A stretch of 50,050 nt of DNA from a virus: positions 1 through 50,050 of IMG/VR virus record IMGVR_UViG_3300033571_013263. One strand, given 5' to 3'. The notes under the pieces were generated by a model. That model did not search any database and was not told the DNA's origin. It was given only the letters and a program-made list of their open reading frames with translations. The translations under genes and the position numbers were made by a program. Numbering within the stretch: position 1 is the first letter of the stretch; every line of letters begins with the position of its first letter. Shown here one piece after another: positions 1 to 50,050 of the stretch.

Positions 1-449
1 GCCGTCGACGATTCCACCACACTCTTTACTTCAGTCTTTTTATTCAGTCTATTTATATCAGTCTTATTAGACTTCCCTGTGGGAAGTACCCCCACTTCCC
101 TGTGGGAAGTACTGCACTTCCCTACGGGAAGTGGGGCGCTTCCCTGTGGGAAGTGCCTATTGCGCTTCAAGATGTAATTTGTCGGGCCATTGTAAGTCTT
201 CTCGCGCTCAATCCATCCGGCATCTTCTAGCTCTCTGACAGCTTTGGCAATGGTTTTTGGCGTCCATCCTGTCCGATCCTGAATTACCTTATATGATGGA
301 AACGCCTTGCCTGTCTGTCCATTGGTGTATCGGCGCAGCAAGACAAACAACCAACGGCCTTGATCTGAGAGATCACCAGATGCGTCAATGAACTCGTTTG
401 GGATTGCGCTAAAGGCACCCCACTCGTCATGGATTCTGGTGTTGCTCAT
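1..449 (-). CDS. Winged-helix replication initiator-like protein (3' end cut by window)
   Basis: This frame is open from an ATG at 449 to the window edge (149 residues visible, no stop). Residues about 25-90 look like a helix-turn-helix replication or primosome-type domain: LSDQGRWLFVLLRRY, KAFPSYKVIQDRTGW, then a recognition-helix-like TPKTIAKAVRELEDAGWI. The ATG overlaps the upstream stop as ATGA and has AGGAGGTG six bases before it. After about residue 95 the protein becomes low-complexity, because the DNA there holds four near-identical palindromes (71-154) read in different frames. In lambda O and similar initiators the origin iterons also lie inside the initiator gene. An initiator role is inferred from fold, position and repeats; a transcriptional regulator is the alternative. 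Confidence 0.7.
   Translation of the reverse strand, partial: MSNTRIHDEWGAFSAIPNEFIDASGDLSDQGRWLFVLLRRYTNGQTGKAFPSYKVIQDRTGWTPKTIAKAVRELEDAGWIEREKTYNGPTNYILKRNRHFPQGSAPLPVGKCSTSHREVGVLPTGKSNKTDINRLNKKTEVKSVVESST
71..154. repeat. Four palindromic iterons inside the initiator gene; candidate origin
   Basis: Four 17-bp copies of ACTTCCCTGTGGGAAGT lie at 71-87, 94-110, 116-132 (TACG centre) and 138-154 (first base G). Each is an inverted repeat of CTTCCC/GGGAAG. Start-to-start spacing is 23, 22 and 22 bp, about two helical turns, so all copies face one side of the helix. The spacing is not a multiple of three, so the copies encode different peptides; conservation is therefore at the DNA level. 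Origin iterons bound by the initiator are the simplest reading; operator sites are the alternative. Confidence 0.75.
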
Positions 450-811
450 TGCCACACCTCCTGCGGTAAAAACGTGACAGTCTGTAATATCGGCTCTGCT
501 ATAACAAAGTCTGTGTGTGGAAGCATTTGCAAAGTGAGCGTGATATGGGCTGAGATAAGGAATCGGCTCTCAAGCTCGTAAAAGTGTTGTTTCCACTGAC
601 CTTTCTCGTTAGGCAACTTACAAGCATGCATTACGCTCATAATAGTCTTGCCGCATTCCAATATCTGATTATCGTAAAACTCATTCACATTCCCGCCAAA
701 AGTCGAGGGAGGGTCGTTGCGTGCCGCTTCACATCGTAGATGGCAGTAGAGGCGGTACGCCTCTGGTGAAAGGTTCATATCGTCAAAATGGCTTGATATT
801 GCTATTTGCAT
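446..811 (-). CDS. Small helix-turn-helix-like protein of the replication operon
   Basis: 121 residues from an ATG at 811, chosen over an upstream in-frame start because GGAGG sits seven bases before it. The N-terminus (HFDDMNLSPEAYRLYCHLRC) resembles the start of phage winged-helix initiators, in which a LSPEAxRLYxHL helix begins the domain. No catalytic motif is visible. Its stop overlaps the initiator ATG (ATGA), so the two are translationally coupled. The base composition is A+T-richer than the rest of the phage. A replication accessory or DNA-binding role is inferred only from position and the N-terminal pattern. Confidence 0.6.
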   Translation of the reverse strand: MQIAISSHFDDMNLSPEAYRLYCHLRCEAARNDPPSTFGGNVNEFYDNQILECGKTIMSVMHACKLPNEKGQWKQHFYELESRFLISAHITLTLQMLPHTDFVIAEPILQTVTFLPQEVWQ

Positions 812-833
812 ATAAGATCCTCCAGTTGCTCGC

Positions 834-1166
834 TCATTTTGCATTCCTCAAGCTGCGAGCCATGCGCGTTTTGATGACAGGCTGTACGCCATTTTCATAT
901 CGCAATAACGGCACTCGGATAACGTCAAAGGCGATGTCACACTGAAAATCCGATTGCAGATCTTGCCCGCCTACAATAAACGCCACTCCAAAACGCCCCT
1001 CGATCTTAACCACATTACGCCAGCCAAACTGACGCGCTTTCTGCAGTGCTTCTTTCTTGGATCCGAATGCTGGCACCTCGTTCAAAATGTCTGCAATCGC
1101 AGGGAACCATTCTTTACGCGTCTCTTGCGTGATCACTGCGTCACGCATGCTATTGACAGTTTTCAT
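834..1166 (-). CDS. Hypothetical protein, replication operon
   Basis: 110 residues. I do not recognise a family. The central part (PAFGSKKEALQKARQFGW, then VVKIEGRFGVAFIVGG) loosely recalls the 'DGxxxLVGG' ending of the two small plus-strand proteins at 2835 and 30758, but the similarity is too weak to call homology. The start at 1166 is supported by GGAGGAGG upstream and by the GACAATG start context shared with many genes of this genome. The start overlaps the previous gene by 17 bases, so both lie in one leftward operon. Confidence 0.55.
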   Translation of the reverse strand: MKTVNSMRDAVITQETRKEWFPAIADILNEVPAFGSKKEALQKARQFGWRNVVKIEGRFGVAFIVGGQDLQSDFQCDIAFDVIRVPLLRYENGVQPVIKTRMARSLRNAK

Positions 1167-1521
1167 TGTCGCCTACCTCCTCCTCAAATCCGTAGCTGGA
1201 ACCCGTGCCATCATTGCGAGCCAAAATCCCACGCAACGCATTAACGCTTGCGCGCGCCACTCGATCACGCTCTTCGAGTGCGCGACTAAGCGCATTAGGG
1301 TGAAAGTACGCCTCCGGCATAAGGCCATCTTTAGGCAGGTGGCCTAAGCGGCCAGACTTCACCGCACCGTTTAACTCAGTGCGTACTGCGCGGGTTATCC
1401 TTGCTTCGATCAGTCGGACACCCATTATGCGGACTATTTCGACGTTTGCTTGGTTGGCCTGAATCTGGCCGATGCTCATCAGGTATCGCACCTGGTCAAA
1501 AGCTGCTTGCTGTCCAGTCAT
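1150..1521 (-). CDS. Hypothetical protein, first gene of the leftward replication operon
   Basis: 123 residues starting at ATG 1521 with GGGAG six bases upstream. The frame stays open further upstream to 1707, but that extension crosses promoter, leader and terminator-like structures and reads as non-coding. The protein is mostly helical, with basic and acidic stretches (VRIMGVRLIEARITRAVRTEL; LSRALEERDRVARASVNALRGIL). I see no known motif. It lies directly behind the structured leader at 1543-1653, so its expression, and that of the initiator behind it, may be set by attenuation in that leader. Confidence 0.55.
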   Translation of the reverse strand: MTGQQAAFDQVRYLMSIGQIQANQANVEIVRIMGVRLIEARITRAVRTELNGAVKSGRLGHLPKDGLMPEAYFHPNALSRALEERDRVARASVNALRGILARNDGTGSSYGFEEEVGDNENCQ

Positions 1522-1542
1522 GAAGATCTCCCAAAAACAAAA

Positions 1543-1653
1543 AGCCCTTTGAGAAAACGGGCAGGTGGGAAACTGGAGATAGGTTGACGGCCTATCGGTT
1601 GCCTGACCCGCCTTCTCAAAAGGCTTGTTGATATTGAATGTTTCCAGTTTCCC
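1543..1653 (-). promoter_or_regulatory. Leader with crossed inverted repeats and a terminator-like U tract
   Basis: On the minus strand the order is B (GGGAAACTGGA, 1653-1643), A (1625-1602), a small hairpin GATAGG/CCTATC (1596-1578), B' (TCCAGTTTCCC, 1577-1567) and A' (1565-1543). A pairs with A' over more than 20 positions with few mismatches and is followed by CTTTTTGTTTTT, like a Rho-independent terminator. B pairs perfectly with B'. Because the arms interleave, the pairings form a pseudoknot or exclude each other, as expected for an attenuator. The GGGAG ribosome binding site of the next gene follows directly. Confidence 0.6.
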
Positions 1654-1669
1654 AAGTGGCCTCCTATGA

Positions 1670-1704
1670 TGGGCGTCACCCCATCGGCCACATACAGTAT
1701 ACCA
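1670..1704 (-). promoter_or_regulatory. Extended -10 promoter plus leader repeat, copy 1
   Basis: Minus-strand TGGTATACT at 1704-1696 is an extended -10 element. Six bases further on, a perfect 21-bp sequence begins (1690-1670, starting TGGCCGATGGGG), which occurs again at 1857-1837. The -35 region is weak and overlaps the 3' end of the tRNA-like element. This promoter would drive the structured leader and the replication operon. Confidence 0.6.
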
Positions 1705-1713
1705 CACTATCGA

Positions 1714-1795
1714 GGCAGGCGGCTGGAATTGAACCAGCGTCTGTCAGGTGCAACGCTGCTTCCCTGACCGTCGTTACCAGTTAGACCACGCCCAC
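1714..1795 (-). tRNA. tRNA-Ala(UGC)-like element with a 9-nt insertion in the anticodon loop
   Basis: Read on the minus strand, 1795-1714 folds as a cloverleaf. The acceptor stem is GTGGGCG/CGCCTGC (7 bp, including a G3:U70 wobble, the alanine identity element). The D arm is GTC/GAC with GG in the loop, the anticodon stem is GTCAG/CTGAC, and the T arm is GCTGG-TTCAATT-CCAGC. The 3' part of the anticodon loop reads G-U-UGC-A-C, as in tRNA-Ala, but nine extra bases (1763-1755) follow the 5' stem, giving a 16-nt loop. CCA is not encoded and the discriminator is C, not A. It may be a decayed tRNA, an att-derived fragment or a deliberate mimic. Confidence 0.45.
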
Positions 1796-1836
1796 AAACT
1801 CAGACGCGTACCTTAGGTGCTTTGGCCTGCTACTAC

Positions 1837-1871
1837 TGGGCGTCACCCCATCGGCCAACTGCATTATACCA
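1837..1871 (-). promoter_or_regulatory. Extended -10 promoter plus leader repeat, copy 2
   Basis: Minus-strand TGGTATAAT at 1871-1863 is a consensus extended -10. It is followed after the same six-base spacing by the 21-bp repeat (1857-1837) identical to 1690-1670. It would transcribe through the tRNA-like element and on into the leftward operon. Confidence 0.6.
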
Positions 1872-1892
1872 TAGCACCTCACCGCAGATCGG

Positions 1893-1927
1893 AAAAAAGT
1901 GCCGGGCGTAAGTGCAAACCGCCCGGC
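1893..1927 (-). terminator. Rho-independent terminator
   Basis: On the minus strand, GCCGGGCG (1927-1920) pairs perfectly with CGCCCGGC (1908-1901) and is followed by AC and six T. It would stop transcripts coming from 1928-2410 before promoter copy 2. Confidence 0.7.
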
Positions 1928-2410
1928 CAAGTGTTTACCAGATAAAATCCACCCGACTGGCGCTTGCCTTGGTGACCCCTGTCACCGCCTGAGTCGGATC
2001 AGGCCATACAGCGCTCAGGAGTTGCACCTGATATGCCTCTGACAGGCACGCCGCACCTTGCTGGTTGTGGGTAGCCCCACTTGGAAGGGTTGCTGAAGAC
2101 ACAATGCCAGTTTACGTAGATAGCAATACGAACTGCTAATTGAGCCTTGCATCGACCTGACTGCGCTTGCAGGGGCCTTACCGCGTGATGCACCGCGAAA
2201 GAACGACCAGCAAAACTCAAGGGCAGGTGGATGAGTGCCCCCACATCTCCACCTGCCAGGGGACGGCCGGTCACCTCGATCCATTGCCGTCACCATTCAA
2301 TATCAGGAGGGCAGGGTGTGAACTCCTGCCCTGGCGCCTGCGATTCCAGCCGCTTTCGCTGCTGTCGATGGCGGGTGCATCGTCGCAGGGTGTCTCTTCG
2401 GTTGAGGAGC
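1928..2410 (-). other. Stretch without a secure gene; possible small or decayed minus-strand ORF
   Basis: No ORF here has a good ribosome binding site. A 55-codon minus-strand frame (GTG 2102 to TAA 1935) reads like coding sequence, ending ASRVDFIW directly before the terminator at 1893-1927, but it has no Shine-Dalgarno. A different frame (1999-2274) looks coding-like upstream of about 2100, so a gene broken by a frameshift is possible. A hairpin AGGGCAGG/CCTGCCCT lies at 2308-2332. A small RNA that uses the terminator is the other option. Confidence 0.25.
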
Positions 2411-2442
2411 AAAAAAAGAGGGCTGGCTGCTAGACCAGCCCT
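2411..2442 (-). terminator. Rho-independent terminator overlapping a stop codon
   Basis: On the minus strand, AGGGCTGG (2442-2435) pairs with CCAGCCCT (2426-2419), followed by C and seven T. The TAG stop of the upstream 78-residue gene lies in the loop, so coding sequence runs into the hairpin. Confidence 0.8.
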
Positions 2443-2666
2443 GAGTTGACAACGACATGCTCACTCTCACCAGAAATAGACCGCGTAAATTCTTGGAGAG
2501 ATCGGCGCTGATGGGCAATCCATATCGGAACGGCCAGCTCAAGCACCTCTTTCATCACAGACGACGGGCGCCGAGTAATGCCGATCTCTCGCGTAAAGTT
2601 TTCAATCATCTCCACCAGTTCAGCATCTGCGTAGATATGAACCAGCGTTTTCTTACCTGCATTCAT
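2430..2666 (-). CDS. Small ribbon-helix-helix-like DNA-binding protein
   Basis: 78 residues from ATG 2666. The pattern VHIYADAELVEMIENFTREIGITRRPSS is like a ribbon-helix-helix unit: a short strand, then a helix, then an SxVMKEVLELAV helix. The gene is divergent from the plus-strand early operon, with both promoters in the 160 bases between them. That is the usual place for a repressor of that operon. Its own promoter puts the transcription start at or next to the ATG, so the mRNA is probably leaderless; I see no good Shine-Dalgarno. The regulatory role is inferred from fold and location. Confidence 0.6.
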   Translation of the reverse strand: MNAGKKTLVHIYADAELVEMIENFTREIGITRRPSSVMKEVLELAVPIWIAHQRRSLQEFTRSISGESEHVVVNSGLV

Positions 2667-2702
2667 AGGCCGACAATACCCCTGCCTTGCTTGTTGTGTC
2701 AA
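2666..2702 (-). promoter_or_regulatory. Sigma-70 promoter giving a probable leaderless mRNA
   Basis: On the minus strand, TTGACA (2702-2697), an 18-bp spacer and TATTGT (2678-2673). The expected start site, seven bases downstream, falls on the A of the ATG at 2666. Confidence 0.65.
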
Positions 2703-2749
2703 TAGCTTTTTTTTGGAAAAATCTTTTTTTGAGAAAATAGTAAAAAGTG

Positions 2750-2778
2750 TTGACAAAAACCATTAGCAAGGGTATAAC
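2750..2778 (+). promoter_or_regulatory. Early rightward sigma-70 promoter
   Basis: TTGACA (2750-2755), a 17-bp spacer and TATAAC (2773-2778), in an A/T-rich region divergent from the ribbon-helix-helix gene. It drives the plus-strand early genes from 2835. Confidence 0.8.
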
Positions 2779-2834
2779 TAAACCATCGCAGCGGGAAACC
2801 AAAGCGACACCACAACAACACGGAGGAAATGACA

Positions 2835-3077
2835 ATGGACGCTCAGACTGCTCAGATCGAATACGATAACTTGCGCAACCTCGATAACTGCATCGCCATC
2901 GGCGAAGAGGATCACACCCTGACCGAAGCCGCAGAAGCTCACGGTCTCAAGGTTGTGGAGATCTACGGCATCAGCCTGATCCGCGCAATCGACGCCGACG
3001 GCGATACTTGGCTGATCGGTGGCAACGCAATGGGCCGCGAGGCTTTTGGCGGCTGCTACGGAAAGGAGGGTGAGTAA
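2835..3077 (+). CDS. Small early protein, family shared with the gene at 30758
   Basis: 80 residues. An in-frame ATG at 2829 is only two bases from GGAGG; the ATG at 2835 has proper spacing (8) and the GACAATG context, so I chose it. The core AIGEEDHTLTEAAEAHG ... DTWLIGGNAMGREAF matches the protein at 30758 (AIGQEGQTLLEALHTEG ... ATYLVGGDAMGRNAW). Each of the two is the first gene behind a strong promoter. No enzymatic motif is visible. Such short, strongly expressed first genes in phages often target host functions, but nothing in the sequence shows the target. Function unknown. Confidence 0.7.
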   Translation: MDAQTAQIEYDNLRNLDNCIAIGEEDHTLTEAAEAHGLKVVEIYGISLIRAIDADGDTWLIGGNAMGREAFGGCYGKEGE

Positions 3078-3277
3078 TGACGCCCACCGAACTGGCTGAA
3101 TACGAGACCGAATACAACGCATACCTGGCCGCGACCGAGATCCCGCACGTATGCGAGTCCTGCGACGGCAGCGGGTACCGCCTGACGATTACGCGCGGCG
3201 ATGTTGGGCAGTGGGAGTCCGAAGAGATTCCCTGCCCGGAGTGCAATGCGACGCCAGCCGAGCCGCTGCCGTTTTAA
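3077..3277 (+). CDS. Small zinc-ribbon protein (DnaJ-type CxxCxGxG)
   Basis: 66 residues. CESCDGSGY near residue 26 and CPEC near residue 53 form two CxxC pairs as in DnaJ-type zinc fingers, so one zinc ion is probably bound. GGAGG lies seven bases before the ATG, and the start overlaps the previous stop (TAATG). Only the zinc-ribbon is visible; there is no J domain or nuclease motif. It probably acts as an early regulatory or adaptor protein, but the role is not shown. Confidence 0.65.
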   Translation: MTPTELAEYETEYNAYLAATEIPHVCESCDGSGYRLTITRGDVGQWESEEIPCPECNATPAEPLPF

Positions 3278-3293
3278 CCACGAGGAAACGACA

Positions 3294-3866
3294 ATGACAA
3301 TGATCGAGCAGCTGTTAGCGGCAACCGGCCGCACTCACTACACTCAGTCCGAGGAATTCCCGGACGTATACGTCTCCAGCAAGTCCGGCTACGAGAAGCA
3401 GCCGATGGTGATCTGGTTTGGTGATCCGTGTCACCGCCTGCCCGAATCGTCTCTCCTCTGGTCAGAGGAGAAGCAGCTGCGCTCCGCTCACGTGCGGGAA
3501 GACGGGCGCGTTGAGTTGCGAGAATACCAGGCTCCCCGGATCTATCAGATCCCCGCGCACGATCGGCTGCTGTATGGCGCCGCTCGGGGCGGAGAGGACT
3601 CGAGCTGGGAACACGTCGGGTGGTGGAAGGGCGTAACATTCAGCCACTACACCGAAGGCCCACCATCACTCGCCCAGCGAGTAGAGTGGACTGGAGAGGA
3701 TTACCCGCGGGTGGCCGGGCGGGTGGCCGGGCTGGTGATCAACCGGCAGGAACTGGTCGTCCGCGGCAGCTCTGCGGAACGGCTAGAGGCGGGATGGGTC
3801 TATCCGCCACACGCTCAGGCTAATGGCTACGTATACGCTCACCCGTACCGGGGGCGTATCATCTGA
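3294..3866 (+). CDS. Hypothetical early protein
   Basis: 190 residues from ATG 3294 (GAGGAAACGACAATG context). The frame is open upstream to 3201, but that part overlaps the previous gene. The protein is rich in aromatic and charged residues (HVGWWKGVTFSHY, GWVYPPHAQANGYVYAHPY) and has no signal peptide or membrane segment. I do not recognise a family. It is followed by a terminator-like hairpin (3873-3907), so the genes downstream may be expressed at a lower level. Confidence 0.6.
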   Translation: MTMIEQLLAATGRTHYTQSEEFPDVYVSSKSGYEKQPMVIWFGDPCHRLPESSLLWSEEKQLRSAHVREDGRVELREYQAPRIYQIPAHDRLLYGAARGGEDSSWEHVGWWKGVTFSHYTEGPPSLAQRVEWTGEDYPRVAGRVAGLVINRQELVVRGSSAERLEAGWVYPPHAQANGYVYAHPYRGRII

Positions 3867-3872
3867 TTCACT

Positions 3873-3907
3873 GCGCAGGTCATTACCCGATGGCCTGCGC
3901 TATTTTT
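3873..3907 (+). terminator. Intra-operon terminator or attenuator
   Basis: GCGCAGG (3873-3879) pairs with CCTGCGC (3894-3900) and is followed by TATTTTT. It lies between two early genes read in the same direction, directly before the ribosome binding site of the gene at 3922. Confidence 0.6.
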
Positions 3908-3921
3908 CTGAGGAAACGACA

Positions 3922-4182
3922 ATGCTTGAATTTACCCGAAACAAATCTCACCAGGTCGCAACCGGCGAGCGCGACTGCGACGAGCGCCCGTTGATGGCCT
4001 GGGCGAACACTACTGTCTGGATCAACCCGGTGCACGTAGTCGCAGCATCAATGCGTGACGAGCGCGAGGGTCAGCTGTGTACGCTGATTCTGGAGACGGT
4101 CGACGGATCAGATCATCTCTTCGCCGGTACTGACCAGAATCTGCAATCCTTCTACGAGCTTGTCAGGGAGCGTTATGCCTAA
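3922..4182 (+). CDS. Hypothetical early protein
   Basis: 86 residues from ATG 3922 (GAGGAAACGACAATG). It has a compact beta-rich look: TTVWINPVHVVAASM and LCTLILETVDGSDHLFAG are strand-like, followed by a C-terminal helix FYELVRERYA. No catalytic motif is visible. The 3' end overlaps the next gene by eight bases, so the pair is coupled. Function unknown. Confidence 0.6.
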   Translation: MLEFTRNKSHQVATGERDCDERPLMAWANTTVWINPVHVVAASMRDEREGQLCTLILETVDGSDHLFAGTDQNLQSFYELVRERYA

Positions 4183-4657
4183 GGTACGCATTACCCTTAC
4201 CGATGCCCAGCGCAAGCAGGTGGCCGACGAGCGCGTTGCCGCTCGTCGTGCCAGCCGCAGGATCCTGCAACAGCGCATCGTTCGCAGCAGCGAGGGCTGG
4301 CGGATCGAGGAGGAGCAGATGGGCCGCAAGCGCCGCTCGCCGCAGGAGTGGTCGACACGCGCCGAAGCTCAGGCGGCCTTGGACGGGGGCTACCGGGTGC
4401 CAGAGCTGATCAAGCCGCGCAGCATCCGGGTCAAGCCGGTCATCACGGATATCGTGGAATACGGGCGGCGTAGTCCGGGGCCGAACTGCGTATGGTGCGC
4501 AAAGCAGGAGGAGACGGTGCGCGCGCGGTTCAGCGTCCATATTAAATTCGACATGCACAAGACCGTATGCCTGCCCTTGTGCCATCCCAATACTCACGAT
4601 CTCTCAATTGGCGAGAGATTGAATCACAATTTCGAGAAAGAGGAGACATCAGAATGA
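4175..4657 (+). CDS. Basic zinc-finger-like protein upstream of the recombinase
   Basis: 160 residues from ATG 4175 (GGGAG five bases upstream). The N-terminal 60 residues are strongly basic and helical (RKQVADERVAARRASRRILQQR). CVWC near residue 111 and CLPLCH near residue 139 could hold a zinc ion. That fits a nucleic-acid-binding protein, but I recognise no family. Its end overlaps the start of the Bet-like gene (4654) by four bases, suggesting co-expression with recombination functions. Confidence 0.55.
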   Translation: MPKVRITLTDAQRKQVADERVAARRASRRILQQRIVRSSEGWRIEEEQMGRKRRSPQEWSTRAEAQAALDGGYRVPELIKPRSIRVKPVITDIVEYGRRSPGPNCVWCAKQEETVRARFSVHIKFDMHKTVCLPLCHPNTHDLSIGERLNHNFEKEETSE

Positions 4658-5607
4658 GTAATACGTCACACTCGCTGGCAGTACAGTCAGCAGATGATCA
4701 GCTGGATCTGATCCGTAATACGTTTGCCAAAGGGGCGACGGAAGACGAGTTTCGTCTTTTTATCGAAGTCGCCAAGCGCAAAGGGCTGGATATCTTGTCA
4801 CGTCAGATCCACCTTGTGAAGCGGTGGGACAAGAAGACGGGCCGCGAGGTTTGCGAAATCCAGACTGGCATTGATGGTTATCGATTGATGGCCGAGCGAA
4901 CCGGCCGATACGAGGGCCAGTCAGGCCCGTACTGGTGCGGCCCGGACGGCCAGTGGGTCGATGTCTGGCTGGCAAATGAGCCACCACGTGCGGCAAAGAT
5001 CGGTGTCTGGCGAACTAACTGCCGTGAGCCATTTTGGGCGGTTGCACTGTATTCGGAGTATTGCCAGACGTATCAGGACAAAGCCACTGGCCAGCCGCGG
5101 CCTAATCCGATGTGGGCAAAGATGCCAGCCGCTCAATTGGCTAAATGCGCTGAAGCTCTGGCACTGCGCAAGGCATTTCCGTCAGAGATGAGCGGGATCT
5201 ATACGAGCGAGGAAATGGCACAGGCGTCCAACGTGATCGACGTCACGCCATCGTCACCAACGCCGTCGGCCCCGACTGAGCCGCTCGCTACACAGGAGCA
5301 GGTGACATACTTGGGCCATATTCTGGACGCCCTCAACGATCACGGGGTCGATGATCAGAAGCTGGTAACGGCCATCCGCAACATCACCCGCCAGCCGGAG
5401 ATCACGCTCGAGGCCGCGGATCTGCTCACCCTGTCCGGCACGATGCTGGACACCGTAATCGCCCGGCTGAATGCGCGGCTCGAAAAGATGGACGCCGACA
5501 AGGCCGCGCAGAGCTCACCCCCGGCCTCGCAGAGCCGAACTTACAAAGTCGCTCCGCATTATGCCGCATCGTCCTCAAACGACGTGGACGATATGATGTA
5601 TGACTAA
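4654..5607 (+). CDS. bet: Bet/RecT-family single-strand annealing protein
   Basis: 317 residues from ATG 4654 (AGGAG upstream). The N-terminal 190 residues match the Redbeta/RecT pattern: FRLFIEVAKRKGLDILSRQIHLVKRWDKKTG, QTGIDGYRLMAERTGRYEGQ, then MPAAQLAKCAEALALRKAFP. The family anneals complementary single strands during phage recombination and replication. The C-terminal part (from about 200) is proline/serine-rich followed by a helical segment, probably for partner contacts. I see no Exo/YqaJ nuclease next to it; a Gp157-family gene follows one gene later. Confidence in the family is high; the partner nuclease is not identified. Confidence 0.9.
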   Translation: MSNTSHSLAVQSADDQLDLIRNTFAKGATEDEFRLFIEVAKRKGLDILSRQIHLVKRWDKKTGREVCEIQTGIDGYRLMAERTGRYEGQSGPYWCGPDGQWVDVWLANEPPRAAKIGVWRTNCREPFWAVALYSEYCQTYQDKATGQPRPNPMWAKMPAAQLAKCAEALALRKAFPSEMSGIYTSEEMAQASNVIDVTPSSPTPSAPTEPLATQEQVTYLGHILDALNDHGVDDQKLVTAIRNITRQPEITLEAADLLTLSGTMLDTVIARLNARLEKMDADKAAQSSPPASQSRTYKVAPHYAASSSNDVDDMMYD

Positions 5608-5615
5608 CCAACCAC

Positions 5616-5637
5616 GCCGCCGGGGCAACTCGGCGGC
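5616..5637. other. Intergenic hairpin
   Basis: GCCGCCG (5616-5622) pairs with CGGCGGC (5631-5637) just behind the bet-like stop. There is no T tract, so it is a weak terminator or an mRNA-stabilising hairpin. Confidence 0.4.
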
Positions 5638-5660
5638 ATTACACACGGAGACTCGAACAA

Positions 5661-5894
5661 ATGAAAACAGCTCAATTCTCATCTTTGGGGAACGACTTGG
5701 CATGGAAGTATTTCGACGATGAAGACGGTCTCATTTTCTGGCATGGATATGACGATCGCAATTGGTGGCTCAAGGTGGCTAATACTGATCAGGCACGTCA
5801 GCGGATTGGATCGAAAACTGGTCGCGTCTTTCAGATCGACTTCCGTACACGTGTAGTCAATATCACGGATGGTAATCCAAAGGAGCAGAAGTAA
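5661..5894 (+). CDS. Hypothetical small protein between bet and gp157
   Basis: 77 residues. It is acidic and aromatic in the first half (LAWKYFDDEDGLIFWHGYDDRNWWLKV) and basic in the second, a possible small beta fold. The next gene starts directly after its stop (5894/5895), so the two are likely coupled. No known motif. The position inside the recombination cluster suggests a helper role, without direct evidence. Confidence 0.6.
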   Translation: MKTAQFSSLGNDLAWKYFDDEDGLIFWHGYDDRNWWLKVANTDQARQRIGSKTGRVFQIDFRTRVVNITDGNPKEQK

Positions 5895-6422
5895 ATGAGA
5901 ACGCTATTCAAGATCACAGAAGACTTGGACGCGCTGGCCGATATGCTGACTGAAGTCGGCGGCGAGATCAGCGACGATGAGCAGGGAGCAGCGCTGGAAG
6001 CCTGGTGGCAGGAGCTGGGTGAGGAGCGCGACCAGAAGATCGACAACTACTGCGCCCTGATCGAAGAGCTGAACCAGCGCGCGACTGTACGCGCCAACGA
6101 GTCGGAGCGGCTGGCCGATCTCGGTGCCGCTGACCAGAAGGCGGCTGATCGGCTCAAGCTGCGGCTGCGGGAGTTCCTAGCAGCGCAGGGAATCGAGAAG
6201 CTCAAGACCGACCGCTTCAACCTGACCGTCGCCAAGAATGGCGGCAAGGCTCCAATGACCATTCCGGATGAATGGCGCAACGAGCCCGCAGTGGCCCCGG
6301 AGCAGTACCATCGCCGGGTAATTCGGCTGGACGTTGATGCCATCCGCACAGATCTGGAGTCAGGTCAGGACGTGCCGGGATGCCGGATCGAGGAGCGCGG
6401 GACGCACCTGCGCATCAGATAA
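5895..6422 (+). CDS. Siphovirus Gp157-family protein
   Basis: 175 residues, close to the usual length of Gp157 proteins. It shows the family layout: an N-terminal acidic coiled-coil region (LDALADMLTEVGGEISDDEQGAALEAWWQEL), a central helical segment (LKLRLREFLAAQGIEKLKTDRFNLTV) and the C-terminal PDEWRNEP ... GCRIEERGTHLRIR. The family is common beside RecT/Bet genes in siphoviruses; a link to phage resistance in streptococci has been described, but the molecular role is unclear. The location next to the annealing protein fits that pattern. Confidence 0.85.
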   Translation: MRTLFKITEDLDALADMLTEVGGEISDDEQGAALEAWWQELGEERDQKIDNYCALIEELNQRATVRANESERLADLGAADQKAADRLKLRLREFLAAQGIEKLKTDRFNLTVAKNGGKAPMTIPDEWRNEPAVAPEQYHRRVIRLDVDAIRTDLESGQDVPGCRIEERGTHLRIR

Positions 6423-6446
6423 TCTTCACACGAAAGGAAAAAGACA

Positions 6447-6935
6447 ATGGACATCAAAGCAATACGCGACGCTATTATCGGCCTGATTCTTCTATTCCTG
6501 CTGGTTTTTGCCGCAGACGTGGCGTGGGGACAGACACCGCTCACCACACCCGGCCAGCAGGCCTGTATCCTGCGCCCGGCCACAATCCTGCATCAGCCCG
6601 CCAGTCGCTCGGTAATCGTGTATGAGCGGCTCTCACGGGGATGGCCAACGCCCGTCGAGGCCGTGCCGTACATCGCCGGGATCAGTCATATCGACTATCC
6701 GGCATATCGGGCAGCGACGGCGGCGACGGCGATACAGTACTCGATAGCGCTCGACCCCACGGGGACGCTCGGCGATATGCAGATATCCGCATGGATACCG
6801 GACGCGACTGCCGGGACGCTGGCTCAGGTAGTGCGGAGATATCTGCTATCAGGCAGCTGGCAGCAGCGCGATCAGGCAGCAGCGGCGCTGGTCAATGCGA
6901 TGGGTAGCAGCGTCAATGATGGCTGTAATAAATAA
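6447..6935 (+). CDS. Exported protein with signal peptide
   Basis: 162 residues from ATG 6447 (AAAGGAAAAAGACAATG). The N-terminus is a signal peptide: a charged start, the hydrophobic run IIGLILLFLLVFAADVAW, then a likely cleavage site near AWG/QTP (about residue 28). The mature part carries two cysteines (near 40 and 160) that could form a disulfide. Nothing resembles an endolysin. In a lysogen it could act in the periplasm or at the cell surface, for example in superinfection exclusion; that is inference only. Confidence 0.6.
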   Translation: MDIKAIRDAIIGLILLFLLVFAADVAWGQTPLTTPGQQACILRPATILHQPASRSVIVYERLSRGWPTPVEAVPYIAGISHIDYPAYRAATAATAIQYSIALDPTGTLGDMQISAWIPDATAGTLAQVVRRYLLSGSWQQRDQAAAALVNAMGSSVNDGCNK

Positions 6936-6985
6936 ACACGAAATTAAACACGGAATAAAACACGAATCACGTCCGTGTTTTATTC
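6933..6985. repeat. Three 12-bp tandem repeats running into a 12-bp stem
   Basis: TAAACACGAAAT, TAAACACGGAAT and AAAACACGAATC lie end to end at 6933-6968. The last copy forms part of a perfect inverted repeat GAATAAAACACG/CGTGTTTTATTC (6953-6964 with 6974-6985). The stem may act as a terminator behind the exported-protein gene, and the repeats resemble a protein-binding array. Confidence 0.55.
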
Positions 6986-7000
6986 AGACGGAGGGCGACA

Positions 7001-7159
7001 ATGGAAGAAATGGGATTCAGTCAGATTATGGGTATCTTTGGCATCATCTGGATTATCTGGGCTGGCATCAATAGCCTGGGTGGTGGTGGCGGTCAGGGTG
7101 GCCAAGGCGGCCAGGGTGGTCAGGGTGGTCGCAACCAGAACGGCGGCGGCTTTGGCTGA
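7001..7159 (+). CDS. Small membrane protein with Gly/Gln-rich tail
   Basis: 52 residues from ATG 7001 with GAGGGCGACAATG. One hydrophobic segment (IMGIFGIIWIIWAGI) is followed by a GGQ repeat tail (GGQGGQGGQGG) and an asparagine/glycine end. The frame used here is backed by the ribosome binding site, whereas the overlapping longer frame has none. A single-span membrane protein with a flexible tail; function unknown. Together with the genes at 6447 and 7199 it forms a block of envelope-directed proteins. Confidence 0.6.
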   Translation: MEEMGFSQIMGIFGIIWIIWAGINSLGGGGGQGGQGGQGGQGGRNQNGGGFG

Positions 7160-7198
7160 GGTTAATCATCGGCCCCGTGCGGGTCATAGGAGGGGACA

Positions 7199-7558
7199 AT
7201 GAGTAATCGTAACCACATGCTGATTTTGATAGCCATTATGGCGGTATGCGTATATTGCCTGATGTTTGGCGAGAGCGGGAAGACGTTGAACAAAGAGCTA
7301 TGCACCAAGCTCAACGCGACTCGCTCTCAGTGGGTGGAGGAAGAGATTGCGGCTGGACGACTGCCGCCAGACCATCCGCGCACTCTGCCGTGTATGGCGT
7401 CCTATCAGTCAGCGGCAGCTCCCGTCGTGCAGTCGTTGGTGGATGAGCCGTCAATGCAAGCGGCGGCGGAAGAGGATGCGCGGAAGATGAAGGCAGCATT
7501 TGCTGAATTCCGCCGCCAGCATGATGAGGTACTGAGGCGCGAAGGAAAGGGGGAATGA
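7199..7558 (+). CDS. Membrane-anchored or exported small protein
   Basis: 119 residues. GGAGG followed by GGACAATG supports the start. The N-terminal hydrophobic stretch MLILIAIMAVCVYCLMFG is a membrane anchor or uncleaved signal. The rest is helical and charged, ending in a probable coiled coil (EEDARKMKAAFAEFRRQHDEVLRREGKGE). That layout (one anchor plus helical periplasmic part) recalls an Rz-like spanin, but it is too general to call. The 3' end overlaps the next start. Confidence 0.55.
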   Translation: MSNRNHMLILIAIMAVCVYCLMFGESGKTLNKELCTKLNATRSQWVEEEIAAGRLPPDHPRTLPCMASYQSAAAPVVQSLVDEPSMQAAAEEDARKMKAAFAEFRRQHDEVLRREGKGE

Positions 7559-7830
7559 TGACGGAGAAGTGGACAATACGAGAGCTGACCCTGGACGAGT
7601 ATCCCGGCACTCAATTGCAGTACGGCGTCTTCGATGAGACAGGGGAGTCGGTGTCTGTGCATTGCTGGGAAGAGGACGCGCAGCAGATGGCCGCTGTGCC
7701 GCTGCTGCGGGATGCTCTCTTTGGTGCGCTGGCCTACATCAAGGAGGTAGCGCGTGACTTCGGCGTCGTGCCGGAAGAGGACGTGCTGGAGCGAATTACT
7801 GCCGCACTGGAAGCGGCAAAGGAGGAGTGA
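7555..7830 (+). CDS. Hypothetical acidic protein
   Basis: 91 residues. Two adjacent in-frame ATGs (7555, 7558) both fit the ribosome binding site. The protein is acidic, with a beta-like N-terminal half (WTIRELTLDEYPGTQLQYGVFDETG) and a helical C-terminal half (LRDALFGALAYIKEVARDFG). No recognised family. It is tightly coupled to both neighbours through overlapping stop/start codons. Confidence 0.55.
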   Translation: MMTEKWTIRELTLDEYPGTQLQYGVFDETGESVSVHCWEEDAQQMAAVPLLRDALFGALAYIKEVARDFGVVPEEDVLERITAALEAAKEE

Positions 7831-7898
7831 TGGCTGGCGTCGACGACTCACATACCGAGGAATCCTCGACAACTGACAAGGCACAAAAGGAGCAGTGA
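7830..7898 (+). CDS. Possible 22-residue peptide
   Basis: ATG 7830 overlaps the previous stop (TGATG) with GGAGG upstream, and its TGA overlaps the next ATG at 7898. It is a short hydrophilic peptide. It may only serve translational coupling across the gap between the two larger genes. Confidence 0.35.
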   Translation: MAGVDDSHTEESSTTDKAQKEQ

Positions 7899-8089
7899 TG
7901 AATGAAGACACAACAAACGCAAGCCTGGATTACACGCGACTCTTGGCGGCAATCCGGCTGATGGTCGAGGCTCTGCAAGTCGCGCATCAATGCATCAGCA
8001 ATCCATGGTGCAATGCAGCAACACGGGAACACGCGCTGAAGGCAATTGAAGCAGCGATAACATCGTTGGTAGACAAGGAAGAGGAGTAA
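7898..8089 (+). CDS. Hypothetical small helical protein
   Basis: 63 residues from ATG 7898 (AAAGGAGCAGTG upstream). The composition is helical throughout (LLAAIRLMVEALQVAHQCI; HALKAIEAAITSLVDKEEE). There is no catalytic motif. It overlaps the start of the kinase-like gene by one base (TAATG). Function unknown. Confidence 0.55.
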   Translation: MNEDTTNASLDYTRLLAAIRLMVEALQVAHQCISNPWCNAATREHALKAIEAAITSLVDKEEE

Positions 8090-8724
8090 TGAACAAGCTG
8101 ATTTTCATCGAAGGCCCGAAGGGCGTGGGGAAGTCGCGCGCTCTGTCAGGTATGAGCTCGCCGGATCATCGTCTATATGATCGCGACACGCGGGAGCCGT
8201 GGAATAGATATCTCTTGCATTTGAGCAAAGATGCTAACTATCACGCCAATGATCCAACAACGCTATCTCTATTTTACGCCGCTGATCGTCGCGCTCATAT
8301 GCGCGAGATCATAGACTGGCTCACGGACGATCACATCATCTGCGATCGTGGCCCTCTGTCTACAATGGTCTATCAGGGACTGGTGGGCGGCGTAGATCTG
8401 GACTGGCTCTTGGATCTCAACGGCGTGGCAATGGAGGGCGTTACCGTCGCCGCTACCATCCTGCTACACGCGCCCTTCGAGACCACCGTGCAGCGGATCG
8501 AGGGTCGAGGGACGCCGCTGACTGATCAAGAGCGCGATCAGCTCCGGCCAGCGTGGGAGGCGTATGAGTCGTTGCGCCTTGGCGCGCATGACGCCAACGG
8601 CCATCTCCAGCATTTCGTGAGCAAGTGGAAGGATCTCACTGGGTGGATCTATTACATCGATGCTAATCGCCCAGCCGCTGAGGTCGAAGCGGATGTGATC
8701 GCTACGATCGACAAGATCATATAG
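8089..8724 (+). CDS. Thymidylate kinase-like P-loop nucleotide kinase
   Basis: 211 residues, the usual size of dTMP kinases. It has a Walker A motif GPKGVGKS (residues 9-16), the nucleobase and lid signature ICDRGPLSTMVYQG (the DR.. motif of thymidylate kinases) and a basic segment RIEGRGTPLTDQERDQLRP in the lid position. Members phosphorylate dTMP to dTDP for DNA synthesis. The sequence is divergent, so another deoxynucleoside monophosphate could be the substrate. It sits with dCTP deaminase and DnaN in the same phage arm, consistent with nucleotide supply for replication. Confidence 0.75.
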   Translation: MNKLIFIEGPKGVGKSRALSGMSSPDHRLYDRDTREPWNRYLLHLSKDANYHANDPTTLSLFYAADRRAHMREIIDWLTDDHIICDRGPLSTMVYQGLVGGVDLDWLLDLNGVAMEGVTVAATILLHAPFETTVQRIEGRGTPLTDQERDQLRPAWEAYESLRLGAHDANGHLQHFVSKWKDLTGWIYYIDANRPAAEVEADVIATIDKII

Positions 8725-8732
8725 GGGGCATA

Positions 8733-8792
8733 ATGCTACTGACCATCACCTTCATTATCGTCGTCGTCGTCGCGCTTTACTGCGCGGAATAG
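8733..8792 (+). CDS. 19-residue single-span membrane peptide
   Basis: MLLTITFIIVVVVALYCAE: almost the whole peptide is one hydrophobic helix. A purine-rich AGGGGG lies nine bases before the ATG. It sits between the kinase and the integrase. Peptides of this type can act on membrane proteins, but no function can be assigned. Confidence 0.4.
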   Translation: MLLTITFIIVVVVALYCAE

Positions 8793-8805
8793 GGGCAGGG
8801 AAGCA

Positions 8806-9714
8806 ATGAGTAAAGCCTTGCAGAGAATCAACCATCAGGTAGTGGAGATTACGCCATCACCTGACACGTCCCTGATCAATGCTGGTCAGGTAGTCGGGAC
8901 TCGCGCCAATAGCGATGATCAGATGATCGCGCTCTGGCTGGAGACCAAACGCAACCCCGGCACGCGGCAGCAGTATGCCAACGCCATCCGCCAGTTCCTC
9001 GACGTGATCGGCCATCCGCTACAGTCGATCGTGCTCGAAGATATGGGGCGATGGATGGAGACTATCGCGCACCTTCGGCCCGTCACGCAAAATCAGCGGG
9101 TGGCCATCATCAAGTCGCTCTTCAGCTTCGCTCACAAGCTCGGGTATCTGCGCGTCAACGTCGGAGCTACTCTCCGAAGTCACGGCGTAAAGGAAACCTT
9201 GCACGAGCGATATCTGACCGAGGAGCAGATCATCCGGATCGGCCTTGCCGCTGACAAGGCCAAAGACCGCGCACTGATCCGGATGCTATACCGGGGCGGG
9301 GGACGCATCAGCGAGGTGATCGGTGTCACGTGGGCTGACATCCAGCTGCGTGAGATCGGAGCGCAAGTCACACTCTTCGGCAAGGGCGGCAAGACTCGCA
9401 CCGTCCTGATCCCGCTCGATCTCTATCACGATCTGATCCAACTCCGGGAGGGGGACGACGATCAGGCCCGGATCTTCCCGATCACCAGGCAGCGCGCCTG
9501 GGCGATCATCAAGCGGATAGCCAAGCGCGCAGGAATCACGGAGCGGATCAGCCCTCACTGGTTCCGTCATGCTCACGCGACTCACGCGCTGGAGCATTCC
9601 GCACCAATCAAGCTGGTCTGTGAGACGCTCGGACATTCGTCCGTCGCTATCACGGATCGATATCTTCACAGCAGGCCGGACACGTCGTCCGGTGATTATC
9701 TCAAGGTTGGATAA
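8806..9714 (+). CDS. int: Tyrosine recombinase (integrase/XerC-D type)
   Basis: 302 residues. An N-terminal core-binding SAM-like domain (about 30-115: LWLETKRNPGTRQQYANAIRQFL) is followed by the catalytic domain. The catalytic residues are visible: Arg in GGGRISEV, the HWFRH pair, LGHSS and the tyrosine in TDRYLH. The length matches simple XerC/D-like phage integrases without an arm-binding domain. It would catalyse integration at an attachment site, making the phage temperate. No adjacent att core could be identified, because that needs the host sequence. An excisionase was not recognised. Confidence 0.9.
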   Translation: MSKALQRINHQVVEITPSPDTSLINAGQVVGTRANSDDQMIALWLETKRNPGTRQQYANAIRQFLDVIGHPLQSIVLEDMGRWMETIAHLRPVTQNQRVAIIKSLFSFAHKLGYLRVNVGATLRSHGVKETLHERYLTEEQIIRIGLAADKAKDRALIRMLYRGGGRISEVIGVTWADIQLREIGAQVTLFGKGGKTRTVLIPLDLYHDLIQLREGDDDQARIFPITRQRAWAIIKRIAKRAGITERISPHWFRHAHATHALEHSAPIKLVCETLGHSSVAITDRYLHSRPDTSSGDYLKVG

Positions 9715-9737
9715 ATCGCAGAAGGAGCTAGAATCAA

Positions 9738-10706
9738 ATGAACAATGGAATAGAGAAGAATATCAACGCCACTCAGTCGGTAAACATGCGCACCGCGCCA
9801 AAGATGGAATGGCTCAGGGTGACACCACAGATGGCTGATGAATGGCTGAAGCTCAATACTGAGAATAGGCCTATTAAGCCGAGTCACGTAAAGTTCTTGC
9901 AAACTGAGATTATGGCTGGTCGTTTTCTCGCCACAGGACAACCTATTGTATTTGTCGGTAAAAAGCTGGTTGATGGCCAGCATCGATTGCTGGCTATTGT
10001 ACGGGCCGATAAGGCTGTTGACATGATGGTCGTTCATCATCCGGTAAATGAACAGACTAAACAGATCTTCCACGTTATTGATACAGGGGTAAATCGCAGT
10101 TTCGCAGATCTCTTGTCCCTTAAAGGAGAAACAAATGCGACAACTCTAGCTGCTGTTTTGCGAACACTTGAGCGCTATTATGCCGCAAAGGATCTGATCG
10201 GTCCGGACGATCAAGCCATTCCATACTCTTATTTGAGCAAGCAGGTCACGATATCTCGGCTATCACGTGAGAATGTCCAGTCCACTGGACTCACATGCAC
10301 TTACGATAATCCGCAGAAATTAACGCGCAAGCAAGAATTGACATGGTTGGAAAAATATCCAGAGTCTCGCACCTCTACAACTTTTGCTGGGCGATATACC
10401 AAGACTCAGATTCTCACCAATTCAACACTTGGGGCATTGCATTACATTCTCACTGAGGTTGACCCGCTGAGAACCGAAGATTTCTTGATCGCTTTGGTTG
10501 AGGGCGGGTCTCCTCGTGACAGTGCGTTGCATTTAATTCGAGAGACACTCATTCGAATGCGTTCTGATTCTACAGCCACTAGCCGGTCACTGGCTTTTTC
10601 TTACGTTGCCTTGCTTGTCTTTTCAGCTTGGAATGCGACAAAGACGGGCAAGACTCTGAAGAAGAGAGAGCTTGAGGCAGGCAGACCGATTCCATTGCCC
10701 ATGTAA
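9738..10706 (+). CDS. ParB/DGQHR-domain protein
   Basis: 322 residues. VDGQHRLLAI (DGQHR at 79-83) is the signature of the ParB/DGQHR fold, preceded by the usual sequence with the ligand-choice segment RPIKPSHVKFLQTEIMAGRFLATGQPIVF. The rest is helical and ends basic. Proteins of this type occur in phages and near DNA modification systems; the motif is related to nucleotide binding in ParB. The gene is visibly A+T-richer than its neighbours, which suggests recent acquisition. It stands alone, flanked by short intergenic sequence and a downstream hairpin, and may be a cargo gene. Confidence 0.75.
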   Translation: MNNGIEKNINATQSVNMRTAPKMEWLRVTPQMADEWLKLNTENRPIKPSHVKFLQTEIMAGRFLATGQPIVFVGKKLVDGQHRLLAIVRADKAVDMMVVHHPVNEQTKQIFHVIDTGVNRSFADLLSLKGETNATTLAAVLRTLERYYAAKDLIGPDDQAIPYSYLSKQVTISRLSRENVQSTGLTCTYDNPQKLTRKQELTWLEKYPESRTSTTFAGRYTKTQILTNSTLGALHYILTEVDPLRTEDFLIALVEGGSPRDSALHLIRETLIRMRSDSTATSRSLAFSYVALLVFSAWNATKTGKTLKKRELEAGRPIPLPM

Positions 10707-10711
10707 CCTAC

Positions 10712-10741
10712 TGGCCAGCTTGGTACGTTTCAGGCTGGCCA
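10712..10741. other. Hairpin behind the DGQHR gene
   Basis: TGGCCAGC (10712-10719) pairs with GCTGGCCA (10734-10741). There is no clear T tract on either strand, so termination is uncertain. Confidence 0.4.
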
Positions 10742-10919
10742 TTACCCGAAAATGATAGTACTTTACAAAACTGCTATTTAGTAAATAGGCATTTAGGCTA
10801 TTGTGACTCATAAAACGCGCTACACGCTCCGCAAGCTGATTTGTGAAGCGTGTACGCAACACAACCGCAGCATCATGAGACTGGTATTCGGAGATCTCAT
10901 TATCACGAAAGGAACAAGA
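10742..10919 (+). promoter_or_regulatory. Intergenic region with a 15-bp palindrome; possible promoter
   Basis: CTATTTAGTAAATAG at 10774-10788 is a perfect palindrome in an A/T-rich stretch. TTTACA at 10762-10767 could be a -35 box, but no convincing -10 follows at the right distance. The stretch to 10919 holds no ORF with a ribosome binding site. I read it as an operator/promoter region for the genes from 10920. Confidence 0.35.
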
Positions 10920-11306
10920 ATGATCACACAAGAGCTACTGACGGACTACGCAACGCTGGCCATTCTGGAGCGCGCCCTGATCCGCGCCGCCAATGACGTC
11001 CAGTCGGCCAGCTTCACCTTTGCCGTCAACTCCAAGCCGTGGCGCGAGCAGCAGGACCGATACGAAGAATTGCTCTATGCCGCCAATGATGCCGGGACAA
11101 AGCTGACCCAGATTGCCATTGATCTCCGTCAGGCGCTGGCCGCTGAGATCTCATCGACCGAAGCGATGATTGCGACGCTGGTCAAGTATGGGATCGCTAA
11201 CCCCCGCCCTCTCAACTCGCCGCTTGATCCGGGTGAGCCAGTCATTATGAGCAACGAGCGCGAGCGCGTGGCCATCGCCGCCCTCTCAACACTTCAGGCC
11301 AACTAG
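10920..11306 (+). CDS. Hypothetical protein upstream of dCTP deaminase
   Basis: 128 residues from ATG 10920 (AAGGA seven bases upstream). It is helical: LLTDYATLAILERALIRAANDV, then KLTQIAIDLRQALAAEISSTEAMIATLVKYGI. A four-helix or coiled-coil protein is likely. I recognise no family. It is the first gene of a rightward group continuing with the deaminase, a small membrane protein and DnaN. Confidence 0.55.
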   Translation: MITQELLTDYATLAILERALIRAANDVQSASFTFAVNSKPWREQQDRYEELLYAANDAGTKLTQIAIDLRQALAAEISSTEAMIATLVKYGIANPRPLNSPLDPGEPVIMSNERERVAIAALSTLQAN

Positions 11307-11315
11307 GAGACCACG

Positions 11316-11909
11316 ATGATTCTATGTGACAAGGAAATCCGGATTCTGGCCGAAGCCGGGATGATCGACCCCTTTGAACCGGCGCAGGTGCGAGAGGGTA
11401 TGATCAGCTACGGGCTGTCATCGTTCGGGTATGATCTCAAACTTGCAGGTGAGCTTCGGATCTTCACTCGCAAGTATCATATCAGTGACGGAGAAATTGA
11501 GAGCGCCACTACCTTTATTGACCCGAAGGCTTTCGATAGTGATATTGTTTAGCCTTCAAAATTGTACATAACACCAACTGACAGCTACTTTATCATTGAA
11601 GCGTTCGGGTCAGCTCTTGGACGGTCGGTCGAGACACTGCATCTGCCTGATGATGTGTTCGCGCTTTGCGTTGGCAAATCCACATATGCGCGGTGTGGTC
11701 TCATCGTCAACACGACTCCCCTTGAGCCCGGATGGATGGGTCATCTGGTCATCGAGCTGCACAACACCACGCCGCTACCCATCAAGGTCTATGCCAGCGA
11801 AGGGATAGCCCAGCTGGTATTCTTCCGGGGCAATCGGCCCGAAGTGACCTATGCGGACCGCAAGGGCAAATATCAGGGGCAGACAGGAATCACGACGGCA
11901 AGAATATGA
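11316..11909 (+). CDS. dcd: dCTP deaminase interrupted by an in-frame TAG
   Basis: The family sequence runs uninterrupted except for one TAG at 11550-11552, in the same frame. The first part (11316-11549) has [30 protein letters not shown] and IDPKAFD. The second has [46 protein letters not shown] and [13 protein letters not shown], including the catalytic Glu of IELHNTTP. With the stop replaced, the product has 197 residues, a normal length. The enzyme deaminates dCTP to dUTP to feed dTTP synthesis. No ribosome binding site precedes the second part. Suppression or readthrough (a C follows the TAG), a recent mutation or a sequencing error are possible; TAG ends other genes here, so full recoding is unlikely. 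Confidence 0.85.
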
Positions 11910-12115
11910 CATTGAACGATATCGGCATTTACGTATTAGGCCTGCTGACCGGGCTCGTGCTGCGATGGCAATTGACGCCATCCGCAAGCGAGGAGAAGCC
12001 AGCCGTGGTCATCAACAACAACTACTATCAGGCGGCCACTCTTGAGGTCTCATCAGGTGATGATCAAAATCCCGAGTGGCCGGATTCGCTGAATACTGGA
12101 GGAGGAACAGAGTGA
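11906..12115 (+). CDS. Small membrane-anchored protein before dnaN
   Basis: 69 residues; ATG 11906 overlaps the deaminase stop (ATGA). One hydrophobic N-terminal helix ([16 protein letters not shown]) is followed by a polar tail ([15 protein letters not shown], then acidic). A single-span protein of unknown role. Its 3' end overlaps the dnaN start by four bases. Confidence 0.55.
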
Positions 12116-13212
12116 AGATCGAAACAGGCAAACAGTCACTGGCGCTTGAGCTGGGACGACTACAGGCAATCGTCGAAAAGAAGAGCACAATCCCGATCCT
12201 GTCCAACGTCCTGATCAAGACCACGCACGGCGGAATCACGCTGATGGCGACGGATCTTGACGCGTGGGTAATGACCTTTGTTGATGCGCAGGTACTGGAG
12301 GAGGGGGAGGCCTGCATTCCTGCCAAGAAACTGTACGAGATCGTCAAGGCGCTGCCGGATGCGTCGATCGACCTTGCTACCGACGATAAGCAGGCGAATA
12401 TCAAATGCCAGCGGTCAAAGTTCCGACTGGCCATCCTGCCGACCGATAACTTCCCTTCTCCGCCATCTCCGGCCGCGGCCTATCATCACATCCAGCCCGA
12501 GGTGATGCGCACCTTCATTGAGCGCACATCCTTTGCGATCACGGTTGAATCGAGCCGTTACACGCTCAACGCAGCCAAGTTCATTGTCACGTCATCGCTG
12601 GCCAAAATGGTGACAACTGACGGCCATCGACTGGCATACATCGAAAAGCCGATCGTCTGGGATGGACCTGATTGCGATGTACTGATTCCACAGAAGACGC
12701 TCGGACTGCTGGCAAAGATGGTGGAATCGACCGAACCGGTGGAGTTCGCTCAGTTCGAGGGCAAGCTCTACTTCCGGATCGGCAAGCGGATGATCGTCTC
12801 GCGTATGCTGTCAGGTCAGTTTCCGAACTACACGCTGATTTTCCCGGACGATAAGGCTGTCCCGGCCAGCGTCAATAACGACGCAATGCTGGCAGCCCTG
12901 AGGCGCGTCCAGATCGTTGCCGATGATCGATCGCACGGCATCAAAATGGAAGTCGCGCCGGGTGAAGACGTCAAGCTCGGAGCATCGACCGCCGAGCTGG
13001 GTGAATCATCGGAGCTGGTGGAATGTGAGTACCAGGGGGGAGAGGTAAAGATCGGCATCAACGCGACATACGTCACAGACTACTTCAGCCGAATGGTCGG
13101 CGCTGATCGCACTCGGGTGATGATCACAGACTCGGCCTCGGCACTGGAGTTCAAGCCGGTGACCACGGATGATGTCATCTATCGGTATATCGTAATGCCG
13201 ATGAGGACGTAG
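12112..13212 (+). CDS. dnaN: DNA polymerase III beta subunit (sliding clamp)
   Basis: 366 residues from GTG 12112, chosen because GGAGGAGG lies directly upstream and the start overlaps the previous stop (GTGA). Three clamp domains are visible: about 1-120 with KKSTIPILSNVLI, about 130-245 with SRYTLNAAKFIV and TDGHRLAYIEK, and the C-terminal domain ending YRYIVMPMRT, as in bacterial DnaN (usually about 370). The ring tethers DNA polymerase. A phage copy would load host or phage polymerase onto phage DNA or compete with the host clamp. No polymerase or clamp loader is seen in this window. Convergent with the tail operon, with no gap. Confidence 0.93.
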   Translation: MKIETGKQSLALELGRLQAIVEKKSTIPILSNVLIKTTHGGITLMATDLDAWVMTFVDAQVLEEGEACIPAKKLYEIVKALPDASIDLATDDKQANIKCQRSKFRLAILPTDNFPSPPSPAAAYHHIQPEVMRTFIERTSFAITVESSRYTLNAAKFIVTSSLAKMVTTDGHRLAYIEKPIVWDGPDCDVLIPQKTLGLLAKMVESTEPVEFAQFEGKLYFRIGKRMIVSRMLSGQFPNYTLIFPDDKAVPASVNNDAMLAALRRVQIVADDRSHGIKMEVAPGEDVKLGASTAELGESSELVECEYQGGEVKIGINATYVTDYFSRMVGADRTRVMITDSASALEFKPVTTDDVIYRYIVMPMRT

Positions 13213-13350
13213 CTAGGCGCACGGTCGGCACGGCCTTTTAACTGGCGGTGCTGACTGTATGACGGGCGAAGGCGACGCCGCGTCTGTCGTGGTCTTGGGC
13301 CACGGGCGCGGCGTTGTCAGTAGCAGGAAGATCAGATCAAAAATACTCAT
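13213..13350 (-). CDS. Small membrane/proline-rich peptide at the end of the tail operon
   Basis: 45 residues from ATG 13350, overlapping the previous stop (ATGA) and preceded by GGAGGGAACGCA, a very good ribosome binding site. The N-terminus is a short hydrophobic stretch (IFDLIFLLLTT); the rest is proline/threonine-rich and ends with CRPC. It has the look of a small lysis-type or Rz1-like peptide, but lacks a clear lipobox; function not assigned. Its stop abuts the dnaN stop. A hairpin ACGCCGCG/CGCGGCGT (13275-13314) lies inside it and could limit convergent transcription. Confidence 0.5.
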   Translation of the reverse strand: MSIFDLIFLLLTTPRPWPKTTTDAASPSPVIQSAPPVKRPCRPCA

Positions 13351-13736
13351 TGCGTTCCCTCCACTCTCACCCGGTAATTGATCGCTCCGGATGATTCGAT
13401 ATCATATGACAGGTTGCTCGTAAAGTAGCAGGTCAAGGTCAGGTTCTGGAATGGCTCCACCCAGGTAAAGGGCGATGCCGGATAGAGATCCTGCCAGAAG
13501 ATTCGGAAGCGTGCAAACTCGGCCAGCTGCCGGTTGTTGAATGACAGATCAAACTCGAAATATCGACTACCCTTTTTGCGTCCATACCTGGTTCGGTCAT
13601 CGGCATAATCGACCACCGCATTCTGCGTGAGCTGGACGGGAATGACGGCCGACGGCTGGAACGGCAAGGGCAGGTAGAGCTTGGCCGCGACCGTGCTGGT
13701 GACGATAGTCTGAGCTGCAAGTGATACGGCTGGCAT
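13347..13736 (-). CDS. Tail tip-associated structural protein
   Basis: 129 residues. The sequence has the strand-rich layout of phage tail proteins placed behind the tail tip gene: FQPSAVIPVQLTQNAVVDYADDRTRYGRKKGSRYFEFDLSFNNRQLAEFARFRIFW and VEPFQNLTLTCYFTSNLSYD. The pattern of a receptor- or fibre-connecting beta domain is plausible. I cannot name the family. It follows the tail tip gene by eight bases in the same operon. Confidence 0.65.
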   Translation of the reverse strand: MPAVSLAAQTIVTSTVAAKLYLPLPFQPSAVIPVQLTQNAVVDYADDRTRYGRKKGSRYFEFDLSFNNRQLAEFARFRIFWQDLYPASPFTWVEPFQNLTLTCYFTSNLSYDIESSGAINYRVRVEGTQ

Positions 13737-13744
13737 ATTCCCTC

Positions 13745-15100
13745 CTATGTGATCGGCACGGTATGAGTATCATCACGGTATGGCGCCTTGACGAGCAGCT
13801 TGCCCTGAAAGCGACGCATACCCGGCCCGTCTGTATCGGGCAAGTCTTCGGCCAGCGTGACCAATACGATGTAGTTATCACCAGTGACAATCTCGTGACC
13901 AATGCTGACGTAATCGCCCGGCAACACCAGTGACGAATCACCGTATCCTATCCACTCAACGCTGGTCGCACATACGCCATCGAGCACGGTTCGATAATAG
14001 CAGATCCGCTCCGCTTGCGATCGCTTCATTGGCGGCAGGTTTAGGTCGACCCGATTGGCTGCGCCGATATTGGTCTCCAGATCTTCATCGTAATAATCCA
14101 CCGAAGTCTCGGTCATATACGGATCATCGATATCGCGGAAGGTAGCGATGTACCCGGTCGGCAATTGGCGACGATCGACGTTGACCACGCTGAGAGCGCG
14201 AGAGTTTGACTCAGTAAAAGTGTGTACCGGATTGCTCGTCAATGGATCCAGCACCGCATTGTTGAGAACTGGCAGGAAGACAATCTTCTGACCATCATCC
14301 TGCCAGTGAGTGCACCCGGTCTGGCATATGATCGACAATGCTGATACCAAGTCGACCCCGCCCACAAACGCCGCGTGGCATTCAAAGCGGGTGATATCAC
14401 TCGCTCCCCACGCAATTGTCGCATCACAATAATCACGCCACGCCACCCACGATGGCCAGTCGATCCGGCCAAGCAATCCGCACCGCTTGATCATATCGGC
14501 CGCGACTCGCGCCGGATTAGTTGAGTAGCTACCGGCATCAGTGACCGTCCCGCTGCTGTTGTAGTTGGCTACCTTCAGGCATCGAAAGATGCCTTTGAAC
14601 TTGTCCGGGCGCTCCTCAACCGATTGCGTTGTATCAAGCAGCACCTCGACATATGCCGTGCCTGAGTAGGTCGGTGATGTCGGAAAGAACTGCGGTGTCC
14701 CCTGATCAACATCGCCCGTGCCGGTCGAGAGGCTGCCGGGATGGAACTTGTATCCGGGCGTTGATGAGCTGCCGGACGATGAGAGAGCAATACCGGCATA
14801 ATAGGCCTCTTGCACTCCATCCCACGGCCCTTCTCCGAGTGCGGTGATGAACTTCAGCGATGCTGGGGGGCCGGACGTGTAACTGTAGTCGACCAGATTG
14901 CCCGCAACGACGTGCTTGCCATATGCAATGGCCAGCGTACCATTCGCTTCGACCTGCATATCCTGCAAGGTCGACTCCGGGGGCACTCCGCCGAAGGGGT
15001 CAGGAGCCGGGCCGGTGCCGCCATTCGTGCTGCCTGACCCGCCGGGAAAGTACTCATCGAAAGGCGAGTAATCGCCATATGACCGAAAATCATTGCTCAT
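13745..15100 (-). CDS. Tail tip (hub/central fibre) protein
   Basis: 451 residues. After a glycine/proline-rich N-terminus there is the pattern of siphovirus tail tip proteins: LAIAYGKHVVAGNLVDY, ALGEGPWDGVQEAYYAG, VEVLLDTTQ, then DMIKRCGLLGRIDWPSW and DLVSALSIICQTGCTHWQDDGQKIVFLP. These match the 'region of DNA-binding tip' part of gpJ-like proteins, which close the tail and contact the cell. The length is shorter than lambda gpJ, so the receptor-binding part is probably carried by the spike fusion encoded next to it (15097-18666). The four-base overlap supports joint expression. Confidence 0.75.
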   Translation of the reverse strand: MSNDFRSYGDYSPFDEYFPGGSGSTNGGTGPAPDPFGGVPPESTLQDMQVEANGTLAIAYGKHVVAGNLVDYSYTSGPPASLKFITALGEGPWDGVQEAYYAGIALSSSGSSSTPGYKFHPGSLSTGTGDVDQGTPQFFPTSPTYSGTAYVEVLLDTTQSVEERPDKFKGIFRCLKVANYNSSGTVTDAGSYSTNPARVAADMIKRCGLLGRIDWPSWVAWRDYCDATIAWGASDITRFECHAAFVGGVDLVSALSIICQTGCTHWQDDGQKIVFLPVLNNAVLDPLTSNPVHTFTESNSRALSVVNVDRRQLPTGYIATFRDIDDPYMTETSVDYYDEDLETNIGAANRVDLNLPPMKRSQAERICYYRTVLDGVCATSVEWIGYGDSSLVLPGDYVSIGHEIVTGDNYIVLVTLAEDLPDTDGPGMRRFQGKLLVKAPYRDDTHTVPIT

Positions 15101-18100
15101 ACAATCGTCCCTGCTGCGATGTAATACCAGGCATAAGTCGTGCTACCTGCCAGCGGGCTGGATCCTGCGACGATGACGCTCTTGTTGGCTGCGGATTGAA
15201 GATCGTCAACAAAGACAGCCTGAGTACCAGTCAGGGCCGCAGCGTTGGCATTTGCCGGAGTGAGAAGCAGCACTGGGAATCCGGTCGCGCCACCCGGCCC
15301 ATTAAAGTTGGTAGAATAAGTAATGGTTACGATGTTGTTACTTGCTAATGGAGTCCCTCCTGTCGTGACAGATATATACCCACAAAGGTCGTTACCGAGT
15401 ATTGTTGCACTAGCATTCGGGCTTGTCGAGCTAGCGCCAAGTCCTCTTGCGATCGTTGGGCCGGTCTTGGATCCGGCTTGTAATCGTCGCGTCAAAAAGA
15501 GATCGCGCTGAATGTGAGCATCCCGCCAGCTGAAAGAATCGCTTCCAAGGTCGATGGCATTATCTGACGATGGCAGAAGGCTGGTATTGATCGCAACGCT
15601 GGCCAGATTCGAGAGTGCGGTATTTGCGCCTGATGATATGGTTGACCAGGATAGAACGCCGGATCCATTTGTGGTCAGCGCCTGGCCGTTGCTCCCAGCC
15701 GATGTCGGCAAGGTGAAGGTCAGAGCTGACCCGGCGGCCCCAGCTTGCAATGTCGTCGAGTTGGCTGATCCACTATTCCACATCACCAGCTGGCCTGTAA
15801 GGGTAGCCGTCAACCCTATACTCACACTGGTTCCGAAATATCCAGACCTTGCCGTGGCAGATGATGTGGCAATATCCTGACCATTATTGCTATTGTATGG
15901 CCGCCAATGCAGATCGGTCGACAATCCCCATCCGTTGGTATTGTTGGCATATAACACGAATGGATCGTTGGTCGTAGTGCCAACAATGCCCCGGTCAGGC
16001 GCTCCAGCCAGGGAGCCAAGTCGCACCGTAATCGTATTGGTCGTGTCGGTCACGTAGATCGCCGGATTAGCCCCGGCACGTGTTACCGTCAGGGCTTTCG
16101 CTGAATCATCCCAGGTAAAGTTGCTGCTGCTCGTAACACCGCCACCAGACGCCCCAAATGCTACCTGAGTCGCGGTCAAAGCGACGGCGCTATCAAGCCG
16201 CACCTCGGCAACGCCATCGGCTTTCCAGTACAGGCCCGTCACGCCGGTTGCGTCTTTGGCATACAGGAAGCCGGTATTGCTTGGCGCCGCGCCCGGTGCG
16301 GTCTGCTCCTCAAAGGCCCAGTATCCGGAGAGCTTCTGATATCCGTGATGAGTATGTGTGTACTGCTGAGTGCCGGTCAGGCGCGTCCCTGTAATGGCTG
16401 GCCACGTCGCGGCCGCTGCGCCATTGGTATCATAGAAGCTCGTGAACTCACGATGGCCGACCTGCATAAACGGCAAGCCGTCCGAGTGTACGGCGTACCC
16501 GCTCGTATACGTTGCACCCTGGGATTGGATACTGGAGAGCGCGTCGAATATCCCGGCCTGATCCGACGTGACGTAATCCATCTTGATCGGAGTGACCGTA
16601 CCCGTAGCAGGTGCGATCAGCTGCGATCCGATGAAGTTGGCAAAGCTGCCCGACTTGCACCTTACACCAAACTTCGTGAAGGCCTCGATGTTGCATCCGA
16701 TCAGAGTGACACGGCAGTAATTATCGGTGCCATCCTCGGCCGTCGAATTGCCAAAGATTCCCCACGATGCAACCGTACCGCTGTCGATGCCATTGCAACC
16801 GATCATCGTTGGTGCACCTGATCTGATGCGATATGCGGCGCGCTCGATCCCGGCTCCGTCATCACCCGTCGCAACGGCATGGACGTAACACCGCACAAGG
16901 GTCAGATCATTCGACCCCCAAAGATCAATGCCGTGACTACCGCCCGTCGGCTGTGAGACGTCTATGCCTTCGAGGTATGCCGTAAACAGCGCATTGGATC
17001 CGGCCTCGCTGAAGATGCCTGATCCGCCCATCTGATCACATCGCAGGTTGCGGAGTGTGACGTTGTAGATGCCATTGCCAGCCGTGTCACGAATAGCAAC
17101 GCCGTGAGATCCGACGCCAATCCCCGTACCGACAAAGCCCATCTCCTCGATGGTGATGCTGTGACTGGTCGCGCCAACCGTATCCAGCTCGATGATCGAT
17201 TCATTCTGGATATTGTAGAGCACTGACCGGCCCGGCCCATCCCCGATGATCTTCAGCGAGTTGCGGCCATTGATCCGAAGAGGCGCGACGTTGTATGTCC
17301 CGGTAGGAATAAATAGCGGCTTGCCATCAGTGACGGCATCGACAACGGCCGTCGCAAATGCCGCCGTGTCGTCGTGCCAGACCGTCACGCTTGAGACCGT
17401 AGCACCGGCATTACTGGCCAGCGTAAATGTCGTGCCGTTGATGGCGCTGACAGTTGTGATCAGATCCGGCACTGGCGTCACCGTCGCTCCGGTCAGATGG
17501 CTGGCTGCGGTCGATCCTTCCCATCCCCGTGAGACCTGCAATAGGTGGGTACTGTTCTTGTTGGCGTAGTAGATATACTCGGTGCCGATCAACGCGCGGC
17601 CAGATTGCGGGAAGTTGGCCGTGCTGGCGAGCTTGATGTTGTCCTTTGTCGCAGTAATGCCGCCGTCCAGCGTCGATGTACCCGCTACCACTCCGGCCCG
17701 GTAGACTCGGATTCCCTGACCTACCTTCCACGATGTAGCGCTGGCAATGGTCAGCGTCGCCGTGCCTGACGTGATCGATCCGGTTGTAGTCGTCCGACTT
17801 GCCGCGACGTTGTACTTTGCGCTCCGGACATTGATCCAGTCCGGGGTGATGGCCGTGATGATGGTGCGATTATTGGCCGAATCATCGACCACGCCAAAGC
17901 TGTCATCGAAGTTGGCAATCACGCGCTGGTTCTGGTATGACGTGCCAGCCTGAATGACCTGGTATGTTGCCGGAGTGCCAAGCCCTGTCACCTTGCCGAT
18001 GCTTGGCGCTGATACCCGCAACGGGAAGCCGCCGAATCGATGCTGATTGCTTCGCCCCGAGCAACCCCCGGCCGACGTGTAGAGCTTGTTGCAAGTCTGC

Positions 18101-18666
18101 TCGACACCCGAGTATCCGCACTCGGTACCCTTGAATACCCACTGACACTTCTGACCGACCGTCCGATTGCTGACCACCGGCGCCAGATTGATATCAGTCA
18201 CGCAATCCAGATCAAAGTAGCCCTCGGAATATGCAGCGCCGGTGATGCGACCAAAGAGATATATCAGGTCAGTATTGACGGCGCCGCCCGTGATCGTACC
18301 TAGCAGCAACCGGCGAACGGTGATCAGTGATCCGATGAACTTGTCTGGCTGTCCGGCAAAGTACGTCTCACCCGGCTCAGTGACGTATGATCCGGTTACT
18401 TCACTGCGAAAATACAGATCCGCATTATGCAGGCGGATCGATACACGTGACTGACCATTGTTGAGTTGAGTGACGACAGATCCGATACTCTTGAGCCGGG
18501 GGCTATAGGTCACACCGCGATATGTGATCGTCTTCGTCGCGAAGTTGAACACCTCGCTATCAAATGCGGCTGGCAGGGTGATATTGACGGCCTCGACCAC
18601 CTCCGGCATCTGAGATGTCGATCCGCTCAATGTCTGCCAGTTTGTGAAGACTCCGGTTCTTGCCAA
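15097..18666 (-). CDS. Tail hub domain fused to a beta-helix tail spike
   Basis: 1189 residues. The first about 250 residues resemble the BR0599/DUF2163 tail protein (gpL-like): VFNFATKTITYRGVTYSPRLKSIGSV, then the cysteine region GQKCQWVFKGTECGYSG ... CNKLYTSAGGCSGR with RFGGFP, which in relatives can bind metal or an Fe-S cluster. Residues about 430-720 are a pectate-lyase-like parallel beta-helix (FIPTGTYNVAPLRINGRNSLKIIGDG, DLTLVRCYVHAV). The C-terminus has fibre motifs (IDLGSDSFSWRDAHI). Hub and receptor-binding or polysaccharide-degrading spike are normally separate proteins, so this single-chain arrangement is unusual. Catalytic residues of the spike cannot be assigned. Confidence 0.8.
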   Translation of the reverse strand: MARTGVFTNWQTLSGSTSQMPEVVEAVNITLPAAFDSEVFNFATKTITYRGVTYSPRLKSIGSVVTQLNNGQSRVSIRLHNADLYFRSEVTGSYVTEPGETYFAGQPDKFIGSLITVRRLLLGTITGGAVNTDLIYLFGRITGAAYSEGYFDLDCVTDINLAPVVSNRTVGQKCQWVFKGTECGYSGVEQTCNKLYTSAGGCSGRSNQHRFGGFPLRVSAPSIGKVTGLGTPATYQVIQAGTSYQNQRVIANFDDSFGVVDDSANNRTIITAITPDWINVRSAKYNVAASRTTTTGSITSGTATLTIASATSWKVGQGIRVYRAGVVAGTSTLDGGITATKDNIKLASTANFPQSGRALIGTEYIYYANKNSTHLLQVSRGWEGSTAASHLTGATVTPVPDLITTVSAINGTTFTLASNAGATVSSVTVWHDDTAAFATAVVDAVTDGKPLFIPTGTYNVAPLRINGRNSLKIIGDGPGRSVLYNIQNESIIELDTVGATSHSITIEEMGFVGTGIGVGSHGVAIRDTAGNGIYNVTLRNLRCDQMGGSGIFSEAGSNALFTAYLEGIDVSQPTGGSHGIDLWGSNDLTLVRCYVHAVATGDDGAGIERAAYRIRSGAPTMIGCNGIDSGTVASWGIFGNSTAEDGTDNYCRVTLIGCNIEAFTKFGVRCKSGSFANFIGSQLIAPATGTVTPIKMDYVTSDQAGIFDALSSIQSQGATYTSGYAVHSDGLPFMQVGHREFTSFYDTNGAAAATWPAITGTRLTGTQQYTHTHHGYQKLSGYWAFEEQTAPGAAPSNTGFLYAKDATGVTGLYWKADGVAEVRLDSAVALTATQVAFGASGGGVTSSSNFTWDDSAKALTVTRAGANPAIYVTDTTNTITVRLGSLAGAPDRGIVGTTTNDPFVLYANNTNGWGLSTDLHWRPYNSNNGQDIATSSATARSGYFGTSVSIGLTATLTGQLVMWNSGSANSTTLQAGAAGSALTFTLPTSAGSNGQALTTNGSGVLSWSTISSGANTALSNLASVAINTSLLPSSDNAIDLGSDSFSWRDAHIQRDLFLTRRLQAGSKTGPTIARGLGASSTSPNASATILGNDLCGYISVTTGGTPLASNNIVTITYSTNFNGPGGATGFPVLLLTPANANAAALTGTQAVFVDDLQSAANKSVIVAGSSPLAGSTTYAWYYIAAGTIV

Positions 18667-21600
18667 TTAGAACTCCCTCTCCAGAATCGCCTTGCGAACG
18701 ATGCCGACCACGGCTCTTTGACCTGCGCTTGTTGTCTGACCTGAGACCACAAGCCGCGACGCATCTTCACGACCGACTACCAGATTCATCGTAACGTCCA
18801 TCGTGACTGGCTGATCTCCACCCCGTCCTGTCAATGCTGCATACGGCGTATTGATCAGCGCCGGTTGACTAAGAGTCCGGAGCATACCACCATTTGCGAA
18901 TAACGGCCCTCTGGCGGTCATTTGCGCGGCTTCGGGTACTCCAGCCGCCCTGAAGACTCCCGGCCCTGCTATGCCCTGAATAGCGCTCTGCTGGCCACGT
19001 GTCAGAACCATCTCGCCCGGTCGCACTCTGGCCATCACGCTATCAAATCCGCGGTCGATGCCTGGCACAATACCACCCATTGCAAACTCGGGAATCAGAC
19101 GATCATTGACGGCATTCACCTTTGCGCCGGTCGATGCCTGGCTGGCAACGGTCGAATCAAACAGGTTGCGAAGATCCCGCACCTGGTTCGTCAGTCTCGA
19201 CTCCCGGACGCTCTTTGTCTTCAACGTCTGGATATTCGAAATAAACGTAGCCAGTATCTGAGACTCGAAGATCTGACGCGCCTGGCTCAATGGGAGCTGC
19301 CCGGAGCGTACCTGATCCCGCAGCTGTCCGATCTGCGAGACTGCTTCCTGTAAGAATACGCCTGACTGCTGCTCATCATTTCGGCGTTGCTGGCTGCGCC
19401 CGAGGAGGAGTGAGCCTACCAGCAACGCCGCGCCCACCCCCGCGGTGATGGGATTCGAGAAAAGTGCAGCAAGTCCACCAAATGCTGCCAATGACCCGCC
19501 AGCCAGTAAGGCGGCAGGAGCGGCCGTCAATCCTATCCCCAGAGCTGCCCCGCCAACACCACCGAGGATCTGACCCAGCCGTGATCGACCGCCAAGCCCG
19601 GCACCAAGCTGTGCACCGAGCAAGGGGGCGATGGCGGCAAGCGGTCCTCGTGCTGATCCGGCTGCACGGCCAAAGCCAAAGCCGCGGAACAGACTACCCG
19701 GCCCGCGGAAGAGGCTGGCCAATCCGGCAAGCCCGCCAAACTGGCCGCTTACAGGGCCGCCTGATGGAGGGCCAGCCGAAGACGGGCCGGTAAAGCCGCC
19801 AATAGACGGGAAGCCACCGCCAAAGCCCGGCGTCAGGAAGCCGCCGCCACCACCCCCGCCAAAGATCCCGCCAAATCCACCACCGCCGCCGAAGGCGCCG
19901 CCAATGGCTGATCCTGCTATCCCTGCCAATGCACCACCAGCACCGTCACCGCCCGACGATCGAGCCGCGCTGCTGCTGACACCGCCAAAGATGGCATTTG
20001 TGATAGACCCGAAGATCTGCTGAAACACGCGCTGGATACCCTGTCCAAGCAGGTCTCGGAAGAACTGCGTGATTGACTGCTTCAGGTTCCCGAGCAATCC
20101 TTTGACGTTGGCAAAGCTGCGGCTTAGGTTCTGGCCCAGCCGCTCAAATGCATCGCCTACGCTATCGACCTCTGATCCAAAGCCGCGCATAAAGCGTTGC
20201 GCTGCGGTCAGCTCGACGCCCAGGTTGCGGATGCTCTCCAGCTCCAGCTGAATCTGTGCGCGTCGTTCCGGGGCGAGGTCGATCTGCTTCAGTTCGGATA
20301 AGAGAACCGATTGCCGCAGATCCCGTTCCTGTCGCAAGATCTCATTGATCTGCCGTCTGCCATCGGCCTGATTCAGTATGCCCTGTTCGATCTGATTTTC
20401 GACCGCGACCTGCTGACGTCGGAGATCGAGAAGGCCCGCTTCGGCGATCTGCTGTGGTGATGCACCCGGAGGTGGTGGCGTATCAAAAGCCGTCAGCTGC
20501 GGCCCGCGTATGTCACCACCAGCCAGCTGCACGGTAGTCCTGACGCGATTGATGGCCGCTTGCGTGTTCTGATTCAGCGCCTCGGTCAGCTCGTCGACCT
20601 TCAGCCGCTGCTCGGTGTAGAGCTGCAATAGCTGCCGCTCGATGTCTACGCGCTCGGCTCCTCGTGACGTTGACCGCGCCTGTTCCAGCTGCCCGATCTC
20701 GCGCTTAATCAGCTCGACCTGCGCCGCTGTGGTCTCGGCCTGAATGGCGGTTCGTCGCTCTTCCAGCCCTTGCAGCTGTGCGTAATATGCCTGGTACTCA
20801 ATCAGGCCCGCGGCAAACTGCGCTTTCAAGGCACGGGCACGGGTGTCAGTCTCTGCGTTCAGAAGGCGGGCTGTCTGCTCGACCCGCTCCTGCTCCAGCC
20901 GCAAGAGTGACTCCTTCAGCTTACGCGCCTCTTCAACAGCGCGCTTGATGGCTTCGACCGAAGCCGGAGTTGCCGCTGCTGCCGGACGTGCGGTCTCTGG
21001 CCTGATAGGCTCTCCTGTCAGCAGGTTAACCCCGCTGGTCTGCAATGCCCCCCCGGCCGCTGTCGCTGCCGCTTGTCCAGCCCGTACCTGCTGCGCGTCA
21101 ATGAATCGCCCGCCGCGCCGTGTGATCTGCTGTCCGGCAAGATTCTCGAACTCGCCCGATGCTTCTCGCTGTTTCCGCAGGGCCTGATCAGCCTGGTCGG
21201 ATACGCTCTTGATGGCACGTTGCAGTGAGAAGTAGCCAATTGCCGCGCCTGCTGCCGCTACTCCAAGTCCGACTGTAATTGGGTTCAGTGCAGCCAATGC
21301 GCCGATTAATCCACCGCCACCTAACGCACCAATCAGGCCGCCAATCGATGTCAGAATGGTCAGGAAGGATCCGAGCGCCGCCAGTACCGGCCCAAGTGCC
21401 ACCGCAAGCAATCCCAGCTTGACGATCCACTCCTGCGTTGATGGCGGGAGCTTGGCGAACTCGGCAAGCAACGCTTGTATCTGCGGAATGATCCTCTCAA
21501 TGATTGGCTGCAACGTGGTGATGATCGCTTCACCGAGCGGGACGAGGGATACCAGAAGCTGATCCTTTGTCTTCTGGAAGCGTGCAAGGATCGACTCTTG

Positions 21601-22338
21601 CACCTGCGGAAAGCGGGTATTGATGGCTGTCGATATGCCTTGAAAATACGATTCAGCCGTGAGCTTGCCAGCCTCTTTCAGCTGTCGCAATTTGGCCGCG
21701 TCGCGAGTACCAAAGGCCTGCTCAAGCAGCTGCTCGAAGATCGGCACCTGTCCGAGCGCCTCTTTGATGTCGGCCCGCTCAAATCCCTGAGTAAAGATCT
21801 GCTGAAGGTTGCGCGCAAACTGCGATGGATCAGGCAAAGAGAAGACTGCATTCAAGCGACCCAGCGACCTGATGACATTGTTGATTGAACTATCGGCGAT
21901 CGTACCCAAAGCCTTGAATTGAGCAAACAGCTCCGAAGCGAATGAGGTAGTCACACCCGGCGCGGATTGTGCCAGCTGTCGAAGCTCGGCCAGCTTTCGA
22001 TTCGCTGCATCGACTGAGCCGGTCAAGGCGGTCAGTGTCTGTCTGCTTTTGTCCAGATCTGCGGCGGCCTTCAATGCTGCCACCCCCAGCCCGGAAAGCG
22101 GCAGGGTCAGGCTGATCGATAGCTTCTGGCCTAACCCTGACAGCTCGTTGCCCAGCTTCTTGACGGCTTCCCGCAATGGCCGACTGATGGCATCGTCTAT
22201 GTTGCGTCCAGCTTGCCGGGATTGATTCGCAATGCCATCGAGGACGGTCTGTAGCTCTCTGGCCAGCTGCTGCGCGGCTTCACGTGCGTTGCCAGTCTCA
22301 AAGCCAATTGCTATGACGATCGGTGCCTGAGCTGCCAT
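18667..22338 (-). CDS. Tape measure protein
   Basis: 1223 residues, the longest gene of the tail module and directly downstream of the chaperone genes. The N-terminal part is helical (AREAAQQLARELQTVLDGIANQSRQAG) with the phage tape-measure domain around 80-230. Hydrophobic segments (WIVKLGLLAVALGPVLAALGSFLTILTSIGG; LAALFSNPITAGVGAALLVGSLLL) and a long coiled-coil middle (about 460-640) follow. A glycine-rich stretch near 790-870 is unusual. Tape measures set tail length and pass into the cell at DNA delivery; by the usual rule this length would give a tail near 180 nm. Confidence 0.9.
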   Translation of the reverse strand: MAAQAPIVIAIGFETGNAREAAQQLARELQTVLDGIANQSRQAGRNIDDAISRPLREAVKKLGNELSGLGQKLSISLTLPLSGLGVAALKAAADLDKSRQTLTALTGSVDAANRKLAELRQLAQSAPGVTTSFASELFAQFKALGTIADSSINNVIRSLGRLNAVFSLPDPSQFARNLQQIFTQGFERADIKEALGQVPIFEQLLEQAFGTRDAAKLRQLKEAGKLTAESYFQGISTAINTRFPQVQESILARFQKTKDQLLVSLVPLGEAIITTLQPIIERIIPQIQALLAEFAKLPPSTQEWIVKLGLLAVALGPVLAALGSFLTILTSIGGLIGALGGGGLIGALAALNPITVGLGVAAAGAAIGYFSLQRAIKSVSDQADQALRKQREASGEFENLAGQQITRRGGRFIDAQQVRAGQAAATAAGGALQTSGVNLLTGEPIRPETARPAAAATPASVEAIKRAVEEARKLKESLLRLEQERVEQTARLLNAETDTRARALKAQFAAGLIEYQAYYAQLQGLEERRTAIQAETTAAQVELIKREIGQLEQARSTSRGAERVDIERQLLQLYTEQRLKVDELTEALNQNTQAAINRVRTTVQLAGGDIRGPQLTAFDTPPPPGASPQQIAEAGLLDLRRQQVAVENQIEQGILNQADGRRQINEILRQERDLRQSVLLSELKQIDLAPERRAQIQLELESIRNLGVELTAAQRFMRGFGSEVDSVGDAFERLGQNLSRSFANVKGLLGNLKQSITQFFRDLLGQGIQRVFQQIFGSITNAIFGGVSSSAARSSGGDGAGGALAGIAGSAIGGAFGGGGGFGGIFGGGGGGGFLTPGFGGGFPSIGGFTGPSSAGPPSGGPVSGQFGGLAGLASLFRGPGSLFRGFGFGRAAGSARGPLAAIAPLLGAQLGAGLGGRSRLGQILGGVGGAALGIGLTAAPAALLAGGSLAAFGGLAALFSNPITAGVGAALLVGSLLLGRSQQRRNDEQQSGVFLQEAVSQIGQLRDQVRSGQLPLSQARQIFESQILATFISNIQTLKTKSVRESRLTNQVRDLRNLFDSTVASQASTGAKVNAVNDRLIPEFAMGGIVPGIDRGFDSVMARVRPGEMVLTRGQQSAIQGIAGPGVFRAAGVPEAAQMTARGPLFANGGMLRTLSQPALINTPYAALTGRGGDQPVTMDVTMNLVVGREDASRLVVSGQTTSAGQRAVVGIVRKAILEREF

Positions 22339-22695
22339 CTATCCCCCCATTCTGCTGCGCATTCGGCTTTCCAGTGCAGCCTGCTTGTTGTTGGCCTCCT
22401 GCCGTACCCTCTCCCGATCCGAGTCCTTCTGTCGCGCTCTCTCCAGAGATCGGATGCAAGCCCATTGCCAGAGGGTCAGGCCGTCAGGGTACTGGAAGAC
22501 ACCACCGACGGCCACTACCTCGTCCAGTGCCATCGCCTCTGCAATCGCGTCGGCAATGTATCGCGGCTGCTGGCCCGGCTTTGTGTCGCGCTTGTCGCAT
22601 CCACCGCAGACCTCTTCAATCGGCGCGTCAGGATACCGTGATAATGGCCCGATGACCTGACAGACCTCCTCGCCCGGACAGGGCTGAGATCCCAC
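22339..22695 (-). CDS. Second tail assembly chaperone-like ORF (possible frameshift product)
   Basis: 118 residues if started at GTG 22695, which has no ribosome binding site. The frame stays open upstream to about 22764, past the stop of the preceding chaperone gene, and reads sensibly there (LTNALEGWFDAQIQASRRV). It lies in the -1 frame, so a lambda G/GT-like -1 frameshift or a CTG start at 22749 overlapping that stop would explain its expression. A clear slippery heptamer was not found. The C-terminal half (YPDGLTLWQWACIRSLERARQK) resembles the extension part of chaperones before the tape measure gene. A cysteine cluster (CPGEEVC, CGGC) is present. Confidence 0.65.
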   Translation of the reverse strand: MGSQPCPGEEVCQVIGPLSRYPDAPIEEVCGGCDKRDTKPGQQPRYIADAIAEAMALDEVVAVGGVFQYPDGLTLWQWACIRSLERARQKDSDRERVRQEANNKQAALESRMRSRMGG

Positions 22696-22745
22696 GCGCC
22701 GTGATGCCTGAATCTGCGCATCAAACCACCCTTCGAGAGCGTTCG

Positions 22746-23495
22746 TCAGTCCAGCAGTGCCGCCTCAATGGCATTCATCAAGGTCTGCACAATCACGCGC
22801 TTCCACGTCGGATCGATCGCCGCAAGAAACGCCGTCCGATCAGATTCAGCAAGCGTCTTCCCCGCAACCGTGCCGCCGTCGATGCTCGTCACCAGCGCCT
22901 CATACATCTCGACATATGCCCGGAGATCAGCGCCGATCTTTGTCCGTGGTCGCTTGGCACCGCGCACAAAGCTGACCTTGCTGGCATTACGCTTGAACCG
23001 CGCGCGCTCCGATTCCGTCGGCTCGCGCAATACGTGGTCGATCGTGTAGATCGGATTCTCGGCGTCAGGCCCGACCAGCTGCCGGATTGTCCACGAGTCC
23101 ATCGCCAGACTGATCTCATCGTCCTCACCACCGACCACCTGCGCTGATCCGGCATACATCGCAACAATAGCCGTGCGCTTATGACCGGGCCTCATCTGCG
23201 CCTTCTGGTTGTCGGTCAGCGGCTGCCAATCCGTCACTCCGGCGTAGCCTTTCACTTCGACAATCAGACGATCCCAAAGCTGACAATTGGCCGCATCATC
23301 GTCAGTGACAATCTGCTCTTCTCGATTGCTTGTCTCGACGATCTCAAGGTTGATAGCCTTCTCACGATCGATCAGCTCCTGCAAGGTCGGCTTGCGGAGT
23401 CGATGGCTGATGATGGCCGGGGCGCTGCTACCGGGCCGTGCATTGAATTGAACATCGATGCTGGCTGCATCAAATGGATAAGCGTTCTCTGACAT
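22746..23495 (-). CDS. Tail assembly chaperone
   Basis: 249 residues, placed two genes before the tape measure as expected for gpG-like proteins. It has a beta-type N-terminus (PFDAASIDVQFNARPGSS) followed by a long alpha-helical part (TESERARFKRNASKVSFV, DLRAYVEMYEALVTSI). Chaperones of this class coat the tape measure and recruit tail tube subunits. The assignment rests on position, size and the overlapping -1 frame ORF downstream. It is longer than most members, so an extra domain is possible. Confidence 0.65.
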   Translation of the reverse strand: MSENAYPFDAASIDVQFNARPGSSAPAIISHRLRKPTLQELIDREKAINLEIVETSNREEQIVTDDDAANCQLWDRLIVEVKGYAGVTDWQPLTDNQKAQMRPGHKRTAIVAMYAGSAQVVGGEDDEISLAMDSWTIRQLVGPDAENPIYTIDHVLREPTESERARFKRNASKVSFVRGAKRPRTKIGADLRAYVEMYEALVTSIDGGTVAGKTLAESDRTAFLAAIDPTWKRVIVQTLMNAIEAALLD

Positions 23496-23504
23496 ATTCC
23501 TCCT

Positions 23505-23735
23505 CTACCATCTGCCTTGCGGACACGCCAGACGACGTATCCGCGTCTTTGTGCGAATGTCCGACATAAACCATTGCGGACACTGACACGCCTTGCAATA
23601 GAGCCCGGACGATGTACTGGCCATCTCCGGGCAGGACTGACATATGATCAACCGACCGCGCTGCACGTGCAGCCAGGCCTCACCATAACGGATGGCCAGC
23701 CACATCGTGCGCACGAATGAGATTACACGCAACAA
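23505..23735 (-). CDS. Small zinc-ribbon protein in the tail module
   Basis: 76 residues from a TTG at 23735 (GGAGGGG upstream, spacing rather long); a later ATG at MWLAIRYGEAW is possible. CQSC and CKACQC form a zinc ribbon (IICQSCPEMASTSSGLYCKACQCP), typical of small phage proteins annotated only as hypothetical. It overlaps the gene upstream by 13 bases and sits before the chaperone. Function unknown. Confidence 0.5.
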   Translation of the reverse strand: MLRVISFVRTMWLAIRYGEAWLHVQRGRLIICQSCPEMASTSSGLYCKACQCPQWFMSDIRTKTRIRRLACPQGRW

Positions 23736-23974
23736 GGCCTCGGCCCCTCCGGCTGTCCAAGCTCACCACCGATCATCTCCTCAATCTCGGTACGAGTCAT
23801 CTTCCTGCCCTCTGGCATCAGGCTGGCGTCATTGCGCTGCATTGCGGCCCGGCGCACCCGGTAATATGCCGCGAGTACGGCTGGCTCCATCACCTCCGGA
23901 TCAAGGGTGAAGTCAAAGACCTCACCACTTGCCGGAGCTGCCTTCACGCTCTTCTCTGGTGTCTCTTTAGACAT
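23723..23974 (-). CDS. Small tail-module protein
   Basis: 83 residues. FTLDPEVMEPAVLAAYYRVRRAAMQRNDAS and TRTEIEEMIGGELGQPEGP are helical. Small proteins in this place, between the major tail protein and the chaperone, are common in siphoviruses. No family recognised. Its start overlaps the end of the major tail protein gene by eight bases. Confidence 0.55.
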   Translation of the reverse strand: MSKETPEKSVKAAPASGEVFDFTLDPEVMEPAVLAAYYRVRRAAMQRNDASLMPEGRKMTRTEIEEMIGGELGQPEGPRPCCV

Positions 23975-25043
23975 ATGCGCTGGTCTCCAGATTGATCACT
24001 TCGGCCTTGAGCGCTCCGCCCGTAACCGAGTCATACATTCCGGTCAGGTTGATCGTGATGGCCGCATCGCCGTCACTGTCAGTCGGATCGACCGAGGTGA
24101 TGCGCGCCTTCGGGATGATGTAGTTGATTGTGTAGTAGTAGCCAGTAGCGGCCAGAGTCTGTGACTGCGCCTTGAAGGTGACGTCGGTCAGCTCCTGACC
24201 CGTGACGTATCGCTCCCAGGGTACGACCGTCTGATCAAGCAGAATGACGAGCTGTGCCGTGACCGTGCGCGAACCGCGAAGCAGCTTGCCAGCATAAGCC
24301 GGGGCCGTGGTAGTGGCGTCATAGGTCAATGTCTGCGTCGAATCGCCGGGGCATCGATCATTGAGCCGCAGGTTATTGGCAACCTCGACCGACCAGCTGC
24401 GGAGTGTGCATCCGGCGCCGGAGAAGGTTGTCGTTCCGTCAGCATCAGTCCAGTAGACTGAGACGTTTGAGCCATTCAGGCAGGCCGCCAGATCCATCGA
24501 TGTTGGCAGGCTGGTCAATCCGTGCGGTGTCGTGAATTTGCCTGACCCGACGACATCGACCGAATACTGCGGTCGATCGGCCCGGTTCTGTGACAACGAG
24601 AAGCGATCGACTACCATTCCGGCAAAGCGATGAGTTGCACCACCAAGCTCGGCTGCCATCGCAAAGGATGGATACTGACGACCACTGGAGACAGCCAGCA
24701 TATTGGCCGAATGCTTATATGCCGCCGTGCCACCCTGCTGCGCCGTCGTCACGGCTCCGCCCAGCGCTCGCAGTGCAAGACGTCCGGCGATGCCATAGTT
24801 GACATCATCGGTGAAAGTGACGGCGGGATGTGTCAGGTAATTCGCGCACCAGGTAGTCGCGAATTCGTGGCCGTTGCCGGGTACTCCGGCATCGTTCAGA
24901 AACTCGACCTGCGGCAGGAGAAAGCCCGCCTGCTGCGATCGGATCTTGGCATAATTGGAGCCGGTGGAGACATCAGCATTGTAGCTGGCCTCCAATGTCT
25001 TGCTGACGTACAGGGCGACGTCATTACTCAAATATTGCGGCAT
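23967..25043 (-). CDS. Major tail (tube) protein
   Basis: 358 residues. The position after the tail terminator and HK97 gp10-like genes and before the chaperones is that of the tube protein. The sequence is strand-rich with few charged helices: FATTWCANYLTHPAVTFTDDVNYGIAGR, SWSVEVANNLRLND, YYYTINYIIPKARITSVDPTDSDGDAAITINLTGMYDS. The last segment resembles the closing strands of phage tail tube proteins of the Phage_tube/TTP type. An added domain in the middle is likely, because simple tube proteins are about 150-250 residues. Confidence 0.75.
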   Translation of the reverse strand: MPQYLSNDVALYVSKTLEASYNADVSTGSNYAKIRSQQAGFLLPQVEFLNDAGVPGNGHEFATTWCANYLTHPAVTFTDDVNYGIAGRLALRALGGAVTTAQQGGTAAYKHSANMLAVSSGRQYPSFAMAAELGGATHRFAGMVVDRFSLSQNRADRPQYSVDVVGSGKFTTPHGLTSLPTSMDLAACLNGSNVSVYWTDADGTTTFSGAGCTLRSWSVEVANNLRLNDRCPGDSTQTLTYDATTTAPAYAGKLLRGSRTVTAQLVILLDQTVVPWERYVTGQELTDVTFKAQSQTLAATGYYYTINYIIPKARITSVDPTDSDGDAAITINLTGMYDSVTGGALKAEVINLETSAYV

Positions 25044-25052
25044 AGTGCCTCC

Positions 25053-25511
25053 TTAGCAAGGGTCAAAGGTTATCTGCCCTACGGCGAAGTGCAAAAGCTC
25101 GCCGCCATATACATTCAGGTCTATTGTCCATCGAATCGGTGAACGTCGTTTGAGTGCAGCCGGTAAGGTCGCAACGTCATCGAATGCGGCCGCGATCGCG
25201 TCCAGCTCAAGATTAAAGCTCAGGTCACTATTAGCCGTCTTGTTGCCGGTTGCGTGATAGTGCAAGCCCCAGACGTCATATGACCAGGTACGCTCAACAC
25301 ATCGCATTGCCACCTCGCGCCCTTCATCCGCAGTGCGAGTGATCACGTATCCGTGCACCCGATTGGAATCTGACGCGCTTCGCAGACTGCCCGGCCACAT
25401 ATCCTGCTTGATACCAAGTGCCCACCACGGAAAGACGACGGCCAGCGGTGCGGCCGTGGTGATCACGCTTTCAACGGCAGTCCTGATTTGTGCGTCAGTG
25501 TAAGTACTCAT
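25053..25511 (-). CDS. Tail terminator-like protein
   Basis: 152 residues. The pattern YTDAQIRTAVESVITTAAP, RSYDVWGLHYHATG and LDAIAAAFDDVATLPAALKRRSPIRWTIDLNVYGGELLHFAVGQITF fits gpU-type tail terminators: an N-terminal helix, a beta sheet and a conserved end describing local symmetry. These form the ring that ends tail tube growth and joins the head. The start overlaps the upstream gene by four bases. Confidence 0.65.
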   Translation of the reverse strand: MSTYTDAQIRTAVESVITTAAPLAVVFPWWALGIKQDMWPGSLRSASDSNRVHGYVITRTADEGREVAMRCVERTWSYDVWGLHYHATGNKTANSDLSFNLELDAIAAAFDDVATLPAALKRRSPIRWTIDLNVYGGELLHFAVGQITFDPC

Positions 25512-25924
25512 ATCGGCCTGTTGATTCGAGCCTGACCGAGGATCCCGCGAAACTGGTCGCGTACCTTTTCAAGGGCTGGCTCAACGTATGGACGCGCCGC
25601 CATTCGGATCGTTCCAAACTCCAGATAAGCTGCATACTCGGCATTGACCGTCACTTCGGCCATCGTCGGCGATTGCATCCCGAAGTTAATCGATCCGGCA
25701 AGATTGCCCGTGTCGATAGCAGGTGCCTCGCCCGGCGCCGATGCAACGTGTATCGCCCTCCTGCCGCGACGATATGCGCGGCCCGACTTTGGCAGGCTCA
25801 TCAACCGCTTCATCTCGCCCACAACCCCGGCGGCCATTGCTCGCAGGATAGGCCCGGCCTGATCGCCGATCTGCTGTGCAGCTTGCGGCGTAACCTCAAC
25901 TGTAAAGCGTAATGGATCAGCCAT
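25508..25924 (-). CDS. HK97 gp10-family head-tail protein
   Basis: 138 residues. RFTVEVTPQAAQQIGDQAGPILRAMAAGVVGEMKRLM ... NLAGSINFGMQ ... VTVNAEYAAYLEFGT is the typical signature of the HK97-gp10-like family, with the 'AxYAxxxExGT' motif. Members act in neck/tail completion. The gene sits in the usual order: head closure, gp10-like, tail terminator, tube protein. It overlaps both neighbours, so the head-tail genes form one operon. Confidence 0.85.
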   Translation of the reverse strand: MADPLRFTVEVTPQAAQQIGDQAGPILRAMAAGVVGEMKRLMSLPKSGRAYRRGRRAIHVASAPGEAPAIDTGNLAGSINFGMQSPTMAEVTVNAEYAAYLEFGTIRMAARPYVEPALEKVRDQFRGILGQARINRPI

Positions 25925-26294
25925 TGGCGGGCTCCGTGCTATTCTCGACCGGCTGACAATTCAGAACCCAGCCCGCGCCCAGCTGCTGCATTGGCTTGAG
26001 GCTGGCGACACGGTAGCTGAATGTCCGGCCCTTTGCGCTAATCGTGACCTTTGTCCCGATGTGCAAGTGATGATCCGTCTTCCACGGTGTCACCTCGGCC
26101 GACAGCCAGATGTTGACGTTGCCATTGCGATCAGCCGTGGTTGAATTGTCGCGCTGTGCGTGCCAGCCCGAGCGGGTTGAGAAGATCTCGGACTCACCAG
26201 CGGCTGGCGTGATCTTGAAGAATGTCAGACTGGCCGACCCTCCGTAGAGGGCAGTCCGCATCTGATTCAGTGTACGCGCATCAAGCAGATTCAC
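25917..26294 (-). CDS. Head closure/neck protein
   Basis: 125 residues. RTLNQMRTALYGGSASLTFFKITPAAG at the start and a barrel-like strand pattern (VTISAKGRTFSYRVASLKPMQQLGAGWVLNCQPV) fit the head closure proteins (SPP1 gp16-like) found at this position. It is assigned mainly by gene order between the adaptor (26291) and gp10-like gene (25508). Four-base overlap with the adaptor gene. Confidence 0.6.
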   Translation of the reverse strand: MNLLDARTLNQMRTALYGGSASLTFFKITPAAGESEIFSTRSGWHAQRDNSTTADRNGNVNIWLSAEVTPWKTDHHLHIGTKVTISAKGRTFSYRVASLKPMQQLGAGWVLNCQPVENSTEPANG

Positions 26295-26848
26295 GCTCTC
26301 ACCAGCCTTTCACCGACCAGCATACCGCTTACCATCTGACGTACCGCGACAGGAAGTTCACCGCTCCGGGCCGTCGTACCATATTCGATTGTCACACCAT
26401 CGGCAACGAATCGCTTAATCTGCTGACCTTCGCTCGACTCAAAGCCTTCGAGGTATGCGATGGCTAGCTCACATTGCGCATCCTTGATGATCTGCGGGAC
26501 GCTGTCACCGGGGTAGTAGTCCCCGAAGAAGCCCAGCGTGTTATTCGCGTAGTAGTCCAGCGTGTAGCTCCCGACTCCAACCAGGCTGGAATCACGTACC
26601 GGCACCTCAAGGCGCGGCCACGCCAGCGCCTGATTGCCATCCGCCTTGCCACCGCGCCAGTTCAGCCGGTTCAGCCGCTTGGCGGCCATCACCAGCGATC
26701 GCACCTTGTCATCGGGACTGGCCGCGTCAAAGGCGTCAGCATTGATCCGATTCAGATCACGATAAGCGGCATACTCCGCCAGCGTGACATACGAGTTGCT
26801 GTCGGATGCGCCCACGGTTGTGATGATGCTGTCAGCGTTTAGTGGCAT
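26291..26848 (-). CDS. Head-tail connector/adaptor (DnaT-like N-terminal region)
   Basis: 185 residues. SNSYVTLAEYAAYRDLNRINADAFDAASPDDKVRSLVMAAKRLNRLNWRGGKADGNQALAWPRL is the 'DnaT-like/gp6 adaptor' pattern common in siphophage connectors, including the LxWPR motif. It continues with helices (IKDAQCELAIAYLEGFE). Such adaptors dock to the portal after packaging. Both position and motif support the call. Confidence 0.8.
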   Translation of the reverse strand: MPLNADSIITTVGASDSNSYVTLAEYAAYRDLNRINADAFDAASPDDKVRSLVMAAKRLNRLNWRGGKADGNQALAWPRLEVPVRDSSLVGVGSYTLDYYANNTLGFFGDYYPGDSVPQIIKDAQCELAIAYLEGFESSEGQQIKRFVADGVTIEYGTTARSGELPVAVRQMVSGMLVGERLVRA

Positions 26849-26873
26849 AGTCTGGCCTCAGGGATATGGTTTC

Positions 26874-27080
26874 TTAGGCCTGCTTTGGCCGTGGCTTCGG
26901 TTTTGGTTTGTTGCCCATAGTTACCCCCTCCTCTGTCTCTTCGGTTGATTGTGCGCCGTTCTCGACAATCCGCCACCCGGCCGCCATCCAGCTCTCGGCT
27001 TCGTCAGGATGTACATCGGCGGTCAGCGGGCCTTCCTGCCCCAGCTCTTTGCGCCACATTCGTATCAACTTCTCTGCCAT
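26874..27080 (-). CDS. Small head-module protein
   Basis: 68 residues. The N-terminus (KLIRMWRKELGQEGPLTADVHPDEAESWMAAGW) resembles short proteins placed behind phage coat genes, in which a 'HPDEVxxWxxxGW' motif is frequent. The C-terminus is a lysine/proline tail (KPKPKPRPK). An internal ATG (VTMGNKPK) could yield an even shorter basic peptide. Possibly a minor head or decoration partner; not shown. Confidence 0.55.
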   Translation of the reverse strand: MAEKLIRMWRKELGQEGPLTADVHPDEAESWMAAGWRIVENGAQSTEETEEGVTMGNKPKPKPRPKQA

Positions 27081-27137
27081 CTATCCTCCTCGAATGGAGC
27101 GGCGGGCGATGATTGCTCACCACCCGCCATCCCGCAC

Positions 27138-28301
27138 CTAGCCGATCAGCGTCGCAATGTGCGCCGACTTGACCGCCTCGACACCCCACGCCATACCGAC
27201 CTCGTAGGAGATCTGACGATACTGGCGATAGAGCGCGACCTGGAAAGCGAGACCGCTCGTAGGATCGACGATCTCAGTGACATCATCCGCACCGTCACCA
27301 CCAGCAGGCATCGCCGGAGCGCGCGTGATCAGGTGGAGAGCGTTGCGATGGAAGGCGACGTTCGGCGTGTAGCTATTGCCGACCGCGACCGTATCATTGT
27401 CGACCCACGCCACCCGGTTGCCCGGAGCGCCGATGCTGAGCGATCCGGCAGCCAGCGCCGTGTTGACGACATACTTGTTGGCATCCCGTCCGCTCTGCGA
27501 GTTGGTCAGGATGTCACCAGCCAGGATGGTGCCGGATCCGGTATCGACCGCGAACGTGGTCGAGCCAGCCGCATATCCAGCACCGAGGTTGAGCTGGTAG
27601 CTCGCGCCCGTGCCTTTGGTGTGAATGGTGATCGGGTAGCTGTTATGGAGCATCAGCCCCATCACGTCGCCAATCACGCCACGACGCAGGAAGTCGGCCG
27701 TGCCCGCCTCATTGACCTTGAAGAGCACCGACTGCTTGCCGCGAAGGTTGGCCATCGCCGCCGATCCCAGCACAAGGTGCAGATCGGTCTGCGGAGCGCC
27801 GTTGTCGTCGAGGATCTGCCGGACACCAGCGAAGTCGCTGAGATCGCCAGCCGTGCCGAAGGGCGTGGTCGCTGCCGTACCATAAGCGCGGGATGATCCC
27901 TTGTAAGCTGCTCCCCAGATATCGGCCTCGATCTCGTTGACGAGCGTGCGCATCGCCTGCGAGAACTGATCGCGCAGGATGTTGGTCAGCTGCGGTCGAT
28001 CACCGTTCGAGAGCGCGGTCTGCTCCTCACCCGTCCAATTGAATGAAACCTTACGGCTCTTGGAGATCGTCATCGTGCCAGTGCCGATGGTGATATCGGT
28101 TCCGGTCGATGGCGTAGCAGCCGGGGTGATGTCGGCCGCGGCCATTGTTGGTACAACCGGATAGGTGATGGTCTGATTGAGTCCGGCACGCTCCGCAGTA
28201 CTATTGCGGAATACGGCTGGAATGAAGCCAGTGAGCTCTCGCGAAACGGTATCCGCCGCCTCGTAGATCACCGGCAAGATCGAAGTCAGGGTATTGGCCA
28301 T
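27138..28301 (-). CDS. Major capsid protein, P22 coat-like
   Basis: 387 residues. It starts MANTLTSILPVIYEAADTVSRELTGFIPAV and ends YEVGMAWGVEAVKSAHIATLIG, matching the P22 coat protein family (N-terminal arm, HK97 fold, inserted Ig/telokin-like domain around 220-300, and the closing 'GVxxxxxxxxARL'-like strand). The upstream scaffold and DUF4055 portal agree. There is no protease domain, and I see no separate maturation protease, as in P22. It forms the icosahedral shell. Confidence 0.9.
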   Translation of the reverse strand: MANTLTSILPVIYEAADTVSRELTGFIPAVFRNSTAERAGLNQTITYPVVPTMAAADITPAATPSTGTDITIGTGTMTISKSRKVSFNWTGEEQTALSNGDRPQLTNILRDQFSQAMRTLVNEIEADIWGAAYKGSSRAYGTAATTPFGTAGDLSDFAGVRQILDDNGAPQTDLHLVLGSAAMANLRGKQSVLFKVNEAGTADFLRRGVIGDVMGLMLHNSYPITIHTKGTGASYQLNLGAGYAAGSTTFAVDTGSGTILAGDILTNSQSGRDANKYVVNTALAAGSLSIGAPGNRVAWVDNDTVAVGNSYTPNVAFHRNALHLITRAPAMPAGGDGADDVTEIVDPTSGLAFQVALYRQYRQISYEVGMAWGVEAVKSAHIATLIG

Positions 28302-28319
28302 GTTTCTCCTTCAGTCTTG

Positions 28320-29105
28320 TTACTGATCTGAAATCAAGCCGCCTCCTCTGACATATTCCATCTTTGCGGATGGCGTTAATGCGTCAAAGTTTGCGCGGCT
28401 CATCGTCTTGGCGTTGCCGCCCGCTCTGTTGCCAGTTTGCGCCCCGGAGCCTCCCGCCCCTGACGCCTCAAATGCGCGACCGTAGACAGGGTCGCTCTTC
28501 ATCTCCTCGATCAAATGCTTGATCGTGAAGGGAGATCCCTTGATGTCGGCGATGCGTGGCTGACCGCCCTGGTCGAGCACCTTCACAACGTAATCGCCGT
28601 CCTCTTCAAAAATCTTTACCCGCTGCATCACGTGGGGCAGCAGTAACTCGGGTGTGCCCTTTGCGGCCGATATGGCGGCCGTTGCCTGAGCCTCGATCAG
28701 CGATCGTTCCAGCGCATTCTGCATCAGTGCGATCCTGGCATCCCGGCCCGATATTTCGGCTGAATAGTGACTCTCGCGCTTTCGGAGATCTGCTTCGAGC
28801 TGCGCCTTCAGCTGCTGCTCTCGTGTCTCCCAGTCGCCAGCAGAACGCGCCTGCTGCGCTTTGGCTTCTTCCTGCGCCTTAAGTACGGCCTGGTATTGGT
28901 CGAGGTCTACGCCGTCATACTGCTTGAGCTTGGCCTCGTACTCGGCGCGCGCCTTGCGCTCCTTGTCCAGTGTCTTCTTCAGATTCCCGACTTCCTGCGG
29001 CAGCTCTGCCTGAAACTTGAACTTCCCGTCCTCAGTCTCCAGCAGTGCACTACGAAGGAACTCAGGAGCTTCTTCCTTTGTCTCAAAGATCTGTTCGATT
29101 GGCAT
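28320..29105 (-). CDS. Capsid scaffold protein
   Basis: 261 residues. An acidic and helical coiled-coil middle (about 35-130: LKKTLDKERKARAEYEAKLKQY, AQEEAKAQQARSAGDWETREQQLKAQLEADL) is flanked by a C-terminal region with GGSGAQTGNRAGGNAKTMSRANFDALTPSAKMEYVRGGGLISDQ, which is typical for scaffolds that end in a coat-binding motif. The place directly before the coat gene supports this. Scaffolds guide shell assembly and leave the particle. Confidence 0.85.
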   Translation of the reverse strand: MPIEQIFETKEEAPEFLRSALLETEDGKFKFQAELPQEVGNLKKTLDKERKARAEYEAKLKQYDGVDLDQYQAVLKAQEEAKAQQARSAGDWETREQQLKAQLEADLRKRESHYSAEISGRDARIALMQNALERSLIEAQATAAISAAKGTPELLLPHVMQRVKIFEEDGDYVVKVLDQGGQPRIADIKGSPFTIKHLIEEMKSDPVYGRAFEASGAGGSGAQTGNRAGGNAKTMSRANFDALTPSAKMEYVRGGGLISDQ

Positions 29106-29195
29106 TGATCATCCCTCCCGGATGAGTGAGTCGAGGCATCCCGCCTCTACGGTGGAGTTATGCCGATGGTAGTCCACCGACGCCAGAAACTTTTT

Positions 29196-30614
29196 CTATC
29201 CGCGGCCCTGATCGAATGCGGTTAGGAGCTGATCGCCGATCGATGCCGCGTCGCGCTCGATGGCCAGTTGTTCGGCCTCGGCGTCAAAGCTGTCGGGCAG
29301 CTTCCCGGCCTGCTTGAATACCTCGTAGATTGTGCCCTTGCTGAATACCTTGTCGGCGCTATCGATCCAGACGCGCATCTCTTCAGGCGACAGCGTAAGA
29401 TCAGCCATCGTGGATCCGAGTGCAATGCTGCCTGACTCGATGCCCTCATATGCGGCCGTGTATTGCAGCGCCATCTCCAGCGCATCCTGCAAGGATCGGG
29501 CTGCTGATGCCAGATCGGATTCCTCTTTCGCGTGATCGAGCAGTGACTCGGTTGCCGTCTGCGGTGTGACCTTGCTACCGGCCAGCAGCGAGAGGCCCAT
29601 CACGGCCATCTGCTTCTCAAGATGCTCGATGTCGAGCTTGGCTGCACCGAGGGCAGCGCCGCTGGTCTCGGCAAAGGCTACGGTCCCGTTCTGAGTATCG
29701 ACGTCAAAGAAGGTGTAAGGGCCGATCGCTTCCACGCCCTTGCTGATGTCCCGGCCACGAAACCAAAGTATCGGTCGACTCGCTATATGCAGATATGTTG
29801 AATAGTCGCTGTACTTCTGATAGTGAGCCAGGTTGATCAGGGCGAGATCCAGCAGCGGCGGCTTGCTAGTCAGGATGCCAGTCTTGCGGGCATAGATCGG
29901 CGCAACGGGGATATACGGCAGGCTGGTCTGTCCGCTACCTTCGAGGATATATTCTGTGCGGCCCGTCTGTTCGTTCTTGACCTCGCGGTATAACTCCCAT
30001 GATCCCGGCCGCAGTACGCGATACCGACAGACCTCCTCTTCCCCGTAAAGGCCATCAGCTTCGAGCGTCTCTTCTTCGAGCACGAGCAGAGATAGCGATG
30101 TCTGGCCATTGGTCGACTCAACGCGCCAATTGACGATCTGATCCGCCTCATACATCACCCAATACGGACGACGATTGGCGGCACGCTCATCGGCCAGCGT
30201 TGAGCCCTCGGGCAGGGCTGGCGGCATATCGACGTAGATCAGCGAGTGACCATACTTACAGGCCAGCTCAAATGCCTCACGGGCAAATACGGCGCCGTGT
30301 GTTCCGGCGTTGTCGATGTTCTCCCAAAGCTCACGTATACGCGGCGGGTTGTCGGCTGACAGTTCGGGATCTTTGCGGAAGACCATCCCGACAAGGGCAT
30401 GGAGGGTACGCTCGAAGGCATTAAAGAAGATCGCCCGGCGCAGGCGTATGGCAAAGTCGCGCTGATCTTCGGCTGGCTCCAGCGGCAACCACTTGGCTGC
30501 ACCGCGGCGCAACTCCAGCGTCCCTTCGGAGACGGCCTCGATGATCTCCCACGAGCGCTCCATCTCATCATGCGCGTCGTTGTGGTATGCCGGGCTGTTC
30601 TTGTCCTTTTCCAT
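29196..30614 (-). CDS. Portal protein (DUF4055-type)
   Basis: 472 residues from ATG 30614 (the frame is open to 30683, but the added part overlaps the divergent promoter region). YHNDAHDEMERSWEIIEAVSEGTLELRRGAAKWLP, FERTLHALVGMVFRKDPEL and the later LINLAHYQKYSDYSTYLHIASRPILWFRG are the signature of DUF4055 proteins, which act as portals with P22-like coats. The portal forms the dodecameric DNA gate of the capsid. The ribosome binding site is weak (GCGGG). This is the first gene of the leftward head/tail operon; terminase is more than 11 kb away. Confidence 0.87.
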   Translation of the reverse strand: MEKDKNSPAYHNDAHDEMERSWEIIEAVSEGTLELRRGAAKWLPLEPAEDQRDFAIRLRRAIFFNAFERTLHALVGMVFRKDPELSADNPPRIRELWENIDNAGTHGAVFAREAFELACKYGHSLIYVDMPPALPEGSTLADERAANRRPYWVMYEADQIVNWRVESTNGQTSLSLLVLEEETLEADGLYGEEEVCRYRVLRPGSWELYREVKNEQTGRTEYILEGSGQTSLPYIPVAPIYARKTGILTSKPPLLDLALINLAHYQKYSDYSTYLHIASRPILWFRGRDISKGVEAIGPYTFFDVDTQNGTVAFAETSGAALGAAKLDIEHLEKQMAVMGLSLLAGSKVTPQTATESLLDHAKEESDLASAARSLQDALEMALQYTAAYEGIESGSIALGSTMADLTLSPEEMRVWIDSADKVFSKGTIYEVFKQAGKLPDSFDAEAEQLAIERDAASIGDQLLTAFDQGRG

Positions 30615-30673
30615 CCCGCTTATGATGCACAGACTGACGGCGTAATTTTTTTTGCAAGGCGGTACGATTCTTG

Positions 30674-30702
30674 TTGACAGCAAAGCATTGCTTTGATATT
30701 AT
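30674..30702 (+). promoter_or_regulatory. Sigma-70 promoter with a palindromic operator in the spacer
   Basis: TTGACA (30674-30679), a 17-bp spacer and TATTAT (30697-30702). The spacer contains the perfect palindrome CAAAGCATTGCTTTG (30681-30695), which a repressor dimer could cover to block polymerase. It drives the genes from 30758. Confidence 0.75.
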
Positions 30703-30757
30703 CCACTCATCGAAGCGGCAATGGAGCCGCCGATACACAGAAACAGGAGATACGACA

Positions 30758-30982
30758 ATGGGTTCACATTACGCTCACCAGCTCTACACCAAGTTCAATA
30801 ACGACGGCCGCGGCTTCGCTATCGGCCAGGAGGGCCAGACCCTGCTGGAGGCACTCCACACTGAGGGTTACGAGCTTGTCGCTAACCACGGTGACGGACT
30901 GCTTGAGGCCACCCGCAACAACGCGACCTATCTCGTCGGCGGCGACGCAATGGGCCGCAACGCGTGGGCAGTTCGCGCCTAA
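30758..30982 (+). CDS. Small protein, paralogue of the early protein at 2835
   Basis: 74 residues from ATG 30758 (AGGAGATACGACAATG). The core FAIGQEGQTLLEALHTEGYEL ... NATYLVGGDAMGRNAWAV aligns without large gaps to the protein at 2835, including the ending GG-AMGR-A-aromatic. Both genes come first behind a strong promoter. No enzymatic motif is visible. Being the first gene of the accessory region, under a promoter with its own operator, it may be expressed independently of the late genes, for instance in the lysogen. Confidence 0.65.
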   Translation: MGSHYAHQLYTKFNNDGRGFAIGQEGQTLLEALHTEGYELVANHGDGLLEATRNNATYLVGGDAMGRNAWAVRA

Positions 30983-30991
30983 CGACCTCAC

Positions 30992-31013
30992 GGGGCTGGC
31001 TTCGGTCAGCCCC
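30992..31013. other. Hairpin between small genes
   Basis: GGGGCTG (30992-30998) pairs with CAGCCCC (31007-31013) around a GCTTCGGT loop. It lacks a T run, so it is a weak terminator or a processing hairpin. Confidence 0.45.
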
Positions 31014-31035
31014 TTCCCTTACACAGGAGATGACA

Positions 31036-31266
31036 ATGATCAACCAGACTGAAATCGCCACCCTCGTCCAGAATGCTACACTCCTTTGCTCCGAAGCCGG
31101 ACGCGTATCCGGCCCCGCCTGCCGTGAGGAATACCGGCTGGCAGATGGGCGCATCCTCGAGCTGACGTGGGATCGCTCGGCTGGCACCTCGGACTTCGGA
31201 TTGCCGCGAATCGTCGAATACAAGATCAGGGCCCGCCGGGCAAAGAACTGGCGCGTGAGCCGCTAA
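31036..31266 (+). CDS. Hypothetical small protein
   Basis: 76 residues from ATG 31036 (AGGAGATGACAATG). A helical start (TEIATLVQNATLLC) is followed by strands with acidic/aromatic residues (EEYRLADGRILELTW) and a basic end (YKIRARRAKNWRVSR). No known family. Its stop is followed by a hairpin (GGGGG/CCCCC, 31275-31290). It belongs to a run of three small genes with the same GACAATG start context. Confidence 0.55.
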   Translation: MINQTEIATLVQNATLLCSEAGRVSGPACREEYRLADGRILELTWDRSAGTSDFGLPRIVEYKIRARRAKNWRVSR

Positions 31267-31316
31267 CTGATGACGGGGGATTCGGCCCCCCATCAACAAC
31301 TACAGGAGACACGACA

Positions 31317-31772
31317 ATGCTATCGCCCGCTCGCTCTATTGCTCGCTTCACGTCGACCCTCAACGCGCCGCTCACTATCCATACGACGGCATACAGTCAC
31401 GTCGTAATGGTGACGGTCGGCTCGGCATCGGCTGACAATCGCACCTGCGTCATCTTTGCCGCCGTGCTGGCTCACTTCCAGCAGCTCGGCATTGCGCGCA
31501 AGCTCACCAAGCCGGCGCGCTGGTCAGTCAGCCGCATTCACGCTGGCGTTGCTGCTCCAACGATTGAGATGGAGCAGCAGATCGAAGAGCAGCGCAATGC
31601 ACTACTGGAGCACTTCAACGTGCATCTGTTTTACGCGCACGACTACAGTGGGCAAGGATGCCCGCAGTGCAAGCGAGAGGTGAACTACGGGTACACCAAG
31701 ATCCAGCGCGGATGCTTGCACGGTACCGACGATCTACTATTCCGGGATGGGAAAACCGGCGAACCATACTAG
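31317..31772 (+). CDS. Hypothetical protein with one CxxC pair
   Basis: 151 residues from ATG 31317 (AGGAGACACGACAATG). The first 60 residues are strand-rich (HVVMVTVGSASADNRTCVIFAAVLAHF), followed by helix IEMEQQIEEQRNALLEHFN and a CPQC pair near residue 119. Other conserved-looking residues are HDYSGQG and YGYTKIQRGC. A zinc-binding or redox role is possible, but I cannot assign one. It ends just before the gene run that carries GNAT and IbrA/IbrB-like proteins. Confidence 0.55.
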   Translation: MLSPARSIARFTSTLNAPLTIHTTAYSHVVMVTVGSASADNRTCVIFAAVLAHFQQLGIARKLTKPARWSVSRIHAGVAAPTIEMEQQIEEQRNALLEHFNVHLFYAHDYSGQGCPQCKREVNYGYTKIQRGCLHGTDDLLFRDGKTGEPY

Positions 31773-31778
31773 GAGCCT

Positions 31779-32027
31779 ATGCTAGACCACATCGACCGCA
31801 TCGGACAATTGACGACCGATGACCGCCTGACTACGCCCGAGAGATCCGCTCTCGCCGAGCTGGTCGCGGCCTACCGTGCTCTGATGGCGCGACAGGAAGA
31901 GCTGCGCCAGAAGCGACGACTGGCTGGACGGAAGGGCGGACAGGCCCGCAGCCCTCGCAAGACGGATGCAGTCCGCGCCAACGCCAAGCGACCGCGACCG
32001 AGGAGGCAGGGTGATCAGCGAGACTGA
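31779..32027 (+). CDS. Basic helical protein with GRKGGQ motif
   Basis: 82 residues. A helical first half (ERSALAELVAAYRALMARQEELRQKRR) is followed by a basic tail AGRKGGQARSPRKTDAVRANAKRPRPRR, probably binding nucleic acid. The tail matches that of the protein at 41786 (GRLGGQSTSDAKREAARRNIAKA). Short proteins with this GG-Q/K-A-R-NAK pattern are common in bacteria and phages, but their function is unknown to me. The 3' end overlaps the GNAT gene by 17 bases. Confidence 0.5.
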   Translation: MLDHIDRIGQLTTDDRLTTPERSALAELVAAYRALMARQEELRQKRRLAGRKGGQARSPRKTDAVRANAKRPRPRRQGDQRD

Positions 32028-32385
32028 TTACGCATCGGTCGATCATATCGACGCAATGATGCGACGCGAGCGGCTGCATATCGAGCCGCATTACCGCATA
32101 TGGTCATATACGGTCGATGATGCCATTGTCAGCGTCGGCTGCCTGCGATTGATATCACCGCGTATTGTGCGACTGACCAGCGCATACACCCTGCCAGAGT
32201 ATCGTGGTCGTGGATATGGACTGGCGCTGCTGCATCATCGGATCGAGGTAATCGAGACCGATGCGGCATATCAGGGCATCAGGGTCATTGACGTATTTGC
32301 GCATTATCCGGCCTGGTTTATGCGGAACGGATTTACGCCCATCCGTCACACCAACTGGGCCATATACCTGCGACGTGCAAGATGA
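32011..32385 (+). CDS. GNAT-family acetyltransferase
   Basis: 124 residues from GTG 32011, chosen because AGGAGG lies four bases upstream; the ATG at 31966 has none. The GNAT acetyl-CoA-binding motif A is seen in LTSAYTLPEYRGRGYGLALLHHRIEV (R/Q-x-x-G-x-G/A as RGRGYG). Typical closing strands follow (IRVIDVFAHYPAWFMRNGFTPI). These enzymes move acetyl or related groups to amines on proteins, small molecules or, as in phage Mom-like proteins, modified bases. The link with the following PP-loop, ParB-fold and methyltransferase genes makes a DNA- or RNA-directed role possible, but the substrate is not shown. Confidence 0.75.
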   Translation: MISETDYASVDHIDAMMRRERLHIEPHYRIWSYTVDDAIVSVGCLRLISPRIVRLTSAYTLPEYRGRGYGLALLHHRIEVIETDAAYQGIRVIDVFAHYPAWFMRNGFTPIRHTNWAIYLRRAR

Positions 32386-33242
32386 TCTATATCGGCGATC
32401 ACAACAAGACGGCCATTATTGACGCATACCGGCAGGACAACGGCATCAGGCGCGTCATCATACTGAGCCCGCAGAAGTTCGCTCTTATCATCAACGATGT
32501 CGAGATGGTCGAGTATGCGGAGATTATTCAGTACAAGCATTTTTACCGACTACTACAAGAGATTGACCAGTCCACACTGCTGGTCATCAACGAGTGCCTG
32601 CGCACTCAGAACCGATTCGATCTGACATATAACTGCATCCGGCACTTCCTCAATCAGACCTCTCACCAGCTAATCTTCCAGCGATTACCGATTAGCGATA
32701 CGATTGATGATTTTATGACGCTCTTTGACTGGGACACTCGCAGTCAATGGCGTCGCGAGTCGTTCAGTCGCGACGTCCTGACCGCTGCCAGGATCGTCTG
32801 TAATCCGGTCGAGATCCGCATCAGGCCAGTCAGGGTCGAGACGACCGCAGCACAGAAGGCGGCGTATCAAGCCGAGAAGCGCCGCCTGATTGACGGCATC
32901 GGCCTGCGGGATCCGCATACCATTCCGCGTAATCTGCACCTGATGGGCGGCAGGGCCAAGATGGCGGCAATAGTCGATGGGCGGTCCTATGTAGGACGGA
33001 ACGATCGGCTAAAGATCCCCGGAATGGCTACCTACAAAGAGACCACGTATCCCGCCGGACCGTATACGGCATTTGAGTTTTCGCACAACGTGATCGACTT
33101 TGCCGACGTCCTGACGCTGGCCGATCAGACGGAGATTGATGCTTTGGTCACTGACCTGAAGGTCGATGAGTGGTATTTGCAGAGATATCAGGCATGGGCA
33201 GGGAGGGTGAGCAATGTTTGCACAGCGATATCACAAGGATAA
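32382..33242 (+). CDS. Unknown 286-residue protein of the modification-like operon
   Basis: ATG 32382 overlaps the GNAT stop (ATGA) and the end overlaps the IbrA-like gene by 29 bases. I recognise no family. The first 100 residues alternate strands and helices (RRVIILSPQKFALIINDVEMV, TLLVINECLRTQ); the LLVINE segment has the shape of a degenerate Walker B, but no Walker A is present. The second half is basic with K/R-rich parts (AAYQAEKRRLIDGIGL, GGRAKMAAIVDGRSY) and an acidic end. It could be a decayed ATPase or a partner for the nucleic acid handled by the operon. Functionally open. Confidence 0.6.
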   Translation: MIYIGDHNKTAIIDAYRQDNGIRRVIILSPQKFALIINDVEMVEYAEIIQYKHFYRLLQEIDQSTLLVINECLRTQNRFDLTYNCIRHFLNQTSHQLIFQRLPISDTIDDFMTLFDWDTRSQWRRESFSRDVLTAARIVCNPVEIRIRPVRVETTAAQKAAYQAEKRRLIDGIGLRDPHTIPRNLHLMGGRAKMAAIVDGRSYVGRNDRLKIPGMATYKETTYPAGPYTAFEFSHNVIDFADVLTLADQTEIDALVTDLKVDEWYLQRYQAWAGRVSNVCTAISQG

Positions 33243-34344
33243 GACCGTGCTGGACGCAGCGCGTGAGCGCGTGTCGTTCGTCTTCGACCAGTTTGAGACA
33301 ATCACCGTGTCAGTATCCGGCGGCAAGGATTCGACCGTGCTGGCTCATCTGGCAATGGTCGAGGCGCATCGTCGCGGGCGGAAGATCAATCTCTTCTTCC
33401 TCGACGAAGAGGCGATGTATCAGAGCAGCATCGATCAGATTGAATATCTCATGGATCTATATCCTGAGAATGTCAACAAGCTTTGGGTGCAGATCGAATT
33501 CCGACTCACGAATGCAACCAGCTTTGACGAGGGTCAGCTGATCTGCTGGGAAGCAGGCAAGCACAAGGAATGGATGCGATCGAAGAAGGCATACGCAATC
33601 CAGCATCGCATGTGGTCGCTTGAGGCACAGACCGTGCGCGACCGAAACAAGGGCTTTGGCTTTTATGATGCCATTGAGAACTTTGAGCGCTGCTACACCA
33701 ATACCGCCTTCCTGGTCGGTCTGCGCGCTGCCGGGGAGTCGCCGAATCGATGGCGCGCGGTGGTTAAGAACCCGATCAGCGTCAATGGCCACCGCATCTT
33801 CTGGGGCAGTCCAAAGGGCAACAACTTTTCCCTCTATCCGATCTACGACTGGAACACATCGGATGTCTGGCGATACATCTATGACGAGAAGCTGCGCTAT
33901 AGCAAGATCTACGATTTCCAGCTGAAGAAGGGCTATCCGCTGAATGAGATGCGCGTATCGTCACTGATCCACGAGCGGAGCTTTAAGAGCCTTTGCGACC
34001 TACCCGAGTTTGAGCCAAAGACCTACGTCAGACTATGCAAGCGCATCAAGGGCATTGCTCTCGCTCAGGAGACGGGCAAGAATGCCAAGCTGTTCCGGGC
34101 TCGCAAGCTGCCCAAGAATTTTAAGTCGTGGGTCGCCTACCGCGACTTCCTGTTGCAGACATACCCTGACCCATCGAAGAAAGACATCTTTGTGAGGCGC
34201 TTCGATCGCCAGCTCAATAATGAATACGTCGCGCGTCAGCAGTGTCGACAGCTGATCTGCAATGACTACGAGAACAACCTGTCGATTGACAGCAAGCCGG
34301 ATCCACGCGAAGAGCTGATCAAGTATTACGAGGAGGTACTGTGA
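33214..34344 (+). CDS. PAPS reductase-family (DUF3440/IbrA-like) PP-loop protein
   Basis: 376 residues, the usual IbrA length. The PP-loop SGGKDS (35-40) binds ATP. Further features are FLDEEAMYQSSIDQIEYLMDLY, FLVGLRAAGESPNRWRAV and the long helical C-terminus ending in VARQQCRQLICNDYENN. PP-loop ATPases of this type adenylate a substrate, often for sulfur or amine transfer; DndC and CysH are relatives. IbrA was described with IbrB as a regulator of immunoglobulin-binding proteins in E. coli, with unknown chemistry. Here the IbrB-like gene follows with a GTGA overlap and a methyltransferase after that, which points to nucleic acid modification or regulation; that is inference. Confidence 0.85.
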   Translation: MFAQRYHKDKTVLDAARERVSFVFDQFETITVSVSGGKDSTVLAHLAMVEAHRRGRKINLFFLDEEAMYQSSIDQIEYLMDLYPENVNKLWVQIEFRLTNATSFDEGQLICWEAGKHKEWMRSKKAYAIQHRMWSLEAQTVRDRNKGFGFYDAIENFERCYTNTAFLVGLRAAGESPNRWRAVVKNPISVNGHRIFWGSPKGNNFSLYPIYDWNTSDVWRYIYDEKLRYSKIYDFQLKKGYPLNEMRVSSLIHERSFKSLCDLPEFEPKTYVRLCKRIKGIALAQETGKNAKLFRARKLPKNFKSWVAYRDFLLQTYPDPSKKDIFVRRFDRQLNNEYVARQQCRQLICNDYENNLSIDSKPDPREELIKYYEEVL

Positions 34345-34853
34345 AGCCAGAGATTACATTCCCCTGCCTGACCACGCGACTTGTTGCGCGCGATCTGGTT
34401 GTGGCAAACAACTACAATCCCAACTCGGTTCCACCAGACAAGATGGAGCTGCTGCGCCAGTCGATCATCGACAACGGATTCTGTTTTCCGATTGTCACAA
34501 TATGGGATGCAGATCAGGAGCGTTACGTCATCATCGACGGCTTTCACCGCTGGACGATCTGTCAGTCAGAGTGGCTTGATATCCCGGAGATTCCAATCGT
34601 CGTTCTGACGCACGATATATCAGCGCGAATGATTGCCACCAAGCAATTCAACGCCGCGCGTGGCTTTCACCAGGTCGACCTTGATGCTGATCTTGTGCGA
34701 TCGCTGATTGAGCAGGGAGTATCGGAAGAGGAGATCGGGCAGCGATTGCAGATGGATATGGAGACGATCCACCGGTATAAACAATTAACCGGTATTGCTG
34801 AGTTATTCAAGAATGCCGCCTATTCAACGGCGTGGTCGATGGAGGAGATCTAA
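34341..34853 (+). CDS. ParB-fold IbrB-like protein
   Basis: 170 residues from GTG 34341 (GAGGAGG upstream, GTGA overlap with the previous stop). The ParB/sulfiredoxin fold is shown by NYNPNSVPPDKMELLRQSIIDNGFCFPIVT, then IDGFHRW (DGFHR at 66-70), and a C-terminal helix-turn-helix-like part (VSEEEIGQRLQMDMETIHRYKQLTGI). IbrB pairs with IbrA in the same order in other genomes. ParB-fold proteins can bind nucleotides, and the HTH part can bind DNA. It probably gives the PP-loop partner its DNA specificity; this is inferred. Confidence 0.85.
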   Translation: MKPEITFPCLTTRLVARDLVVANNYNPNSVPPDKMELLRQSIIDNGFCFPIVTIWDADQERYVIIDGFHRWTICQSEWLDIPEIPIVVLTHDISARMIATKQFNAARGFHQVDLDADLVRSLIEQGVSEEEIGQRLQMDMETIHRYKQLTGIAELFKNAAYSTAWSMEEI

Positions 34854-35569
34854 TGAAGTGGGAATACGGAGAAGCGTATAAGCGGCACGATATGGCTGGC
34901 GAGATTCGCTTGCCAAATGACAGCGTAGTTCAGGTGTGCGATTGGACCGCTGAGATGCCCGACTTTATGCGGCGCGCGGATACCATCTTTGTCGATCCGC
35001 CCTGGAATATGGGCAACGTGCGCACCTTCTACACCAAAGCGGAGAAAGATCGACCGGGGATGGATTTTCTCGCCTTCTCTGATCATCTCTGGCGGCGATT
35101 GGATGATATCCGCCCGGCAACGCTCTTTGTCGAGATGGGCAAGGAATACCTAGCTGACTACCTGATGGCGGCAAAAGAGCGCTATAGATACGTGACCTTT
35201 TACAACTCCACCTACTATCGACGGCGCGAGAATAAGTGCTACGTGATCCACGCAACCAACGATTTCCAGACTCGCCGATATGCCGAGCTTGAGGACAAGG
35301 ACGAGGCCGAGATCATCGCCTGGGTGGCGGCTAATCACCGGTACGGCTGCATTGGTGATCTCTGTATGGGACAGGGCTTGATCGGTAAGCGCGCATACGA
35401 TAACGGCCGGTCATTTGTCGGTACCGAGCTGAATTACAAGCGGCTGGCCGTGCTGGTCGATTACATTGCCATCAGGGAGCGTATGCGACAACCTATGTGT
35501 ACCGCTGAAGCTCCGGGAACTCCAGAATCATCACCCGCCACAGATTCGGGAAGCGTTGCTTCATCTTGA
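34853..35569 (+). CDS. Beta-class (DPPW) DNA adenine/cytosine-N4 methyltransferase
   Basis: 238 residues from ATG 34853 (GGAGG upstream, TAATG overlap). Catalytic motif IV DPPW (48-51, FVDPPWNMGN) comes first, and the SAM-binding motif I follows late (GDLCMGQGLIGKRAYDNGRSFVGTELN); this order marks the beta class, N6-adenine or N4-cytosine. The length fits a bare catalytic domain without a large target recognition domain. No restriction enzyme gene accompanies it. The last 77 bases overlap, tail-to-tail, with the end of the CysH-like gene on the other strand. It could protect phage DNA or complete the IbrA/IbrB-based modification. Confidence 0.8.
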   Translation: MKWEYGEAYKRHDMAGEIRLPNDSVVQVCDWTAEMPDFMRRADTIFVDPPWNMGNVRTFYTKAEKDRPGMDFLAFSDHLWRRLDDIRPATLFVEMGKEYLADYLMAAKERYRYVTFYNSTYYRRRENKCYVIHATNDFQTRRYAELEDKDEAEIIAWVAANHRYGCIGDLCMGQGLIGKRAYDNGRSFVGTELNYKRLAVLVDYIAIRERMRQPMCTAEAPGTPESSPATDSGSVASS

Positions 35570-36296
35570 CGATGCGGCCCATATTGAGCGCGCTGGTCCC
35601 GATCGGCGGACCATTGCGGATCTCATTGCGATCGATATCATACATTGCCGGGTAGGGTATGGCGTGCAGGTCGATATAGGCCCATATCTCCTGCTTGGTC
35701 CAATGCGCGACGGGTGAGCATACAGCCTGCCCGTCGCCTTTTCGCGTGTAGACCATACCGCGCGAGTTGAGCAGGATCTGTCGGTGCCGCCCCTCACCCT
35801 TGTGCCGCAATCCCCAGACATAGCCACGCATTTGCGCTGATGCCTGATATCGCCGGATAGGTGCATACATCAGCGCCTCATTTAGTGCCTGATCATCACG
35901 GCCATCCATTGCCGATGCCGTCGGTATACCGTGCTGACGGTACCAGTCATAGAGCGTGACGTCAGGTGTCAGCTCGACCAGCGGCAAGCCGCCAGCCACC
36001 ATCTGATCCTTGAGCGCAAGGCAGTCCGGCCATTCAGCCAGCGGCCCCTGATTCACCCACATTGCAGGATGATCGGGATAAGCGCGCCGCATCAAGTGAT
36101 CAGCGACCAGCGAATCAGCCCCAAAGGATACTGCCGAATAGAAGCGGCCCATTGTCAGATCTGCAAGCTGCTCGATGCTGGCCAGTGCGCGTGACGCCAG
36201 CTTGTCGATCTGACGGCGATAGGGAGCAGCGACAGCAGGCCTTCCTACTGCCACCGCTCCCCTGATACCGTAATCAGCCCAGTCCTTGACGCTCAT
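35493..36296 (-). CDS. cysH: CysH-like PP-loop protein of a type IV-B CRISPR-Cas locus
   Basis: 267 residues from ATG 36296, which overlaps the csf3 stop (ATGA). The PP-loop appears as SFGADS (57-62, SxGxDS type), followed by DHLMRRAYPDHPAMWVNQGPLAEWPDC. The C-terminal half has the PAPS-reductase pattern YVWGLRHKGEGRHRQILLNSRGMVY ... VAHWTKQEIWAYIDLHAIPYPAMYD. A CysH-like gene is the accepted ancillary gene of type IV-B systems; its job there is unknown. It lacks the C-terminal ECGxH of true PAPS reductases, so sulfate reduction is unlikely. It is last in the operon and convergent with a methyltransferase. Confidence 0.82.
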   Translation of the reverse strand: MSVKDWADYGIRGAVAVGRPAVAAPYRRQIDKLASRALASIEQLADLTMGRFYSAVSFGADSLVADHLMRRAYPDHPAMWVNQGPLAEWPDCLALKDQMVAGGLPLVELTPDVTLYDWYRQHGIPTASAMDGRDDQALNEALMYAPIRRYQASAQMRGYVWGLRHKGEGRHRQILLNSRGMVYTRKGDGQAVCSPVAHWTKQEIWAYIDLHAIPYPAMYDIDRNEIRNGPPIGTSALNMGRIVKMKQRFPNLWRVMILEFPELQRYT

Positions 36297-37018
36297 AGAA
36301 TGCTGGCCACGGACGAGGGAATGCACGGCAGCCACGTTTCGCGCAACCAGTAAGGGGGAGTCCACCCTTGGCGCGTGCCAATCTGCCAGCCGGGATCCGT
36401 GATCGGTACGGGTCGAAGAGTGCGGCCATCGGGCAGGTAGAAGCTGAAGTCGTGAATGACCTCGACCTGCCAGTCACGGACTACGCCCTGACCGCGCTTA
36501 CCACCCTTGCCGAAGTGCCGCATCAGACCGAGCAGGCGCCTGACCTCATCCGGATTGCCGACGCATGTTGCCGACCACGACTCGGCCACAAAGCGCCGCT
36601 CCGGTACACGGTAGTCCATATATGGCCCGGCAGAAGAACTAGGATATCGGCGCGGTCGCTTCTGGTCGAGAGTCCGGATCAGTCCCTGCATTGCGTAGGG
36701 ATTGTCTGCCGTGCGACGGTGAATATGCGTCATCGACTTGGTGAGATGCGACGGAATGAAATCCGTACTGGCCCATAGCGGCAGACCGCCGATGCGCCGA
36801 ATGTAGTCGAGAGGCAATGGCTGCCAGAACGGGCCAGCCCCCTGCGGGAATGGCCGTCCTTTTAGCGCGTCCGTGACCATTGCATATGCCAGCACGCCAT
36901 CGAGCGCAACCGGATCATTGCAGCTCACTGCGGTGTCAGTCCGGACGGTGACGCGGAGCGGCAGGTGGGTCAGCTCCCCGATCCGCACGCCGTAGTCGTC
37001 AAATTCCGGGATATGCAT
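36293..37018 (-). CDS. csf3: Csf3 (Cas5-like) type IV subunit
   Basis: 241 residues from ATG 37018, which overlaps the csf2 stop by one base (TGATG); an ATG at 37030 is possible. Family features: an N-terminal RAMP strand with NDPVALDGVLAYAMV (LDG at 39-41), a middle HxR region (RRFVAESWSATCVG), and the glycine-rich loop GKGGKRGQGVV near 170-180, which Csf3/Cas5 proteins show as GKKRSQGxGxV. In type IV complexes Csf3 caps the 5' handle of the crRNA. The confidence comes from these motifs together with the neighbours. Confidence 0.85.
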   Translation of the reverse strand: MHIPEFDDYGVRIGELTHLPLRVTVRTDTAVSCNDPVALDGVLAYAMVTDALKGRPFPQGAGPFWQPLPLDYIRRIGGLPLWASTDFIPSHLTKSMTHIHRRTADNPYAMQGLIRTLDQKRPRRYPSSSAGPYMDYRVPERRFVAESWSATCVGNPDEVRRLLGLMRHFGKGGKRGQGVVRDWQVEVIHDFSFYLPDGRTLRPVPITDPGWQIGTRQGWTPPYWLRETWLPCIPSSVASIL

Positions 37019-38439
37019 CAGGCTCCACATAAGACGGCCTCCGTCCCAAAGGTGGCGTCAATCAGCCCTTGTCGGAGTCGATCCCGATGCTCGGCCAGGT
37101 ATGATAGATATTCAGCGGCCAATGCCTGACGGACGTCGTTCCTGTAATGCTCCGCAATGAAGCCAGAATGCCCCTGAGCGGATTTTGCGCCCAGAGTGCC
37201 ACCTGACCCCTGCCAATCGTCGATAGCCTGCATTACAGCGCCAATGGTGAGATCGCTGGTATATGGCTGGAAGCTGACCTCGATCAGGATGGCGGTCTGT
37301 GCGGCCAGAGTCTCATAACTGAAGATCATCTGACCTGACTCCTTGTCCTTGCCGCCAATGCCAGACCTTGTGCGCGTCACCTCACTGACCAGATCGAAGA
37401 TCGACACATCGGATGTGTACTGTCCGTCAGTCTTGGATGCCGTAATCCAGTTGTTTTCCCGGCATACGATCCACGATGCAACCGATACGTTTGAGCGCGT
37501 CAGCAGGAACTGATCGAAGGATCCACCCAATGCATCAATGAACGGGTAATTGCGCCTGACGACTGCCTCATAGAGATCACAAGCGCCCGGTGCCCTCGCT
37601 CCTTTAACCGTATTGCCGCCAGAGTACAGGAAGCGCTCGACCGCGATTGGCACGATCTCACGATCCGGGGTCAGTCCGAGCTCGGTCAGCAGCCTGGTAG
37701 CACCCGGCGCGCGGAGCAGGTTGTGACGGATCGAATTGCCGGAGATGGCTGGTATGCGCACGGCCAGCATCCTGCCATCATTTGCGCCGAGCTGCCGAAC
37801 TTGTTCCTCGGTCGCCTCATAGATCACGCCCTCCTCGGTATCGCGATCGACAGCCTCGGCATATCGCCAGCTGGTGGTCTTCATTCCGTCGGCAATGAAG
37901 CGCGCCCCCATTACGATCATCTCCGGAGCCCGCAAGGTTGCGGCCAAAGCAGCAGATTGAAGGAATGGCGGCAGTGAGAACAAGGCCAGCAGCGGCGGAT
38001 GCCATCCGGATCCCGGAGGGGAGAGGGAGAGCTTGCGGCTCACGTATGCCCACGCCGTCGGCAGGGTCGAGCAGCAGGTTGCCGCATCGACCAGACGAGT
38101 CGTGAGGTATTGATACCGCTCGGCACCGGCAAACAGCCCTTCGCCTTCGCCGCGGTAGATCATGGGGAATTGTGATGCAAAGATCACGGCCAACAGCTCG
38201 CCGCCGGTCAGGGTTGTCAGGAACTCCACGGACGATGCTGGCACCAATGCGACACGCAGCAGCTGGTCGATGGACGCCTGAACGTCAACGTCGGAAGCGC
38301 TGATCTGCTCGCGGTTGAGCAGGGCCAGTTCGCGAGCAAAGAGCGTTGTGTTGTTTGGCCCGGTCGAGTTCACTCCGGCCTCGCCGTGAGCGATGCTTTG
38401 CGTTGCGCGTACAACGAATCGATATGGTTGCGTTTTCAC
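37018..38439 (-). CDS. csf2: Csf2 (Cas7-like backbone) type IV subunit
   Basis: 473 residues from GTG 38439 (AAAGGG upstream; GTGA overlap with csf1). It has Cas7/RAMP features: an N-terminal strand YRFVVRATQSIAHGEAGV, the central AVRIPAISGNSIRHNLLRAPGATRLL (the SGNSxRxxLR element of Csf2/Cas7), GGNTVKGARAPGACDLYEAVV and the C-terminal SGGTLGAKSAQGHSGF loop. In type IV complexes several copies polymerise along the guide RNA. It is longer than many Csf2 proteins (about 330-350), with extra sequence at both ends and in the middle. The function in an array-less system is unsettled. Confidence 0.85.
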   Translation of the reverse strand: MKTQPYRFVVRATQSIAHGEAGVNSTGPNNTTLFARELALLNREQISASDVDVQASIDQLLRVALVPASSVEFLTTLTGGELLAVIFASQFPMIYRGEGEGLFAGAERYQYLTTRLVDAATCCSTLPTAWAYVSRKLSLSPPGSGWHPPLLALFSLPPFLQSAALAATLRAPEMIVMGARFIADGMKTTSWRYAEAVDRDTEEGVIYEATEEQVRQLGANDGRMLAVRIPAISGNSIRHNLLRAPGATRLLTELGLTPDREIVPIAVERFLYSGGNTVKGARAPGACDLYEAVVRRNYPFIDALGGSFDQFLLTRSNVSVASWIVCRENNWITASKTDGQYTSDVSIFDLVSEVTRTRSGIGGKDKESGQMIFSYETLAAQTAILIEVSFQPYTSDLTIGAVMQAIDDWQGSGGTLGAKSAQGHSGFIAEHYRNDVRQALAAEYLSYLAEHRDRLRQGLIDATFGTEAVLCGA

Positions 38440-39125
38440 GTTGTTGATGCCCTTTCTGTTTTCTGCGCCATTATCAGCGCGGTGATGAATTCAGCCGATC
38501 CCCGGATGGCGGCAAGATCCCGCTCCAGAATCGACGTTGCTTGAATGCCGACAGCTTGCACTTGCTTGTGGCTGGAATAGAGACTCTGCTCAATGGCAGG
38601 CTTTGAGAATCCGGCATCATAGGCCTGCTCGATCAGGCCGAGGGCGGCCAGTTGCCGGTCAAGGTCGATGGTGACATTCTGCGATAACCCGCGACTGGGA
38701 TCGTGGACATAGATCCACGCCGTCGGCCCCTGGCTGATACGGGCAAATGGCCAGACTCGCTTCTTTGGATCCGTAGTCAGGATCATTACCCGCGGCACGT
38801 CCCGCCGTAATGCGCGGATGGCACGTCCCCAGGTCGGTCGTTCTTCGGTCGCGCTCTCGTTTGAGATCACGGGGAACAGGACCTGCTCCGGCGTGGCCAA
38901 TATGGCTCGATGATACTTCTTCGGCTCACGCCAGATCGACGAGCAGAAGCGGCAGACGTGCGGGTGATGAAAGTCGAAGATAGACGTCAGATTGGCTGAT
39001 GTCGGGGTCAGCAGATCATTGCGGTGATAATGCGTATCTCCATAATCGCCGCAGATAGAGCAATACCCGGAGAGGCTGCCAGATGGCGCGTCCGGGTATA
39101 TCAGGCGTGCAATAGTGACGTTCAT
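38436..39125 (-). CDS. csf1: Csf1 (Cas8-like, zinc-finger) type IV subunit
   Basis: 229 residues from ATG 39125 (GGAGG eight bases upstream). Cysteines 22, 25, 58 and 61 (CSIC ... CRFC) form the zinc finger typical of Csf1, followed by WREPKKYHRAILATPEQVLFPVIS, a hallmark of the family. The C-terminal about 90 residues are helical (RQLAALGLIEQAYDAGFSKPAIEQSLYSS; ATSILERDLAAIRGSAEFI). Type IV-B loci usually have a separate cas11 between csf1 and csf2; here csf1 and csf2 overlap by four bases, so Cas11 is absent, fused into this helical end or made from an internal start. First gene of the operon with its own promoter. Confidence 0.85.
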   Translation of the reverse strand: MNVTIARLIYPDAPSGSLSGYCSICGDYGDTHYHRNDLLTPTSANLTSIFDFHHPHVCRFCSSIWREPKKYHRAILATPEQVLFPVISNESATEERPTWGRAIRALRRDVPRVMILTTDPKKRVWPFARISQGPTAWIYVHDPSRGLSQNVTIDLDRQLAALGLIEQAYDAGFSKPAIEQSLYSSHKQVQAVGIQATSILERDLAAIRGSAEFITALIMAQKTERASTT

Positions 39126-39163
39126 TGGTATTCCTCCTCGCCTCACCAACAAGAGGCTCAATG

Positions 39164-39192
39164 AGTATACCACTGCGGCTTTATTGCGTCAG
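39164..39192 (-). promoter_or_regulatory. csf1: Promoter of the csf operon
   Basis: On the minus strand, CTGACG (-35-like), a 17-bp spacer and TGGTATACT (39172-39164), an extended -10 identical in its nine bases to the one at 1704-1696. The csf1 ATG lies 39 bases downstream. The csf operon can thus be expressed without the late operon. Confidence 0.65.
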
Positions 39193-39603
39193 TATTTTGT
39201 GCTCTTGCAAAACGGCCTGAATCTGATGTGTGATCGTACCGATCGCTTCACAGAGTCGCTCTTCGTCCGGATCCGTTTCAGTCGCATCAGCCGCCGAGTC
39301 TATGACGAGTCCCATCTTGCGTGCCCATTGTAGAGCGGCGTGAGTGGCCTCGTGGCTGATCGTATCCGGGCCAAGATGGCGCCGCGAGAAGTGCACCTCA
39401 CCCAGGCAATACCGCCGAGGGCGATCAGACGAGTTGACTGGCCAGAGGACGCAGGCTATCACGCTTCGCCAGTCAGCGGCGTGGGGCCTGACATACTCGC
39501 GCATCGATGCCACGGTGGGCCATACATAGACATCGTAATGCCAGCGACGGCCTTCCGGGTAGACTCGAAAGGTCAGGATGCCGTGTTGCTCGCGCTTGCT
39601 CAA
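39181..39603 (-). CDS. Phage HEXXH metallopeptidase-like protein
   Basis: 140 residues from TTG 39603 (GGAGCCATC upstream). HEATH at 84-88 (DTISHEATHAALQWARK) is a zinc-peptidase motif, and a downstream DEERLCEAIGTITHQI could give the third ligand (Glu). Similar short HEXXH proteins with 'HEATHAAxxWA...EERxCEAxG' are frequent in phage accessory regions; their target is unknown. The csf1 promoter lies at its 3' end. It is in the same direction as the csf operon and the phosphoesterase upstream. Confidence 0.7.
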   Translation of the reverse strand: MSKREQHGILTFRVYPEGRRWHYDVYVWPTVASMREYVRPHAADWRSVIACVLWPVNSSDRPRRYCLGEVHFSRRHLGPDTISHEATHAALQWARKMGLVIDSAADATETDPDEERLCEAIGTITHQIQAVLQEHKILTQ

Positions 39604-39639
39604 GATGGCTCCTTCCTGCGCCTGACGGCTGATATGTGA

Positions 39640-40935
39640 TTACTTGGTGCGGCCCATTACGACCACGGCCTGCGATCCGCTTGCTGACGTGTATTGCTCA
39701 TTTGCGCCGGTGACGTGAATAGGCGCGGTAATGGTGACGCCGTGATCGGGATCGGTCAGCCAGAATGCCTGCCGCGGCGGCTCATACCGGAAGTTGGAAA
39801 TGTAGGCATATTCATCGTATCCCTTTAATGAACCATTTATGATCAACCCGCGCAAAAATGCAAGCTGATGCCAGTGCCCCATAATCAGATAATCATATGG
39901 CCGCTTGACGGCATTCTCGCGCTCGCGCTTCCTGGCATCGCCCAGCAGCAGCGGCGACAGCATCCCGGCGATGCCTGATCCGCCGCGGAACTGATCGCCG
40001 TGCGTCAGCAGGTAGCGAGTCGAGTAGACCGTGTAGGGCTGATCGGCGGCTGGCGATATGGCAAAGGTCAGGCGCTTGTCCCCGCCAAGCAACTTGGCCA
40101 GCAGGTGCGCAAAGAACCAGTCGAAGTTATCCTGGGGGCGATTCTTGGCGTGCGGCTTGCGTTGCCGTCGCCCGTGATTGCCGACCACGCAGGGCAGGAA
40201 TACCCGGCCAAAGACGTCGGCCATATGCCGGATACCGGCCGCCATTGGCTCCGCCCAGTAAAGCAGTGACTCGAAGATCGTGCCGGCGTTGGTCTCCACC
40301 AGCTCCTCGTGAATGATGCCGGAGAAGAGATCACCGCCGAGCGGCAGGACGAGCCCATCGTATTTGATGCCGTAGAGGTACTCACGACTCAGGGTAGTGA
40401 CGTGATCGAAGAAGAGCCGCAGTCGATTCTCGGCGATCTCGCGGTTGTAGTCATTGACGAAATTGACCTGCTCGGGTCGGACTACTTCGTCGAGGTGCAG
40501 ATCGGAGAGAAAGGCAGTAGGGATGGCAACGCGGCTCTTCTTTGATGGCCGCTTCTGCACCCAGTCAGGGATCTGCATTGTTGCCTTGCCGATCATCCGG
40601 GATAACTCTGCCTGATGCTTGAGTGCGGTCAGCTCTTCGAGGAGCAGGTCACGCTCGCGCCGCAGGTTCTGTACGCCCCGACGTGATTCGGCCGCAGCAG
40701 GTGCGGCAGCCTCGCCGTCGTCGAGCTGAGTGCGCACGACGGAGGCTGGCGGATCGTAAGCAGGGACGCCCGGCATATCGGCCAGCTGGCCAGCGCGCCA
40801 TTTGCGCGTGTACTTGTCGACAGCGTTGTAGCTGAAGCCGGTCTGCCTGACCGTGCGGTTGAGGTTGTGATGCGCATCGATAAAGCCCTTGATCAGGCTG
40901 GCAATCTCCAGATCAGTCAAAGCGCGTGCAGCCAT
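39640..40935 (-). CDS. Calcineurin-like metallophosphoesterase with N-terminal HTH
   Basis: 431 residues from ATG 40935 (GGAGGG upstream). The five metallophosphoesterase motifs are visible: LSDLHLDE, LGGDLFSG, VGNHGR, LLTHGDQ and MGHWHQLA. The first about 50 residues look like a homeodomain-type HTH (HHNLNRTVRQTGFSYNAVDKYTRKWR), followed by a coiled linker (ESRRGVQNLRRERDLLLEELTAL). Such two-domain phage proteins are often annotated as DNA repair or recombination phosphoesterases; they could act as nuclease or phosphatase. The gene sits directly upstream of the peptidase and csf genes. Confidence 0.82.
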   Translation of the reverse strand: MAARALTDLEIASLIKGFIDAHHNLNRTVRQTGFSYNAVDKYTRKWRAGQLADMPGVPAYDPPASVVRTQLDDGEAAAPAAAESRRGVQNLRRERDLLLEELTALKHQAELSRMIGKATMQIPDWVQKRPSKKSRVAIPTAFLSDLHLDEVVRPEQVNFVNDYNREIAENRLRLFFDHVTTLSREYLYGIKYDGLVLPLGGDLFSGIIHEELVETNAGTIFESLLYWAEPMAAGIRHMADVFGRVFLPCVVGNHGRRQRKPHAKNRPQDNFDWFFAHLLAKLLGGDKRLTFAISPAADQPYTVYSTRYLLTHGDQFRGGSGIAGMLSPLLLGDARKRERENAVKRPYDYLIMGHWHQLAFLRGLIINGSLKGYDEYAYISNFRYEPPRQAFWLTDPDHGVTITAPIHVTGANEQYTSASGSQAVVVMGRTK

Positions 40936-41007
40936 AAGCCCTCCTGCTGTGCAGTATCACGCAGCAGGGGCGTTTATTTTTATATGCATTTTAATATATT
41001 AAAACCC
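40936..41007. promoter_or_regulatory. A/T-rich divergent region with a 16-bp palindrome
   Basis: TTTTAATATATTAAAA at 40989-41004 is a perfect palindrome between the leftward phosphoesterase gene and the rightward promoter at 41008. It may be an operator or a site recognised by a host nucleoid protein. Confidence 0.4.
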
Positions 41008-41036
41008 TTGCAACACAAGCTAGCTTGTGTTACTAT
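41008..41036 (+). promoter_or_regulatory. Sigma-70 promoter with a 20-bp palindromic operator
   Basis: TTGCAA (41008-41013), a 17-bp spacer and TACTAT (41031-41036). AACACAAGCTAGCTTGTGTT (41012-41031) is a perfect palindrome that fills the spacer, so a bound dimer would block the promoter. It serves the genes from 41097. Confidence 0.75.
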
Positions 41037-41096
41037 GTTCCTGTCAGTGAGGGAAACCCACTGGCTCATTGAAAACCACATAACACAGGAGACAGT

Positions 41097-41477
41097 ATGA
41101 CAACGACAAACAACTCGATTCTCACTCAGATCCGCTCACTTCGTCACCACAAGCTGGCCACTCTCATCGGCCTGCTGGTCGGCTCAGTCATTCCGGTCAT
41201 CGTCTACCGCGTGGCTCACGTCCACACGGTGCACACTCCGGCGCTCTGGCTGATCGTGGCGGGCGGGCTGCTCTTCTCCGGCACGTCGGTCTATACCTGG
41301 GCCAACAAGCTCTGGGACGAGTGGTACAAGGCGGGTGGTTTCACGGTACTGCTGGAACTGACCACGGTGTTCGTGAACGGATGGGAGAGCTGGATAGCAC
41401 TCACCGTGCTGATCCTGATCAACTCGGTGAATATGGCTCACGCGCTGGTCGTGGGCAATCGACGGAAGCACAAGTAA
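41097..41477 (+). CDS. Multi-span membrane protein
   Basis: 126 residues. Three to four hydrophobic segments are visible: LATLIGLLVGSVIPVIVYRVA, ALWLIVAGGLLFSGTSVYTWA, FTVLLELTTVFVNG and WIALTVLILINSVNMAHALVVG, between a polar N-terminus and basic C-terminus (GNRRKHK). GGAG lies upstream of the ATG. Not recognisable as a holin by motif, though the size and number of spans are compatible. The strong promoter with operator and the terminator behind it show that it is separately controlled, for example as a lysogenic conversion or superinfection-exclusion protein. Confidence 0.6.
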   Translation: MTTTNNSILTQIRSLRHHKLATLIGLLVGSVIPVIVYRVAHVHTVHTPALWLIVAGGLLFSGTSVYTWANKLWDEWYKAGGFTVLLELTTVFVNGWESWIALTVLILINSVNMAHALVVGNRRKHK

Positions 41478-41485
41478 CCAAGGGC

Positions 41486-41514
41486 GGGGCCGGGCAACCG
41501 GCCCCCTCTCTTTT
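41486..41514 (+). terminator. Rho-independent terminator
   Basis: GGGGCCGG (41486-41493), a GCAA tetraloop and CCGGCCCC (41498-41505), followed by CTCTCTTTT. It separates the membrane protein gene from the two small genes behind it, which may depend on readthrough. Confidence 0.75.
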
Positions 41515-41534
41515 ATCACAGAAAGGCAAGGTAT

Positions 41535-41789
41535 ATGGAAATCTCAAAATACATCGAAATCGGGACCGGGGCGGTGCAGCTCTGGCCTATCAACACCGAG
41601 GCAGAGATCAACGAGGCTGAGGAGAAGATGCGGCTGGCTGGTGTTCGGTTTGCGCCGATCTTCTCTGTGGCAATGTACGCCGACGAGCTGGCGGATATGA
41701 TCTACAACGGCGACGATCCCGGCGGGCGGTTCAGCAACCTGTACATGATGTGCCCGCCGTCGATCATCAACGAGGAGGACGCCGAATGA
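41535..41789 (+). CDS. Hypothetical acidic protein
   Basis: 84 residues. Acidic with mixed alpha/beta character: EISKYIEIGTGAVQLWPINTEAEINEAEEKMRLAG, then FAPIFSVAMYADELADMIYNGDDPGG. No recognised motif. The stop overlaps the next ATG by four bases. Small acidic proteins in phage accessory operons can be inhibitors of host defence, but nothing here proves it. Confidence 0.55.
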   Translation: MEISKYIEIGTGAVQLWPINTEAEINEAEEKMRLAGVRFAPIFSVAMYADELADMIYNGDDPGGRFSNLYMMCPPSIINEEDAE

Positions 41790-42022
41790 CAATCCCGGAA
41801 GCGCTGGCATATCTACGGACGCTTTGCATCGGGGGGCCGCCGTCGGCCCTCGATGCGCTGGACGAGCTTGAGTCGGCTTGGCGACGGGAGCGAGAGCGTC
41901 CCCGCAGGGTTGGCCGGCTGGGCGGACAATCGACCAGCGACGCCAAGCGGGAAGCGGCACGGCGCAATATCGCCAAAGCGACAGCTGCGCGTATGGCCCG
42001 GCGTCGCGAAAAAGATGGTTGA
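41786..42022 (+). CDS. Basic helical protein with GRLGGQ motif
   Basis: 78 residues from ATG 41786 (GAGGAGG upstream, ATGA overlap). A helical N-terminal half (IPEALAYLRTLCIGGPPSALDALDELESAWRRER) is followed by a basic tail VGRLGGQSTSDAKREAARRNIAKATAARMARR. The tail is of the same kind as in the protein at 31779, so the two are related at least in this part. It probably binds nucleic acid. A terminator follows at 42097. Confidence 0.5.
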   Translation: MTIPEALAYLRTLCIGGPPSALDALDELESAWRRERERPRRVGRLGGQSTSDAKREAARRNIAKATAARMARRREKDG

Positions 42023-42096
42023 CGGAATGCGGTCGTAATGGCACAATACCTTCAGCGAGCATTTTGTCGTTGCTCTTTCTGTGTATTGTGGGGGCG

Positions 42097-42127
42097 AGGC
42101 GGTCAGCAATGGCCGCCTTTCTCTTTT
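42097..42127 (+). terminator. Rho-independent terminator
   Basis: AGGCGG (42097-42102) pairs with CCGCCT (42113-42118), followed by TTCTCTTTT. It ends the rightward accessory operon just before the convergent terminase gene. Confidence 0.6.
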
Positions 42128-42129
42128 GG

Positions 42130-43533
42130 CTATCTGACCAGCTTGCCCTGAGACGACTGCCCGGCAAGGGTCAGTTCGTTGAAGGCGTCACTCAGAGCAT
42201 CAACGATGTCGTCGTTTCGGCCCTGCGGGAACTGGCGTAGCTCCTCGATCATATCCCCGTTCCATTTCGCTTTGACCATCCTGACATTACCCGCATTGAC
42301 CTGAGCGCCGAAGCCGCTTGCTCGGATATCCTTTGCTCCGCTCACCCGCTCCGATCGTACCGGGTAGCCCGCCAGCATTCGCGTCAATCGTTGCGCCTGG
42401 TCGACTCCAGCCTGACCGGGATCCTGCGCCAGCCGGATCTTGACCTTCGCGCCGTCCAGCTGTGCCATCTGCCTGATCATTGCGTCACGCTCATCCGGCG
42501 ACCATTGGCCGCGCCTCATATCGGTGATGTACCAGACTCCATTGGCATCGACTCCAATCCGGGCGCTGACTGTATAGTCGCCCTTTCCGGCACTCGCAGC
42601 CAGATCCCAGCCGCGACACTCGCGCAGACTGGCCGGTGCGGCGTCGACGATGGCCAGCTGACCGACCTTGAAGAAAGCGCCCTCTCGTGGCGTCGGATTC
42701 TGCTGATAGAGCGACTCGAACGAGTACGCGCCGCCTGTTGCCGCTTGCACGTCCTTGATGCGCTGGAGATCGCTCTCATTGAATCGTGCTGGCCAGAGTG
42801 CCTGACCCGGCAGCCTGCCGATAGGATCGTCATCCTCGGCGATAGCAGGAAGGCGCAGGATCGTCCAGCGGCTCGGTTCGCTGGCAATCGCACGGGCAGC
42901 CAGATCGTCGTAATGCCAGCGGGTGAGGGTCAAAATTATCGCTCCGCCAGGCTCAAGGCGCGTGTACAGGTCATCGGTATACCAGTCCCAAAGCTTCTCG
43001 CGGTAGACCTCAGACTCGGCCTCTTCGCGCTTTTTGATCGGATCATCGATGAGGATCAGGTCAAAGCCAAAGCCCGTCGGTGGCGTACCTACGCCACGCG
43101 CAACCAGTCCCCCGCCCGCGGTTGTCTCCCATTCATCGGCGCCGGTCTTATCGGTCATCGCAATCCGACCGACGGCCAGGTTGCGCGCTTTGCGGCTGAA
43201 CTTGTGCGCGACTCGCTCGTTGTACCCAGTGACAAGGGCTCGGGTATGCGGAGCGCGCTCCAATCGGTAGACCGGATACCGTACTGTGACAGTCTCGGTC
43301 TTGGCGTGACGTGGCGGCATAAAGATCGCCAGTCGGTCGATCTCGCCTCGTGTCACGGCATCCAGATGCTCGGAGATCAGCCGAATATGCGGGACGTCGA
43401 AAGTCCACAAAGGAGGCGCGACGGTTGGCAGGTAGTCCAGATATCGCCGGGCCTGACCACGCCGCGCCAGCTCTCGCCGGGCCAGTTCAGCGATTGCGGC
43501 TGCTTGCGAGGACGGCGGCTGGGTCTTCACCAT
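42130..43533 (-). CDS. terL: Terminase large subunit
   Basis: 467 residues, a normal TerL length. ATPase domain: Walker A-like PPRHAKTE (73-80), Walker B LILIDDP (159-165), and the coupling motif TLTRWHYDDL. Nuclease domain: GWDLAASAGKGDYTVSARIG (first acidic residue) and the closing GRNDDIVDALSDAF. The protein cuts concatemers and pumps DNA into the procapsid through the portal. The start overlaps the small-subunit gene by 47 bases in another frame. It is separated from the portal gene by the accessory region, although the two usually lie side by side. Confidence 0.92.
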   Translation of the reverse strand: MVKTQPPSSQAAAIAELARRELARRGQARRYLDYLPTVAPPLWTFDVPHIRLISEHLDAVTRGEIDRLAIFMPPRHAKTETVTVRYPVYRLERAPHTRALVTGYNERVAHKFSRKARNLAVGRIAMTDKTGADEWETTAGGGLVARGVGTPPTGFGFDLILIDDPIKKREEAESEVYREKLWDWYTDDLYTRLEPGGAIILTLTRWHYDDLAARAIASEPSRWTILRLPAIAEDDDPIGRLPGQALWPARFNESDLQRIKDVQAATGGAYSFESLYQQNPTPREGAFFKVGQLAIVDAAPASLRECRGWDLAASAGKGDYTVSARIGVDANGVWYITDMRRGQWSPDERDAMIRQMAQLDGAKVKIRLAQDPGQAGVDQAQRLTRMLAGYPVRSERVSGAKDIRASGFGAQVNAGNVRMVKAKWNGDMIEELRQFPQGRNDDIVDALSDAFNELTLAGQSSQGKLVR

Positions 43534-43966
43534 TGGCGAGTCTTTCGAGCTGATCTTCGGTCAGGTCGCTGTAGTTGATGTTGAGCTGAGTGGTCTGGAC
43601 GTGTTGCTGATCCCGGTACAGATCCGGGCGGCGCGTCTTAAGGAGGAATATCGCCAGGGTATCCGATGTCTGGATTGCGCGGTCATATGCGGCCTGTTCC
43701 AGTCGGTCGATGGCGGCATTCAGCGCGGCATCCCATTTCTCGGCAAAGTCGGGATCATTGCGGCGGCAGTGATAAGCGTAGGATCGATCTGTCCCGGATC
43801 CGGCAGCTGCGGCTGTGACTGAGAAGGTTTCGGAGAGCAGGGTCAGGAATCGCTCCTGCCATCCCGCCTTTTTATGCGTGGTTTTTGTGGGAGAGGTCTT
43901 TGATGGCTTGGATGACTTGCGGGTCGAATCCGGCGTCATCCCGACTGCCTTTTTCGATCGTGGCAT
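43487..43966 (-). CDS. terS: Terminase small subunit
   Basis: 159 residues from ATG 43966 (AAAGGA upstream). A basic, low-complexity N-terminus (KKAVGMTPDSTRKSSKPSKTSPTKTTHKK) precedes an HTH domain (FLTLLSETFSVTAAAAGSGTDRSYAYHCRRNDPDFAEKWDAA), the DNA-recognition part of small terminases. The C-terminal helix and tail (LTEDQLERLANGEDPA) match the family, where this end contacts TerL. It would recognise the packaging site. The position directly upstream of TerL supports the call. Confidence 0.85.
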   Translation of the reverse strand: MPRSKKAVGMTPDSTRKSSKPSKTSPTKTTHKKAGWQERFLTLLSETFSVTAAAAGSGTDRSYAYHCRRNDPDFAEKWDAALNAAIDRLEQAAYDRAIQTSDTLAIFLLKTRRPDLYRDQQHVQTTQLNINYSDLTEDQLERLANGEDPAAVLASSRNR

Positions 43967-43978
43967 TGATGATCCTTT

Positions 43979-44170
43979 CTAATGTTCGCTATCTGATTCA
44001 CCTGTCCAGATCTTGCTTCGCTCGTAAACGAAGTCGCCGACCTGATCTTCCTGAACTTCAAGATGAGAATCCAGTCCCTCAAGATATTCATCCGGAATGC
44101 GCTCGGGATATGCCAAGCACGTAATACCGCCGAGCCAAAACTTACAAGTCGAACACAAAATACCGATCAT
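43979..44170 (-). CDS. Small cysteine-containing phage head-region protein
   Basis: 63 residues; ATG 44170 overlaps the MuF-fusion stop (TAATG). CSTCKFWLGGITCLAYPERIPDEYLEGLDSH is a pattern seen in short phage proteins located behind MuF-like genes (C-x2-C ... C-x-A-x-P-x-x-I-P). It probably binds zinc. A role in head assembly or in control of the linked effector domain can be imagined but not shown. Confidence 0.6.
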   Translation of the reverse strand: MIGILCSTCKFWLGGITCLAYPERIPDEYLEGLDSHLEVQEDQVGDFVYERSKIWTGESDSEH

Positions 44171-46272
44171 TATAGTTTCCTTGCGAATTGTAATAAATCG
44201 TCAAAAAACGATTTTACATTAGATGGCAGGTTTTGTGGTTCTACGTTGTACATTAAAAAAGATTCTGCAAAATATTCCTTGTTGTTAGTCCTGGAATAAT
44301 TGCTCACTTTTACGAAGTCGGTCATTGTCGCTCGGTTGTAGATATCTCTCCAACGATCATACAATGCCTGTACTTCAGGCTTACGCTGAGGAAACATTGT
44401 CATCATAGCCTGGTTGCTTGTTACCCTGTGCTTGAACTGTAAAAGTCCGATATTCGACCCGCCCAATAATTGATCGTGTAATACGTGCCCAATTTCGTGA
44501 GTAATAATATTCTCAGCTGCATCATCTGCATTCTTAAGAACAATCCATCTTGAAAAACGAGTGTTGTCTATCAAGTCCTGTATGTGTGACTGAGAATACA
44601 ACGGATTTGTTCGCGCATAGGCTAATGCGCGCTGATGATTCGTAAGGTAATCGCTCACATTATCCCTGAATACGCGCTTTATTTCGTTTGGCGTAAACTT
44701 GCTGGGATTAAATTCGATCAATTGCCCGTGAGCGTGCGCTAATCCTTGCACTCCTGTAGAAGGTATAAGCCTGTCAATCTGTTCCAGTTTCCACGTCTGC
44801 CATACCTCAACCATACGCTTGTTGATGGCGTTAGCAGCGTCTAGCGACATCTGTCCATAATCCACCTTTACGGCAATGCCAGCCTCGCGGAGAAAGCGTT
44901 CGGCCTCAGGAATGGACTTGGCCTTTTTATACACAACCCGAGTGGTGCGGTTCTGGATTGGCACGATTGTACCCGGGGGCGCTGGCGTGGCGGGCTGCTG
45001 CCTGCGTCGTCGTGTCGGTGGCACGGCTGGCGCGACAGGCGGCGGCGGCGGTGGTGGTGGCGATGCAACCGGGGGCGGTGCAGTCCTGCGTCTTCCGCGC
45101 TGCTGCGGAGCAGGAGGCGTGACCGGCGGTTGCGGTGGTGATGGTGGAGCGGGCGGTACGGGAGGCGCCGGGGGCGCGGGTGGCTTGAATCCGCCACGCT
45201 TGAAGATCTCATCGAACGTCTCGAACTGTGTCGGATGGTTGTATCCGGGAAAAGCTCCCTGCTTCAGGATGGCCCGACGGGTTGAGAGCTGATAGTAAGG
45301 CTGACCCCACTTCGGGCTATTCTGGCGGCCCACGAAGTCGAGCAGAGTAGCATCGCCGCGGCGATAGGCCTGAAGAGCGATATTGCTCCCAAGGATGTCG
45401 CGTTGAGTGATGGCATCCTGACGCCGGAACCAATCTTCGCCCTTTTCGAACTCGACCTTCTGGCCACGGATCAGCGGCGCCTGACTGCATCGGCAGCGCG
45501 GGTGGCTCTCCATCCGCTCTTCGAGGCGATGCACGCTCCCGGCCAATGCCAAGCAGCTGGCACACGTGCGGCGCGAGAAGCTGGCTACCCATACCCAGCC
45601 CTGAAGGATGTCACCATTCTGCGTCAGTGTGCGATGGGATGCTTCGCGGTATGCGCGCATCGTCTCAGTACGCGCAATGGTCAGAGCGCGGTTCATATTT
45701 TCGCCAAGGGCTGCGCGGATCTGACTGGCGGTGCGAGTGGGATTCTGGCCGCGGATGATGGCATCGGTCAGGGCAGTAGCGACCGCCTGACCCGCCAAGC
45801 CGGGCAGCTGATCGAGCAGAGACTTGAGCGGTGATCCGTCTGAGAGAAAGCCGACGATCGACTCCGACGCGCTGGTGGCCAGACGGGAGAAGCTGACCGA
45901 TACTCCGGCATTCTGAGCGGCCATCTTGGTCAGATCATCAATATCCCCGGCAGCACGCTTCACAGCGTCGGCCTGCTGCTTGATGGTGACGTCATCGACC
46001 TGATCGGCGATGCGCCCGATCTCGGCTGCGATCTGTCGCTGGAGTGCCTGGTAGCGGTCGATCTGAAAAGCCCAGCTTGGAGAGATGTACTGCCCTGACA
46101 AACGCGCCTGTTCGATCTTCTCGGTCAGCACGCGGATGTTGTCCTTCATCTTATCGAAGGCCCGCCCGTAGGAGTCGACTATGCGCGCGCTGGCTCGGCG
46201 TTCGTTGGCGATCAGATCGTCTTTGAACTGGGTGGCGCGGTCATAGATCTCGGCCTGCGTCGGGGGTGGCAT
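44170..46272 (-). CDS. MuF/gp7-like minor head protein fused to a zinc metallopeptidase domain
   Basis: 700 residues in three parts. (1) About 1-330: the head morphogenesis domain, with ALTIARTETMRAYREASHRTL, WVWVASFSRRTCASCLALAGSVHRL and HPRCRC. (2) About 355-445: a proline-rich linker. (3) About 450-700: an effector domain with HEIGH at 592-596 and EYFAES near 666, a zincin arrangement with Glu as third ligand. MuF proteins with exchangeable C-terminal toxin domains are known in temperate phages; they travel in the virion and may enter the cell with the DNA. The DNA of part 3 is visibly A+T-richer than part 1, suggesting a swapped domain. No immunity gene is obvious. Confidence 0.85.
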   Translation of the reverse strand: MPPPTQAEIYDRATQFKDDLIANERRASARIVDSYGRAFDKMKDNIRVLTEKIEQARLSGQYISPSWAFQIDRYQALQRQIAAEIGRIADQVDDVTIKQQADAVKRAAGDIDDLTKMAAQNAGVSVSFSRLATSASESIVGFLSDGSPLKSLLDQLPGLAGQAVATALTDAIIRGQNPTRTASQIRAALGENMNRALTIARTETMRAYREASHRTLTQNGDILQGWVWVASFSRRTCASCLALAGSVHRLEERMESHPRCRCSQAPLIRGQKVEFEKGEDWFRRQDAITQRDILGSNIALQAYRRGDATLLDFVGRQNSPKWGQPYYQLSTRRAILKQGAFPGYNHPTQFETFDEIFKRGGFKPPAPPAPPVPPAPPSPPQPPVTPPAPQQRGRRRTAPPPVASPPPPPPPPVAPAVPPTRRRRQQPATPAPPGTIVPIQNRTTRVVYKKAKSIPEAERFLREAGIAVKVDYGQMSLDAANAINKRMVEVWQTWKLEQIDRLIPSTGVQGLAHAHGQLIEFNPSKFTPNEIKRVFRDNVSDYLTNHQRALAYARTNPLYSQSHIQDLIDNTRFSRWIVLKNADDAAENIITHEIGHVLHDQLLGGSNIGLLQFKHRVTSNQAMMTMFPQRKPEVQALYDRWRDIYNRATMTDFVKVSNYSRTNNKEYFAESFLMYNVEPQNLPSNVKSFFDDLLQFARKL

Positions 46273-46275
46273 AGG

Positions 46276-46683
46276 CTACTCTTCCCTTTTGCTCTCAGGG
46301 TCGATGGTCTCGGTCAGGCCGATCTCACTGTCACGGTCAAAGAGCCAGGCAAGGGCAAAGAAGTCGACTGCGCTGAGGCGCTGGCCGTCGAGGACGCCGG
46401 ACGATAAGCGGGGATCATAGATCTCGACCTCATCCTGTAAGATCGCATTGAAGGCATTCAGGAAGTCGTTCCAATACTCTGGCGATACCTGCGGAGTGCC
46501 ATCCTGATCCTTGCCGTATCGCTGAATCAGCTTTTGACGAGCATTCTTGATCAACTCCAGCTCACGTTGAGCAGCGACCATAAAGCGACTAAGCCGGATG
46601 GCCGCTCCGGCCTCCAGCTCAAAGCTGGCCATCTTTTGCAGCACTGGCCAGTTGGTGTAAATCTGAATTAGCTTGACCTTCAA
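46276..46683 (-). CDS. Hypothetical structural-module protein
   Basis: 135 residues. The pattern IQIYTNWPVLQKMASFELEAGAAIRLSRFMVAAQRELELIKNARQKLIQRYGKD, followed by FLNAFNAILQDEVEI, is known from small phage proteins near tail/head genes that I cannot name with certainty. Mostly helical. It lies between the repeat protein and the MuF fusion in a leftward operon, with short gaps on both sides. A virion or assembly role is likely from position. Confidence 0.6.
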   Translation of the reverse strand: MKVKLIQIYTNWPVLQKMASFELEAGAAIRLSRFMVAAQRELELIKNARQKLIQRYGKDQDGTPQVSPEYWNDFLNAFNAILQDEVEIYDPRLSSGVLDGQRLSAVDFFALAWLFDRDSEIGLTETIDPESKREE

Positions 46684-46720
46684 GTTTCCTCCTTTTGCAG
46701 ATCAGACGGTTGATCAGGGT

Positions 46721-48487
46721 CTAATTGAACTGCGATTCGCGGACGTCGAAGAAGTCCTCACCAGCGCCGGTGTTGGTGCCGGATCCTTCCCAGCGAAAGG
46801 CAAAGCGGCCCTCAAGCTCTGGCGTATACTGATAGGAGTAGTCGCCAACGGAGTCCTTTGTCATTCCGGCATCGACGCCTTGAACGAGCGTAGTCACGAT
46901 TCCGACCGGAGTCTTGATCTTGAGCGTGACGATAGCCGGATCCACGTCGGCATTGTTGCGCTTGAAATTAGCCGACAACTGCACGACTTCACCAAGGGTA
47001 TATTCTGGCAAGGTGTCACCTCCATCCTGCTTGTGGGCAACCGTCGCATTTGTCACTACCTGCTGACTGACGGTTACACGTGATCGAGTCCTGTCGCTGA
47101 AGACTGCCGTTATGCTGGACTGAGCCGCTATCGTCGCGGCGATCTTACGCCCAACGTCCAGGTCGGCTGACAAGGATGATGTGGGGGCGATGGTCGATTG
47201 CAAGCCAAGCGATTGGCGAAGATCGGCGGAGATCGTCGTGGTCGGCTCGATGCTGGCCGCAATCGGCTTTAGTCGCTTGATGTCGGCAATGACCGCAGAC
47301 TGGGCGGATACTACCGCCGCCAAGTTGACGATCACTTCCAGCTTGCTCAGATTGCCACTGACGCTGGATTGGGCATTGACCGTTGCCGCAATGGCGCGGG
47401 TCAGTGTGGCCTGGCTGACGATATTGGAGTCGGCATTGATTGCACCCGCAAGGCCTGCCGTGCGCTGGATGCTGGCCGTGACGGCTGATGCTGGTGCGAT
47501 CGCAGCAGCAAGGCTCCTGCTCCGGCTGACATCCGCAGATATAGCCGCAGTCGGGTTGATGCTGGCAGCGAGCTGGGTTGCGCGACTGATCGTGGCCGAG
47601 GCTGACAGGGCCGGTGCAATGGTCGCAGCAAGCAGGGTCGATCGGCGCAGATCTGCGGCAATGCTCGCACCTGGTGTGATCTCGGCCCGGAGCGGTACCT
47701 GACCCTGCAAGGTCATTACGCCGATTACGGACGATTGTGCAGCGACCTGAGCCGCCAGACTGACCGCGTTTGTCAGGCTGGCCGTAGTCGATGAGACCGC
47801 ATTGACCGCACCGGTCAAGCTGACTGCATTGCGCAGGTCTGCCGTCGCGAAGCTTGTGGCGTTGATTGCGGCGGAGAGGGGGACGGCGACCGATGCGGTT
47901 GCCGTGATCGCAGATGCTGCGGCAATCGTTGCGGCGAGTGGTCTGGCGACGGACGTATCTGCCGCCACTGCGCTGCTTGCCGCAATGGTGGCGCTGAGAG
48001 GGGTACCTGTTGAAAGAACCGCGATGACTGATGCGGCTGGTGCGATCGTTGCGGCCAGGAGGCTTTCTTTGACCAGCGCAGCGGTGATCGAGGCAGCAGG
48101 GGCGATGCTGGCACTGAGACCTACCGCATTGGTCAGGCTCGCGGATGCGGCGCTGGTTGCGGCGATTGTCGCGGCCAGTGACTGCGTAATAGCAAGATCA
48201 GCGGCAAGGGTCGATGTCGACGCAACGGTCGCGGCGATGGCAACGTTGATTGACATCGATGCCGTCAGACTACCTGTAACAGCGATCTCGGCGGCAATGG
48301 GCCGGGAGTTGGCAATAGTGGCACTGAGCGATGTTGACGGCGCGACCGTGGCCAGCAGGGATCTGTCAGCCTTGAGATCAGCAGAGACGGATGAGGACGC
48401 GCTTACCGTCGCAGACAAGGATACGACTTGTCCACCGCCAGCGCCCCAAAGGGATGTTCCCCATTGTTGCCGTCCCCATAATGCCAT
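46721..48487 (-). CDS. Ala/Ser/Thr-rich repeat protein of the virion
   Basis: 588 residues. The N-terminal MALWGRQQWGTSLWGAGG is followed by more than 20 imperfect repeats of about 18-20 residues with the core L-A/S-A-T/S-I-A-x-x-S-x-x-T/S-A (for example LAATIAPAASVIAVL, LSATIAASSAVAADT) up to about residue 470. The end is a separate beta domain (TLGEVVQLSANFKRNNADVDPAIVTLKIKTPVG ... YSYQYTPELEGRFAFRWEG). Such a regular pattern suggests a beta-solenoid or fibrous rod ending in an Ig-like domain, as in tail fibres or decoration proteins. The DNA repeats may allow length variation by recombination. Function inferred from context. Confidence 0.65.
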   Translation of the reverse strand: MALWGRQQWGTSLWGAGGGQVVSLSATVSASSSVSADLKADRSLLATVAPSTSLSATIANSRPIAAEIAVTGSLTASMSINVAIAATVASTSTLAADLAITQSLAATIAATSAASASLTNAVGLSASIAPAASITAALVKESLLAATIAPAASVIAVLSTGTPLSATIAASSAVAADTSVARPLAATIAAASAITATASVAVPLSAAINATSFATADLRNAVSLTGAVNAVSSTTASLTNAVSLAAQVAAQSSVIGVMTLQGQVPLRAEITPGASIAADLRRSTLLAATIAPALSASATISRATQLAASINPTAAISADVSRSRSLAAAIAPASAVTASIQRTAGLAGAINADSNIVSQATLTRAIAATVNAQSSVSGNLSKLEVIVNLAAVVSAQSAVIADIKRLKPIAASIEPTTTISADLRQSLGLQSTIAPTSSLSADLDVGRKIAATIAAQSSITAVFSDRTRSRVTVSQQVVTNATVAHKQDGGDTLPEYTLGEVVQLSANFKRNNADVDPAIVTLKIKTPVGIVTTLVQGVDAGMTKDSVGDYSYQYTPELEGRFAFRWEGSGTNTGAGEDFFDVRESQFN

Positions 48488-48489
48488 AT

Positions 48490-48669
48490 CTAGTTGTCCG
48501 CGCTTTCGTTGTTAACGGTCGTCTCTGGCTCAATATATGACACAAGGCGATCCATCGCCTTGATGGATGCGCCCTGAGCGGCGGTCAGTCGCCGGACTCG
48601 AACGAGCAGGTCAATATCTTTGGGGCCTATCTTGCCCTGAATCCAGTTCTGCACAGCCAGTTTATACAT
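48490..48669 (-). CDS. XkdX-like small tail protein
   Basis: 59 residues from ATG 48669 (GGAGG nine bases upstream). MYKLAVQNWIQGKIGPKDIDLLVRVRRLTAAQGASI has the 'W-x-x-G-x-I/W-x-x-x-D/E-x-x-x-x-V-x-x-x-x-L/I-T-x-x-x-x' layout of XkdX proteins, which occur near tail fibre genes and holins in many phages. The C-terminus differs. The role of XkdX is not known. It overlaps the preceding chaperone-like gene by eight bases. Confidence 0.6.
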   Translation of the reverse strand: MYKLAVQNWIQGKIGPKDIDLLVRVRRLTAAQGASIKAMDRLVSYIEPETTVNNESADN

Positions 48670-48934
48670 CGGCATCATCCTCCGTAAAAACCATTGAGAC
48701 CACAAGCTCCAATGCAGCCAGTCGCTCTTCTAACGTTGGTTCATCTAAAATTACTGGCGGAATGTGTTCTTTTGTAATAGGAATATTGCCTTCTGCTATC
48801 CAAATCAGATAGGCCTGATAATCAATATTAGTTGGTTCTACTGGAATGCATGTCACAGTTTGATCTGCGTTAATTCTTTTCAAAGTAAAAGCTGACTCGT
48901 ATTGCGTTTTAATATACATATTATAGTTCTGCAT
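48662..48934 (-). CDS. Tail fibre-associated small protein (chaperone-like)
   Basis: 90 residues. TNIDYQAYLIWIAEGNIPI is the typical 'Y-x-A/x-W-x-A-E-G-N-x-P' motif of short proteins behind tail fibre genes, and LEERLAALELVVSMVF is a C-terminal coiled coil. Such proteins assist folding or trimerisation of the fibre, or attach to it. The gene overlaps the fibre gene end by 14 bases. It shares the low G+C content of the fibre's 3' part, so both may have been acquired together. Confidence 0.65.
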   Translation of the reverse strand: MQNYNMYIKTQYESAFTLKRINADQTVTCIPVEPTNIDYQAYLIWIAEGNIPITKEHIPPVILDEPTLEERLAALELVVSMVFTEDDADV

Positions 48935-50050
48935 TAAGTATTATAAAATTGCTCGGATTTGGCGCAGGATACGTCATCACAGGACGATTGGCTACTACAG
49001 TGGTACTTGCAGTTCCTGACAGAAGTGCTGACGTGTTGCATACATAAGTACCAGAGCCGTCAGCTGACAACGTTATATTACTTAAACCATATACACTAAC
49101 ACCATCAAAGATATTAAATGTCCCACTGGTGCTTACCGATGGTGTTGTTCGCATTATTTGTGGATACTGATACGAAAATTGCACAGTTTGAGTGTTTTTC
49201 CCTTGTCCATGGAATATTGGCGCTAGAGTGCGCTGATAATACCGCATGCATTGCGCAAGCAATATCTCGTAAGGCACATAGGCAAACTCCGTTGCCGTTG
49301 AGCCTATTTCTAATTGAGCTAATGCGATTAAGTGTGTATTACTATCACTCGACCCTGTACGCACAAAACTGACCTGTAGTCCATTTGGTGGCACATTTGA
49401 TGTAGGGGTTATGGTGCGTGATATGCGCGTCCAGGTATTAGCTGGAACAGAAATATTGGGTGATGATCCAATTGTTGTTGTACTGCTAAAATTATCCGCA
49501 GCATTGGCATGCGCGACATTGATATTCCACGTAGAAATCGCAGATGCGTAAAATACCCATGCTGAGATTGTATACGTCTGTCCGACCAGCTTCCTTGCAT
49601 TAACCGACTCGATTCTTTGCTGAACTGTAGGACTTGTTGTCTGATTATTTGTGATCGACAGAGATCCTACGCCGAGCGACGCGATTGGGCTGGTAGTGGA
49701 CACGGACTGAGTTGCATTACTGACAGACCATCGGTCAACCAGGAATCCTGCAGCATCCGCAGACGCTCGCTGTTGAACAGAGAAATCGCCATTGATAAAA
49801 AAGTTCTTATTGATACTGGGTATCAGCGTTGGCAATGTAGCCGTTGTAACGACATTGACGCCCTCGACGGCAAGAGTACCTGCCGCGCTCCGGCTGAGTG
49901 TTGTATCGCTGGCATTGCCGAGCTCAATCGTACCCACGCCGATTGTATTACTGGTGGACGTGGCGAACTGATCCAAGCCGCTCGCTGTCAGACCCAATCC
50001 AGTCGTTGGGTGCACGTGATCTGCTCGCGCAGCTGTTGTGCCTGTGCCTA
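48921..50050 (-). CDS. Tail fibre protein (5' end beyond window)
   Basis: At least 376 residues visible; the frame stays open to the window edge, so the start is missing. Just inside the edge the frame reads TTAARADHVHPTTGL, the common ADHxHP fibre motif. SRSAAGTLAVEGVNVVTT and NFFINGDFSVQQRASADAAGFLVDRW follow, then a carbohydrate-binding-like beta sandwich (QRIESVNARKLVGQTYTISAWVFYASA ... ISRTITPTSNVP, FAYVPYEILLAQCMRYYQR). These motifs are typical of receptor-binding fibre tips. It lies far from the tail operon, upstream of the terminase block. Composition is A+T-rich in the 3' part, as in exchanged fibre tips. Confidence 0.8.
   Translation of the reverse strand, partial: GTGTTAARADHVHPTTGLGLTASGLDQFATSTSNTIGVGTIELGNASDTTLSRSAAGTLAVEGVNVVTTATLPTLIPSINKNFFINGDFSVQQRASADAAGFLVDRWSVSNATQSVSTTSPIASLGVGSLSITNNQTTSPTVQQRIESVNARKLVGQTYTISAWVFYASAISTWNINVAHANAADNFSSTTTIGSSPNISVPANTWTRISRTITPTSNVPPNGLQVSFVRTGSSDSNTHLIALAQLEIGSTATEFAYVPYEILLAQCMRYYQRTLAPIFHGQGKNTQTVQFSYQYPQIMRTTPSVSTSGTFNIFDGVSVYGLSNITLSADGSGTYVCNTSALLSGTASTTVVANRPVMTYPAPNPSNFIILNAEL

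Follow-up and report, generated by a model that had tools for sequence, protein, structure and literature searches.

Type IV-B CRISPR-Cas systems are enigmatic. In the solved IV-B complex of Mycobacterium sp. JS623, Cas7 and Cas11 form a double filament that binds heterogeneous RNA of regular length, and the complex displays no preference for crRNAs, loading mostly non-crRNA (PMC7937560). CasCysH has been described as a PP-loop protein without a C-terminal Cys (PMC8175902), and type IV-A acts by nuclease-free repression (PMC11656645). Phage- and virus-borne IV-B systems as such are already known (PMC10848311; PMC11656645); the Skermania phage SPI1 likewise carries one (locus L022).

The locus considered here lies in a window of 50,050 nucleotides (positions 1 to 50,050 of IMG/VR virus record IMGVR_UViG_3300033571_013263, a tailed phage). 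An earlier note on this DNA, made from the letters alone, had called the locus a type IV-B operon; the phage-borne type IV effector csf1-csf2-csf3-cysH stands, but the operon is not a canonical IV-B, because cas11 is nested in csf2 rather than being a separate gene. It is therefore classed as a type IV-B variant that is new and carried by phages.

A four-gene type IV operon in a tailed phage

The operon runs on the minus strand from position 39125 to 35493 and comprises csf1, csf2 (cas7), csf3 (cas5) and a cysH-like gene, so that the IV-B core genes csf1, csf2 and csf3 are all present in the window (Table 1). The gene coordinates, the strand and the overlaps of 4, 1 and 4 bases agree with those given before, as do all of the motifs named at that time (KKYHRAILATPE, SGNSIR, LDG, GKGGKRGQG and the PP-loop). 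HMM searches returned profile matches far above chance for all four genes, including the PAPS-reductase fold at 3e-11 for the fourth. All four genes are intact, and comparison with a 95%-identical contig shows purifying selection on the operon, dN/dS being 0.05-0.10 for csf2, csf3 and cysH.

Table 1. Operon features by window position.
Feature	Position	Strand	Basis or remark
csf1 (Cas8-like, 229 aa, Cys4 zinc finger)	38436..39125	-	PADLOC typeIV_Cas8 3e-9; RBS and ATG
csf2 (Cas7-like, 473 aa, nested Cas11 domain, GTG start)	37018..38439	-	typeIV_Cas7 6e-29 over residues 226-459
Asn29 of Csf2	38353..38355	-	at the position that Asp42, putatively catalytic, occupies in Csf2 of Mycobacterium sp. 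JS623
Cas11 domain inside csf2 (residues ~46-224; Cas11-like core residues ~70-199 = 37843-38232)	37768..38304	-	hhalign, HMMs, AF2
csf3 (Cas5-like, 241 aa)	36293..37018	-	PADLOC typeIV_Cas5 2e-27
cysH-like (CasCysH, PP-loop protein, 267 aa)	35493..36296	-	PAPS_reduct 2.6e-11; motif SFGADS; without C-terminal reductase Cys

The csf1 gene begins with an ATG preceded by GAGGAGG, and the zinc finger of its product is of the Cys4 type, with C22, C25, C58 and C61 invariant across 8 relatives. Csf3 additionally matched TIGR03116 (cas5_csf3) at 6e-11, under the cut-off of that model. In the CysH-like protein the PP-loop reads SFGADS, and the pattern S-x-G-x-D-S is invariant in an alignment of 16 CysH-like proteins. 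The protein does not fit the CysH (PAPS reductase) enzymes, which have a C-terminal catalytic Cys: the alignment places no Cys near the C terminus in the window or in close phage relatives, in agreement with the description of CasCysH, and the score against the NCBIfam cysH model was far under its cut-off.

The absence of an array and of adaptation genes, given in the earlier note as a trait of type IV-B, was borne out by array scans of the window and by a Cas1 search, all of which were empty. No CRISPR array was found in any contig read (the window and its relatives), and the candidate arrays and mini-arrays in these contigs were rejected, their repeats being short or lying within long open frames. 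No cas1 was found in a metagenome-assembled genome with a near-identical copy of the operon either, this genome being incomplete. The window has no cas6, and a scan of the operon genes and of neighbouring genes found no dinG. In one relative (L009), a strong Cas6 (PF09559, 4e-43) is encoded between csf3 and cysH.

A Cas11 domain nested in Csf2

Within Csf2, a helical insert of approximately 180 amino acids occupies one hairpin turn of Cas7. This domain had previously been missed, and with it the apparently absent cas11 was found within csf2. The Csf2 protein matched the IV-B Csf2 profile in hhalign (probability 99.6, E 3e-24), and a structure comparison of its AlphaFold model returned type IV-A Csf2 as the best PDB matches, the full-length model being moderate (pLDDT 71, pTM 0.55).

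The insert is homologous to IV-B Cas11 according to profile-profile comparison, HMM searches and structural superposition, and the Cas11 small subunit does belong to the operon, as a domain within Csf2. In hhalign, the insert aligned to IV-B Cas11 with a probability of 90% and P 1.7e-6, scoring 43.7 against a maximum of 17.4 in 150 shuffles; an earlier hhalign comparison scored 35.4, with 0 of 600 shuffles above 22. Reciprocal HMM searches matched in both directions, with no other match up to E 1 among the open reading frames of 35 loci. PADLOC matches of the relatives' inserts were to type IV Cas11 models only (down to 4e-5); none was obtained with the insert of the window itself. The AF2 model of the insert reached a pLDDT of 85.5, and Cas11 of 7JHY was by far its best-superposing PDB match. 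When PDB sequences were searched with a profile of the insert, the sole match was weak and of the kind expected by chance (E 0.38), and a structure library of viral proteins contained no convincing match. No separate cas11 was found in the window, where csf1 extends 4 bp into csf2 and the Cas11 HMM matches no other open reading frame.

The insert could instead be an unrelated helical domain in a phage that simply lost cas11, as might be argued from the Foldseek E-value of 5.1 (not significant alone), from a length exceeding that of most separate Cas11s and from the archaeal Cas11 subset, whose signal on its own was not above shuffles. This explanation was rejected on the hhalign, shuffle, PADLOC and reciprocal HMM evidence and is also opposed by the complementary presence and absence of fused and separate Cas11; it is regarded as highly improbable.

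Asn29 of Csf2 was paired by eye with Asp42 of JS623 (7JHY Csf2 VGSDTFTLFRREK versus window TGPNNTTLFARE), and it is invariant across 8 aligned sequences.

Distribution and genomic setting

Each of the 10 full-length relatives aligned, which belong to several groups of phages, encodes the fused Csf2, and a separate cas11 was seen in none; an HMM search for a separate cas11 in the fused contigs examined gave no match. A separate cas11 gene is present in each of the 11 unfused IV-B loci read (L011-L015, L017-L022). The fused design is common to a family of otherwise different phages. In the Csf2 tree, for which the references included one IV-A and no IV-C sequence, the fused sequences form a monophyletic, highly divergent clade. 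Its Csf2 core groups tentatively with archaeal IV-B, with only 82/88 support, and its very long branch is similar in length to the IV-A branch. With tblastn, Csf2 matched Actinarchaeum as the only plasmid, and a search of deposited phages with two fused Csf2 proteins gave no match.

The proposal that the operon stands in an accessory island with its own promoter was only partly right as to the island. The promoter is not supported: a scan found 5 sites versus 5.6 expected, with no excess over shuffles; furthermore, the operon of relative G005 is tightly packed within the head-gene block and runs in the same direction (terL-exo-orf148-csf1-csf2-csf3-cysH-glucosyltransferase-like-portal-scaffold-capsid), between the terminase/exonuclease and portal genes. 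An early counter-defence role fits poorly with this placement in a late block. The same arrangement would suit a domesticated ribonucleoprotein with a non-immune role late in infection, such as the control of late transcripts or packaging. In G001, however, operon and head genes point in opposite directions, and in the divergent phages G003, G004, L064 and L065 the operon sits among other genes; a late role of this kind is judged improbable.

Modification-type genes adjoin several operons: a methyltransferase (MTase) in the window, L009 and L011, a glucosyltransferase-like gene in L024, and DUF3440-ParB in the window, L003 and L011-L013. The segment 33214-35569 of the window has the same gene kinds (DUF3440 PP-loop, ParB, MTase) as occur beside the operons of haloarchaeal plasmids. 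DUF3440-ParB-MTase occurs in the window, L003 and three haloarchaeal plasmids but was rejected as an obligate partner; the link is loose at most, because ParB was not found in G002-G005 and because DUF3440 and ParB are common in plasmids and phages generally, also without IV-B. Additionally, orf286 was considered as a homologue of a haloarchaeal 261-aa gene and rejected for lack of similarity.

Proposed function and comparison with known systems

The operon probably encodes an array-less IV-B-like effector in which Cas11 is inserted in Csf2, RNA is supplied in trans and the CysH-like protein acts on the bound nucleic acid. A single Csf2 polypeptide would form the "backbone" as well as the "belly" filament that surround the RNA, with Csf3 (Cas5) capping the 5' end and Csf1, through its zinc finger, serving as the large subunit. 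Binding of a target without cleavage is predicted because there is no nuclease and because Asn replaces the putative catalytic Asp. CasCysH may then act by ATP alpha-hydrolysis, an adenylation-type chemistry. Since the window phage has neither array nor cas6, the RNA would have to come in trans, most likely as host or other crRNA-like small RNAs, and the phage may turn such captured guides on competitors or take them away from host defence. Action against competitors or the borrowing of host guides, as the earlier note envisaged, is a possible role with some support from the relative that has cas6 in its operon.

How far the bound RNA acts as a guide separates two further explanations. The complex could silence or modify other mobile elements in a guide-dependent way, using host crRNAs for an IV-A-like transcription block, with CysH as the modifying enzyme. 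The Cas6 of L009, the nuclease-free repression of type IV-A (PMC11656645) and the modification-type genes beside several operons are consistent with this explanation; the lack of an array in the contigs read, the lack of cas1 in the incomplete metagenome-assembled genome and the frequent occurrence of phage and plasmid DUF3440/ParB without IV-B argue against it, and it is entertained tentatively. Alternatively, the complex could be an RNA sponge that coats small RNAs without sequence choice, starves host RNA-guided defences and recognises no target. The solved complex makes guide use less likely and favours a sponge, carrying mostly non-crRNA (PMC7937560), and the absence of array and cas1 and the Asn at the Asp42 position point the same way. 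A sponge does not account for why CysH, Csf3 and the zinc finger of Csf1 are kept, nor for the cas6 within one operon, and is considered somewhat unlikely. A broader reading is doubtful: the family would be a distinct and largely phage-dedicated type IV subtype whose nested Cas7-Cas11 backbone employs guides acquired in trans, with cas6 assisting in some members, to bring a CysH-type PP-loop enzyme to target nucleic acid, for RNA-guided modification rather than cutting.

The preferred array-less effector resembles the JS623 IV-B complex (PDB 7JHY; PMC7937560) in comprising Csf1, Csf2, Csf3, Cas11 and a CysH-like protein with no array, adaptation genes or nuclease. It differs in its nested Cas11, its very divergent Csf2 core, its Asn in place of Asp42 and its location on a phage rather than a megaplasmid. 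Skermania phage SPI1 (KR011061), an isolate, carries csf1-cas11-csf2-csf3-cysH, an operon that its annotation does not identify as IV-B, but its cas11 is separate (137 aa) and its csf2 product has 339 aa. The viral IV-B of "Fuxiviridae" (PMC10848311) is likewise a csf1, csf2, csf3 and cysH-like operon in a tailed virus; theirs is an archaeal virus with a mini-array and all typical effector-module components, for which a separate Cas11 tree was built. The haloarchaeal plasmid systems (Actinarchaeum, Natrinema and Halomontanus; L011-L013) share the nearby DUF3440 PP-loop and ParB genes (with MTase in L011), whereas their cas11 is separate and their Csf2 has approximately 294 aa. Type IV-A identity was rejected, as the window has neither cas6 nor array and the operon genes and scanned neighbours include no dinG. 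Among these systems, the fused family is a minimal form, comprising three Csf proteins and CysH in phages, with members with or without cas6. The fused subunit would fix the Cas7:Cas11 ratio at 1:1, and assembly, RNA content and CysH recruitment are therefore directly testable with four genes.

No description of a type IV Cas7-Cas11 fusion was found in the accessible part of the 2025 classification (PMC12669027) or in the portions of other literature searched. Type III-E/III-I Cas7-11 proteins (PMC12669027) similarly unite Cas7 with Cas11 in one chain, but several Cas7 domains and one Cas11 are strung together there, while here a single Cas7 of type IV carries Cas11 in a hairpin turn; with only one Cas7 domain in Csf2, III-E/III-I identity was rejected. 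The type IV fusion indicates a route other than that of III-E/III-I, namely the entry of Cas11 into a loop within one Cas7.

A conserved phage operon and its surroundings

The window contains terminase, portal, scaffold, major capsid and tape-measure genes, and within this 50,050-bp virus record the four overlapping genes described in the earlier note were recovered as a single operon. The identities proposed there were upheld by profile searches, in which genes 1 to 4 matched typeIV_Cas8/Csf1 (3e-9), typeIV_Cas7/Csf2 (6e-29), typeIV_Cas5/Csf3 (2e-27) and PAPS_reduct (2.6e-11), respectively. In the NCBIfam search, Csf3 matched at 6e-11, under the cut-off, and genes 1 and 2 had no match; the proteins are therefore divergent. 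The Cys4 set of Csf1 is invariant, and dN/dS against a 95%-identical MAG contig (L010) is of the purifying type (csf2, 0.055; csf3, 0.052; cysH, 0.10), with too few changes in csf1 for an estimate. The csf operon of the window is a real, conserved phage operon and is maintained. The strongly uneven dS across positions 35493-39125 in the same comparison (0.006 in csf1, 0.25 in csf3) suggests recent recombination between close phages.

Features of the window and of compared contigs
Sequence	Coordinates	Strand	Feature
window	71-154		22-nt unit, palindromic core CTTCCCTGTGGGAAG, repeated in tandem ~3.8 times; close to record end
window	1714-1795	-	tRNA match in Rfam, 37 bits; absent from ARAGORN output
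window	32382-35569	+	orf286, DUF3440 PP-loop protein (IbrA-like), ParB-like protein, DPPW-motif methyltransferase; convergent to csf operon
window	39125-35493	-	csf1-csf2-csf3-cysH operon; four genes, successive overlaps 4, 1, 4 bases
window	39181-39603	-	140-aa protein immediately upstream of csf1; HEATH (HExxH-like) motif
L009 (relative)	5605-6228		strong Cas6 gene, PF09559 4e-43, between csf3 and cysH
L022 (Skermania phage SPI1)	4828-8461		whole classic IV-B operon csf1-cas11-csf2-csf3-cysH; isolated phage, annotated only as hypothetical proteins
L024	10870-11439		gene within or after csf operon; matches phrog_854 glucosyltransferase, 5e-10
L051 (MAG contig C18)	2326-5058		second, different DUF3440+ParB pair; same MAG as the near-identical phage contig
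L065 (relative)	8909-9532		gene within or after csf operon; protein glycosyltransferase-like, by eye only

In the compared contig G005, terL, exo, orf148 (a homologue of window orf140), csf1, csf2, csf3, cysH, a glucosyltransferase-like gene, portal, scaffold and capsid follow one another co-directionally, making expression of the csf operon along with the late genes plausible. The HEATH-motif protein is kept beside an exonuclease-like gene in G005 and in a further contig, G001. In the window, the convergent set stands between the csf operon and portal. DUF3440 and ParB genes also lie near IV-B operons in phage L003 and three haloarchaeal plasmids (L011-L013); the same trio occurs in part of a Fusobacterium plasmid (L053) where no csf genes are near, and 571 plasmids and 215 phages encode a relative of the DUF3440 protein. 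The link of this pair to IV-B is a lead, not a result.

A Cas11 domain nested in Csf2

Described IV-B operons comprise csf1, cas11, csf2, csf3 and a cysH-like gene (PMC8175902, PMC7937560). In the window, csf1 and csf2 overlap, leaving no space between them for cas11. Whereas IV-B Csf2 proteins measure 283-339 aa, the window Csf2 has 473 aa, with ~180 additional residues after the TLFxRE segment, and Cas7 profiles cover it only from residue ~220-226 onward. The insert falls at the GPDG turn of the Csf2 of Mycobacterium sp. JS623, the exact junction being read from alignments, and when modelled alone it forms a compact all-helical domain (pLDDT 85.5, pTM 0.85).

Aligned by hhalign with 11 IV-B Cas11 sequences, an insert profile of 8 sequences scored 35.4 (P 4e-5), with 600 column shuffles and two reversals all at or below 22; adding two more distant relatives gave 43.7 (probability 89.9%, P 1.7e-6; maximum of 150 shuffles, 17.4). 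This signal derives mostly from the actinobacterial Cas11 set, the archaeal subset alone scoring only 20, not above shuffles. PADLOC matched the inserts of four relatives exclusively to type IV Cas11 models (L064 at 3.9e-5, 8.2e-5 and 4.5e-4; L065 at 0.0046; L003 at 0.012; L009 at 0.05), and the window's own insert, taken singly, had no PADLOC match. Reciprocally, when the ORFs from 35 loci were searched with an HMM built on separate Cas11s, the only matches beyond true Cas11s were fused-Csf2 inserts (best 7.6e-4), and the insert HMM recovered separate Cas11s (best 2.4e-5). Among 47 PDB matches in Foldseek, Cas11 of the JS623 complex (7JHY) had the top TM-scores (0.38 by query, 0.45 by target; E-values not significant) and the sole low rmsd, 4.8 A against at least 11 A for the others. 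The reference set was itself checked, a five-member profile matching 7JHY Cas11 at 1e-13. Finally, cas11 is its own gene in 11/11 unfused IV-B loci examined and in none of the fused loci, whose ORFs were searched with the Cas11 HMM. From these alignments, model matches and complementary presence and absence, the inserted segment is Cas11, and by gene content the operon is read as a type IV-B system of a new form, in which Cas7 carries Cas11 within it.

Relatives and phylogenetic placement

Related operons were located in contigs from IMG/VR and in a single contig of a MAG, with Csf2 identities to the window spanning 99% to 30%; 50,697 deposited phage records queried with two of the Csf2 proteins held no related operon, and the sole plasmid match was a distant, unfused haloarchaeal locus. 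Head genes are common to G005, G001 and the window, a few window genes recur in G002, and the capsid of G003/G004 is 29-30% identical to the window's; L009 has the operon alone in common, among window genes compared. The order csf1-csf2-csf3-cysH is found in the window, G001, G005 and L064, csf1-csf2-csf3-cas6-cysH in L009, and csf1-csf2-cysH-csf3, with or without extra genes, in L006, L007 and L065.

In the Cas7-core tree, the fused forms make a single clade with 100/100 support, whose branch is 3.05 changes per column long and which groups with Actinarchaeum and Thermococcus IV-B at 82/88; the only IV-A reference has a branch of 3.62. Given the long branch of the clade, the 82/88 support and the single IV-A reference, the fused forms are placed in IV-B provisionally, by gene content; by sequence they are very divergent.

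RNA source and proposed mechanism

No CRISPR array was found in the window, nor did the contigs examined from its relatives, including the 17-kb L009 contig, contain one; the incomplete MAG to which the near-identical phage contig belongs showed no cas1. Since cas6 is also restricted to L009 among loci compared, the RNA would be supplied in trans or be unspecific. The complex may take guides in trans, a reading favoured by the cas6-bearing relative, or act as a sponge that binds RNA unspecifically, for which the RNA published as bound by the JS623 complex speaks; the two carry about equal weight.

In JS623, a Csf2-Cas11 double filament assembles on heterogeneous RNA of ~55-60 nt, with Cas11 at the Csf2-Csf2 interface (PMC7937560). 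Fusion would set the Cas7:Cas11 ratio at 1:1 and tether the belly to the backbone. Asn29 of the window Csf2, aligned by eye, takes the place of the putative catalytic Asp42 of JS623, making cleavage of target RNA by the window complex unlikely. The CasCysH of the window has the PP-loop S-x-G-x-D-S without the C-terminal reductase Cys, which points to ATP alpha-hydrolysis as its putative chemistry and is the same as the general description of CasCysH (PMC8175902).
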